Shown here: in pieces, positions 1-64,000 of the stretch
Numbering within the stretch: the stretch's first letter is position 1
Layout of the letters: every line of letters starts with the position of its first letter
Assembly: GCA_021904315.1 (NCBI GenBank)
Contig: CM038913.1
Span: 4,277,958-4,341,957, forward strand
Direction of reading: 5' to 3'
From: Sphagnum magellanicum
Taxonomy: Eukaryota; Streptophyta; Sphagnopsida; Sphagnales; Sphagnaceae
Length of the DNA: 64,000 nucleotides
The notes under the pieces: generated by a model
Told to the model about the DNA's origin: nothing
Database searches by the model: none
Seen by the model: only the letters and a program-made list of their open reading frames with translations
Translations under genes and position numbers: made by a program

Positions 1-978
1 TCGATCCTCCACGCAAAACAAGAGCATTTTTGCACTCAACAAAACACGTAGCACACCAAACTAAACCAAACCAAAAAAAAAAAGCTCCAAACTTTGATCA
101 AATGTCCGCAACAAAATGTCCAAAGCTTCAACGCTTGGATCTCCAAACAAGACAAGCTCCAAACTTGGATCTACACAACACGTTCCCGCACTTCCCAAAA
201 AGAAAAACTAAACACCTAAACCCACCTCCACGATTGTTTGCTTTGGTTACAACAGAAAGTGTAGTACTATTGCTACCAACAGATGGATAATCGATCACAC
301 AGCAAACAAGCAAACAATTCCAGCAAAAAAAAAACCACCATAACCCAACAGATCATCAGCAATAAACAACAAAAAAAACTGTAAGAGAGAGTTCTAATTC
401 GTTCTAAATCCTTGGGTTGCAAGAGGAAAGTTGTGGGTTTTGGGTGCAACAGTCAGTAGTTAGCGGGAGAAGAAGTAGAAGCTCAGAATTTGTTTGTGGG
501 GGGTTTGTTTGTGTGTTTGTTTGTTTGTTTTTTTTCTTTTTTGGCGTGCGGGGACAGACGACCACAAGGAAGACGAAATTGGAAACCGTGTAAACTTCAA
601 GTCTCTTTCTTCTTCCTCAGCCGAAAACATAACACAAGAAAGAAAGAAAGAGCAGGTCCAGAAACGGACCGTTTGAAGATTCGAAAAAACTTCCGACTTC
701 CAGAAGTGCATGCGAGGACCTGGCGAGCGAGCGCGTTGGGACTTTCGAAAACCGCCGCGACTTTCTTTGTTTGAACTTTTTTTTTGGCCTTTTTTTCTGA
801 TTTTTTTTTTTTTTTTTGGTTATTGCCGCCGGAAGTGACAAGTGACCGATTTATTTATTTATGGGGGGCTTTCGCTTAGCTTCCATAGTGTGCTTCTTTT
901 TTCTCCGGCTTTGTCGATCTTTGGGGCTTTTTATAGGGGATGGTCGGCTTCATCGATCTTTGGGACTTGCTTCCCAAG
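1..978. other. Gene-free left edge with a GC-richer block
   Basis: No recognisable protein is encoded here. Bases 1-460 are A/C-rich with many short A-runs. Bases about 540-770 are clearly richer in G, C and CpG than the neighbouring DNA and include short AAAG repeats near 640-652. They are followed by long T-runs at 776-820. Such a CpG-bearing patch can mark the 5' end of a plant gene, but the overlapping short ORFs on both strands show no domain, signal peptide or plausible exon chain. A gene starting off the left edge of the window cannot be excluded. Confidence 0.4.
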
Positions 979-1487
979 GTGCCTCCCAAGGTCTATTTTA
1001 TTCTATTTGTTATTTTTATTATTTATTATTTTTTGCAATGAGTCTATTGATTGGCCCATCACTCCAAAAAAAATGAAACTATGGAGGCTCCTAAAAATGA
1101 AAGGTTTTATTTTGAAGTGTAGAGTTCCTCCCATTTTGGCTCACCTATATAGGTGAAAGGAGCTGCCACTATTTTTGGCATGGACTAGTAGCCTTTTTCT
1201 AAGAACACCCTACCTATTATACTCTATAGATCAGGTGCCTCCCAAATTCAATTTGGGCGGGTTGGGGGGGTTGGGGGGGGGGGGGTTTGCAATGAGCCGA
1301 TTTGATTGGCTCATCACTCAAAAGAAACAGAAACTATGGAGGCTGCTCAAAATAAAAGGTTCTATTTTGATGTATAGAGTTCCTCCCCCTTTGGCCCAAC
1401 TATATAGGTGAAAGGGGCTGCCAATTTTTTTGGCATGAACTAATAGCCCTTCCTAAGAACACCCTACCTCTTATACTCTATCTGTCT
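979..1487. repeat. Two-copy tandem duplication, unit about 255 bp
   Basis: Two adjacent diverged copies start at the shared word GGTGCCTCCCAA (979 and 1234). Both continue with the same order of landmarks: GCAATGAG (1035 and 1289), GAAACTATGGAGG, TAGAGTTCCTCC, CTATATAGGTGAAAGG and AAGAACACCCTACCT. The second copy carries a long G-run (about 1259-1286) where the first has a T-rich stretch, so the copies differ mostly there. It contains no coding signal. Confidence 0.75.
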
Positions 1488-1511
1488 TTATATATCAAGC
1501 AAGGAAGTGTT

Positions 1512-1885
1512 AATGAAAAAAATAATCAGAAAATATGCCATCCAGGTTAGGGTATCTAGGCTTTTTTTTATATTAAAAATTCAATACCAGCCGGGTAAGA
1601 ATATATATCCTTTGCAAATTTCTCAACCCAGGTCAAGGTAACGGATCATAAGGGTATGGGTATATGCTAGTTTTGTTGGGTGGGTGTACCGATTTCCTTA
1701 CATCACCCAAGTAAAGAGTAAATGAAAAGAAAATCGAAAAAAATACCAATTGGATAAAGGTATTTAGGTTTTTTGAAAATTCAATCTGGGTAAGGGTATG
1801 TAAGTAAGCAAGCTTTGCAAATATCTCAATCCGACTACAAGCAATGGACCATAAGGGTGTGTGGGTATATATACCACTGTTGTGC
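1512..1885. repeat. Two-copy tandem duplication, unit about 200 bp
   Basis: Diverged neighbouring copies share GGTATYTAGG, AAAATTCAAT, TTTGCAAATWTCTCAA (1612 and 1815) and ATAAGGGT. The second copy is offset by about 203 bp. Similarity is lower than in the preceding duplication. Together the two make a short block of local segmental duplication at the left edge. Confidence 0.55.
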
Positions 1886-1889
1886 ATGT

Positions 1890-2520
1890 AAAATGCTTTT
1901 AGGTTTACATTGTATGTAAGTGTAAATCAATTTGACAATGTTTTTTGCACATTGTGTAAGTGTATAAGAAGTGACGTGTAAGTGCAAAACAATGTAAATA
2001 AATTGTAGGTAATATAGAATAATGTAAGTGGAAAACATTTGCAATTACATTGTTCTTTTTGTTTTTTTACACGTACATATTTTTTGCATTGTTTTGCATT
2101 GCCATTTTTTCTTTGTTTTTCATATTTATATGTTTTTGAATTATTTTATATTTATACTTTAATTTCCATTAATATTTATGTTGTTTTACGTTATCTAAGT
2201 GTAAAATAAGAATGTAAATAGAAAATGTGAAACTAGTAAGCAAAACAAGCTCCTAAGCTTGCAATGAACAATGGCTATGGTGGGTGGCACATTACACACA
2301 ACAAAAAAAAATTGCTAAAAGGTAAATCCTAAGGTTTCCCCTTTTTACATTTACATGGCCGATTTTCTTAATACACGTCTATGTAAATGTTTTGAACCTC
2401 ATTTACACTTACACACATGTAAGTGTAACTATAACATTAACCTTTTACACAAGGTGTAAGTGTAAATAAATTTAGACTTACACAATTTTACATGGTTTTA
2501 CACACCTAGTTGGGTCAAGG
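1890..2520. repeat. Cluster of TGTAAGTGTAA-like words
   Basis: The word TGTAAGTG, close variants, and its complement CACTTACA occur many times on both strands. Some pairs are inverted around a few bases, for example near 2405-2425 and 2445-2465. No unit of constant length is visible, so this is a motif-rich low-complexity patch rather than a clean satellite. Confidence 0.5.
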
Positions 2521-3700
2521 CAATATAAAATATACATGAAAATTAGGTGTTCCACTTAAACCATGTGTCACACATATAACTACAAAAAAGTAACATTAAA
2601 TTAGGTGAAAATATATGTCAAGTAACATTCATTTGTTATATTAAGTTTATAAAAATAATAGTTCCCAAAACATAAAAAGTAAATAAAATTTAAAAATAGA
2701 AAAGCAGATTTGGAAATGATTAGATTATATGTGTTAAAACCTACTTTTTCATTAAAAAATTCAATCACATATATAAGTACTAATTTATGAATGAAAATCA
2801 TAACCCATTTTAATAAACCATCCTTTTTTCTCTCTCTTTTTTCTTTATTAAACTCTATTTGACACCTACTTGAAACAAAAAGCCTACACTCAAAAGTAGA
2901 TCTAAAAAGCTACTTGTATTTTTAACAATCTACTTGAAACTTACTTTTACAACTTGAAATTTGAAAATTAATGCACATTAGTGTAAAAACATATTTTTTT
3001 TATCATTCAAGCAAAAACATTAAATGCTTCACAATTTTATGATGGTTTTAATTGTTATTTAAAACTTACTTGTTGCAATTTTGACAAGGTAAAAAACATA
3101 TTCACTTTATCTTGCTTACAACCATTTGCACTTACACATGCAACACTAATATATACTTATCATTTTGTCAAAGCTTATCATATGGGTATATTTGGGTGAA
3201 AATGAAAAAAATTCAAAGTTCTCAATATAATGAAAGGATTAGGGAGGAGATCTTGTGTAGTGTAAAGCCTTAGGAAGAGGGAATTACCAAAATAAGGTAC
3301 CTACCCAAGGTGAGAATCAAAGGTAAATTTCAGTGAAGTATTCATACAAAGGGTTTACCCCATGTAAAGGTTGCATGTCATTTGTTTTCAATTAAAATTA
3401 AGTTTTATAAAACTTGTCACTTTTAATGTTAAAAAATACATTTTAATGTTTTCTTCAATGTTAATATGTGGAAATAATTTCAACCCTAAACTTTTTTCAT
3501 GAGTAACTTCAACTCAAAGCTTAATTGGAATACAATTTGATTCTACCACTACCAAACATGCTGCACATTTTCCTTCAAATCCAAAACAAATGCAAAATGG
3601 AGGTTTAAGGTCACATTTTCAATGGTAAAATCTTCTTCATTAATATTCCACTAAATACAATAGTTCGTTTGTGGTCCATACATGACTTGGTCCTTCTAGT
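2520..3700. other. AT-rich intergenic DNA
   Basis: Strongly AT-rich sequence without a recognisable gene, RNA or element boundary. The part close to 3700 may be the eroded 3' end of the hAT remnant that follows on the minus strand. Confidence 0.5.
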
Positions 3701-5070
3701 GTCACAAGTTATGATTTTTTCACTATATGATGCACAAAATGGGGATGAAAATTAAGACATCATAATGACATGCTTCACACTTCACATTTTCCAAGCCCCC
3801 ATAATTACTCAAAATGGAAAGGTTGTTATGACAATTAGGATTTAGCATCAATGCAAACATATTGTGTGCTTTTGCACAAATAAATGTATGAAAAAAATCC
3901 AAGAAAAAACATAGAAGACTTGTGACTTTTCCACACATGTTTGCAAAAGAATTATTCGATCAAATTGTCAAAGTCTTATCCACCTGCCATACTCAATTCC
4001 ACTTTAAAGGTTGTTTTTTCCTCATTGAACTTCACACAAATTTCAATGGTAGCAACAAGAGCATCAAATAATAACCAATATCCTTGTCTTTGGTTCACAA
4101 CAAAAGTAAAAAGCAAAAGAGAGAAAATTAATAATAAAATTTCAGCAATAACCTCAAGTGTAGACATTAGATTTGTAATTTTGTAGTATAATTTGTGATT
4201 GTTGTTTAAAACATAAGTGGATTATTTGATGAAATTGAAAGCCTCTTGAAGTATTATCACCTTTGAGCCAAACTTAGTCTTCATATGAATGTTGAACATA
4301 CAAGGTTGAATGTTCGAATCCACATATGCACACTAATTCATTATTGCATTTCCTAGTTTTTTGAACCATATGATACACTTTTAGATTAACACTATATTAT
4401 TTTATTTTTTAAATCTAACAATCCTTACACACCTTATCATCAATTGTGGCATATTAGCAAGCCTTGCTCAAGGCATGGTCAAAACAAGCTCCATCAAATG
4501 GTGTGGACAAAGGCAACCCTTGGCAATTCACCAAGGTGCAATCATAATCGTAGGAACCCAACTTGGGTGTAATAGGTCTTTTAAAAATATGTTTACAAGT
4601 TGAAACATTTGTTAACCATGGCTAACAATAATTTGTCACAAAGATGCCTTTCTAATGGGAGCTTAACATGTATGGATCATGTAAGAAAATAGAAGTTAGA
4701 TACGAATTTCCCTCAACAATGGATAATGGAAAGTATTTTTTAACAATGGTGAGGATCAAGCTTTCAATGACCTTGTTTTATGCCTTATCATTCTTCTTCT
4801 TTGGTTGGCCATTCCCAACATATTAAAAATTCCACCAAATGTTAGTTATTTGTTTAACGATTTGCTTGTTGTTAATCATTAGACATAGAAAGCTTGGCCT
4901 CAAGTTCACAACAATATTTCATAAAAACTTTTGAATGTTTATGTTCCACATGTTTTGCTAAAACATTACTACCATGTTTAAACTTGTAATTGATGAAACC
5001 TTTTTTCAACTTTGTTTTCAATGTGACATCCCCATCACCATCATAAAAGTACAGCATACACAATAGCATA
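3700..5070 (-). mobile_element. Decayed hAT-superfamily transposase remnant 1
   Basis: hAT transposases are cut-and-paste DNA transposases with an N-terminal BED zinc finger and a C-terminal dimerisation region. On the minus strand, 5069-4872 encodes a BED-like stretch ending in H-G-S-N-V-L-A-K-H-V-E-H-K-H, with the HxxxH half preserved and the Cys pair lost. Further along in transcription order, 3938-3723 encodes K-A-H-N-M-F-A-L-M-L-N-P followed by an aromatic-rich stretch, the hallmark KxHNMLALMLDP segment upstream of the hAT dimerisation domain. Intervening DNA (4870-3940) is full of stops and frame changes; only 4060-3976 looks protein-like. The order is right for a single element but it is long dead. 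Terminal inverted repeats and 8-bp target duplications were not found by eye. The similarity calls rest on remembered family motifs. Confidence 0.55.
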
Positions 5071-8000
5071 ATACTTGGACATTGTTGACATCGATGAGTT
5101 CATTGTTGTTGAGTGAGAAAAATTGTTGACCATGGAATTTTTTAACTCAAGGGACCCAAGAAGGTGCTTGCTCCTATAATATCATTGTTGCACTTGCACC
5201 TTGACTTAAAGATCATCAATATTGTTCCCAATGCCATCACTTGCCACATCTTCATTCATAGAAATGTTCTTTTAAACATCACGACCAACATTTATTGAGG
5301 ATATACAATGTTGAATAGCATTAGGGTTTTCAACATCATCACCATGTTTTTGCAAATTACTTGTGATAAAACTTTATAACTTGTTAAGTGGGTGTGATGT
5401 GATGTCTTTAGTCAATTTTCTACAATAATGTTCGATGTACAAAAATTACAAAACTTTAAAACTTGCACTTATATGAGCTTCAAAAAATGCAAAACATCCA
5501 CATTCGGAACACATGCATGCACTAACCCACTTATTTTTCATCATGTACATGTGTTATTATTGATTTAACTTTTAAACAATAATATTAGTAGGAGATTCAA
5601 GGGACCTAATATTGGCCTTATGAATATTGATATTTTCACATGTTTTGAAAATGAAACATGATAAAAGAAAAGAAAGGAACCACATTAAATGCCAAATGTG
5701 CAAAAAGGTCATGATCATTTTGTCAACATATTCATTAAACTTGAATTGTGCAAAATGTTGTAATTGCACCCTATGCAAATCAAACATAAAAGGATTGTCA
5801 ACAGAAGGACATACATACAAAACAAAACATCATCAATCTATGAATTCAATGGGCACTATGGTTTTCATGGCCTTTTAGCTTAGGACCTAGGTTGGAGGAG
5901 AGACATTTGAAACAAAAACATAACATGGACCATCTATTGTTTCAAATAAATTGTTACAATATTACCAAAACGATAAAAAAAAATGACCCACTTCTTCTTT
6001 GGTGTTACACATGATGGAAAAGTTTTCCATTTTGATAATACAAATAAGGAAGGAATTAAATTAATTCAAAAGCCAATCTTCTAGATGCAAATGTTATGTC
6101 AATTTTGAAAAAAATGAAACTTATAAATTTCAAGCCTCCATGTATGTTTTTAAAAAACTTTACCAACTATATATAACATGCATGTGTCCCAACCAAAAAT
6201 AAATGTATTTTATTATCCATGTTATTAAAGGACATGTAGGTAGAATGAGACTGGACAAATAGACTAGACATGTAAACAAACTTAAAACTGGTTCAATTTG
6301 GACATGAATAGATTTTTTGTGAATTTTTGTTATTTGTTTTTCAAATGGGGTTTTGGAGGAAAATGGGGTAGCATTTCCTCTCCTCTTTGTTTTATTGTAT
6401 ATCACTTTTCTTTGCAAGTTTAGATTTTTTGGGAACACTAATTTGTGTGTGGCAAAACCTATACATGTTATGAATGTAAAACTAGAAAGGAACTAAAGAT
6501 TTGCATAACACAATCCAAATCAATACTTGTAAGTAGAAGACTTGTTAGAACTGCTAGTAAAAGAGTTGTTAGTAGATCTAAAAACTTGTAGTGTAAGCAT
6601 CATTTTGATACATGTTTGAGTATTTACCACATATTTTTTATAAATATTTTTCATTTGAAGATTAAAATTTGAAGATTTTTTTTTGGAAAATAAATGTAGT
6701 GGCTTCACACATTTACATCATTATCAATTGAAGATATGTGAGAAAAAAACTAGCCAATGGAAAAAAATCTCAAATTAAACTTAAGGGAATATTAGGATCC
6801 ATGGCATTAAAAAACCTACCCACCTTCTTGGGTGCACTTCTTGGGCTAATTCATGAATCAAATATTGTAACATAATGACATTTTTCAATTAATGTAAATA
6901 TTCAAGGATTCTACATATATGGACAATAATTTCAAAGTTTAGTCACAAAACTAATCACTTTTTTATATAGGGGATTTCCTTGGAGAACCCTAGGAATATG
7001 TTGTTACTCTTCCATAAATAAAAGTCATGACAGTAGGCATTTGGTCAATATATGCCACAGTCTTGAAAATAGGCCATAAAAATAGAAAACAAGAAAGATA
7101 AAACACTACATGAACTTGGAATACCATATTACATTAGTAGTTTCAACATTAATTAAGGTAAACACAAGCTATAGAAGTTCATTTTTTATGAATAAAACAT
7201 TTTCTAAAAATCAAAATTTGAATGTTAAATTGGTTGAAATGGGAATTAGGAGGTGATTAATGAGTTCATTAAATTCATATGAACAAAAGCCCAACTATTC
7301 ATCTTTTTGACATACAAATTAGAAGGGGAAAAAAATGACCTACTAATATCAAGACTTTTGAAAATAAGGTCAAGATATAGTCATTCAAAAGTCCATACCT
7401 TTATTTTGGTTAAGGTTTTTGTAGCAAAGTCTTCAAATGTATGTTTGTTTTTCTGTCATGTAGATATCAAATATTCATGAATCCCTATAAAAATATTTTG
7501 AATATAAAGTTGGAAATTGAAAATTGGATGTCTATGGAAATGTAAAACATGGGGATGGTCCATATGTATTCATTGTACAACATAGTAGGTGCACATTTAT
7601 CATGGAAAAATTGCACAATTTTTCTTTTATTAATGTTGATGGTCTTCAACATATTGTAAATTTTACATGTATATAGTTTGTTGTGGAATGTTAATGGCAT
7701 GTCAAATTAGTACACCTTATAGAAAACCACATTGGGACAGAAAAAGTGAGCCATTATAAAATGCATCCATCCATCATATTATTTGTGGAGATGGAAAATT
7801 TTAATATTTTAAAAAGAAAAGAAAGAATCTATTGAGATATTTGAGGTTTTTTTTTGCTATGGAATTTTCAATTCAATTAATTAGTTTAAATGACATGCAT
7901 GTGTCAAAGTTGCCCAAGTATATTATAACTTTCAATTATAGACATTAACAATTATAAAACTTTCATGAATCATCACAAGCACTACAATTGCAATCTAATT

Positions 8001-10716
8001 TTGTGTCACACCATTAACTCGAGCTTAAGAGGACCATTTCCATCATTGAAAACATGACTTGTTATAAAATTATATTTTGTTGTATTTTTTTTTCCTAAAA
8101 ACATATCAAGTTTTTTCTTGCATGGACCAAAAGAGAAAGGAAGTGGCTCGGATTTGAATGTGCAACACACATAAAGGAAAACTCAACTATAGTTCAATTG
8201 TAGTATACTTGTCAAATGGTTTGCACATTTGATGGTAACTAACAATCTTCAATGAAGGTAGCCCATAAACATTTTTTACCAAAGTTGTTCTTGCTATGTG
8301 ATAATGTATTTGCACCAATCACCACTACTATTTTTCGATATGAATTATGGTCATTTAAAAACCTATGCACTTCATTTTGATTTAACTTTTCATTTATAAA
8401 GCACACTTGTCAAGAAATCAACCCCTAGCATTCTTAATTATAGCCTTTAAGTTTTTGAGATTCACAATATAAAACTTGCAATTACAACAAAACAACATGA
8501 CATTACCATTGCCACCTCACACCACATTTGGAAAAAATCCCACAATTCATTAACATGCAAAATCATGGATCAACAAATGATGGAATGCCATTTCATAGGT
8601 CCACAAATAACACAAATTTACTAATACTAGAAAAAGATGATATGGTTGTGTACAAATGTATTTACAAATATATGTATTTGTACCCAAATAGTTGTAAGAA
8701 TTCTTTCATATGAATAGAAAGCAATCAAGTTGGTGAAGTAGAATCAAACATAATTGATTTGTTGCACAAGAGCTAATGCAATCAAAACAAAGACAATTTA
8801 CCACAATATAGTTTGAAAGGAGTGAACAATTTGAGGATGATGCAAGACTTGTGCAAAAACAAATGTAGTTGAACTTTAGCCAATCAATTTATTTGACAAA
8901 AACAAGAGTTGGGACTAAAAGGGGAAAGTTGTTCATCACATTGTTGTGGAAAAAAACACACAAAGAATAACAATGAGTAGGAGGTGAAGATGTAGACTTT
9001 AGCACAATGGTTATTAAAGGAAGTTTTGAGAAATATGAAGAAGACAACAAACTAACCTTCAAATTTTCAGAAATGGAGTATTTCCAAAAATAGTGGTGAT
9101 CCACATTTTATATCCTACACTTGCTGGTGTGATTAGCAATAGACTTTTAGTTGGGATTTAGTACGCATACTTCATCCCCTCTCACTTGTTCCAACACACA
9201 CAATAGAAGAACAATAAGGCCATTAACCTAGCCTACATCACTAGTACTCCAACATATTACAACATGACAATTCACAAATTTCATGTTTAGATTAGGCTAG
9301 TTGGAGAAATGGTCTTCGTTGGTTTGCATGTCTAAAAGACACCAAATAAAAATGAAATTCCATGTGAAAAATTAAATAGTTGAACTTATTTTAGCTAAAA
9401 TGGATATACCCACCATTTTACTCCCCTCAAAATCCCACTTTACCTCAAGTTACATTTAAATTATATACCAATTGGGTTGAATAACTGTTGAATATGTACA
9501 TGTTATTCACCAATCATGTCAAGTAATGAAACATGTATTTAGAAAAAATACTAATTAGGTAGGGTATATTTTTTTTCAATTATTTACCCACAAATATATA
9601 GAAGTTTAATATTTATTCAAGCAACATTGGTTTTGGGTAACAATTAATTTTGGTTTTTCCCCTTTTCTTAGGAGTATGGGGGAGGGAGGATACTAATGTT
9701 TTGGACAATTTTTTTTATAAAAAAATTAATGGGGAAATTTATTTTTTGTAGTGTAAATTTGAATAAATTTGCTAATTTGTTGAAAGTTTTCATCAAAACT
9801 TTCATATCACAAAGTTGAAAATTTAAAAATTAGAGGAAAGGCATGGATTTTGGAAACTTATTTCTTGATTTCTCTTTCTTTGTCATGAATGGGTTTAAGA
9901 AGGGAACAAGAAAAAAAATCTTTATTACCATCATCTTTTTTTAAATTTTTTTTTGATTTTGTAAAAATGGTGTTCAAAGTAACTACTATCTTTGCAACCC
10001 TCCCATGAGGAGTTTACAAACTTCTAAAAAGTTACAAACCACCTGTAACCATCTTGTTTATTCTTAATGGGTGATATTGCACAAAGTGGAGGTCTAACCC
10101 TTAATTCATTAAAAAAACCTTAATCAACATAATTAATTGATATATTCAAAAGAGGGGTATCCTTTTTATCACCTTCTATCATGTCAACTTTTACTTATTT
10201 GACATTTATTGTGGTACGTTTTAGGGTATCCATATGTGCTTGAAACATTAAATTTGGTTCAAGGTTTTGGAAGTTTCAACAAAAAGAAGTTGAAGTTACC
10301 TTGAATTATCAAAAGTTATTTGGAAACCCAATTGTTCTCAAAAAGGGGTGTCACAACTAAATTTTCAATGAATTATTCAAATTGATTGATTTGAAAATTC
10401 TAATTATCTCTTCATTGAAACTTTTATATTATAAAACCGGTTTGTGATAGCCATTATTGTTGCTAAGGAGATATTTTGTTTGTGATTTGATGGTTGAAAG
10501 ATTTTATTTTAAGCATTTTTGAAAAGTTTGAAAAGATGAACGCAAAGGTTATTAAATCAAATGAGAAAAAATGTGAAAAATGAACACAATTTGATGTCAA
10601 AGATGTCAACCTAAACTAACCAATTGGCATTTTCCACCTTTTGACCAACCTATAACACAAAATGGGCAACTTCTAATGTATGATAATGTCAAACATAAAT
10701 AGATAACATGAACATA
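5070..10716. other. Long AT-rich gene-free region
   Basis: About 5.6 kb of AT-rich DNA. Short ORFs on both strands (up to about 90 codons) have the composition expected by chance in such DNA and match nothing I recognise. The segment 5572-5820 (minus) could be further transposon debris, but I cannot show it. Isolated tRNA B-box-like words occur near 4310 and 8150 without a convincing A box. Confidence 0.5.
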
Positions 10717-10721
10717 AAAGG
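10717..10721. repeat. Left target-site duplication AAAGG
   Basis: The five bases AAAGG directly precede the TG start of the solo LTR and are repeated exactly after its CA end, as expected for LTR-retrotransposon integration. Confidence 0.7.
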
Positions 10722-11613
10722 TGTCGCAACCCTAGCCTTGGGCTCGTGACCAAGGCAAAGGCTTGCAAGGTTGCGGGCCAAGAAGGAAGCCCAAGAGTGA
10801 AGGAAAGTGTAAGGGAATGAACCCTCACACTCCCAAAGGAGCTTTCATTTTGGGAGTTGGGGTCCCGGTGGACTCTCGAATGTTCAAAGAGCGATTGAAA
10901 TGGCCAAAACCTAATGGTTTAAAGAATTCTTTATACCATTGAAAAGATATTGAAACATAAATGTCTAAAATGGGCTTGCATGACCCATTTGGACATCTGA
11001 AACACAACTTATGGCCAAAAGAAGGGTCGAGAGTCAAATTAGCAGTTTGACTCCCAACCATTAAAAGTTGGGAATTGACCTAATTTCCTTGCGTGCAGGT
11101 GGCGTGCGACATACCATTGGAAAGCTTTTGACGAGGGATATAAATTTTTTTGAGACCTCATCTCAATTGAAGGTCTGCACACAAAGTTATAGGGCCTCAA
11201 AATCACGGGAGTCCCAACTTTGGCAATTTCGGGACTCCCACCTGAGAGTCCCGAGACAAAAAGCCATTTGGATGTGGGTTTCATGGAGAGGCACAAAGTA
11301 TACTATAAGGGGGAAGGTGGTGGCTTCCCCCAGGTCTAGGTCGTAGTGAGTCTTATGAGTCCGAGTTGCTTGTGGTTCATCCTAACACCAAAAGTGTTCC
11401 AATTATGCACTAACCACCTTGTGTTGGTTTTGTGCAAGTCTGTGTGAGTAATTGATGCTTATCACTCTTCTTAGTCCCATCCTGGAGTTTCATCACGCCC
11501 TTCTACCCCCTCAAAGTGCTGCGAGCTAAGGAGCGTGCCTCGACTTTTTGCTTTTCCGTTGTTTTCGATTTGGACTCACATTTGAGTCCATTAAGGAGCT
11601 TGGGGGTGCATCA
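10722..11613. mobile_element. Solo LTR (892 bp) of an LTR retrotransposon
   Basis: The element begins TGTCGCAACCC and ends GGTGCATCA. It has the canonical TG...CA ends and is flanked by a perfect 5-bp direct repeat, AAAGG. It is noticeably richer in G and C than the AT-rich DNA on both sides, with sharp edges at the proposed ends. It contains TATA-like words (for example TACTATAAGG near 11300) but no coding capacity, as expected of an LTR. No primer-binding site, gag/pol or partner LTR is visible within reach. Unequal LTR recombination leaving a solo LTR is therefore the simplest explanation. Transcription direction and superfamily (Ty3 or Copia) cannot be decided. Confidence 0.7.
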
Positions 11614-11618
11614 AAAGG
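11614..11618. repeat. Right target-site duplication AAAGG
   Basis: Exact copy of the five bases left of the LTR, placed immediately after its terminal CA. Confidence 0.7.
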
Positions 11619-11949
11619 CTTATGACTAGTTGTTTTGTTATAAATAAAAATTAAAGCTCCATTCCTCCAAAAATGTTAGTAAAGAAAATAATATGGAAAA
11701 TTGAAAAAGAAAAAGAAATATTATTTATGTTATTTGCATGTTATTTAAATATGGGAGTGGATGAATCATAAGGTGAAAATGGATCCAGAGGATAATGTAA
11801 TTCATCAAGTAGCTCATAAGATTAGAGTTATGACGATCAATTCTTCTCACATGAAACAATTCACCCATCAATGTTAATTTTTGAATATGTACATCAATAA
11901 CATGGTCTTGCATCTCATCACACACTCCTCCATGTTATATATATATGTT

Positions 11950-14900
11950 GGCACAAATGGACAAATTCATTACAAAAAAGAACCAGTATAAAAAGGAACC
12001 AAGAGACCATCCAACTTGGACCTAATAAAACCACAACACTTCCACTCAATCTTCTTTCAAATGGGTAGTTGATAACACCATTTTACTTTGCGCCCATCTC
12101 ATGAGTATATCACATGGTGGGGACACCACACCTTTTCAAAGGCTTTTAGGATTCTACCTTCATCCTTCGCATGTATCTTGATCATCTTCATGGTATGGTG
12201 CCATTCTAAATGTTCATAATCAAGGAGACCCTCCCATGTAGTTCTTTCAATCCTCTTTATATGCCACCTAACATTATTAAAAACTAGATCATTACGATCA
12301 GTCCAAATGTATAAAGGGTAATACCTTTTAGTAAGGACTAAAGGTGGCTAAACTTCTTTAAACTATGAGGTAATCTCTTATTGAATAAACATTGTTCAAT
12401 ATTAAAAACATTTCACCTATAGTTAGTATTAGGAGGTGATTTAAGATGACACAAGAAGGTAAAGGTGATCTCCCATGCCATTTTTGCCCTTACACATTAC
12501 AAAAACTTATGTGAAGTAATTTAAAGTCTTCTTGATTCACAAACTAGGTAGTCCATTTGCACATTTTGGTTTAATTTGGTTCTCCATGAATAATTAATAA
12601 TTAGACATTGATGCCATAGTGACCATACGAAATTAGATTCCTTTTGAGGTTGGTGTTTCATCCAAATATCCTTCCACTGCATTTAGAAGTTTGATGGAAT
12701 GTCAAGTTTCCACAATTCAGGAATGTTGAAAACAAGTTTTTTATTAGGTTTAAGCACATTCCTTCTTTGTTTGGTTGTGTATTTCATTAGCTTTTCATGG
12801 CCAACCCATCTGCATATATTAGGGTCAAATTAGAATTCTTTAAAAGGTCCATAAAACATCTTGTTATTCTCCCCCCCCTCACTTTTGGTTTGGTACATAC
12901 TCTTACCATGTTTAAAGTTCCATAAAATTTCGTTTAATTGTGTTGCGAATACAAGAGCCTTGAATGGGTGCTTATTTCAAAGGCCTAACATTCCTTGAGT
13001 AACACTATCTTAGTAAGCCCACCTAAATCTAAGGGAGGTTGGAAGTTTATGGAGGCACAAAATACCACTAGTGGGTTTGCAATTGAATTCTTTGATAAAT
13101 TCCATTTACCATTCCCCATTCATGGTTTCTTTGGTACCTCTAAGGCCATAAGTTCTCTTGTCCATATTACGAGAATGTTTTCAACAATTCTTTCCAAAAT
13201 GCATCAAGTTATCTTTTCGCCATGTTATACTCAAGGTTTTGACTTCCTCTTAGGTGTAGAATCTATTGTCTTCTATTTGCCATAGATCACTTAACACCCT
13301 TAACCCCTCCTTGTGTAAAACCCAAGCTCTTTGGATAGAAACTCCAAATTTAATCCCCCTAAAAGTTGACCCCCATCCATAACTTGATATTCTTTATGAA
13401 CTCAAAAACCAAAGGAGGTTGGATTTGAACTTCCCCCACCATTTTCTTCCAAGCATGCATGATGTGCCCCAAAAATATAAATCTTAGTGGAGACACATGT
13501 CCTTTAACCGTGGCCCAATGAAAATTTAGTAGCTAACTCCCATGTCAATATGGTTTACACCAAGTCAACTTGTACCTTGGTAAAATCTTTAAGCTAAAAT
13601 TACTAGGTTCTATGGCTACTAACACCCGCTTGCACATTAGTGTTGTCAATGCATCTTCTAGGTATATTAGTCCCATACCACCTATTGCCTTTTAGACACA
13701 ACAATCTACCCAATTGACCTTAGCCTAGGTTTAGTGTTCCCCACATGACCATTAAAAGTTTTTCAACAATGTTTTACATTTTTTGATAGTTTTTTTGGAT
13801 CCTCCCCATATTGTAATGAAAAACCACAACATAGAAGTTAGGATCAAATTGATAATCATTGCCCTTCTTGCTAATGGCATATGGAAAAAAACTCCAAAAT
13901 CTAAGCGTATTTTGTAGCTTTTCAATAAAAAAAACTCATTAACATCATTAACATCTAAGTGCAAGTTGAATGAAACACCAAATAATTTTGATAACACACC
14001 ATCTTTAGCCCATTTCCATCTCCCTTTTGTAGTTTAGCTAAGTAGTTCTCTATTCCTTATACAACATTAGTAAGTTATGAACTTATCCCAATTTAGTTCA
14101 AACCCATTAATGTGCAAGAACAATTCCAATAAATTGATGACAATCTACATGTTAATAACTTCACCTTTGATTGATAATGTTGTGTCGTGAACTAAATAAG
14201 ATATTGTTTGTTGTTTTTTACCTCCAAGTAATTGCTAGCAAGATGCCTCTTACATCCCTTAACCTCATTATTTCCTTGACCATGAAGTTGAACACTTTTC
14301 CAACCAAGATGAATAAGTAAGGTGCCATTGGGTAGTTTTGCTTAACTCTTCGTTCAATTTTGAAAGGTTTGATGATGCTTCTATTGAGAGAAATAGATGT
14401 TAAACAACATTTGAACCATATTGATGAGTTTGCAATCAATTCCCACCCTTTCCAAAACAAGGAATAAAAATTCCCAATTCATTTTGTCACCTTGGCAAAG
14501 TCTAATTTTAAAAGTAACATTGATTGGTTGGTACGTTTGGTTCAATCCATGGTTTCATGGACAAGAAGCACATTATCCAAAAAGTATCATTGCGGTAGGA
14601 AGGTAGCGTGATCCATGTCCACCACTTCCATGAGCACTACTTGGAGCCTCAATTGCAAAACCTTAGCATAAATTTTGTAAACCACATTTAAAAGAGTAAT
14701 CGGTCTCCAATTACTAAGAGCTTTTGTGTCTCTTGCCTTAAATAATAATGTTATCAACCCTTTGTTCATGCCTTATGGGAAGTGACCCATGTCAAAAGCT
14801 ACATTAACCATTTGCTAAAGTCTTTTCAAATTATTTCCAAAAAAAGATATAAAACTCGAAGGCTACTCCATCTGGCTTGGGAGCTTTCTCCCTTGCAATA

Positions 14901-15420
14901 GATTGGGCAACAATGTGCAAATCCTCAATGGGGATGGTTTGTGTCAACTTGAAATTCATTATTGAAGCAAATATCTTTGGCATTGAATCCAAAACCCTAT
15001 GTCTCAACTGTGGTTGACTAGGCACTTCCTTTTGGGCCTTGTATAGATTCTTGTAGAAGTTGCAATAGGTTTCCTTTAAGTCCTCCTTTTGATTGATAAT
15101 CACACCTTCCTCATTCTGAGAGCCAAAATATTTGTTTTATTGGCTTTTTTGTTATAGTTGCAAAGAATTCCTTGATGTTGGTGTTGCTTTTATCCATAAA
15201 TCATAAACCCTATAAACAAAATATTTAGTAACACATCAATGATCATCTTCATTTGTTTTAACTTTCATAATAAAGCAATTCCACCTTACAAGCATAAGTT
15301 GATGAAGTTCCCCTATTGCCAACTATTGTAACTGAACCAAATTCACATTGAGATGTGCCCAAGTTGCAAACCTTTTGAAACAAGACTTAGATAGAACATT
15401 TTAATTGTAATTAATGAAAT
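11950..15420 (-). mobile_element. Decayed non-LTR retrotransposon (LINE) ORF2 remnant
   Basis: LINE ORF2 encodes endonuclease and reverse transcriptase (RT). In transcription order on the minus strand: 15110-14831 gives the pre-RT stretch ending in A-R-E-K-A-P-K-P-D-G (family: KAPGPDG). 14769-14587 gives N-W-R-P-I-T-L-L-N-V. 14460-14218 gives P-M-A-P-Y-L-F-I-L-V (family: PLSPYLF). 14210-14090 gives S-Y-L-V-H-D-T-T-L-S-I-K-G-E where active elements have YADDT. 13997-13752 gives the region after the palm (A-R-R-A-M-I-I-N, then S-M-L-W-F-F-I). About 12310-12150 gives a C-terminal W-T-D-R-N-D-L-V-F-N-N with R-W-H-I-K-R. Frames change repeatedly and stops are common. The endonuclease end is not recognisable beyond about 15420, so the copy is probably 5'-truncated; its 3' tail is not sharply defined. 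Long plus-strand ORFs here are shadows. Confidence 0.8.
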
Positions 15421-18110
15421 GTTAGAAGACCCCTAGTGGATCAATTTGGTGAAAATACCTTTTATTCTCATTGGATTAAATATTTCAATGAGGTGGTGAG
15501 AGGTTATGACTTGTTTTGCAATTTCTAAAAGGAAGAATTCAAATGTGGTAACCAATAAAGACATCCATAAAGTTAGTCTGAATTTTACCCCCTATCTCCC
15601 CCCTTATCCCTAATCTCATACCCAATGATTGTTTCTTTGTAAAGTATGAATAATTAGGGGTGAAATTTGAAACATGGGCTTAGATTAAAAAGTTAATTGG
15701 GGGCAAATTCTTTTTTTTGGAAATTTGGATAGTGGGGGGGGGGGGGCTAGTGTTAACTTGAATTTGTGCTCCAACAAACATGGTGACTATAGCATAGAGG
15801 TGAATGATAAATGAAGATTTAACAAACTTCTTTAACTTATAATGATGATTTAAGAAATGGTTGATGTTTGAAATGGTGATAAAATATAGTTATAATAAAA
15901 ATTAATGATAAAAGTAGAGTGACATGAAGTAATACAAGATAAAAATGTACATGCCATAGGGTTAATCCAATTTCTTTAATTTACACAAGGACAAAACTTG
16001 GCAACATGATGTTATATGGCTTAGTAAAAACATCTCCATTGTGGATTGATATAATAGCTTTGTAAAAGGCAAGTAAGGGGGAGTTTGCTAGATTAAAGTT
16101 GGGCAAGCCCTCTTGCAAGTCCAACATGGCCCATTGCTAGCACATAATAACCTTAGGAATTCTTAGTTGTCTCGTGTTCCTGGATCACAAGTGCAACATA
16201 GGTTTTCCATTGTGGTCAATATGTTTTTGTGATTGGATTCTTTTGGTGAAAGTCAAGTGTAAGGTGGGAGATTAATTTTGCATTTTGTGTTTGAGTTTTT
16301 GCGGTCCCCCAAAATTAGGATCGTGTGAAAAATTTGTAGATTTCTAGTAGGTGGATGGAAATGATGTTCTTGCCAGTCCGCCATGGACATTTTCCAAGAA
16401 AACAAGACCAAGCATTTTAGTGATGACACTCCTTTGCACCCAGTTGCTGGTCCAGGGAGCTCCAACTAGTCACCTTTCTTCTCTTAGCACCACCATGTAG
16501 CCATTGAAGGGGTACTTGGGGTACTGTGGTGTAGATGCTCTCAGCTTTCCAAACCATGCATTGGAACTAAACTTCCCTTTTAGAATGGGGAGGGCAAAGT
16601 TGATCATTTGCATTTGTTGTCATGGCAAGTTTTTGGTTTTCTTCATGTCCATTGAGTTGTAAATTTTGTTATGCTAGTGCTTGGGAACATTGTATTTAGG
16701 ATTTAGCATGGCTTAGAGGTGTTGAACTCACAACCACTTGTGAGGCACCCATGAGTTCCAAACACTTGTACTATTGGTGGCATTGGTTCAACACACTCAA
16801 TTTGGGCATTCTTGAAAACTGCATGAATTTTGTAATTGTCACAGAGCTTCTTAGAACTGAAACTGCTAATGCCAGAAATTGTTAACATGGAAAGCTAGAC
16901 TAAAGAATTTATCACAACAATGAGAAAAACATAAGTGAGGATGCAATGGGTTGTGGATTTTTTAGGTCAAAGAATGCATGTTTATTCAGGGTGCAAGATA
17001 AGCTTCCTATTACAAAGACTCCAAATTTTCTTGAATTCTTCATCAAATTCATCTGCTACATTTCAAACATTGCAATGAAATTGCAACTAAATGTCCTAGA
17101 CAATCAATCAATCCTCTTGTGCAAGAAGACCACAAGCAACATACCATACACACTTCACTGACATTATGAAACTGACTCAGTGCACCCCTACTCATTGAGG
17201 GCTTTCCAATGTTACTAAGAGTGCAGCAAGAGGGCCTGTGGTTTGGGAGATCTCAATGTGACAAACAAAACAAAGAAACATCCTTACTTCATAGATAAAT
17301 TATACTAAGCTTGGAAGGAATGTCAAGGCTGGGGAATGTGAGATGACAATGGAGCTTTTTTGGAGTGGATGCAAGCAGAAGATAGCATGATCTTTGGACA
17401 GGTTAAGTTTTTATTTGAGTTGCTCAATCCATGTGCTTGTTTATGAGAACTTGAAGAGGGCATGTAAATCCAGAAAGCAGGTAGATACCCAAATGCAATG
17501 CAGTTGCTTGAACCAAGATGATTTTGGACACTGTGGAATGTGGAACAAAATGAAATTTGTGGAGAAAGGTAGAGGGCATTTGGATCTAGTTCCAGAAATG
17601 CAATGGAGAAAGGTAGTGGGCATTTGAGGGATCTAGTTCAAGAAATGTGCAATGTAAAGCAGTCATGAGGCAGTTGCCTTTTTGGAGGGTTGATGAATGG
17701 CATGTGTTGCTCATGGAAAATTTGTTGGTCAAGAAGGCAGGCAAGCTCATGAACAAATTGCTCACAGTTGCGTATCAGATAGTTTTTTCTTGGGTAGAAG
17801 AAACAAATTTTATTGATGATTATCTTCCCAGGTGTGGAAGAATTGAAGATGATGCATGGGGAAGTAATTGACAGGATCGGCCAAGTGCAATGTGGTGTTA
17901 GTTTGCTGACAAAATTCTGTCAGCTAACCGTCTTTCCAATCTCTCAAAGAATTCAAGCACCCAGACACAAAACCTTTGAACCCAACAAGAATTCAGGAAA
18001 AAATACCACAACTGGTAAGATTATGGAGTTCGCAGAAAAAAAAAATTGTTTGGCAATGAATGTTACTGTAACAATATACATATACAAGATTCTGGAGTTG
18101 GAAAACTTGC
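15420..18110. other. Intergenic DNA, no gene recognised
   Basis: AT-rich up to about 16050, then somewhat more balanced in base composition. A run of about 14 Gs sits near 15735. A short tandem duplication with a 44-bp period starts at 17561 and 17605 (shared GGAGAAAGGTAG). ORFs of 60-120 codons (for example 16253-16465 minus, 17813-18181 plus) have no known motif. The more balanced composition from 16 kb onward is compatible with old gene or pseudogene sequence, but no exon chain could be supported. Confidence 0.4.
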
Positions 18111-18113
18111 TTG

Positions 18114-18412
18114 TAGTCATGCAATTCCTGTCTCTTGTGAAGATTTTCTGCGAAGAATTTTGTAACTCTTTGATCACATAGTCATCCATGCAGATCTTCA
18201 AGGACTTCCGTCTCCTGCGAAGAATTGGTGTGAAGAATTCGGTAGCTCTTCAATTGCATAGTCATACAAATTTTCAAGGATTTCTGTCTCCTGTGAAGAA
18301 TTCTGTAGCTCTTCTTTGGTCCGGTAGTCATGCAGAACTTGAAGGATTCCTGTCTCTTGTAAAGAATCTCCGTGAAGAATTCTGTAGCTCTTCTGATCAC
18401 GTAGTCATATAC
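18114..18412. repeat. Minisatellite, four copies with alternating 65/79-bp units
   Basis: Units begin with TAGTCAT at 18114, 18179, 18259, 18325 and 18402 (partial). Each contains TTCAAGGA-like and GAAGAATTCTGTAGCTCTT-like words. The spacings 65, 80, 66 and 77 alternate, so a dimer of about 145 bp is the higher-order unit; the long units carry an extra GAAGAAT-type segment. The array lies about 210 bp beyond the stop codon of the Tubby-like gene, on its downstream side. Confidence 0.8.
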
Positions 18413-18621
18413 CCTTATTCACCCAATCATATCTAATCTGCTGAGATTTTTAGCCAATCTACAAGCTCAGTATCAGAAGCTCAGAGAGCTGGGTTCTAGG
18501 GTTAAGGGACGCTCCGTTGCAGAGGAGGAAATAGAATGTGGCAGAAGGGTTGGTTTGGTAATGGAGAGAACTCACTCAACTCGGGTGAAGAAGTTTCGAA
18601 GCTTCGAAGCTTGTTTTGTGA

Positions 18622-19875
18622 TCAAGGCTCCAGTCCTGTGTTGGTTGCAAAGCTGGTAAGGCAGATGGAGAAAGCCTGGAGGGCAGAGAGCGGCGAGCAA
18701 AAATCCACGATGTATTCCTCCTTCCCCACTTTCCCCATCTGCAACACTACTCTCTCTTCCGCACTCGCTGCATCCGACAGAGAGCCGGATGAACTCGAGG
18801 AGGAGATCAGCTGGAAGTTGTGGATTGACGCCATTGTGGCCCGGCCTTTGAAATCCAGCGACCAACAGCCTCGTTCGTGGTTCCATTCCGGCGTCTTGCT
18901 CTTCAACGACATCAGCCTTGGACCGGGAAGAACTTCTTCTTCTGCACGGGACCTAGCTCCCTCATCAGATGCACCATCTCCGACTACGATCCGCTTTGGA
19001 TGCACAACGCCAACGCCATGTCCGTCTTGTTCCTTTTGTTCCTCGTCTTCCAGAGTGCTGTGCACGCGTCTGGTTTGTCGTCCCATTCTCAGAAAGAAGC
19101 TCCATGCGATGAAGGACCTGAATCCGGTCGTCGTTGCAGCGATTGCTCGCGCCGCCAAAGGAGGAGCTCCTTCTGCAGCACGACGACGAGACGTTTGCAA
19201 GCTTCTTCCGGGCGACAATGATGAAGCTGGTTGAAATCCGCAACAGAGCTTGCGCTGGCGCACGCCGGCAACAATCTCTTCGCTATACTTGACACACAGT
19301 CCAGATCTCTCCGGTGCCGAGTTTTGGTGATCGGCGAGCACGAATTCCGATCTCGAGAAGTTAGACTTCACAGACGCCACAGCAGAAGAAAAAGAAGAAG
19401 AAGAAGAAGACGACGACGAAGCTCTTTCCTTCACCAAGTTTCTGATATCGGTGCTCAATTGGAAGGAGGAGCAAGAAGGCAGGTAATGCTTACGAGCTCC
19501 GAGAAGAAGATACTCCTCGTTCACGCCCTGCAAGTTCTGGAACGTTTGGAAGAGGAAGAAGGAGTTTCCTTTCTTCTTCAGCAAGCATTGCAGCGGGAAA
19601 TCCACCGCGGCATCTCTCCGGATGGCAGCAGGAAAACGAATCAAGTGCTGCGGAGAAGAAGAAGTACTAGTACTAGAGAACACAAGGGATTGCGCTATTG
19701 CTGTTTCTTCTTCCTCCTGTTGCTGCAGCACCAATTGACGCCAACTGCTGCAAACTCCAGCTACCGCTACAATGCGTCTCCCTTCCCCTCTCTCTCCACT
19801 CCCTGCTTGTACTCGTTGTAACACCAGAGTCAGAATCTCCGGCGCCAAGCTCTCCCAGTCCGATCTCATCTCCAT
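18622..19875 (-). CDS. Tubby-like F-box protein
   Basis: Plant Tubby-like proteins combine an N-terminal F-box, which joins SCF ubiquitin ligases through SKP1, with a C-terminal Tub barrel that binds phosphoinositides and tethers the protein to the plasma membrane. This 417-codon frame has the F-box at residues 7-50 (W-E-S-L-A-P-E-I, then V-A-G-V-C-S-S-W-R). The Tub domain starts at 80 (R-F-P-A-A, D-F-P-L-Q-C) and continues with Y-L-L-L-G-A-R-K (122-129) and K-S-N-F-S-R-S-E-F (170-178). The C-terminal block is very typical: K-S-K-T-P-E-W, C-W-S-L-D-F-K-G-R-A-T-M-A-S, V-L-Q-M-G-K-V-G-K-E, and an end L-S-A-L-Q-A-F-S-I-C-L-T-S-F. ATG at 19875 is the first after an in-frame TGA. Length is close to family norms. 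Odd: residues about 186-262, where the family has NVLGTRGPRRM-like sequence, match poorly until T-R-R-V-H-S-T-L (268-275), so a compensated frameshift or an unannotated intron is possible. There is a poly-Ser run at 153-161. Confidence 0.85.
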   Translation of the reverse strand: MEMRSDWESLAPEILTLVLQRVQAGSGERGEGRRIVAVAGVCSSWRQLVLQQQEEEETAIAQSLVFSSTSTSSSPQHLIRFPAAIRRDAAVDFPLQCLLKKKGNSFFLFQTFQNLQGVNEEYLLLGARKHYLPSCSSFQLSTDIRNLVKERASSSSSSSSSFSSAVASVKSNFSRSEFVLADHQNSAPERSGLCVKYSEEIVAGVRQRKLCCGFQPASSLSPGRSLQTSRRRAAEGAPPLAARAIAATTTGFRSFIAWSFFLRMGRQTRRVHSTLEDEEQKEQDGHGVGVVHPKRIVVGDGASDEGARSRAEEEVLPGPRLMSLKSKTPEWNHERGCWSLDFKGRATMASIHNFQLISSSSSSGSLSDAASAEERVVLQMGKVGKEEYIVDFCSPLSALQAFSICLTSFATNTGLEP

Positions 19876-20700
19876 TTCTGTCACAAGCTCCTCTCGTCAA
19901 TCAATTCTCGAAGACTCCAACCCGCACAAACACTGTGATATTCTCACCTATTCTCAAGCAAGTACAGAAATACTCTTCTCACCAATTCTCAAGCAAGTTC
20001 CAAATCTCTCGTCTCTCGTGTCTGTCTGTCTGTCTGACTCTTTCTGTGTCTCTTGGCTTCTATCTCTGTGTCTGTCTGTCGGTCTGTCTTTCTGTGGATC
20101 TCTTGGCTTCTGTCTCTGTGTCTGTATCGTTCTCTCTGGACACAGCAACAAGAAGAGAAGAGGAGGAAAAATTGCACACATGCAGGAAAAGCTCAAGCTG
20201 CTCATCTCATTGCCTCACGGCTCTACTTCTTATGGCAAGTTCAAACCAACAACAGTTACAAAAGTTTATGTTCCATCAAGTTCCCCAAGGCCCATGGGTC
20301 CATATTGCTTACTTTCTTCTTCTTTTTCTTGTCTGCCCAGCGCTCCAGGGCTCCAGGGCTCCATTTATTCATCTTTTTCATTCTCGTGAGAAAAAGATGA
20401 ATGATGCCCAGACACAAATCTTAGGTCCTGTTATTCTAATGGACACTACTGGGAGGCATATTTTGGACTCCTAGTCCATTTTTGACACTCTTGGCAAGAG
20501 TGCATATGATCAGCACCCAACTTTTGTGTCTGGGCAGCACCGAGATGTATCTGGACAACACCAAACACATCTTGGTTGGGCAACTGGGCAGTCAAAGGAA
20601 AAGAAAAGAAAAGCAGAAAGTAGTTTTGTATTCTCTGCAATAAGGACCCATTGCTGAGTTCAAGGTCCTCATGAATATTTGTAAATTATATTATTACCGA
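19876..20700 (-). promoter_or_regulatory. Upstream region of the Tubby-like gene with pyrimidine repeat
   Basis: This segment lies 5' of the Tubby-like start codon. Written on the plus strand it holds TCTGTC-type runs at about 20020-20140, including two copies of a 50-bp unit with TCTCTTGGCTTCT (20049 and 20099). A second small duplication of TTCTCAAGCAAGT lies near 19951 and 19986. On the sense (minus) strand these are GACAGA-rich, as often seen in plant 5' untranslated leaders. No TATA box or transcription start could be fixed. Plus-strand ORFs here (19698-20474 and others) are low-complexity shadows. Confidence 0.45.
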
Positions 20701-21330
20701 GCATAATTTTTTTGTGAGGTATTTGGACATTCCAGAAGACAAAACTTTGAATTGCCTCACATCCTTTACCTGGCAGGATGCCCTCAGTCAGCTTTTCATT
20801 TTTCCCAAGATGCCTGCCAGTAGCCAATATCATGGGAAAAAATCAAAAAATATTATTATTTTTTCCTAACTTTACAAATTATTATTATTTTCCGACTTTG
20901 GGTTCCGGCCTTGGAGGAGGGTGTTCCTGAAATAAGCAGCCCTTGGTTCCACCTCAATGGGTGATTATTTTGGGAATGCCCTGCTCCTTAGGCAATGCCG
21001 TAAACCTACTGCACTGACAGATATTCTAATGTATCTGGTGGGCACTTTATCAAGAGAAAATGTTCCAAAGGGGTGGAATTTTTCCTAACACTCTGCCTCT
21101 TTTTTCTTGTGCTTTCATGATAAAAAAAAATCCTCCAGGTGCTACATGTCATCTAATGCCCTCGGAGCATGGTGTTCCCAAAATAAGCACTCCCCTTAGC
21201 TCTGACCCAGGTGAACGCTTCTTTTGGGAACACTCTGCTCCTTGGGTGGCCCTACTCATTGCTTCTTTCGTGGCAATACCTTGCTCCTTGGGCATTACAC
21301 AACCCATTGTTTGTTTCCTCATAACCCAGG
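20700..21330. other. Intergenic DNA with GGAAT/ATTCC-type words
   Basis: No gene is seen. Two stretches (about 20900-21000 and 21160-21260) resemble each other: each has GGTGTTCC followed by AAATAAGCA, then TTTTGGGAA and CTGCTCCTTRGG about 60-70 bases later. Words of the same type recur near 29230-29360, so they belong to a dispersed repeat family. Confidence 0.45.
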
Positions 21331-21980
21331 CCAAAAAAGTGGGATCAAATGAAAACTACATTGTTTCCTCCTTTAGAGTCACATGGAGACCCAATAAACA
21401 ATTTACACTTAGAGTGTTATGGATTGGCTAGCTCATCACACAAAGGTTTTTCAGAGGGAAAAAAAAGGGAGAAAAGGTCAGGCATATTTGACCAATTTAG
21501 GTTAAAATGAAATGAAAACTCAAGGAGATTTGAATTTTGATCAAAATAGAAACAATATGGGAAATGCTTAGTCTCACTCCATGGAATGCATACCTTCCAA
21601 GAAAGGAAATACCCACTTTTGAATGGGGAAAATCAAATGTGGAACAAGAAGCACATAAATTACATGCCCCACATATGGCAAAATATGGAAAAGATGCGGT
21701 CCTTGCTTAACCCCAAGACTCTGTATATGTGGTGGCAAAATCCCACCAAAAATGGATAAATAATAATAATAATAAATAAATAATTTTGGCAAGAAAAAAA
21801 CATTGTTTATTTTGGAGGGTGTAGGAGAATGTTGGGTATGAATTTGTGAGACATTTGGGGTGAGATCTTTTGATATTTGGAAAGTGCAGATAAGCAACAA
21901 AACCTCATTTTATAAAAGTCCATGAAATTGGGGAGGTACCTATGTGAGTTTCCACCCTAGTTTCTTAGATATTATGAGCG
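21330..21980. repeat. Dispersed repeat, copy A
   Basis: This stretch shares its order of landmarks with 27940-29000: GAAAACTACATTGTT, AGAGTGTTATGGATTGG (copy B: AAGTGTTAGGGATTGGG), GAGATTTGAATTTTGATC, ATTACATGCCCC, GGTCCTTGCTTAA, TGGCAAAATCCCAC, GTGAGATCTTTTGA and AAAGTCCATGAAA. No ORF is shared by both copies, so this is probably a non-autonomous element or the internal non-coding part of one. Confidence 0.65.
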
Positions 21981-22290
21981 CGTAGAGCACAGCAACTTTT
22001 TTTCCCTTTGTATTTTTGGGTCCCTCACCTTCCCTATGAAAACCTGGTTCATGAACAGCCTGGAAAAGAAACTCTTTCTTTCCATTTTCTTCTCTTTTTG
22101 TTTTTCTGTTTCTTTGGACTAGAGATGAAACATGTGTTGTCTACTAGTAGATTGCATCCCAAAATTCAAAAATCAAAAAAATGAAACTATCATTTTTATT
22201 TTTAAAAATAATAAATCTATAAAATTTAGTAAAAACTAAGTAGCTCTTTTTTGATACACATGCACAAAATTGGATTCTTCTGGGAAGAAG
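21980..22290. other. Short spacer
   Basis: AT-rich sequence between copy A of the dispersed repeat and the imperfect tandem region; nothing is recognised in it. Confidence 0.5.
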
Positions 22291-22930
22291 TGTGGGTCAG
22301 ACCTCTCAATGTTCAATTGTCTGGATTTCACTCATCCCAACTTCAAAACCCCAACACCCCAACAATAAATCAAGAAGTCCTTTTAGGATAAAAGAATTCC
22401 CAAATCCTGGATTTCATTCATCCCAACTCCAACACCCCCAAAAACAAATAAAAAATTCCTCAAATAAAAATAAAATAAAATGACAATACTCAAATCCTGA
22501 ACTTCATTCATCCCAACTCCAAAACCTCAAAAAGCTCAAAACAATGCATAAAAATGAACCCCAAGAAAATGCTTCCAAACTCACACTTCCCAACTCAAAA
22601 ACAAAAATTAAAAAATCTCCTTAGTAAGAACATACTCTCAATAGATTCATAAAGTTCAAACGAATGGACTTGCAGATGAACCTCAAGAACTTGATGATTT
22701 CAAAATCATTCATCACAACTTAGAAATAGAAACAACAAATCAAGAACTCCTTTTGTCATTCAGACAACTCAAAAATCAAACCTCAAATATAGAACTCCTT
22801 TTGGCAGAACCAAAACCCCCAAATCCAAAAATTCAAAACAATGAACCAATAGATGAACCCCAGGGACAAAAGGTTCCCAAAATCACTCATCCCAACTTAG
22901 AAAGAACATCCCCAATCCCATATGAGCATC
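22290..22930. repeat. Irregular tandem repeat built on TTCATTCATCCCAACTCC
   Basis: The word TTCAYTCATCCCAACT recurs near 22327, 22414 and 22502 (spacing about 88), then in weaker form near 22705 and 22885. CCCAAATCC, ATCAAGAA(C/G)TCCTTTT and AATAGATGAACC(C/T)CA recur between the copies. ORFs across it (for example 22753-22986) simply read the repeat. Confidence 0.55.
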
Positions 22931-23790
22931 CTCATGAAATCCACATCTTCCTTCATTTTATCACCCTATCAGATTTCTTCTCCTAAAACTTTTATTATGT
23001 GTGTTATAGCAAAGAGATTCTTGTTGAACCAAAAAATTGTCTCAATAAACTAACATTAACAACTATGCATCTACTAACAGCACCGAAACAAAATGAAGAT
23101 CCTAAAATACATGTAGTCTGTAATGTTGATAGCTTTGTCAACAACTATATCTTCTCCAAAATGAAAATCGTCCTGCAAAAGAAACAAATCACTAAAAATG
23201 AAAGACAAAACATTATAAAACCTAAAAACCAAATCAAAATAATGACAAAAACATTATCAAATTTGAAATTGTAAATAAAAGATTTTGAAATAAAATCTTC
23301 ATGTGTTTCTTCCTTTCTTTTGGCATTAGGTTGAAAGGTATTTGTAATAAAATTTGGACATGCTGCAAGTAGCTTTGATGTCTATATGCAAGTTTCACCA
23401 ACATAAGTTACAAAAATGGGATCAAGTTCTTGTCAATCAATAGTAGCACCTTAAAAATAAATGGAAACAATTATTTTGGTTCTCATAAGCATACATCTCT
23501 TTAGCAAATGCCTTCCCATAATGCATTAATTGACTAGATTCCAATTTGTGATTAATAATTTGTTACATCATTTAATTTCAAAAATGTTTATTTATTTAGT
23601 TATACTTACACATAGAACAATCCATAAACAACTAAAATGAAAATGAAAAAAAAATCATGTAATCATAAATAATTTTTTTAAAAAAAAGTTACAAAACTTA
23701 TTTACCATAAGAAATTGGATTTCGATGCCTCATTATTTCCATCCCATATTCCAAGGTGCAAGCAACTCCTCTATTTGGGTGATTCCAACA
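22930..23790. other. AT-rich intergenic DNA
   Basis: Nothing recognised on either strand. Confidence 0.5.
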
Positions 23791-23792
23791 AC

Positions 23793-25650
23793 CTAGCTAA
23801 TCTTATTGGATAGAAAATTATTAATTAAATCTGAAAAATCAACATTGAATCTGTCCACACTAAGTTGCAAGTGATTCCAACCAATAAGAACAACAGTAAA
23901 CCATACTTCATTAAAATACCTCCAATTAAGTAGTTCACAAAAACAATAAATGTGACCCAAGTTTGTCAACAAGTTAGGTAGTAAGGTGATGACGAACAAA
24001 TTTTTTGTAAGTCTCAATAATGTAAGCCATTAAACAATTAACAACAAATCAATGTTGATTTGTAAAACATCGTGTTATGTTTATCTTCCAATTCTTGGAG
24101 AACCCTTGACAAAACCTTAAAACAATACCACTAGGCAATGAATGCAAAATGAATTCATCAAAATCCACATTATGGAGTTCAAAACATCTTTTTGTCATAA
24201 AAAAATTTCCATCTAGAACTATCCAAATCAAAAATTTAAACATCAGGAGATGTAAGTTGACACATTACTTGTGACAACATCATCTATTCCTTTCCAATGG
24301 ACAAATTATGAAATTTTTTGATGGATTTGCGAAGATCAATAGTTGAAGTTCGAAAAATTGTTTTGTCATTAAAAACTTTCACATAGTGATACTTCACATT
24401 TGTGAAAATGTTAAAGGGAATTGCATGTGCTTTATTCGATTCCACCACATGCCATTGTTGTTTTTTATTTATACAATTTTCAATACTATGTATCGAAGAT
24501 TAGATGTTATAGAACAAAAAAAAAGGTTAAAAAACACAGAAAACATATCATGCAAAACACAAATTAGTCAAAAAGAAAAATTTTAAACCTAAATATAAAA
24601 TGTAAAACTTAAATCATATTTGCAACAAAAATATAAATATAAATATTAGATCCAAAATAAACATAAAAACATATCATGCATAATCATAAACAAATCAGAA
24701 AGAAACAAAAAAACCTAAACCTAAACATTAAATTTTATTTGCAAAAATTATAAAGGACAAATAAATTGAAAAAATGAAAAAAAAATTGGTCAGAAGATAT
24801 AAAATGCCATCTTTTTTTGTGATTTGTAAAACAAAAGATGACGACATGTCCACAAGATCTTTAATAAAATATTCATTTAAAAAAATTAACAATGACTTTT
24901 GTTGTGTCAAAATCATGAAAAAATCTCCATTCATCGAAAATGTTTTTTGCCCAAAGTCAGCATGCTTGCTCACTTTCCAGCTTCCTTTATTAACATTTTC
25001 CATTGCTTTATCATCAATTTTAAAAAATAAGATTTTGAAATTAGTTCCCCAACATGAAACTCATAATCAATCCTCTCAACAACTTTAGATTTAGAAAGAA
25101 TAACTTGAAAGTTAAGATGAATAAAAATAACATATGTAAAAAAAAAAACATCAAAGCTATAATACCAAGGTGATCATGTACATGAAAAATAACCCCACAA
25201 CTAGGATTAGCAATAGATTTAGATACAAAACCCTTAAAAAACAATTCAAAGTCTTTAAGATTTAAAGTGATGTAAGAGTTGAAAAATTGTCCACACAAAT
25301 CACCATTTACTTCAAGATGCAATTGAGTAGAAGGAAGAGGAGGCTTATTGATAATAAAAACTGAACAATAGATTCATGTGACTTTTAGAGCACTGCACAT
25401 AAATTTCATCTCCATCAATGACCATAACAACTCATCATATAGACATTGGTAGTCATTGATGCTACAATAATCGTTGTAGTAGGACACAAACTGGAAGGGT
25501 GGAGGTCAAACAATTCATTGGGTAGAAAAGCTATTGCAAGCCATGCCTTTTTCAAGATTTCAAGAACATCTCCTATAGAGTCCTCATTACAACACTTTTT
25601 CACATTGACACACATTGTAAAAGGTAAGGAAAAAAAAAGGAGAAACAATT
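23793..25650 (-). pseudogene. Possible decayed protein-coding sequence, unrecognised
   Basis: Four or five minus-strand ORFs follow one another in different frames (25648-25415, 25322-25041, 25003-24728, 24243-24049, 24017-23793). Their translations look more protein-like than expected for AT-rich noise, with stretches such as N-G-D-L-C-G-Q-F-F-N-S-Y and V-H-D-H-L-G-I-I-A-L, and regular spacing of charged and hydrophobic residues. I recognise no family. It may be a very old transposon ORF or a chance cluster; the AT-rich composition makes chance ORFs of 60-90 codons common, so confidence is low. Confidence 0.25.
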
Positions 25651-26525
25651 AAAACAAATAGAAATACTTTACATTATTTGATATAAAATGCAATTGGGAA
25701 TTGTAAGCACATAAACACTTGCATTAAAGATTTGCAAAATAAAAACAAAACAAAAGAAACTTGCACACATGAAACAAAAAAACTTGGCAACAATATGTAA
25801 ATTTAGGGCGAAAAAAAGAATAATCTAAAAACAAAAAGTTGCAAACAACAACAACAATGCAAGATGCAAGAATAGTTGTGATGCAAGAGAAGCCATGATG
25901 CCCTAACAGTGAAATGAACAATATACATAAAACATAAACAAACCAATATCAACCAACGAAATGCAAGAGATACAAGGAAAAAACATCTTTAAAATGCGCA
26001 CATAGTAACTTACACATGACACCAAATAAAGATTGAAAAACCAACACATAAACCAAAAAAACACCCAAAAAAAAAAAACAACAACAACAAATGCAAGTGG
26101 ATGGAGAGGAGATGTTCATAGAAGCGCAAAAAAATGCATAAAAATGCAATTAGCAAAGTAGAAGTGTTGCCATAGGGGGAGAGGAGCTGCAAATTTTTTT
26201 TATAGGAGCACAAAGAAATGTAGAAACTAATGGTTGAAGAAGTGTCCACAAAACAAAAAATAGAGAGCAAGGCAATGGAAGAAATGTGCCCCAAAAAAAT
26301 AAAAATAAAAACAAAGAAGCAAAGTGTGGAGCTAGGCAATGAAAGAAGTGCGCAGCCTGATGAATTCCACTTCACCCACTTCACCTTTAGGTTGAAAAGA
26401 AACAAGGGAAAGACAACATACTTACCAGCTTTAGGTAATCTTTATGCTGGAAAGAAATGCCGAAAAGAAAAAAAAGTTAATGGTGCTTTGCATATGCAAA
26501 GGATCTCTTTGTAGACCCTTCTCCT
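25650..26525. other. AT-rich intergenic DNA
   Basis: A-rich on the plus strand with CAACAACAA-type simple runs (about 26075-26090). The 131-codon minus ORF at 26010-26405 is a hydrophobic product of poly-A/AAACA runs read backwards and has no coding support. Confidence 0.5.
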
Positions 26526-26527
26526 CA

Positions 26528-26695
26528 GTGGAAATTCCCTTTGATATTTGGGTGACCTCCCCAAGCACAATTTCCCTGTTCTAGGTTGGCACAGGGAGAT
26601 TTTGCATAACATTCACCTAGCAGGAAATGTTTCACTGGCAAGGAATAATCATGACCATTGATTTCAATGAATCTACGGCCTGGAACTGATGCAGC
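26528..26695. repeat. Dispersed repeat shared with 29012-29165
   Basis: Both copies contain AATTCCCTYT, ATATTTGGGTGACCTC, TTCCTGTTCTAG, TGGCACRGGG, TAGCAGGA, ATGTTTCA, GGCAAGGAAT and CATTGATTTCARTGAATCTA in the same order and spacing. The copies are about 2.5 kb apart, in direct orientation. Confidence 0.7.
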
Positions 26696-26699
26696 TCCT

Positions 26700-27940
26700 T
26701 GATTGTTATGTTGCATAATGCCTTGCTTCCAGGACATTTATGCCTTGTTCCTGGGTTTCCAGGGCATAATGCCTTGATCTGCTCTACAATTTCACTTCTG
26801 AAAGTTGGTCACTTTGACCTGCAGATCCCCAATTGGTATTCGAACATTATGGATCGAGTCCGTTTACCTTGCACCTTTTGTTCATTTGTCAGCAAAAAAA
26901 TTCCCACCTTTAGTAATTGCATGGAATTTGAAGAAACTTAAAAGGTGCAGGTCCCACCATCATGTTTGCACCAAGTTGGTCTAATAAGTATAATGAAAAA
27001 GTATTATTATTGTATGGACACTCTCTGGCATATGTTCTCAACTCTCCACCACATTTGCAAACGTTCCAAACAGACACAACACACACTTTGTCACAATACG
27101 AGCACACTCTCATGCAACCATGCCTCAATTTGGCACAACCTCTTCGTAGATAACAATAACTGCAGTGGGCCAGATTTCCATCACCAACTTGACAATTTTG
27201 GGTTTTCAATTTATTGCACATGTGAAAAAGCTAAGAGAGTCTTATACGGTATGCTTACAGAGTGTAAAATCCCATAGGTCATTTCAGAAAATGGATAAAA
27301 AATGCTCTGTGTGTTTTTTCCCCCTATTGCAGAGTTCATTTACTAAATAGCCACACTCATTTTTATCGTTGGCAACACCCTCAGAGTGGGTGAGCATTAA
27401 TGGTCCATTTTGCAGTGGTCATGTTAACCCTTTTAAAAGCTTTTTTTCTACTATGGCTTTGAAAAGTTACTATTACTCGTCCAGATGTAAAGACATAAAT
27501 GGTCTTTGAGTGTTTAAAAGGACAGTGATCATTAAACGGTATTCTTAAACCCTTGAAATGAAGGAGTTGTTTACTGTTTTGGGGTGGAGGTGCTCTAAGT
27601 TGCAACACCTTGTAAACATTCCTGAAAAATGTGAGATGGAATGATAGATTATACTCCAGGGTTCCAAGGGTGATGGATCAGTGTCCCCTCCCTGAGACCC
27701 TGGGACCTTAAACAAAAAAAAAAAAAAAAGGTTTTAGGTTCAAACCCATCAGTGTGCAAGTGAAAGCCTTGCCGGCATTCTGCCATTGAACTTCACAAGC
27801 TTGTTTGGTCAGGTCTACTATTTTCCCCATATATACCATTCATCATAATATTAATTCACTGTGGTAGAGCCTCAACATTCCTGAAAAATGAAGGAAAAAA
27901 GGTTCTTCAAGTTCCCAAAAATTATGACCTCGTGGTTTGT
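26700..27940. other. Intergenic DNA with repeat debris
   Basis: There is a cluster of CCTTG/CCAGG words at 26700-26775. An A-run of about 17 lies at 27713-27729, followed by TTAGGTTCAAACCC, which resembles a tRNA B box but lacks a clear A box. No coding sequence is recognised; ORFs up to 110 codons overlap on both strands without motifs. Confidence 0.45.
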
Positions 27941-29000
27941 TTGGGGGCTGACACACCTGGTGAACATAAATGGGGGACCAATTGAAAACTACATTGTTAA
28001 GGAGTTTCTCCCTTTAACTTAGAGGAAGAGCCCAATCAACAATTTGCAGGTGAAGTGTTAGGGATTGGGTCGGTCAAAAAGGTCAGGGGAGAAATAAATT
28101 GCAACTTATTTCACCAATTAGAGGTATATCAAATTGCAATTGCAGTTTCATGAGGGAAATTGAAACTTGGATTATTCATGAGGGGAATTGAAATTTGAAT
28201 TAATCATGAGGGACTCCAAATTTGAACTAGAATGAGGAATTTTTAATTTAAATTATATTAGTATTATTATTATTTTATTTTTAAAAAAAAAACTTCAACT
28301 GCAGTTCATCAATCATGGGCAAAGTTGGAACTTGAACTTACATGCATAAGAGGGTATGTGAAATTTGAAGCTTTTCATGAGGTAATGGAACTTGACCTAC
28401 ATGTGAGGAAAAATGGAACTTCATATGTTATAATTTATGGGCACAAAGTGGAAATTGTTGGTGTTGAATTGCAAGTGGCACGATAAAAAAAAGAAAAAAA
28501 AAAAGAAAAAGAGAAAGGGGGTTAGTCAACAACAAGATGAACAAAAACCAAATGATTGAATAAAATGCAAACCTGAGGAGATTGAATTTTGATCTAAACG
28601 GAAACAACTATGGCAAATGCTCAATCTGGGTCAAATGCGTGGCTTCAAAGAAAGAAAACACCAACCTTTCAAAAGGTCAAAAACAAATTGGGAACAAGAG
28701 AAGCCCTGAAATTACATGCCCCGTGTATGGCAAAGGATGGAGAAGACACAGTCCTTGCTTAAATCCAACACTCTCAACATGTGGCAAAATCCCACAAAAG
28801 AAAAGGGGGAAATTTTCTTTTGAGAAGACGAAAACAGAGTTTATTCTGGAATATGAATTTGTGGGACCTTTGAGTGAGATCTTTTGAGATTTGGAAATTG
28901 GAGAAAACCAACAATACTTCATTTTCTTAAAAAGTCCATGAAAGTAGGGAAGGATCTATGGGAGTTGCCACCCAAGTTGCTTAGAAATTATGAACATGTA
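27940..29000. repeat. Dispersed repeat, copy B (with insertion)
   Basis: Same landmark order as 21330-21980, but an additional stretch of about 400 bases (roughly 28090-28540) interrupts it. That stretch contains repeated GGAACTTGA / TGAAATTTGAA words and A/G-rich runs. Copy B continues directly into the block at 29012-29165, which suggests the two blocks are parts of one larger repeat. Confidence 0.65.
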
Positions 29001-29011
29001 CCAACCTTGGC

Positions 29012-29165
29012 GAAAATTCCCTCTAATATTTGGGTGACCTCACTAAGGCAATTTCCTGTTCTAGACTGGCACGGGGTGATTATGTGTAACATTCCATTAG
29101 CAGGACATGTTTCAATGGCAAGGAATCCTGGCCATTGATTTCAGTGAATCTAAGGCCTACAAAGA
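29012..29165. repeat. Dispersed repeat, second copy of 26528-26695
   Basis: Direct copy of the block near 26.5 kb, with the same order of words from AATTCCCTCT to TGAATCTAAGG. Confidence 0.7.
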
Positions 29166-29233
29166 AGGTGTGTTCTTTTTGAAGCTAAGAGAAGAAATCC
29201 AAAAACCAATGGTTTCGGCCAATGCTTTCCATT

Positions 29234-29355
29234 GGGTAATGCCCTTGAAACAAGGCATTCCTGAAACAAGGGACTGCCCAAGGCCTTTAGCCTTGGGTAA
29301 TGCCCTTGAAGCAAGGCCGTCCTGAAATAAGGGCCTGCTCAAGGCCTTAGCAAGG
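29234..29355. repeat. Two-copy tandem repeat, 61-bp unit
   Basis: Units start GGGTAATGCCCTTGAA at 29234 and 29295 and end with GCCCAAGGCCTTTAGCCTT-like sequence that is itself locally palindromic (AAGGCCTTT/AGCCTT). GC-rich relative to its surroundings. Confidence 0.75.
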
Positions 29356-29359
29356 CTCT

Positions 29360-29815
29360 TATACTTCTGCCCATCAACATTACCAGTTTCAAAGTACAAT
29401 AACTTGGAGCTGGGTAGTAGAAAGGGTCAGAGGGAACAAGCACCCACCAGTGATCCATGCAAGATGGATGGTGTGTGGACATGAAAACACTTTTTCATCC
29501 GTTATCTATTTATGTATGGTACTTACCCCCTCACAAGGTAGTTATTACCATGGTTGCCTGGGTATTACAGTCTATAAAAGGAGGATGCATGTGAATGGGA
29601 AAACCCCAATTTTTACTCCTTTGGATTTTATGACTCATTAACTATTATTAGCTTGTGAGGGCATGAATAACACAACACTCATGGAAATTCAGGTCCATGT
29701 GGTAAAAGACTCATCAAGTGATCCCAAATACTAGTCATCCACCAAAACAAAAAAAGTAGCAGTGTGATCCATCTCACCATGCATTTGTAGACATGCAAGA
29801 GGATGATATGGCATT

Positions 29816-29858
<43 letters not shown>

Positions 29859-32800
29859 GATTGAAAACAAGGCATCACAAACACGCTGGCCCTGCCAACA
29901 GATAAGATGTTGTACATCTACATGCTGTGTTCACACTCTGAACACCAAAACAATCCGTTCCAATCTAAATAGTTTAAACACTTTCACCAAAAGAAACCAG
30001 TTCACCTAATGTGAAACTGGTTCTATTAAGGTAAAACTTCCAAAAGTTGGATCCAATGTGATAGTCCCTGTCCCTGTGGGGGCAGGGCCCAAAAAATCAG
30101 TAGTGGTGTGATGTAGTGCCAAATAAAGTTGATATTAGTTTTGAGGCCAAGGTTAGGGTAGTGCCCAAGTGATAGGATATTTTTATTTATTTATTTATTG
30201 GAACTTTTTAAAGGTCGTCATTAGGGCTGTAATTGAGGATTGGCATTGTATATTTACTTGACCTAGGAGGTTTGTTGAAGAAGATTTGTAAAGAAGATTT
30301 TCTAAAAGGTGGGTGGAGGAAAATTTATGCAAAAATGTGAAGAACAAATGGCGAAACAATGAGTGGAGAAAAGGAGGCACAATGTAGTTCCTTTGGCATG
30401 TGTGGCATGCCTAATAGGAGAGGAAAAAACTTAGTGTGAACATGTGTTTCATGTGTGTTTTAGATGCATGAAATTTATCTCTAAACAATATATTTTACAT
30501 GACTATTATTGTTAAATTGTCACCCAAAAAATTTGTGATGTGATTATGGTTAGAAATGCATAATGATTTGAGAGGTTAAAAAAAGTGACAAATTATCACT
30601 ATGGTAAGGGGAATGTTCTAAACAATCTTTGGTAGTATGTAACTAGGTGATACATCACACTTGTCCCTTTTTATTAGCGATCCATCTAATAGTGCATTTG
30701 TACATATATGCATTTCATCATTAGCAATTCCCCAAGCAAAAACATCAAGGAAGGGAGGGAAGAAAGAACCATTGTGATCAATGCCATGACTACCAACACA
30801 TAGGGGAGAGAAGAGAAAACCATCACAAGTAATGCCGCAAGCCAAAGCATAGGGGAGGGAAGGAAATAAAGAAATCATAATGAGCAATGCCACAAGAAAA
30901 AACACAAAAGAGGGGGAATTAAAGATGGAAAACCATTGTGGGTAGTGTTATGAGCAAAAAACACAAAAGAGGTGAAATAATATTGAACCACGATGAGTAA
31001 CACCATGAGCAAAAACCTAAGGAAGGTGAAGAAAAATTGTGAGGGCCCAACTAGAGCTACTAGGCTTCTTATTCAGCTTAGAAGCCACTACCCATGAGAC
31101 ATCTGATGCACCTCCATTCATTAGCCACCTTAAAGCGTAATGCTAAACACACGACATTCACCCTACCTAGCTTAAACCCTACCCCTAGGTAGTTTGTAGC
31201 CTAGATTCTAGGCTAGGGATCTGATGTTCTTAAACCCTAGACCCTATTTGAGAACCAGAATTGGGATTACTAGTATAACCTATTGGGGTTCAGTTTTGTG
31301 ACAGATCTTATGCAACCGGGTTCTTAGTCAACCAATTCTCTACAATCTGATACCCGCTGAGTCAGTTATCAACCTGGGTATCTCCTAGGCTGATACCCGC
31401 TCATTTCTTTATGAAGGAACCAGGCTGAACCCCTGCCCAGATATGAAACACTTTTTAATACCCACACCCAACACTTGTTATTAATTACCTTCTGGGAAGT
31501 AGGAGGGTTTACAGGACAGATTTTTATGGATGAGGTAGAAAGGCCGAAAATCTCCTCCTTTTTGGAAGAATTACTGTTGGAGCTAATATGGGATACCGCA
31601 CCATTTACCTTGCTTTAAACATCTTTTCAAAGGAATAGAGCAAAAGACAAGGTACAACGGGTACCAAGAAATTGTTTGGATGTTTCTTAAAGCCTTTGAT
31701 CATGGTCTCCCAAAAGGCTTGATTTTTGGAACAAAGTATGAATTGTGAAAAATTTCAAATTTGATATGTTTTAGGTGGATTTCAACAAATCACTTCAAAG
31801 TTTTTTTCTTGATTAATCAATTAAAAAATTTCAAGATGCATTTTATATTGGAGATATAACTTGAATTATTTCCCAAAATTAGGTCCAATTGCATAAATAT
31901 TTTTTCTTGATTAATCGAATTTGAAATTTCAAGTTTCCTACATTGTAGGTATGAATTAAGATCACTTCCTACAATCAAGTCCAAATTCATGAAGTTTCCA
32001 TAGTCTACATTTCTTAAGCTTCTTGGTCCACTTGTCCCTCTCCCCCATCAGCATGCCTTCATCATAATCTTTAAAATGTTAAATCTTTCAAAAATTGTGC
32101 CAAAAATGAGTAACTATCTCAACACAATCATTAACTGATCAATTGATGAAACCTTGCCAAACTTAATAAAAAGAAAGCACCCAAAGAAAGGGAGAGAAAA
32201 AGTTACAAAGGGCAAGGACCAAAGTATAGGCAAGCAAGCAACCCAAACAAGGTAGGCCACATGAAGGAAAAGGAACCATTAAGAATCAAACCTTCATATA
32301 AAAACACACGGCAACCTTAAAAAACTATAATCATAAATATTACATTTTTGCATTTGGTTTTTTTTGTAAGTATAGACAACACATCTTGGATTATTTTTGT
32401 TTGTTTGAAATATATTGGATTAGATTTAGATTTAAGATAATCAATCAAAAGAAAATTCCAACAAACATTGGTGAACTTCAACATATGAAGTATATTTGTG
32501 ATAAAAAAAATTCATCACGAAATATGAAAAATTGCATACATACTTCAAAATTAAGGTTGTGGGTGGAATTTTTTGATGAATTTTTTTGTGGTCAATATTA
32601 TTGATATACATCAATTGAATTTAAGATCATTTGGAAATTCAAAATTTTTGGTTGAAGATTCATTAAATTTTTTTTTTTTCATTTTTCTAACAATAAAGGC
32701 AAAAAACAATTATGTATTTAAAGAAAAAACCAATACCAAATGACAAAGAAAGAGATTTTATAGTTGGGCATTGCATTATTTTTTCAGATTTCTTATATTT

Positions 32801-33190
32801 AGTAATGTCTTATGAATCACAAACATGAAACCCTATGGCTAACAAAAAACTACACATTATATATGTTGTGTACATTGATTTTATTTAATCCTCTTCATCC
32901 AACTATTGGATTGAGATTAATTTTGATTTAAAGAGAAATTTGAATTCCAAAAAGTTGTTGTGCACATTTTAGGGTTTTTTACTTATGTATAGGATTGTCA
33001 AATGATGTCATCAAAATTTAAATTTACTATGTATTATGATACTAGTTACACATCATTTTTTTGGGTGAAAATTGCTTCACCCATAATGTGTTTTCATCCT
33101 TCCACCAATCGCATGAAACATATCAAGTATAAAAAGGGGAGGTAAACTTGATAAAACTCCAAGCCTAGATGAACCCTCTCTTGTAATAAT
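29360..33190. other. Gene-free region including a GA microsatellite and a GC-richer block
   Basis: A GA dinucleotide run lies at about 29818-29855. A GC-richer block at 31038-31650 begins TGTGAGGGCCCAAC and includes two copies of TGATACCCGCT (about 31348 and 31390). It resembles an LTR in composition, but no TG...CA pair with a matching target duplication could be found. Around 30700-31030 the phrase ATGAGCAA..CACAA.AGG recurs a few times at irregular spacing. The rest is AT-rich with nothing recognised. Confidence 0.45.
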
Positions 33191-34394
33191 AATTTGTTTT
33201 AAGATGGAAATGGCTTACTTTCCTTATAATGCCACGAACACTCTTTGTTTATTAAAAAAAATGCAAAATCAATAAAGAAAGGCCTTTGGTGCCTTTTGTT
33301 GTCCACACCATGTTAACACATCGATGAAGAAAGTTGTTGGCCTGTTGGTGAAAACACCCAAAAACTTATATGGTATAAGAAAAAAACATATATGTTGGGT
33401 AATGGTCACAATAAAATCCCTCCTTCTTGAACTACTAGTGTCATAACCACCCCATGAAAAAGAATCACATGTGATACCAAGTATGCATGAGTGGGGTTAG
33501 TAATGACGACATTAGCCAATATGCGAATGCCATCAATTGATAGAACAATGTTGACCCACCTAAAAGAAGACTAAAAAGAAGGCGGTGGAAGAACGTGGGT
33601 TTGTTCCCACAAAACATGAAACCTTACATCTCTTGTAATGGATGCAAAAACATCCCAAATAGCATCATGGGATGTAGTCTTTTACCCACCATGGGTGTAG
33701 CGAAGGAGGTGGATCCCCATGGGGTCTAACGACTAATCATAGGATGCAATGTGTTAGACCAAGAGCCAAAGGATGGGGGAGGCCGAATCTAGTCTGTAAC
33801 ACACATAAGAAAACATTAGAAGGCAAACAAAAACAAGGGATGACAAGGCAAGCCTAGCCTTGCATAAGACCTCAAGTGCATTTGATGTGAGTTAGAAGAC
33901 ATGTCATAAATGATGCTAGAAAATGAATGGTCATGTACTCTCTTTGAAATAATCTCTTGAAGTCAATTTGCTCCCCTCTTTACAAGTTGCTCTAACATGG
34001 ATAAACATGTTATTGCAATCGGGGGAAAATACTTCCAAGACAACCTCATGTGCATTTGGAAAGGGAGTGAACTCGAACTGCTCACCCCAATGGCTTCCAA
34101 TAAGAATGGATGCAAATCTAACAAGAATCTAGAAGTAATGACCAACGTTACTAGTGCCCAACTCCCCAAGAAAATCATTAGTTCAATGGTCTTTGCTAAG
34201 ATGAAGCCTATACTTCCCCTAGAAATGGGGAACATAACTTCCCAATGCACCAAAGGGGGCTTTAAACACTCAAAGCAACTTGGGCCTAAAAGCCTTTCGC
34301 AAATTTGCATGAAGGTCAAGTCAAAGGAAACAAGTTCATGTCGAAAGCTCGGGAGGGGTGAGAAAGCACGAAGCAAATAAGAAGGCCTCTTCAC
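33190..34394 (-). mobile_element. Probable retroelement ORF remnant
   Basis: Read on the minus strand, 33550-33260 gives I-D-G-I-R-I-L-A-N-V-V-I, then H-A-Y-L-V-S-H, then F-L-G-V-F-T and a W-C-G-Q-Q-K-A-P-K segment, in shifting frames with stops. This order reminds me of an ORF segment often seen in decayed retroelements of seed-free plants, but I cannot name the family firmly. Upstream, 34394-33963 holds a 143-codon minus ORF opposed by a 127-codon plus ORF; neither shows a motif. The composition is more balanced than in the flanks, consistent with a former coding region. Confidence 0.3.
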
Positions 34395-34399
34395 AAAAC

Positions 34400-36655
34400 A
34401 TCCAAAAAAGATCTTGAAAGTGACCTAGACATGCACCAACCTTTGAAGCACATTTGCATGACAAACATCCTCATCCAAAACGTTTTGCAAAAAGAAAAAA
34501 GGAAAACACTACATAGCCAAAGGGGACCCCTAGAACTTTAATATCGTTAGCAGGGCAATAAAAACCATGAAGAGGGGTAAAACTAGCTGACAAGCCGGAA
34601 GGGGACTAGATAGTGCACTTACAGGGCTAGACAATTAAAACCACTAAGGCTAGAAATGATCAATTGCTTTGTTGCCAACAAGTGACCAATATCAAAGAGT
34701 GACTTATTGAAGAACATCAAACACACTTGGAAACTCCACTTTGAATGATGAAATCCATAATGCCTGCAATTCCAATACATATCTATTGAATAATTAATTA
34801 ATTTAAAAAATTTCATTTCAACAAATAAAATGTTGAAGATTCAGTATTTTCTTTTAGAATTTTTTTTGTTTGATTTTTAAAAAAAAATTCCAACATTATG
34901 GAAAATAATATAATTAGTGTTGAAGCTGCCAAGGTAATTAAGTATAGCAAATTTGCACAAGATCAACAGGACCCAACAATCACCCGAGTTTACAAATTCC
35001 AAAACTAGCGGGTTTTTTTATAATAAAAACAACAATACATATTTTGGATGAAAATGCACTTGATAATTACATTTAAATATGGATGGATGGATGCAAACTA
35101 AGGAGTTGCAATAAAAGACAATTGTGCAAACTTCCGTATGAGAAGGGAAATGGGATGATTCAAGACACATGAAGTTCTCTATGAAAAGCAAAACCCTATC
35201 GGAAGGGCCAAATGTCAAAAGCAAACAAATCTGAAAAAAGAGACTATGGAAAAGGCTAATGAAATAACAACAAAACCCAAGGAAAGAGGAGTATCAAAAA
35301 GTTTACTCATCACAAAAAAAAGCAAATCTGAGAAAAGAGATTATAGCAACCCAAGTGGAAAAGGTCAAAAAATAAGATGAAGAAACAGAAGAGAGAGAAA
35401 ACCCAATAATGAAATAACAACCATACAATACTACAAATAAGCAATATGTTGTTGCAACCATACATACCATATCCCCATGCTTATGATATATTCATATAAA
35501 TTCATTATATATTCATTGGATGAAAAATTCCAAAAAAAACGAAAATCGAAAATAAAAATGTGGTTACTTACACAAGCTGATTTTTTCATTTAATTACTTG
35601 TCATTGTTTTCAATTAATTTGTTCTTGTCAAGGTGGTTTATTACTAATGTTCGGTGCCTATGTAGGGGTGAGGAGATGGGTATCTTTCAGGGCATCAACC
35701 CGGGTATGTCATGTCCTGACCAACGGCTTTTGGTTGGAAACAATTAAATCGAAATACCCTAACTAGGTGGACCTTTCTTGTCTCACACACAAGTGATGCC
35801 TGTGCCTAGGCGGGCTCATGTTTTGTGATGCCTGGGGATGCACTGGTGTGGAGGGCATATTGCTTTCCATACTGTGCAGGGCATTAGGTCTAAATTTTAG
35901 GTTTAGAGTGGAGAAGGGTTTCCAGTTATACTGGTAGATATATCTGCTTTGACATTTGCAAAAGCTGAGATAGTGAGATGATTAAGGGTTTCCATTTTTT
36001 GGAACATTGGCAACAAAACATCAATTATTGGGTGGTGTGTGGTGAGGTACATACTTTGGGAACTTTGGTTACATTTACGAAATCACCTTTGAAAATTTTG
36101 TGAAGATGTCATAGGAAACCATAAGAACATTGGTGTAAACCAATCCATGAAGAAGACATGGTAAAACATATTGTAATTTGGTGCATGTTATGGTAACCTA
36201 TGAACAGAAAGAAGGCCACTAATATTAAGAGGACACCAATGCAAAATTGGGACTTTTTACACATGAAACAAGTTTGTGAAAGAATGTGCAAATTTACATC
36301 ATGTTTGAAATATGCAAATCCAAGCAACCCAAATGTATGTAGAAGTGGAATGATTGAAGTTAGCAAAAGGGAAATGAGTCAACGAACAAATTTGTTAAAT
36401 AACCACCTTTGTCTGATAATAGATGATAAGTTGACATGGGGGGCTTAATCTCTCTTGCCTAAAAATTCTGGCACAGGTGCAAAGCCTCAACAAGAACTCT
36501 TCATTCTTCAGCTACCAAATCCTGGTCCTGGCTTTATTAAGCTCCAGAGAAGATATAGAAGCCAACTGTTGGGCTAGAGTGTAACCCATTCCTGGAGTAC
36601 TATCACTTTGCTATGAAGCAAACATATTATGGGTGTCGTGGTTTGATGTGTGGAA
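34400..36655. other. Intergenic DNA
   Basis: AT-rich to 35640. Then a GC-richer patch at 35640-35960 with CCCGGGTATGTC and GGCGGGCTCATG, of unknown nature. No gene is recognised. Confidence 0.45.
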
Positions 36656-36660
36656 GTTAA

Positions 36661-37015
36661 TGACCTTTCACTTGGGTCTTTCATGGGTACTTTTAGATTT
36701 GTAACATTTCATTTGGGTAGGTGATGTGTCCTTTAAAAGGTCTCACAATTTTTTGCTGAGGTAGGTGATGTGTCCTTAAAAGTTTTTAGGTTCTAATGAA
36801 ATTTCACTTGGGTAGGTGAGGAGTTGTTTAAAGTTGTATAACTGATGAAAATTTCACTTGGGTAGGTGAGGAGTGGTTTAAAGTTGTATAACTGATGAAA
36901 ATTTCACTTGGGTTGGTGAGGTGTCCTTTAAAATTGTATAACTAATGAAAATTTCACTTGGGTAGGTTAGGTGTTGTTTAAAGTTGTATAACTAATGAAA
37001 ATTTCACTTGGAAAG
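36661..37015. repeat. Minisatellite with exact 50-bp period
   Basis: ATTTCACTTGGGT begins units at 36801, 36851, 36901 and 36951, with a partial unit at 37001. Each unit continues with AGGTGAGG, a TGTT/TCCTTTAAA segment and GTTGTATAACTRATGAAA. Two or three more diverged, uneven copies (TTTCAYTTGGGT, GTAGGTGATGTGTCC) extend the array upstream to about 36661, so it appears to have been homogenised at its right end. Confidence 0.9.
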
Positions 37016-37019
37016 TTGG

Positions 37020-39895
37020 GTGTGTGATTTGGGAATTAAGTTTATTAATTAGAATTTTTACTTGGTGTCGTGATACATTGGGATAATTAGAGCAGTTTGC
37101 TGATTCCTTCCTTTGGTGTTGAATGCATACAAGAGATAATATTTATGAGGAAAAGCTTTGGTCCTGGTCCCACCATGCTATGCAGAAAGCCCTTTTGGTG
37201 TGCGTTAATCCACAGCTATACACGCTCCAAGTACCTCAGGTACACACTTTGCCACAATTTTGTCACACATTTTCACACTTTGGCAGACGTTTTACACTTT
37301 GTGCGGAAGTTGGGCACATGTTCTGCAAGAATTAGAGTGTGGCAGATATGCCACCAATGGTCTTGGCAAAGCAGTTTTTAAACTTTTGGACATAACTGGA
37401 GCTGGCTAGCTATGCATAATTTGTGTGGCACTTTGTATATTGTCTGTGTATACCTAAGTTCTGTAAGAGATGTTTCTTTCATAACTCTTGCTTGCTTTTT
37501 GCAACATTATCCACCTGCTGCCTTCATTCCTCACGCTTCAGACAAAAAATCAATTCTTCTTTTGGGTGCCCAGAAAAAGCAAATGAAGGGCTTTGTATTA
37601 TTGCATCTACCAATGTGATCCCATAACTAGGGTTTGTATTATTGCTGCATCAACAATCAAGTGAATTTTTTGGGGACAAAGATTTATGGTTCTTTCACAC
37701 AAGAATTGGGAAAACTTTAGACAAATGTGTTTTTCAAGTGTGAAATTTGACGAAATTTGCTAAAATTTGAAAAATTCGCCAAATTTTTTATGTCACCAAA
37801 TTGGGAAATTTTACTTTTTAATTTTATTCCAAAAACAAAAAAACCCCCTTCTATAAATGTGATCCATAACTTCATCAAGCAATGAAAGGTGAACATGATC
37901 CATGACTTCATCAAGCAAGGAGGTGAGCATTTCAAGGTGTGAACCTCACTCTTGATTATACATCAGGTGTGACCCCCATCCCCCCTCCCCTCCCCCCCCT
38001 TGCCCTCAAACAACCCCTCAAATTAGTCCTAATTCAACTCTTAAACAAGTCCTTAAACATCCCCAAAGTAGAAACCAAGATAACAAGAAAATCCAAATCA
38101 ATGTGGCATACATTAGAAAAAATATTGTCCATTTCAACCATATATTTGTGATTATAACTCAACTAAGGTCCAAATCAACATATTTTGCAATTACATATAT
38201 GTTAGTCTTATGTGTCATACTAATTGCAAGTCCATGTAGTCACATATGCGACTATAAGAAGGGTTCAATCATATTTTTGTTATGGATGCAACTATGGCTT
38301 ATGACTGGTGAAGTTTTTGTGGAAAACATAGATGAAAAGTGACAATATATCATTCAATTTTGATTGCTTCCATTAACTAATGATATTATAGATGTTTTTG
38401 CAACTATAATGGTAATTTTTGCAACTACACAGATAAAATTTGCCATGTATACAAAGAAACATATCACACATGCATGTGGCAAACTTTGTTAATTGAATTG
38501 AAATACTATATACACATTCAACATATCTTTTTATGGGTCCTTTTTGCAATCATTCTTAGGTCTTCCATGCCTTTATTTAATGTAGGTCTTCTTTGCACAT
38601 AGATGGAAAATTATTCCACATGGGCCCATTAGATAAATATAATGGTTCCTAGTGAGAAGAACTTTCAATTGTGACCATTACTTATTACAATATTACTGTA
38701 CAAACATGTCCATTCACCCCACTATCCACTAAATGGACAACAAGCCATGCACAAGTTTAAACAATATCATAACCCATAACTTGTAACAAGCCCATGACTA
38801 AAGAACTATGTTTAAGGAAAATTGGCCATTGATTAATTCTAATATAGATGAACAAAATGTAAAAAAGACCCAAATTGTAATGCAACATCCATGGTCAAAG
38901 AATTTTATGTTAATGTCGTTTATTACAATCACTAGAAACAAAAATAGAAACACAATAATTGATTTTCAATCAAAATTTTAGGGGATAGATTACTTCTTTC
39001 AAAGTAATAATAGTGTAGCCATTAATCCTTCCATAACTTTAAACCCTAAAATAAATTTTGTGTTTTGAATAAAGCAATGAAAACCAAGAACAAGATGAAT
39101 ATAACGAAGGTGACATTAAATAAGATGAATATGAAGAAAACAATGATGACCACAACAAGATGAACATGAAGATACAATGGCAACCATGAATTAAATGTAC
39201 AATAAGAAAGAAATGAAGATTAAAAATAAAACAAACATGAAAAAGATACAAAGCTAATGAACAACATATTTGAACACAAAGAAATAGGCCACACCCACAA
39301 AATAATTGTGTGAAGACAAATGACAAATAATCATCATACCACATGAATGCAAATATGAATAATGAAAACTATGAAATTTTTTGAGCATTACAAACACAAA
39401 ACACAAATAAAGAATACAAAAAAGAAACCTACATCCTAAAATGGAACCAAAATTGGGTTTTTTTAAGCTTGGTTTGATTTTGGGTTAGCCCACTTTGGAA
39501 CCCTTATCAAATCCCATTTAAAAACCATATCTATAACTAAGGGGTTAGAGTCACACTTAATTCAAGAACCTAACCAATATGATGGTTCTAGTTGGAACCC
39601 AATTTCACAACCTAGATTTTGTTTCAAATAGGTTCCTTGGAATTGAAATTGGAATTGTCAAAGTGAGTAATTGTGCAACATTGGACAAGACTATTATGAA
39701 CCAAATATCTATTACTTTTATGAAAACCAAATATTGATCCATACCCTTCCATGTGTTCTTTCCATGGGCTCTTGAAGAACCTTTGAACTATCATTTTCAT
39801 TTGGTTACATTTTTCCATTCTTTTTTTCTTATTTTAATATTATGCCGACAACCTTAATCCTAACCACCAATGTAGCTTACTTTCTAGCATGAAGA
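37020..39895. other. Gene-free region with a C-rich patch
   Basis: 37100-37640 is more balanced in composition and carries repeated TTTTGYCACA / CACACTTT words, but no supported exon. A C-rich patch at about 37972-38000 has four runs of at least four Cs. The remainder is AT-rich with no gene recognised. Confidence 0.45.
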
Positions 39896-39901
39896 CAAGG
39901 G

Positions 39902-39972
39902 GGTCTAGTTGGGATTTGAACTCCCAACCACTAACTTTACAACCTTACCCTTTAGCCATTAAGGTAGTTGAA
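39902..39972 (-). mobile_element. tRNA-like SINE head (RNA polymerase III A and B boxes)
   Basis: On the minus strand TGGCTAAAGGG (39958-39948) fits the A-box consensus TRGYNNARNNG exactly. AGTTCAAATCCC (39922-39911) fits the B box, and the boxes are about 25 bases apart as in a tRNA. Short complementary arms (GTTGGGA/TCCCAAC) surround the B box, like a T arm. A clean acceptor stem and a CCA end are missing, so a tRNA-derived SINE or tRNA pseudogene is more likely than an active tRNA. Confidence 0.5.
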
Positions 39973-39974
39973 TG

Positions 39975-41590
39975 TCCTCCACTTCTCCAAAATTAACTCC
40001 ATTTCGATTGATATTAGTTGGCAATTGTGAGGTGAGGTGTGCATGGGAATGATTTTTTTGGGGTATTTTAAACCTACAAAAACTTACCTTGAGATTATAC
40101 TAGGTGGTTATCAAGTTGGGTATACATCAAGTAGTTCATAACTGACCCTTATGCATGGTGGGTTGGGTATTTTTAAAAAATAGCCTGGGAAATTGTTCAC
40201 TAGGGGTATTATTTAAACAAGCAAATTGATCACATGACGGTATCAAAAAATTCAATTATGTGATATCCTATGTCAAGGTTTTTCTATATGAATTTAAAAA
40301 GTAATGCCAGTGGAAACAAGACTCCCCTCAATTATGCCTAAATGGCTTTTTATGTAAATTTCATAGTGGGGCATGTGGCTTCCCAACAAGGAAACCACTG
40401 GCTAGATCATTTTTTTTGGCAACCTCCACTTTTTCAAAATAGTTGCAAAGTGCTTCTTTTTCTTTTTTTAAGGAAAGTGCAACTTACACCAACACAAAAT
40501 TCTATGGTAAAATGTGGCTCGCATTTTTTTTCCAAAGGTAGGTGAAATTGGCACCCACCAAAAAGCCTAAACAAAATTTAGTTCCATTTTGTTTTCAAGA
40601 TAAATGCAACTAACATCTAGAAAAGAATATATAATAGAAAATTCAAAGTGGCAATTAATTTTCTTATGTTTGGTAATGTTTCATGAATTAGAAACATGAA
40701 GTTTTATGGTTGTTGCAAAACTATAAGTTATATATTCTATGTACATTAATTTTATCCAATCCCCCTCATTTAATTGTTAGATGAAAATTAACTTTGAGTT
40801 CAAAAATGTTGTGCAAATCTTTAAGTTTTTTACTTATGTTTAAAATAACCAAAGGATGCCATCAAGATTTTAACTTACTACATACTATAATACTTGTTAT
40901 ACATCACCTTTTTTGAACAAAAATGGTTCACCTTTGGTGTTTTCACCCAAAATTTAGAATTTGAAGGGAAGTTGAACCTTAATTTGAAATTAGACTTTGC
41001 CCATTATAACTCAAAGTCCCACCCACCACATCCAAATGTTAGTACATAAACAAATAAGTACCTTCACCAAACTTGTTTAAGTCATGGAAACATAAACACC
41101 TAGATAAAAAATAATTGAACCTTTCAAATGGTAAACTAATCCAAACTTTCTAATCATTCCATGTTGTGATTGCATCTTGATAAGGGAGGTTTTTTTATGT
41201 ATAAAATTATTGTGGAAACATTCAAAAAATTATGTCTACATTAGGTCCCAACCTATTGTGTAGTTTATTTTTCATGAAGGTAAACCTTGAAAAAATGCGT
41301 TCATTTTCCATAGATCCAAAAACTAACACCACAACAATTTCTGCCAATTTTTGCCAATTCATTTAGCCATTTGGTTAACAAAATATTAATGTTAATTGTA
41401 ACCCACATCTTAATGATTCGATTCTTGTCAAAAGGTTCACCCATAGCCTTCGGTGCCTATGATTTCATCATAAGCTTGAATATGCTTGCCTACAAATCCA
41501 CAATGTTGGCACTCAAAGGTTTTGCAATTTACAAAAGTGAAGGTTTCACCTTCTTTGTTTCATAATAATGTTTTTTGATGGTCGCAAAAT
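39975..41590. other. AT-rich intergenic DNA
   Basis: No gene recognised. The part after about 41370 may be the eroded C-terminal end of the hAT remnant that follows on the minus strand. Confidence 0.4.
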
Positions 41591-43426
41591 AGAAGATAAA
41601 AACAAAATCAACAAAAAGCTCCATTTAGAACTATGGATACAATGCCAAAACCATTCATCAACTTAGAATTCACAAAATGTCAATCCAATTTTATCACAAC
41701 CATATTAGTTGTAATAGAACATTGGGCTTTCACTTCCCTAATGGATGTCAACAAAATATTTTTGCAGATGGTTTGGTTAATACTAGTAACTACATTGTAA
41801 ATATGAGCTTAATATCTATGATGAACCATCCAAAAGGAAAAAAAATTTAAACCATTGTTTAGACCAGTATCCCAATCTTGAGTGATGGTGGAATAATTGT
41901 TTCAACCACATCACAAAATAGCTTAAAATGCTCACATTGTAAAAGGTGGCAAGATTAAAGTACATCATGAAAAGATCAATTTAACAAATTTTCACGATTA
42001 CAACAATGTTACATATTGAACACATCCTTCCCTTGGGTAAATTTTATCAAAGCATTGACTACCTTCAAAATTGGTAGTAAACAAAATAGATCCAACAATG
42101 TGCGAACATCACAATGGAGGTCAAGATTTAACCTCATTTGAGCAATTGAAGCATTGTCATATGCCATCTTTAAAATCAAAGTTTTATACTTTGCCAACAC
42201 ACATTTCAAGGGCTCCAACATTGATATCCAATGAATTTTCACATTTTATAAAATCTTGAACCCCCTTGTTTCCACAATCTTAACAAGCTTAGTGAACTCC
42301 AAGTGTCACTTAGGGGAGCTAGAAAAGTAAGAATACAAAGATTGCAAAAGCTCTCCCAATTTAGTCACCATTGGAAGATTCGACAAAGCTTGGACATCCA
42401 ATTTTGTCCTATGGGCCATGTAATGTTGCCCCATCATGTAAGGAAAATATTTTTCTTTTAATTGTGTTATCACTATAGTGCAACAACTCTAAAAAAGAGG
42501 TGCACCATTTGCATTAAGACAAATAATATGTTCAATTGTCTTTTCCTAAGTTAATTTTTCTTGTTGCATGAGGGATTAAGCAATACAAGAGTAAAATTAT
42601 TTGCAGTTTCACCTTCTATAACACATTGAAGTGTCAAAATGATAGGCATTTAATTCCATGCCTATATCACATACACTTGAATAAAAATTCAAGACTGATT
42701 ATCAACCGTAACAACTTCATTTGCATTGAGAGAAAGGAAACTTGCATTAGCCACAACAATTGAATTTTTTTCAAGACTTGTTCATGTAAGCAATATGCCA
42801 TTTCCCACCCCGTTCTATAAAATTAATGTTTCATGGGATTGTTAAGAACATTGAATTGTAAAAATAAATTTTGCATTCACAACAACACATTTTGGGTTTT
42901 GCGACTAACTTTTGCAAGTACATACTAATCAGAAGGGACATATGTGACTAGTGATTAATGAGTTGTTAAACACATGTTGTTTCACCCATTTAGTTTCAAG
43001 GGATGTTTAGTTGCAAAACCTAGTCATTTAAACTATTACGATTTAAATTTTTTTTTATAATAATGAAATTCCATGTCATCATTAACCTTGGGATGATGAA
43101 TAAAGTGCATGCCATTTCAATTTAGTCATTTTCTCAGCTAAATGTGACAAAACATGCCTTGATGAATGGATGACATGTGTCAAAAATTTATAAACACATT
43201 ATGAATCATTGCACATGACTAAAAATCAATTTAGTTTACCCCATGTAGCTGACATAACCAAAAGTCAACCTAACTTAACCTAATTAGGCTAGTTATTTAT
43301 GTTAGGCAACCTAGGTTGGATGGCTTATATTAAAAACAAACATTACACTTCTAACTTAAGAAGCCTAGGTTAGCCTACCTAACTTAAGCCAAGTGGCCTA
43401 GTATCATATGTAGGTTATAAAAGTGA

Positions 43427-43485
43427 GGATTTGAACCCTTCACCTTCATTTTGGGGTTCAAATTTTCATCCATTACACTACCACA
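43427..43485 (-). mobile_element. tRNA-like SINE head 2
   Basis: On the minus strand TAGTGTAATGG (43480-43470) fits the A box and GGTTCAAATCC (43437-43427) the B box, spaced about 32 bases. No full cloverleaf can be folded by eye. It is probably a tRNA-derived SINE or tRNA relic. Confidence 0.45.
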
Positions 43486-43596
43486 TTTTTTTATACTAAT
43501 TATATTTAACACAAAATTATAAAGCTTAAAATTTTTAGCCTTGAATTAACTTTGGCCACCTTAAATTTACTTAGGTCAACCTGCCTACCACTTACC

Positions 43597-43674
43597 AACT
43601 TAGCCTACACCTATACCTCCCTAGGTTGATTTAAGATGAAGTCAACCTAAGGAGGTATAGATGTAGGTTAAGTT
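43597..43674. repeat. Inverted repeat, 33-bp arms with 12-bp loop
   Basis: Left arm 43597-43629 and right arm 43642-43674 are complementary at 30 of 33 positions. Both arms carry the word CTATACCTCC or its complement. Weaker complementarity reaches further out (CCACTTACC against GGTTACAAACT...). It could be a MITE, a foldback element, or the stem of a small-RNA precursor. Confidence 0.8.
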
Positions 43675-45069
43675 TGTAACCACTTGATAAAATATCTTAT
43701 AATGAAGCTACCTAGGTTGATTTGGCATAAAACTTAAAAAGTTAGGAACTTAGGCAAGCCTACGTAGGTTAACCTATTAACAAAATAACATATTGTAAGT
43801 ATATTTAAACATACTAAATGTAATAAATTTCTTATGTTTAGTTAAGTAACTTACAAGGTAGCCTATATTACAAAATAAGTTTTTACTAAATAGCCTACAT
43901 ACATAGGTTAATTTAATAGGTATGTTAATTTAAGCTAGCATGGTAAGTAGTTAAAAAGTCAAGGAGTTATGTGTCAAAACAACTATTAATATTGTAGTCA
44001 TGATTATAGTTAACAATAGATTATTTAGTACACATAAAAATGCATGTGAATTCATGACTTCAAAAAGCTCATGGTACACAAAAAATTATGGAATGCAATG
44101 ACAAATATTGGTGCCATAATTCAAAATGCACAAAAACTTATGGTGTCACAAAAAATCATGGATTGTCATGAAAATTTGTGACACCTTGTTGTTTAATGGC
44201 ATTCCATTTCATCATCACATGGAAGATTGAGTCATTCTTAATTGCAAAGGACAACAATATTTTTAACTAATTAATAAATGAGATTAATTCATCAAATCAA
44301 TGACATGAATCATAATGTGAAGTTAATGTCACAAGTCATGAGGTGTTGTGACTACTTGTTAACCTTATTGCCACGTGGCATGCCACATCAACATCACACG
44401 ACCATAAGTTGTCATTATTCATCAAAAGTTACAAGAATAAATGGAATTTTGTTATTACTTAATTTTGGGTGATTAAAAATACATTAGAAATACATTTTTG
44501 AAAATTTGATATTTGTGTAAAAACCATCAACTCGTGATATCAATTATAATTGCAAAACCATAATACCACATGGCACCACAATGTCATTTACAACTACATA
44601 GTCATTAACATGAACTTGTAGTTACAATTGTAGTAAAAGAAAACAATAATCATTTTATTAACCAATTCTAAACCCAAGATGTGTTGTTGTGATTGTTGTG
44701 TATTCATTCATTAGGCATCTTCGATTCAACAAATGAAACAACAATGCAAACTACACTATTTTTTTCTTCACGTCCATTAGATTTACACCTTCAACAACTT
44801 GTTGCAACATTGTTTCAAGACCCCTTAACAAAATATAGTTTTTCATTTGTAGCATGTGCATTGGTTTTCAAGAAATAATGTTCCCTCACCTTAAGATTTA
44901 GCATAGATACTAAGGCTTTGCAACATCCAACATGTTTCCATAGATAATCAATCTTAAGAACCATCAGCTTATTTCTCCCCCCAATTTGGGTGCATATTTT
45001 GCATCGAACCTAAACAACCTTGCCATTAGCCCCAAGCACAAATTTTGCCCATGGAAGCTACATTGCCCA

Positions 45070-48000
45070 TGTATCCTAAAAATGCATGTTAAATTCATAT
45101 GCCTTCTTTCTTTTTTTGATAGCTCAATATCCCTTTTTGCAACAATAAGGTCCAAAACCACATAATCAAGTTCAATGGCAAGAGTAAAAGTTGATTTAGG
45201 TTGAATGGCAAGAGGACCAATAGAAGAGTTAATAGAAACAACATCCCCTTGAAGGATTCTGGCTCCAAAAAAAATTGTATTCAAAATTCTTAGGGGGTTG
45301 TAATTTTGTTGTGAATTTCGACATGGTAAGAAAATGCCAAGAATCCAACAAAAAATAGATTTGATAGATAGGCTACAAAGGGAATCATGATTCAAGGTGA
45401 CATTGTGATTATTGACACAAAAGGAATCAAGATTGAAGATAAGGTGACACCATGAATTGCTACTATTGATGCAAAAGGATTAGGCAATTATTGATGACTA
45501 GACACAAGTTGCAAACATATGATATTGACATATAGAGAGAATTACAAAGGGACTAAACGACACAAGGATTTGGAACAAGGTGACATGGTTCCAGATTCTT
45601 GACGATCACAACTTGTAACAATGAAAAAGAACACGACAATTAAGGTCTAAAGCTTTAACTCAAAAATCTACTAACCCTTAAACCCTAATGAAAAAGTTTA
45701 CCCAAAAAAATTGTGAAAGTGTCAAACCACAAACCAGGGATTTTAGGAATGAAATGATGAACACAATGAAAGACAAACCTTGAGGCTTGAGGTCCATTGT
45801 TTAAGTCTTGACTCTTTGACTTTCACAACTTATGAAGGAATCACAATGCACACAACACACCTTCAAGCCCAATAATTGACATTAGACAGTGTGCAGTGAC
45901 ACACATGAAAACATTTGATGCATTCAACGTTCAAGCTTTGAGCTTCAAAGTGCAACAATGCACACACTATTCAACAAAAAAACATAGAAAACATGAAAGA
46001 AGAAAGACATAGAATACTTGAACAATGGAATGTCATTGAAGTTGAAGGTGAAGAAAAACCTTCCAAGAAAATCGATAGTTGGTCTAACAAAAAATCAACA
46101 TCAAAGGAAAGCTCCAAACTCCAATTTGTCAAGTCCTCACGCAAACTTGCAACTCCAAAGAAGATAACTACCATCACCCAGACTCCAATGTGAAGATCAT
46201 GATTTTGCAAGACCAAGGATCGTCAAGCAATAACTCTAAACCCTAATGAATCAAAGATTATCCCAAGGTGGCAACTCTACGGTGAGATGATCAAAGAGGT
46301 GGCAAACTTTTACTGCAAATAGATCGGGAAGGCAAAGCATACGTGATCAAAGCTTTGAACACTGGTCGCTTACAAGCTGGTACTGGTTCTGACACAATAC
46401 TAGCCTAGTAGTGTCCTGGATACTACTGTTGATACAATTAAGACCCACTTTAGATGGGGGTGCAGTGTCCAAATTACTAGGAACCGATTTGGACTCATTT
46501 GAAGCAAGTTGGATCCTTGAGTTGGACCATTGCCTTGGACCCTAGCTTGCATCTTGGTTCTTCAAATCATGAGCCCTCTTCTTAAGCTCTTTGTTTTTGG
46601 GTCTGAACCAATTGATTTTCCTTCCAAAATGGTGCCATGTAGATTTAGCATCTCAATTTGCCACTTTTGGGTCTTGGACCATTGTATATAGGTCAGGGGT
46701 CCAATTTATGGCTCTCATCCAATAGGATTGCTCTATTTCATTGGACCATGCAACTTGGACCTTCATCTAAAATGGCCCTGAGTAGTGTCCTTGATAATAG
46801 TGATGATACCAGGTGCGAGCCTTAATACTGGTTCCAAGTTACAACCTTGTAAATTGCTACCAATAGAGAGTAAAGGCACAAATTTTGCAAAATTCACAAA
46901 AACATTTATTCAATCAAATGAATTCGGCCAGTGATTTTTTTGCAGCAAATTTTCGCTATTTTGTGAATTTTTTTTGGAAAAAAGAATATTCTGTCATAAA
47001 TTCTCTGTCTTTTGAAAAAAAAAAGGCCAAAAAAGATTAAAAAATCTTTAAAATGGCCAAAAAATTTCACAACTACTTACAACTTGAAAGGGTGCTTAAG
47101 ATTTTTCTACTTTCATATTTTGAATGTGGCAAAAATCTGGCTAAATATTCTTGTGGATGGTCACCACTTGACCAAATGACACACTCTCTTGAATGGTAAT
47201 TAGAATTTGACAAGCTTATTGGTTCTTGCATATTTAATCCATTCAAATTCCTTCTTTTCTTGGTCTTTTAATGGAAAGACATGGAAATTTAACACCCTTA
47301 TAACTTATAATTTAGGTGTGCTAGAAACCAAGTGGGTGCAAAAAACAAACTAGTAGGGTCAATGATTTTTGACCTGGTCTATTGCAAGAATTGTTATTTA
47401 TAAATAAATTGCAGTGGATGAATGGATGTCAACAATCATTAATTGAATGCTTCTGTAACAATATCATAAATAAGAGTTGTTGGAATTTACCTTAATAAGT
47501 ATTGGTTTTATAAATGTGACTTTTTTGAACATCCTAAATTACTAACCAACATAAATGAATCAAACTAAGGACATTTTCAATTAATGAATGATGAGTTAGT
47601 GGTCATTATTTGATGTGCAGGGTATTTGCAAAGTCAGCAAAATTTCAAATGCAAAAGATTTGAATCTAGGATGGCTTGGGACAAAAAGAATTGAACTTAG
47701 GAAGATATACTTGGGATGGCAGGATTAGGTTGCAAAGAGGTTGATTAAAGGTCTTAAGTTAAGGTAAAATAGAGATTGCTTAAAGGATCTTAAGTTAGTG
47801 GTATTAAATGCGTCAAATAAATAATTTAAAGTTCTTAATCATATTGAGAAAATATACCTTCAAGTATAATATCATTACATTAGGTTTCAAGAAAGGATAA
47901 CACAATGTTATATCATTAATGTTAGAATTACATATATTTTTGTCAATTTTCAACCCATTTATTGCCATGATATCCCCTTCCCCCTCAAATACTTCATCCA

Positions 48001-49250
48001 TTCATAACTATAAATTATTAGATTTCAAATAAAAGATTAAAAAATAGATAGAACTATAATGCATCTACATAAGGTGATTGTTTCAGAAGTATTTTTAAAC
48101 CCAATTTCAAGATACTTCAGTTCATTTTTACAAAGGTGGTTATTGGTCACAATTGTAAGGTGGAGAAGGTATCCCCAACTTGGTGTGTTAGGCAAGGTCC
48201 CATGTAAAGGCTAGATAACATAGCACTCTCTCCCACATGGGCCCATGTGTTATTTGATTATGAACTCATTAGAATGTCAATTCAAAAAATTCTCCACTCT
48301 CCTTGTGTCAAAGGATTATTGTCAAAAATAAATGTGTTTTCACATTCATGCCCAATGTTGCATGAAAATAGTATGGCGTGTTTTCATACAATGTTGGAAA
48401 ACTTGAAGGATGCACTAAAGCACAATGTGTTTGCATCTTTCACACCTACATTCAAATGTCTTCATGTGCCAAATGTTCCTATTAGAAAAAATTGTGAGAT
48501 GGTGGGAACTTACAAACATGAGTTTAGAGTAAATACTCATAGATTTAAGATTAGTCAAGGAATAAAAGAATAGGTGTCATCTAAACATCTTTGAAACATC
48601 CTCCAAATAGCCCTTGTATCTTCCAATATTTGCTTTAAAAAAGTTCCTATTTCAACACCATATGGATTTTAGATCTTCATGGAGGTAAAGTTTTAAATGG
48701 ATGTCTTGGCATTGTCCCATAATACACCTCAACTTATTATGAAATACCTGAATCAATTAAAAGTTGGAGATTATAAGACCACACATTTTGGTTTTCAATT
48801 GTCAATAGCTCATCCATGCCCACCATACATGGACACCCTACAAAGTGAATTGCATCCATTACATAATTGATTTATAAACAAGTCAATGAAAACATTTATC
48901 ATCTTGGAAACTGAAGATTGAAAAATGACTTGAACTATTGTAGGTTCATATTACAACATATTGATTTGCATTGTTTTGAGTTTCATTTGCTAACAATGTT
49001 AATATATGCACCATTTAATTGGAGACAAGATTATGCCATTTGCCGTAAGTTGTGACTATAATTTTAACAACCTTTGTAGCTTGCTTTAATCTCATTTGCA
49101 TAACCAAGTTCACCATGAATAATTAAGTTGATACACTTTGGTAAGAAATCCTTATTAAAAACCCAAGAGATCCAACAACTAGCCATCTCAAAGGAACATG
49201 GGAACTTGAAACTAGGACATATACAAGCCAAAACAATCAAACCTGAGTAA
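45070..49250. other. Gene-free region
   Basis: AT-rich. At 46410-46830 a patch is rich in TTGGACC words and contains two related phrases AGTAGTGTCCTKGATA (about 46411 and 46783), suggesting repeat debris. The 108-codon plus ORF 48247-48573 and the minus ORF 47813-48001 have no recognisable motif and are not supported as genes. Confidence 0.45.
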
Positions 49251-50560
49251 CAAACACCAAGACCTCAAGCAGAAAGGCCATGCTCAAGCTGATGTTCAAA
49301 GCCCAAAAGGACCTGAATTCCTCAATTGTTGAGATGTGGTCTTCTTCACCCACAGCAATTCACTATGATAAGAGGCTAACAATTCCAACATACAGAATCT
49401 TCAAGGGTGCAGCAATCTACCCATCTATGTCCATGAGAGTTACAGTCGTTGCTAATAGAGATAGGCTAGCCCAGCATCAAGAATACAAAACAACACCCAA
49501 TTGAAGAGTGTTGTTGCAATAGTTCATGTAGCACTCATGCACAAAGTTCTTTGAAGAAACCAAGAGGACGAATGGGGACTGAATGGCAACTCTGTAGCTG
49601 AGGTTCCTGAATGCGAGATGACCAGCTGCAACTTCATCAACTAACACAGAAAAATCTCCTTTCCCGTTTTCTTTTTTCCCAAGGGCTTCTTTCCCTGCAC
49701 ATCCATTCACTAGCTGTCTACCATGTCACCTAAAGCAAGCACAATTTTCATCAACCTGTTTCCAGCAAGGTATTATTGTATGGTAGATAACATGAACCAT
49801 ACTTGCAAAGTAAATGTCGATACAACAGTCAAAATCCTAATTCAACTCTGAATGCAAATGCAACTCTCAGACAGAGAGAATGTCCATTCTCAGAGTCTAT
49901 TTTCAGTACAAGCAGCTGCCCTTCATGTATTTGTGATGATCATCACTAAGATGAGACAAGGATCTGAGTAGTCTGTGTGAACCCACAATTCCACTTTACC
50001 CATCAACAACTTTTGCAGTACATCGCACTTCTTCCAAGAGCACACAGGATAGAAGCAGAGGTGGCACTCAGAGATCATGACAATTGTAAGCTTTCTTGTG
50101 TTATTACTCTGTGTGTGTCTGTCTACTGATTTCTTCTTCTCACAGTACGTGTGGTTGCGTTACTTGCCGAAAGATTTTGACATGGAAATCGTCGGACGCA
50201 AATCGAAAAATTGGATACCTTCTGTGTAAGATGCAGAACCTCTTGTTTTCCTTCTATGTGATCAAACTATATGATTTGAAATGAATTTTTTCTGCTGTCT
50301 TCACTGTAGGTCAGAGAGAGAGAAACGGTGACTGGAGAAGGTACGTAGATGCAATATGCTGATGCTGGAGAAGGCCAGTGCAGCTTTCTCTGTTCTTATG
50401 ATAGCATGTGTGCCTGGGATGTGGAGAATGCATGGCTTTTCAGCTTGACCTGGATATTTGTTGTACACAAATGAGAGGTACCCGGATTTCAAACAGAAGA
50501 AGACAGGGGAAGCAGTCTGGCTTAATGACTGACAAAACCTGCCATGGGTGGCAGCAGAGA
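49250..50560. other. More balanced sequence upstream of a PPR relic
   Basis: Composition is less AT-rich than to the left. A 74-codon plus ORF (49280-49504) and a 77-codon minus ORF (49477-49710) overlap at their ends; I recognise neither. 50090-50350 precedes the plus-strand PPR relic and may have been its promoter and leader, but no TATA box or splice pair could be fixed. Confidence 0.35.
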
Positions 50561-50599
50561 TGGCTGCATTGGCACCAGGCAAAGTGCAATTGCACTCTT

Positions 50600-52620
50600 T
50601 TGCATGGAATCAGAAGCTTACAAAGTATCTAAGGCTGGGCAACTAGAGAAGGGAATGCAGCTTTTCCAGCAAATGCAATAAGAAGGAAAGGCTCCTAACA
50701 AATTCACTTTTGTTCAGGTGATTAAGGCATGTGCTGGTTTAGGAAGACTTGAAGACGTTAGGCTTGCTCATGAACAGCTCATTCAAAGTAGTTGCAAGTC
50801 TGATGTCTTTGTGGTGAGTAGCTTGGTTGACATGTATGCAAAATGTGGGAGCATTGAGGATCCTGGGAGTGAAAACTCTTACTTTTGTGGGGGTGCTGAA
50901 TGCCTGTGCCAGTGTGATTGCACTTGAAGAGGGCAGCTGTGTTCATCACCACATTGTTCGAAGTGGTTTGGAGTCTGAGGTCTTTGTGGGGTGTAGCTTC
51001 ATTGACATGTATGCAAAATGTGGGAGTGTTGAGGATACTTGGAGAGTGTTCAACAAGATGCGATCTTGAGATCTGGTCAATTGGAATACCATCCTATTGG
51101 GTCATGTGAAATGCAGGCAAGGACAGAAGGCACTAGAACCATTTTGACAAATGCAACAGGAAGGTTTGCAGCCAAACACTGTAACTTTTGTGGGGGTGAT
51201 TAATGCATGTGTGAGCATGATTGCACTTGAAGAGGGCAGGTGTGTTCATCAGCAGATCATTGAAAGTGGTTTGGAGTCTGATGTCTTTGTGGGGAGTAGC
51301 TTGGTGGACATGTATGCAAAATGTGGGAGTATTGAGGATGCTGGGAGTGTGTTCAACAAGATGCCATCTTGGAATGTGGTCACTTGGAGTGCTGTGATAT
51401 TGGGACATGTGAAATGCCAGCAAGGGCAGAAGGCACTAGAACTATTTCGGCAAATGCAACAGGAGGGTGTGCAACCAGACTCTGTTACTTTTGTGGGGGT
51501 GCTGAATGTGTGTGCTGGTGTGGCTGTGTGTGCCAGTGTGGCTCTGTTCAAAGAGGGCAGGTGTGTTCATCAGCACATTGTTCAAAGTGGTTTGGAGTCA
51601 GATGTCTTTGTGGGGAGTAGCTTGGTTGATATGTATGCAAAATGTGGGAGCCTTGAGGATGCTTGGAGATTGTTCAATAAGATGCCATCTTGAAATGTGT
51701 TGACTTGGAATGCCATACTTGGAGGATGTGCCATGCATGGGCATGGTAGGGAAGCTCTTAAACATTTTGAATGGATGTGTGAAGAAGGTGTACAGCCAGA
51801 TGGTATCACTTTTATTTGTCTTCTGTCAGCTGTAGCCATGCAGGTCTGGTGGATGAAGGCATGCACTTGTATGCTTCAATGATCAGACACTATATTATTC
51901 CTGCAAAATTGGAACATTACACCTGTATGGTTGACCTTCTTGGCCATGCTGGCCATCTACAGGAGGCAGAGCATATGGTCATGGCAATCCCCTGTAAACC
52001 ACAGGTGGCTGCTTGGATGGCTTTGCTCGATGGTTGCAGAATTCATGGTAACGTGGAGATGGCAGAATGCATTGCCAAACAAATTCTTGCAATGGAGCCT
52101 GAAAGTGTTGCTGGTTATGTACTGCTGTCAAACATCTATGCCGCTGCTGGCAACAGGCATCTCTGTGAGAATATTGAATGGCAGAGAAAGGAAAAAGGTG
52201 CAAAGAAACATGCCAGGTTGCACCTGGATTGAAGTGAATTATGAGGTGCATATGTTTGTAGTGGAGGATCAAGACCACCCCTAGATGATTGAAATTCATG
52301 CAGAACTGCAGGGCTCATGCATGATGCAGGGTATGTGTCTTGCACATAATTTATTCTGGATGATGTGGAAGAAGAGGAAAAGTTTTAATTTGTGTCACCA
52401 TTGTGAGAAACTGGCTATTGCATTTGGGCTCATCAACACAGCTCCTGGTACTCCTCTTTGAATACCAAAAAATCTGTGGGTTTGCAAAGATTGCCACACT
52501 TCCATGAAGCTCATTTCAAAGATAGTTGGGAGAGCCATCATGGTGAGGGATGCCAATCCCTTTCATCACTTTGAAGATGGTGGTTGTTCTCTGACATCAG
52601 TGAACCTCCTCCTTCACATT
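50600..52620 (+). pseudogene. PLS-class PPR protein with DYW domain, pseudogene
   Basis: PPR-DYW proteins bind organellar transcripts one base per repeat and deaminate C to U through the DYW domain. The relic starts near 50600 with A-G-Q-L-E-K-G-M-Q-L-F. It runs through three near-identical P-L-S blocks (V-D-M-Y-A-K-C-G-S at 50828, 51008, 51309 and 51631), then E motifs and a DYW domain at about 52290-52605. The domain keeps the zinc-site HxE (H-C-E-K-L-A-I-A-F) and CxxC (C-K-D-C-H), but the final C-x-D-Y-W is replaced by C-S-L-T-S. It is broken by in-frame stops (TGA 51067, 51145, 51691; TAG near 52282; TGA near 52458; TAA near 50680) and frameshifts near 50875, 51820 and 52190. At 50867 one repeat lacks about 130 bases present in its neighbour. 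It is nuclear DNA, so organellar-type editing cannot rescue it. Long ORFs on the other strand are shadows. Confidence 0.85.
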
Positions 52621-53460
52621 GATTGGATTTATATACATTGCACAGATCAGAGCTGGTTCAAGGTATGTGAGAATGTATGTGTGTTCAAATGGGGTTGTGG
52701 CAGCTTGGACAAAGCAAGACATATCTACATTCTAATGATCCTAAAATATTCTATTGGATTTCTATTGTTTCTGAGCTGACTGAGTTCAGCAACAAACAAC
52801 TTGAGCACTCTATAATTCCTGAGAACCTGTGTGAATACTAGGACATACTCAGTTGTGGCAAGACTTGTTGGAAATGTTTGAAATGGTGATATCCTCTGCA
52901 TATCCACTGACATATCCTTCATCTCCCTGCCCCCCAAAAAATAATCCGAAGCTCTGACCTTCAGAATTATAAATGTCAATTGATTTTAGTGCTAATAATA
53001 TTATCCCTCTCATGTGTGTTCCAACTGATCAAGAAAATTGTGCAACTATTTTATCAAAGGAATCAGCAAACTCTGCATTGCCAAAATAAACTATGACTAA
53101 CTATCAAACAATGTGGAGATTTGGGTGCCATCAAAGCTAGGTCGTAAGGACATGAGTACCAGCCTGACTGCTTGGTAATTTATGGTGAAGAAAGATATTA
53201 AGTAGAAAAAAGGTCTATCCAGTAAAAGATTGCATAAAGGCATAAAGGCACTAGATGAAACAGATTCTGATTGCATGTTTATGGGGCAGAAGATTCAGTG
53301 ACAATTTACCAATGTTCCTATTGTTTGATTTAACGCTTCAGGACCTGAACTCATCCCATTCTGGAGAGTTTTGGATCATGCGAAGCTGCTGGTTTTGGTT
53401 CATCAAATTTCAGTAGGCCCTCCTCAGCCACATGCATAAACACTGCTTGCTCCCTTCTCT
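52620..53460. other. Spacer between PPR relics
   Basis: No gene recognised. Composition resembles the flanking PPR relics, so part may be former 3' untranslated sequence. Confidence 0.4.
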
Positions 53461-53465
53461 GCCTC

Positions 53466-53730
53466 CTATGGATGACCAGCACGGCCAAGAAGGTCCACCA
53501 TGCAGGTGTAATGTTCCAATTTTGCAAAATTCATGGAGTCTGATTGTTGAGACATAACACTGCCTTCACCACCAAACCTAGCTGGTTGTGAGCTGACAGA
53601 AGAAGACAAACAAAAATTGATATCAATTGGCGATGCTCCCACATTCACCTGCATGTCAACCAAGCTAGTCCACACAAAGACATCAGACTTGCGACCACTT
53701 TGAATAATTTGCTCCGTAACATATCTAGCT
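53466..53730 (-). pseudogene. PPR fragment with internal deletion
   Basis: On the minus strand 53710-53640 encodes E-Q-I-I-Q-S-G-R-K-S-D-V-F-V then S-L-V-D-M, the L/S junction of a PLS repeat. About 100 unrelated bases later, 53535-53466 encodes A-K-L-E-H-Y-T-C-M-V-D-L-L-G-R-A-G-H, the segment that precedes the E motif in the neighbouring relics. Several repeats that should lie between are missing, so this is a deletion derivative. Too short to function. Confidence 0.7.
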
Positions 53731-53739
53731 TCTGAGATC

Positions 53740-55420
53740 AGGAAGACAATGAAGGATAACTACAGCCGCTAGATTATTGCTGTCGGATGCCTATGATTTG
53801 CAAAACATAAGATCTATCATTGATTACTGGAGAATAAGAACAATTAGTGTACAATGCCTGCTGCAGATCAATGCAGTGAGTAAAGAGGGACAAGCATGGT
53901 TTGGTACCTGCCTGAAAGATATGTGCATGCTCTTCCTTGCTAGTCTCATCTATTGACCACCATCCAAGAAGCCTGCAACCCATGCAAGTTGGATATATTA
54001 GCATCTTTCAGAAAGGAGACTTAAACTAGTGACATGGACTAGGATAATTGGTTTAAAGGTTGTTGCGTTACAAAGCATGGAAGTAGAAAGCTTCAATTTG
54101 AGATTGAATCAAAGCTATGAATGAGGAAAAACAACTCTCTGGGCAAATATCTGAAACTCCCAAACTTACCAGGATATTTGAATTGAATATATCCCTCTGT
54201 TGCATAGTCTAGAAATTAATGCCTTTCTTTTCCAAACAAAATAGCCTATAAGCTGAAGATTGGAACAACTACATCAGCTTCTGATTGAGTCCTCAAACAA
54301 CTGCACCACCACTGGTTTGATTCTCTGATCACAAGTACTCATGAAATGGAGCATGTGGATTGTCAACTTAGATAGTGAAAAACTGTTACATCTGACTTGC
54401 CAGCTGAAGCAACAAGGAACCAATTGGAGCAGAAAAATGACCTTGTTTGATTTCTTCTTCAGTATATGCATAGTGTTGGGATTTTGGCAAATGTGGATGT
54501 CAATGCCCGTCATATGCTTATACTCATTGGGTGTTTGATAGCACGTGATATTATGCAGTTGTGCTGATTCGTCCTTTCCTGCCAATTCATAATGTCACTG
54601 TACAGCTTCCTTGGAGGTGTCATATGACCATGCCTTGATTCATTCTTTGTAGTAGGCCAAGGAATCAATTTCCTTCCTTCACTTCTCCTCTGCTCATATC
54701 CTGCAACGTGAAATCCAGAATCACTGAATTCAGCAATAACACTGCAATACAAGGTTACACAGATCTCCTCTCAAGATGGGTTCCTGCTTCCAGCAACAGA
54801 AACCTTGACACAATTATCAGATTTCTCAGACAAGAGCGGAGTCAACCTTCACAGAAGAAACAGAGCTAAAGTTTGTGTTCAGGAAACACCACTCATCGTA
54901 GAAAACAAACTTGTGAGCTCATGCTAGATTGACTTGAGCAACTGTCAGTGTATCACTAAATAGCCAAACTTTTCATTGTCCAGTGACCACTGAGATAAAG
55001 CACCAAGTGGAACCAAAGATACTGAACCAATAGATACTTGAGGTTAGTGTCTTGTAACAGTCTGCAGCGGTCTGCAGCCAAGAATATCAAAAAATGTGAA
55101 AACAATACATAGCTTCCAGTCCACAAGAAAAACATGTTTCAGATATGCACTGGTTGAGATGTGTGTAAAACCTAGCATTCAAACTTACCATCAGAGAGGT
55201 ACAGAGAGTAAAGAGACAAGCCTTGGCCCTCGAAGTGTCCCTAGTGGTGATAGCTCCTTCCAACTGTCATCGAAAGCAAAATTACCTGAAATGCTGAAAT
55301 ATGTTAGAAGTTGACTCTAGTGCATAAAAGTAACTCCAGGAGTAAACAGCGAGGCAGAAACCTGGCAGTAGAACAAACATGACACAATACAGCCAATCTA
55401 TAGCCAAACAGATGTGGACA
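53740..55420. other. Spacer between PPR relics
   Basis: No gene recognised. Short ORFs on both strands (for example 54274-54585 minus, 103 codons) show no motif. Confidence 0.4.
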
Positions 55421-55422
55421 AA

Positions 55423-57040
55423 TCATCTTACAGTTGGGAGTAGACAACCAGTAAGTTCAGAGGCAACTTTGCAAACATCATCAAATTCATAATGCTCACA
55501 CATTCTGCCCTTGGACAATGAAAGAAGCCCACCACCCACCAAAGCTTGTTTTGCAACATGTTCACCACTCTCCACATTATGATGGCTTCTGCATGCACCA
55601 AGCAAGACCATCCACACAACTGCATTTGGTTCACAGGGCATTTTAGGATCAGACACTTGTTGTCTCCTATAGAAGGCATTTCTAGGTCCAATTTGCATAG
55701 CTTGTTTTGCAACACATTCACCCATCTCCACATTACCATGGCTTTTGCAAGCACCAAGCAAGGCCATCCACACAACTGTATTTGGCTCACAGGACATTGT
55801 CATGATCAAATGCTCTGCCTCCTTTAGATGGCCAACACAGCCTAGAAGATCAACCATGCAGGCATAGTGTTCCACTGTTGCAAAAATATTAAAACATGAA
55901 CTCATTATATGAAAATAGTGCAGGCCTTCATCTACTGGGCCCTGCATGGCTACAAGCTGATAGAAGAGAAACAAAATTGATGTGACTAATCTCTACACCT
56001 TTTTCACACATCTGCTTAAGATGTCCATGAGCTTCTTCAGTATACCCATGCATTGCATAGCCCCAAAGCATGGTGTTCCAAGAGATCACATCACATATGG
56101 GCATCCTGTAAAAAACTCTCAATGCATCCTCTATGCACCAACATTTACCATACATGTTAACCAGGCTATTGCGCACAAAGACATCAGACTCAAAACCACT
56201 TTGAATGATCTGATCATGAGCATGCCTACCCTCTTCAAGTGCCGTTGAACTGGCACATGCATTCAGAACCCCCACAAAAGTGAGATTGTTTGGCTCTACT
56301 CCTGCCTGCCGCATATGCTGAAAAAGTTCCAATGCCTTCTGCCCTTGCCCTCATTTCACATTCCCCAGGATAATGACATTTCAAGAGACAACATTGCATG
56401 TTGGCATCCGGTTGAATGGACTCTGAGCATGGTCTATACTACCACATTTGGCATACATGTCAATAAGGCTGCCCACAATGACATCAGACTCAAAACCACA
56501 TTGAACAATCTGTTCATGAACATGCCTGCCCTCTTCTAGTGCCATGATACTGGCACATGCATTTAGAACCCCAATAAAGTAACATGGGTGGACCCTTCCC
56601 ATTGCATTTGCTGCCCTTGTCCACATTTCACATGTCCCAAAATCATGGCACTCCAAGAGATGACATTGTGTGCAGTCATCCTGTTGAACACTATCTGTGC
56701 ATCCTCGATGCTTCCACATTTTGTGTACATGTCAATGACGCTATTGCCCACAGACAGTTGACTCACAGCCACTTTGTAAAACTTTTGTATGGATGTTTCT
56801 GCCAGCTTCAAGTGCTTTTATACAAGCATATGAAGTGAGCACACAAACAAAAGTGAATGTGTCAGGAATCATGCCCTGTTGCATTTCTTGAAAAAGCTCA
56901 ATTGTCTTCTCATTTTGCCCAGCTTTGACAGCCCTTGCTAACCTCCAATTCCAAGCAAATGTGTCTGATTGCACAATCCCTGGTGCCATCAGAGCCAGCT
57001 CTGCTTCTACCCACAACAGATTCAATTGCTGCCAAGCCAA
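55423..57040 (-). pseudogene. PLS-class PPR protein, pseudogene
   Basis: In transcription order: 57040-56760 gives S-D-T-F-A-W-N-W and I-P-D-T-F-T-F-V. 56780-56600 gives V-I-D-M-Y-T-K-C-G-S after a frameshift near 56765. 56590-56381 gives G-V-L-N-A-C-A-S and D-M-Y-A-K-C-G-S, then TGA stops at 56383 and 56353. 56332-55950 gives two more repeats. 55950-55430 gives V-E-H-Y-A-C-M-V-D-L-L-G and a duplicated block of about 155 bp (E-P-N-T-V-V-W-M / E-P-N-A-V-V-W-M). No full E or DYW domain follows; the frame ends in unrelated sequence. It resembles the plus-strand relic closely in repeat wording, so the two are probably local paralogues in inverted orientation. The RNA-binding role is inferred for the ancestor only. 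Confidence 0.85.
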
Positions 57041-57411
57041 AGTGCATCTTGTCTCTTCTTATGTTTGAAATCAGGACACCTTACATTCAACTACAACAAG
57101 AAATTCAAATTCTGTTGATAGGCTGTACATTGGAAGGTGCAGACTGGGAAATCAAAACACATAAACCAAGAGAAATCCATGAATTTATTGCATCAAAAGA
57201 GAAATGTGGCACCAATGGGCAGCAGTGGTTTTTGCTTACCTTCTCTGACCTGTGATCCCACAACTGTAAAGGATCTGAGAAGAACTCCTGCCAGAGATTG
57301 GTCCCAGTCCATTCTAGGTGCCCGAGACAGACAGGGGCAGGAAGGGAGAAGGGAGAGCCGACTCCTTGAGAAGGGCAGGCTTTATATAGACCGAGCTTTG
57401 CGTTCTCCAAG
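57041..57411. promoter_or_regulatory. Short head-to-head intergenic region
   Basis: About 370 bases separate the first recognisable PPR codons on minus from the likely transcription start of the AP2-derived gene on plus, so both may have shared a promoter. The plus-strand TATA element lies near its right end. The minus-strand 101-codon ORF (57105-57410) has no motif and is more likely leader sequence. Confidence 0.45.
57381..57389 (+). promoter_or_regulatory. TATA box candidate of the AP2-derived gene
   Basis: TTTATATAG stands alone in GC-richer sequence and would place a transcription start near 57412, just before a CT-rich leader. Position and isolation make it a good candidate; no experimental support. 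Confidence 0.55.
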
Positions 57412-57865
57412 TATCCGCCCTTTCCGCCACCCGCACACTTGCAGCGAGCTCGCTCTCTTCTCCTCCTCCTCGCAGTTCAAGTTTGGAGCGAGCTTCTTCT
57501 TCTCCTCCTCCTCGTCATTCGCACTTCTTCAACTCTTGCCACCTCTCCGGCTGCTGCAACTTGAGGTAAATATTCATTCTCCACACTTGTTCTTAAATGA
57601 TGCACACGAGTTCTTTAGTTCGACTGCTTCCGGAGCTCTCATCTCTCTGTGCACACCTCCCTCTCATTCTGTCTCTGTGTGTGTGTCTCTCTCTTCATTC
57701 TCTCTGTGTAGACCTCTCAGTGTGCATTCTCTCTGTGTTTTTCTGTTTTTCTGTTTTTTTTTTTGGGCCTGTTTTGCTCAGATAATAACAAGTTTCTGCA
57801 AAATTGAATTGCAGTAGTACTTGTACAAACGAGCGTGTAGGGAGTATTATCGAAATCGAGAAATC
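57412..57865 (+). other. Predicted 5' leader with intron
   Basis: A leader exon of about 57412-57565 would end at TTGAG|GTAAAT. An intron 57566-57814, with CTCT/TGTG runs and a T-tract, would end TTGAATTGCAG, and a second leader piece runs 57815-57865 to the ATG. The leader is CT-rich (TCCTCCTC runs), as is common for plant regulatory genes. Boundaries are inferred from splice consensus only. Confidence 0.5.
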
Positions 57866-60747
57866 ATGACTCCTCAACGTCGCGAGTCAGGAGTATTATC
57901 ATCGGGACGGAAGGAAACGGCAGCTATGGGGGGCCGTGATCTGCATGCTGCAGCAGCAGCACAACCACCGCGCAGATCGATCCACAACACGACGCCGCAC
58001 AGCAGCAACAGCAGCAGCCGGCGTAGTGCTCAGGCATTCACAGAACTCGGTCCGCGTCGATGCGGCGGGATCGTCGACAATATTCCTACAGCAGCACCAA
58101 AAGCGCCACCACCCAGAAGATCAACCCACAAGTTTATACACTTCTATCTAAACACCAGCTTGTATGGTGCCTGGCAAAAGTAAGTAAGAAACTACCCAAC
58201 AATAAACGATCGATCTGAGATTGCTGTTGCTGCATTGTAGTAGCAAAAATACTGATGATGTTGCAGTGTACGTGGTTTGATCTTGTGGGTTTCTTTTGCC
58301 TTGTACAGAGCTTATGAAGGAACCGACAAGATGCGAATCTTCATTGGTAAGAAGCACACGAACTTCACTGATCCTGCAGTACGCTCCATGCACGTCCACG
58401 AGGTTTGAAAGCATCACATGCTGCACATCAGATAGGACTCACAGAATCCGCTGAAGAAATTCTTCAAGAATTAGCTCCTGTCCTTCAGCTCATGTGTCCT
58501 TATGTGTAATTGCCTGTCTGATCAGCAGCCGATCATCATGTGCCAGTGTCATGAGACCTTGTTTGTCATGTGCTGCTGCAGGTTGTTACCGTGAAGAAGA
58601 GGAAGCTCTGAGGTACGTGTTTAAACGTTGTCTATCATCATGAGACTTACAGGAACTAGTTTTGCCTTTCTTCAGTGTTTGAAGCTTGTTTGTTTGATGT
58701 TCTAGCAAGCTGTTGTTGCTGCTGCTTTGATAACGTTAATATTCTGATCAAGCTCTTCTGCTGCTGCGGCTGCTCCTGCAGGGCCCAAGACAGGGCATGC
58801 TTGAAATTCAAACTGCCAACCGAAATGCTGCATTATCCTGAAGAAGATTATGTGGACGATGAAGAGCTGGTGAGTTTATCGTCTCCAGCTGCTACCATGA
58901 TCAGATCTGCATCTGCCTGGGGCTGGCCACCCAAGTGATCAATCCAGGATGCATTTCCTCTCAGGATCTATGAATGCAGAGAATTTGCACTTCTTATTTC
59001 AAAGATCATGCATGTCAGTATGATGATTCCTCCTCCTGCTGCTGATGCTGCTGCAGAGGCAAACATTGAACCACGAGGAATTTGCACAACTCCTTCGATC
59101 TGAGAGCCGGAATTGCTACAAAACAGTGGCGCCATCAAAATGTAAGACTTTTGTATTTCAGGCCTAGCTTCTATAGGCCGGAGCTGATCTGGTTTGCTAG
59201 TTGGGTCTGATGATCTTCTGTAAGATCTGATGATGCATTGCCTAGTGTGTAATATTACTGTGTGCAGGTCTAAAGAAACTGCAAGAGAAGATGATGCAGA
59301 GTAGATCTTCAGCAGCTGGCCAGCTACATTCAACTGATGATCACCAACCTGCTCCTCCTGCAAGGAAGTCTGGTACAGCTCCTCATGACATGAGGACCTG
59401 CACCCTAGGTGCTGGCATACCCATGGCTGCAGCAGGTGGGTTCAGGCTAGCAGGAGCAGGAGCAGCTGATCAGGAGGATCAACAGCACTACCAATTGCAA
59501 GTTCTAGATCATTTTCTGGACAAGCTGCTTAAATTCATTCCCAGAAGAAAACGTTCTTGCAAGATCAAATTGCAGAAAGTGCCTGAGATTAAGACACTAG
59601 GGATGATGATGACTCTTCCTAAAGCAGCTGCTACTGTGGCAAGCACTTTGACTACTACTGTCACCAAACCTCAGGACAGTACTAAGAGCTGCAGCAGGTA
59701 ACTAGACTTCTTCTTCACTTGGTTACATCAACAACATGCACTATTGCCAAAGATCAGCCAGCTGCTGCTGCCTGCTTATTTATTGTTTAAATTTCATTCA
59801 AGCTCATGTCTACTGACAGTCAGATCTTATATTGCATGATCATTGACATCTTTTTATCTGCTTACCCAAACTGCAGATCCAACATCATGGAGCTCCAGGT
59901 GCATCATCAGCAAAGCTTCAAATCCAGCACAAGTCTGGATTTGGCAAACAAGATGAATTCTTTGTGCATACCCACCAGGTACAAAATCTTCCCACCATCA
60001 CGGAAGCTTGTTTACGGTTTAGGATTCAGGGTTTGGGGAACCTTTATGATTCAGGGTTTAAGGTTCAAGGGTTTAGGGTTCAGGGTTGAAGGGTTTGAGG
60101 TTTGGGGTTCAGGGTGCAAAATAGGGAACTTGTATGGTATACATTTCAGTTCAGGTAAAATCTGGGCTGCAATGATAAGCTCTGCTCCACCTATAATCAG
60201 ATAACTTGCTTGTTTAAGGTTCAGGGTTATGGTTTTGGGGTTTAGGATGCAAAATAGGAGAACTTGTATGTTATAAATAAGTTCAGGTAAACTTAGCTAA
60301 TATTGTTTTTTGGTCAAACCTCAAACCCTGAACCCTTCTTCAGAGATTTGTTCAAATGATATTTATCTAGACTTTTGTTTTCTGAAGTTACAATGGCTGT
60401 TTACTAATCTCTCAAACTAACTACCTGGAAATTTGTGCAGGTCAAGATCCATCTGTAAAGTGGTAAGTTCACTTCTTTACCTGCTTTTCCATGTACAGTA
60501 GAATTGTATCCTCGTTCTAACAGCTCGCATAAACGGAGTGTAAAGTTTGAACTCTGCATGAGTAATTTCCCACTGATAAATCATTTCTCATTTTGAGCAA
60601 ATTCAAGGAACTTTGACAAAGCCTTTTGTCATGGAATTAACTTTTCTTTGTTTTTGGTGCAATTTTTTGCAGGGATCATGTCTGAAGTTGGACATCATTC
60701 AACTGAACTATTCATTCAACAGAGCCAAGTTTGAGACATATGTGTAA
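57866..60747 (+). CDS. Diverged euAP2-class (APETALA2/TOE-like) derived protein, nine exons
   Basis: EuAP2 factors carry two AP2 DNA-binding domains and are repressed by miR172. Proposed exons: 57866-58179, 58309-58346, 58582-58612, 58782-58869, 59057-59141, 59268-59697, 59877-59978, 60441-60462, 60673-60747. All introns are GT-AG, phases agree, total 1185 bases (394 residues). Residues 86-157 parallel AP2 domain 1: H-F-Y-L-N-T (family TFYRRT), F-I-G (YLG), L-R-A-Q-D-R-A-C-L-K-F (ARAYDRAAIKF), D-Y-V-D-D-E-E-L (DYDDDLKQM). Residues 158-180 parallel the linker (N-H-E-E-F-A-Q-L-L-R-S-E-S). The 31-base exon (G-C-Y-R-E-E-E-E-A-L-R) matches one I recall from AP2 genes. Odd: the YRG core of domain 1 is lost, domain 2 shrinks to L-K-K-L-Q-E-K-M-M-Q, and a degenerate miR172-like site remains at A239-F244. 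Basic P-R-R-K-R at 277-281 may be a nuclear signal. Exons 7-9 have only splice and phase support. It could also be a decaying gene that happens to stay open. Confidence 0.7.
59426..59446 (+). promoter_or_regulatory. Degenerate miR172-type target site
   Basis: In euAP2 genes the miR172 site encodes A-A-A-S-S-G-F. Here GCTGCAGCA (AAA) is followed by GGT, GGG and TTC (GGF): the 5' half is intact, one codon is missing, and the 3' half is altered. Pairing with miR172 would be broken in the middle, so regulation is probably lost. The position, in a late exon after the AP2 region, is where the family has it. Confidence 0.45.
60003..60250 (+). repeat. Degenerate TTTAGGG/TTCAGGG (telomere-like) repeats in intron 7
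   Basis: GGTTTAGG, GGGTTTAGGGTTCAGGGTT, GGTTTGGGGTTCAGGG and similar heptamer variants recur about 15 times between 60013 and 60245, inside the intron from 59979 to 60440. The plant telomere repeat is TTTAGGG. This is an interstitial, decayed block, not a chromosome end. The ORF that runs through it is read-through of the repeat. Confidence 0.7.
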
Positions 60748-61250
60748 CTGGACTATGGATCTTCTTGTCCTTTTGTATATGTCAGTCATCCATTAGTTGG
60801 ATGTTTCTGGTACACGGCCTCAATTTTGGGTATGTTGGTTGGTCATCATGTTGGTCATATCCATGAGTTGGATGCTTGTAGTATACCTAGTTTTCATTTT
60901 TGGTACATTTTTTGGTCATCCATTCATTGGATGTTTCTAGTATGCAGCATCAAGTTTTGGTATGTTGGTCATCCATGAGTTTAAGGTTTCAAGGATGCAG
61001 CCTCTAATCTTGGGTTGTCAAGATATTATCTGACGATGATTTAAGCATACAGACAAGTTTTGTAAAGAACTGGAAAATGGTGTTGTCATTCAGGTCATGT
61101 AATATACTTAGCTCAATGTGATGGGTGCTGGCTCACAATTATGGATGTGTTGATTTGTCATGGAATATCGAATGCTTGTTTATTGTGACCTTATGTATCA
61201 GGAATACTGTGAATTATGTTCTTACTTTCTGTGCGACTCCAGAACTTTTC
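60748..61250 (+). other. Predicted 3' untranslated region with tandem repeat
   Basis: After the stop at 60745-60747, units starting GTCATCCAT..GTTGGATG lie near 60785, 60854, 60915 and 60968 (spacing 69, 61, 53). Each is followed by TTTCTRGTA..C and a TTTTGGTATGTTGGT-like end. The polyadenylation site is not obvious. Confidence 0.55.
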
Positions 61251-61262
61251 TGCAAATTTCAG

Positions 61263-61612
61263 AATAGGTAAGAAGGTAGGTAGATAAGTAAATAGATAGG
61301 TAAGGAGATAGGTAGATAAGTGAGGAAGTACTTAGGTAGATAGGTAAAGAGGTAAGTAGGTAAGTAAATAGATAAGAAAATAGGTAGGTAAGTGAGTAGG
61401 TACCTAGGTAGATAGGTAAGGAGGTAGGTAGGTAAATAAATAGATAAGAAAATAGGTAGGTAAATGAGTAGGTACCTAAGTAGACAGGTAAGGAGGTAGG
61501 TAGGTAAGTGAGTAGGTACCTAAGTAGATAGGTAAGGAGGTAGGTAAGTAAAGAAATAGGTAGGTAAGTGAGTAGGTACCTAGGTAGATAGGTAAGGAGA
61601 TAGGTAGGTAGG
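61263..61612. repeat. GGTA/GATA-type tetranucleotide minisatellite
   Basis: The block is built from GGTA, AGTA, AGATA and AAGTA words. A higher-order unit of roughly 70-80 bp contains AGGTAAGTGAGTAGGTACCTAGG, AGATAGGTAAGGAGGTAGG and TAAATAGATAAGAAAATAGG, repeated about four to five times. Read on the minus strand it gives an open frame of Y-L-L-T-Y-L-P units, which is a product of the repeat and not a protein gene. Confidence 0.9.
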
Positions 61613-61619
61613 GACAACA

Positions 61620-62030
61620 CTAGAGATAATAGGTAACCTGAGTTAGAATACCCCCTTTTTTTCCAATAAAAATTAACTAAAGAAACTTGGTCAACAATAG
61701 CATTCAGTACTACTAGCTAGCTACTTTGTACCATAGTTAATTTGGCTACTTGCAAAATGGGTTTACAGACTAGTTAAGATTTAATAAAATTTCATTACTT
61801 TGCAGATACCAGTGAAAGAGGGGATAAGGGGTGAAAGCCTGCCAAAGACAGGGTGAGTCTATGGATAAGTCTATTTTGCAGAAGAATAGGCTCCCCCCGC
61901 CCTCCAATGTTTGATGTGGTACAATCATCTTGGACTTCTAATACTTACCTACCCACTTGGCAGACATGGACTGGATGCAACCGGGCAATAATTCATATAT
62001 TCATCCTACAAGGCGTCGGTTTTACATCCC
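61620..62030. other. Spacer
   Basis: AT-rich to 61800, then balanced; no gene seen. Confidence 0.4.
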
Positions 62031-62039
62031 ACTCAGAAA

Positions 62040-62357
62040 ATCGGACAGAAAAAAGGAAACGAACAAAAAAAACAAAGTGCGCAAAAGAAAAGCTCCAATC
62101 CACAACGGTTTCATCCATATGGGTTGGCATATCATTCACGGTTCGGTAGTAGAGAATATTCTCATTCAAAACTCCATCGTTCTCATCCAAGAGAAGGAAG
62201 CTCCTCCGGGCCTGTCGCGTGATCGAGACGACGTGCGAGAGAAGAGAGTTCGCGGGGAGCAACTGCAGCGACAACAAACGGAGGACGCGGAGGCGGAGTC
62301 AGAGAAGGAGAACAAGGAATTGGCGACGAGAGCGACGGAAGGAGAGCTTGATTGAAA
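62040..62357 (+). other. Exon-like GC-richer block, unrecognised
   Basis: An open plus-strand frame (ATG at 61966, stop at 62353-62355) becomes CpG-rich after 62160 and encodes a highly charged end rich in E, R, K and Q. It is followed within three bases by a good donor, AAAG|GTACTT (62358). This looks like a first exon or leader of a plus-strand gene whose remaining exons would lie beyond 62.4 kb or outside the window. No domain is recognised and no downstream exon could be joined. Confidence 0.3.
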
Positions 62358-62362
62358 GGTAC

Positions 62363-62845
62363 TTAAACAGGATATAATCTGAGTTGACTCTTTGGTTGGA
62401 TGATCAGCGGAATGTCTTCTGTTAGTTGCTCTGCTATGACATACTGTGCTAACCTGTCATGTGTTTGTGATAGCAGAAGTGATGGGCCAGCAGCAAGTAG
62501 CTGTCTGCAGTGATAGAAGTTGAAACGTGGATATATAGAAGAGGACAAGAGGGTTTGATCATGGTGATTACAAAATTCATACATAATGCTTATGGAACAA
62601 TAAATGGGTTTGGGCACACATGCTTCAGTATAGCATGTGATAGGGGTCTCTGATAGTCTGGGGCCTGCTGGTGTGGGACTTAGTTCAGTATGCTGATCTC
62701 CTTTTCTGGTAAAGCCTAAGTTGTCAAATCCAATCTTAGTGAGTGGAGTTGGTGGTATCTGTAGAGGGGAAGGCATTGACAACAGGACATTACGCCCTGG
62801 GAACTGATTGTGCAGGAGGTTTGCAATCACAGCTACTTTCTCCAC
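62363..62845 (-). other. Unrecognised 160-codon open frame
   Basis: A long frame for this composition, without an ATG at its 5' end (it opens at a GTG). The translation is rich in L, P, S and T, with no motif, signal peptide or repeat that I know. It may be an internal exon, transposon debris or chance. Confidence 0.2.
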
Positions 62846-62849
62846 ATGA

Positions 62850-64000
62850 CGTTAGAGTTTATAAGGTTGGCTGAAATTAATTGATTTTGGCACTTATCTG
62901 CCGAAATTGACCATCCCATACGGTATATGAATGGATTAGATATTTATTATCTTCAGCCTGTTGGCTACAGGTTGTAAGAGGTCATCTGCCTAGTCCAGGC
63001 ACAGGAGTGCCAAGACTAGGTTGATGGCCTACTACACCTTCATTCAGGTGAAAGGTGACAAATGCTGTGCATAGCCAAGGCAAAATGTGCACAAAATGTG
63101 GCATTTCTGTACATAGTCACGGTTGCTTGCTACTAATGTTGGACTGGTATTCACTTTTGGAAATACCAGACTGGTCCTCCTATTGGGGGGGGGAGGACAC
63201 TAGTAAAAAGAATCAAAAAATAGAAAATATATAATAAAAAATATAGAATGCAATGTATTGATTGTTGGGTAAAAATTATAAGTTAAATAATTGAAAATTA
63301 AAATAAAATTTATTCAAATAATTAATTATAATTAATATAGGGTGGTTTTAATATGTATATATTTAAAAAATAAAATGATAAAAAATAGGTTGAACAATTA
63401 TCTAATACTCTTTTTAAATTGATGATTTGATGCACATAGATCTTAAACTTTACACTAAGTGTCCGTCGGCCTGTTATTAGCATTTCTCCCTTTTTTTTGG
63501 ATATCTGACAAATACCTGCATGGATACTTTAAAAAACTTTCATATCAGTTCTGGTACTGGTATTAGGCTTAAGACTGACTTTCACCTGGTGTATGGCAGG
63601 TATAAACCTGATATTGATACTAGTATAAGGCAGTTGTATAGTATATACCTGATATTACCTCAAGTTCCATACCATGCTCTTATAAAGCTGGTATTTGCCT
63701 CCAGTCATACCAGGCTGGTATGTTCTTCAATACCACTTTTCATACCATTACTATATACCTGGGTTGCACCCTACATACCAGTACAACACCGGTTTCTACT
63801 TACCTTGTTAGGCTATCATTAACCACTGGCATACCTAGTTTAAGAAGTGAAGGGAGAGGCAGCTCAGATCTTAAAATGACTGGCTTGAGGTCCTTTGAAC
63901 AGTGCTATTTGACACAGCAATTGATCTGATATGGGGTACAATTCTGTGTAGCTACACCAATGGGTAATATCCTCAGACTGGTCCTCTAACATTCGGTCTC
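62850..64000. other. Right edge: AT-rich DNA and GGTAT/ATACC-rich patch
   Basis: 63200-63480 is extremely AT-rich. Before it, a G-run (about 63185-63195) and the inverted pair ACTGGTATT / AATACCAG (about 63143-63170) are seen. At 63540-63830 the words TGGTAT, ATACC and TATACCTG recur about 20 times on both strands, a motif-rich repeat of unknown type. No gene is supported. Confidence 0.5.

Follow-up and report, generated by a model that had tools for sequence, protein, structure and literature searches.

A recently amplified euAP2-derived gene with an eroded AP2 domain in the peat moss Sphagnum magellanicum

What becomes of a transcription factor gene that has been deprived of much of its DNA-reading part? 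This question is raised by a locus at 57866..60747 (+) in a 64 kb stretch of the genome of Sphagnum magellanicum (contig CM038913.1), referred to here as the window. From the letters of the window, an initial annotation had described a gene derived from the euAP2 family, whose first AP2 domain (R1) is eroded while its frame stays open, and had proposed selection for a new role. It also assumed a fern as the host, for which there is no support, the source being a peat moss. The annotation missed the amplification of the gene to multiple copies, the near-total loss of its second AP2 domain (R2), and the near-neutral evolution of its exon 6. The remaining AP2 piece nonetheless looks conserved, and copies of the gene have multiplied. 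In the open PMC literature on Sphagnum and AP2, as represented by titles and the openings of abstracts, no report of such a family was met among the matches listed.

Gene structure and coding capacity

The locus carries nine exons that join into an open frame of 394 codons plus a stop codon, with consistent phases and eight coding introns, all of the GT-AG type; every element of the gene model in the initial annotation was confirmed. All features are on the plus strand. Exon 1 (57866..58179) supplies the start codon. In alignment its tail corresponds to the first strands of R1, a weak match when those strands are taken alone (reached by 309/5000 shuffles). Exon 2 (58309..58346) and exon 3 (58582..58612) are micro-exons of 38 and 31 nt, the latter of the R1M3 type. 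The R1 helix and the start of the linker are encoded by exon 4 (88 nt, 58782..58869), which carries DRACLKF and EDYVDD, and the linker continues (LNHEEFAQLLRSES) in exon 5 (85 nt, 59057..59141), which possibly also holds the first residues of R2. Exon 6 (430 nt, 59268..59697) has no recognised domain but includes a basic RRKR cluster at residue 278; its predicted fold, with helices at 68-89 and 116-126, has a mean pLDDT of 46.6 and is unusable. The frame is completed by exon 7 (59877..59978), exon 8 (22 nt, 60441..60462) and exon 9 (60673..60747), which contains the stop codon and is 92-100% identical in all 15 other copies of the gene that have exon 1.

Upstream of the frame, a TATA-like box (CTTTATATAG, 57380..57389), read from the sequence as part of a putative promoter, is identical in 9/9 aligned sequences, a count that includes the window copy here and below. 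A putative 5′UTR intron (57566..57814) has the same donor GT and acceptor AG in 9/9 of these sequences, as does the start codon, and if transcription is taken to begin at 57412, the spliced leader contains no ATG. Ranked with a plant splice-site matrix, the donors of the eight coding introns and the 5′UTR intron occupy ranks 1-6, 8, 11 and 16 among the 184 GT dinucleotides of the region, and the acceptors span ranks 1 to 76 of 222; the 5′UTR intron itself has donor rank 5 and acceptor rank 14.

Exon 6 has 0 stops in one frame compared with 11 and 10 in the other two, and any open frame occurs in just 3/3000 dinucleotide shuffles, which by itself is strong evidence for coding. The corresponding value for exon 1 is 513/3000 shuffles, so this exon alone is weak evidence. 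The intron loss that marks a processed pseudogene was not found, as all eight coding introns are kept. The locus is predicted, on a model read from the DNA, to be a real protein-coding gene.

A miR172-like 21-mer in intron 1 (58246-58266, 16/21 identical) was rejected as a chance match. No simple shuffle out of 100 matches it, yet 26/300 third-order Markov sequences do, and the folds of the site are unremarkable (z = -2.05 and -0.94). An Rfam search up to E = 5 gave four matches with no miR172 family among them.

AP2 homology and euAP2 ancestry

The piece running from the exon 1 tail to exon 5 matches the WRI1 chain of 7wq5 (252 aa) at E = 3.5e-9 in a phmmer search of PDB sequences, and the match covers chain residues 38-102, which correspond to R1 and the linker. 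With the register fixed by the exons, exons 3-5 share 18-20 of 59 residues with six R1-linker sequences. The score against each of the six was reached by 0/20000 shuffles and is lost when the register is shifted by up to 8 residues. Exons 2-5 are thus homologous to the first AP2 domain and linker, and the phmmer match and the register shuffles bear out what had been claimed for them. AP2 profile searches, to which the initial annotation had pointed, give a divided answer: the Pfam AP2 profile (PF00847) misses the spliced protein even at E <= 10, and comparison with the WRI1 sequence finds it. The sole Pfam match of the protein is TsiV, below its cut-off, and the 131 genome matches listed for PF00847 all lie outside the window. 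No relative was found when viral contigs were scanned with the R1 piece.

The erosion is concentrated at the start of the domain. Where AP2 has YRGV in the first strand, the window protein has KFIH, whereas the third strand reads MRIFIG compared with KQVYLG. The initial view that the DNA-contact residues are largely replaced therefore holds for the first strands and less so for the third, at the presumed contact positions. Alignments to AP2 proteins by tblastn and blastp enter the possible first residues of R2 and then end, and tblastn of the 64 kb outside the gene found no other AP2 match better than E = 0.1. The second AP2 domain is essentially gone.

The usual handles of euAP2 control and repression are also not seen, because the gene has no sense miR172 site (the best penalty of 9.0 against miR172 is equalled by 14/100 shuffles) and neither LxLxL nor DLNxxP was found in the protein. 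Since searches for a second AP2 domain, for a profile match and for a miR172 site all came out negative, the protein should be called euAP2-derived rather than a euAP2 transcription factor.

Which AP2 lineage the gene came from is a matter on which protein similarity leans without deciding. In blastp, the spliced protein prefers TOE3 (50.4 bits) and AP2 (48.1) to WRI1 (43.5) and ANT (38.1), but the ungapped R1-linker scores of 69-83 overlap between euAP2 and ANT/WRI1 and are highest for WRI1, so that euAP2 would be favoured without proof. Gene architecture provides a second line of evidence. An excerpt of PMC7714060 describes R1 micro-exons of 9, 26 and 31 bp in AP2 genes, with those of 26 and 31 bp in tandem. 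The R1 micro-exons of the window gene measure 38 and 31 nt, so that the 31-nt member matches this euAP2 pair and its partner is 38 rather than 26 nt.

Contig C8 has four exon-1 tails that resemble those of euAP2, with 63-71% identity over ~28 residues. At the one that was read (C8:4611251-4612150), exon 1 ends at GRWEAHIW and is followed by exons of 38, 31 and 97 nt. This euAP2-type gene resembles the window gene in the place where exon 1 ends, in the lengths of exons 2 and 3 and in the end phase of exon 4, and differs from it in having a recognisable first strand (SSEFLGVTHYQRTGRWEAHIW) and an exon 4 of 97 rather than 88 nt. Because the C8 gene has both micro-exons, the 38-31 pair is a euAP2 form found in the Sphagnum genome, and the idea that exon 2 arose from a 26-nt exon by insertion in the window copy was dropped. 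Exon 2 encodes ~13 residues, as in the C8 gene, a length between those of euAP2 and of ANT with its 10-residue R1 insertion. The first strand of the C8 gene has FLGV (SSEFLGV) in place of YRGV, and as the arginine is absent there too, part of the R1 erosion may be older and common to both genes. With AP2 exons 3-5 as the query, the matches listed at E <= 10 included none close to the C8 tails, which suggests that exon 4 of the C8 gene has also diverged. The claim of euAP2 ancestry with conserved exon breaks is supported by the 31-nt exon, the blastp ranking and the exon phases of the C8 gene, a gene that supports this ancestry as a candidate relative and not as an established parent.

Amplified copies and selection among them

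A search of the genome (438,994,042 bases in 31 contigs) with the spliced protein located exon 6 at 19 places, 16 of which also have exon 1. These 16 copies are spread over contigs C1, C2, C3, C7, C14, C15 and C16, and the three partial ones lie on C8 (two) and C3. The window gene is therefore not a single gene but one member of a dispersed, recently amplified family of 19 copies. Including its introns, a shared block at 57296..61264 (+) is 95-96% identical at the nucleotide level to the eight other copies whose flanks were fetched. Its left edge at 57296 is the same in 8/8 comparisons, and the right edge at 61264 is reached in 6/8, with the other two ending at 60810 and 60866. The copy at C1:7.28 Mb shares its right flank with the window, but this copy and three others whose upstream flanks were fetched keep the upstream flank common to the other copies. 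Among the flanks seen, the left edge is thus a feature of the window alone.

Other copies are enclosed in units of ~11-12 kb common to several chromosomes, and three head-to-head pairs, with members ~16-20 kb apart, lie on C1, C2 and C3; no second copy of the block that could serve as a palindromic partner was found inside the window. The tree of copies is star-like, with the two members of the C1 pair identical and those of the C2 and C3 pairs each other's closest relatives, a pattern that would fit gene conversion between the arms or late duplication. Among ten flank open reading frames compared with Pfam, none was recognised as a transposase or integrase; the comparison gave a protein kinase in the C1 flank and weak matches below cut-off. 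The borders differ between copies, and a shared terminal repeat was not established among the flanks fetched.

Several units hold a second AP2 relic ~5.5 kb downstream, in which only exons 3-5 are recognised. Its exon 4 is frameshifted in 1/5 copies, and among the other four there are 6 synonymous and 9 nonsynonymous changes.

The whole frame is open in 14/16 aligned copies, at 392-399 codons, and all 16 splice dinucleotides are intact in 14/16. Damage to frame, start or acceptor affects 4/16 copies. One of them (L013) carries an exon 1 frameshift along with two more stops; another (L011) has a rewritten exon 1 head, with 22 bases fewer and 3 more, which puts the start out of frame, and beyond this head a single frame is open to the end. 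The remaining two have lost the acceptor of intron 3 (L014) or intron 4 (L018). With these four left out and the identical copies L023 and L024 both kept, the 12 remaining copies give a mean dN of 0.0213 and dS of 0.0372 for the whole gene, and a dN/dS of 0.58 (bootstrap 0.38-0.91); 15/16 copies, without L011, give 0.586. Introns differ between copies by ~2.4%.

Constraint is unevenly distributed along the gene. Distinct changes were counted in 14/16 copies, leaving out L011 and one of the identical pair (L024). Exons 2-5 have 14 synonymous and 10 nonsynonymous changes, a ratio of 0.19 (p = 6e-5), and exons 7-9 have 10 and 11, a ratio of 0.28 (p = 0.004), both by binomial tests that ignore transition bias. 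Exon 1 (20 and 45 changes) has a ratio of 0.75 and exon 6 (11 and 38) one of 1.03. Exon 6 serves as an internal control, and the difference between it and exons 2-5 has a one-sided Fisher p of 0.003; exons 2-5 also differ from exon 1 (one-sided p = 0.017). The two stop-creating changes counted are both in L013. Distinct coding indels in the same copies are multiples of three in 10/11 cases compared with 7/33 outside the exons, a class that includes some columns of the 5′ leader and the 3′ side (p = 7e-5). All these measures concern the 16 copies with exon 1, which are paralogues of one genome and not independent, given the identical C1 pair and the sister inverted pairs, and the counts could be biased by gene conversion.

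The eroded AP2 piece in exons 2-5 looks to be under purifying selection, because its ratio is low and coding indels come in threes, and exons 7-9 carry a signal of such selection as well. Amino acid change in exon 6 is near neutral, whether relaxed or neutral, and constraint on most of the protein is weak, as indicated by the overall ratio and by the values for exons 1 and 6. That selection keeps the eroded piece, as first proposed, is thus upheld by the ratios for exons 2-5 and for the whole gene. A dN/dS near 1 with broken frames, named at the outset as what would speak against the proposal, was not seen among these paralogous copies of the same genome. Neither was the pattern of a neutrally decaying pseudogene; exon 6, considered by itself, fits amino acid neutrality.

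Possible roles and comparison with known AP2 systems

A conserved, eroded AP2 piece in many largely intact copies suggests that the gene may have acquired a new job. The explanation that we prefer, and to which we give about an even chance, is a recently amplified euAP2-derived gene whose product carries a protein-binding module and whose role, as we infer it, is most likely that of a decoy or adaptor. In this scheme, a euAP2-type transcription factor gene would have lost nearly all of R2 and had the first strands of R1 rewritten. The protein would still be made, and the RRKR cluster would bring it into the nucleus. Reading of DNA in the manner of AP2 would have been lost, since the protein no longer has the first-strand contact residues or the second domain, and its R1-linker piece has a net charge of about -3.9, compared with +1.7 for AP2. 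What remains of the domain, its third strand and helix, would then serve together with the linker as a protein-binding module, and the introduction of PMC7714060 assigns the AP2 helix a role in protein-protein interactions. The most likely targets would be AP2-type factors or their partners. Taken alone, the decoy or adaptor role is a plausible hypothesis.

Some DNA binding, in changed form, is possible because the whole protein is very basic, with a net charge of about +21. An unlikely alternative builds in part on this charge: the AP2 piece and the basic C-terminal part would together read a changed site, so that specificity was altered and not lost. The purifying selection on exons 2-5 would fit any kept function, and by our own placement the arginine and the aromatic residue of MRIF lie where AtERF1 has Arg170 and Trp172, which an excerpt of PMC3602543 names among the residues for GCC-box binding. 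Such a regulator would, however, have to work with KFIH at the YRGV start of the first strand, with one domain gone, with an R1-linker piece that is net acidic, and with a sequence that the Pfam AP2 profile does not recognise.

We consider it slightly less probable again that the gene is a mere passenger, in other words a euAP2 relic in decay whose recent segmental duplication is too young for breaks to show. The low intron divergence, the near-neutral exon 6, the damage in a quarter of the copies and the decayed-looking sister relic would all be expected of such a passenger. The low ratio in exons 2-5 and the nearly all in-frame coding indels would not. In a simple model, neutral drift to 19/59 identity leaves 59 codons without a stop with a probability of ~0.16; for the same drift without an indel the probability depends on the rate of indels per substitution, being ~4e-5 at a rate of 0.1 but 0.13 at a rate of 0.02.

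That the gene is cargo or driver of a selfish amplifying unit, kept through the spread of the unit by palindromic pairs and gene conversion and not by any need of the moss, is improbable, for although the three head-to-head pairs, the units common to chromosomes and the star-like tree in which inverted pairs are sisters would suit it, the flanks yielded no recognised transposase or integrase and the borders vary with no established terminal repeat. Equally doubtful is a bolder combination, in which an ampliconic family of palindromic and dispersed copies exchanges sequence and a non-DNA-binding AP2 remnant acts in trans on AP2-type regulators, either as a selfish driver or as an antagonist under dosage control.

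The copies are natural variants that make it testable what an AP2 domain does besides binding DNA, and as a multicopy family in a moss they lend themselves to the study of palindromes and of gene conversion that may occur between them.

Among known systems, the euAP2 lineage (APETALA2, TOE1-3, SMZ and SNZ) is like the window gene in R1-linker homology, in the 31-nt micro-exon and in the positions of DRA..KF, DY.DD and L..EEF, and we take the exon phases of the window gene to be those of this family. The window gene differs from the lineage in its rewritten first strands of R1, its nearly absent R2, and its lack of a sense miR172 site, LxLxL and DLNxxP. The ANT/WRI1 lineage (basalANT and euANT) presumably has other exon breaks than the window gene. 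Its ungapped similarity in the R1 helix and linker is about at the level of AP2 (18-20/59), and WRI1 is the top PDB match of the window protein. However, WRI1 orthologues have a 9-bp micro-exon that encodes VYL (PMC7714060, excerpt), which is lacking among the 38- and 31-nt R1 micro-exons of the window gene, and the ANT lineage has a 10-residue insertion in R1 (PMC7714060 and PMC6361745, both as excerpts).

Soloist AP2/ERF proteins likewise have an AP2-like domain that has diverged too far to be placed in the ordinary subfamilies (PMC6947164, excerpt), but the micro-exon pattern of the window gene points to euAP2. The wheat splice form TaTOE1-B1-3, a euAP2 protein, has a shortened second AP2 domain, and its overexpression delays flowering in Arabidopsis (PMC8657464, excerpt). 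According to the same excerpt, that form lacks only 15 residues of R2, whereas the window protein lacks nearly all of it.

Sequences bordering the shared block

To the left of the AP2-derived gene, the stretch from 50300 to 57050 carries repeats in several frames and on both strands, which we take from their general appearance to be PPR-like, with example ORFs at 51151-51693 on the plus strand and 55928-56332 on the minus strand. This stretch is related to sequences near AP2-derived copies on contigs C2 and C3 of the same genome.

Directly after the shared block that forms the window copy of the gene family, an array occupies positions 61264-61614; its units are 72 bases long and GATA/GGTA-rich, and the array is common to the window and the family member at C1:7.28 Mb. 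The segment of approximately 828 bases that follows in the window (61614-62441) is missing from the C1 copy, where 61613 is joined to 62442. This difference may reflect either an insertion in the window or a deletion at the C1 copy. Adjoining the right end of the window, minus-strand ORFs at L048:6739-8280, in a stretch of the same genome, look like a candidate transposase of the pogo/Tigger type.

Introns and distant relatives of exon 4

Intron 7 includes degenerate, telomere-like tandem repeats of the TTCAGGG/TTTAGGG type (60043-60115), and a related inverted stretch is located at approximately 60316-60336. A miR172-like 21-mer on the sense strand of intron 1 (58246-58266) was judged to be a chance occurrence. 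Exon 4 of the family has farther relatives with 55-56% identity at five loci (C19:13886880, C19:13953575, C11:7199052, C11:7116302 and C18:13125970), four of which contain a stop.

Other AP2-type sequences

Both AP2 domains are matched within single frames at C10:3020893-3490417 and on C11 and C16 of the same genome (G000). These frames are mostly about 415 codons long, some contain a stop, and their identity to AP2 is approximately 40%. A WRI1-like gene at C4:11089001-11089927 (positions 1-927 of stretch L049) spans R1 and R2 in a single uninterrupted frame; its R2 is disturbed, and it shares 64% identity with the R1-R2 region of WRI1.
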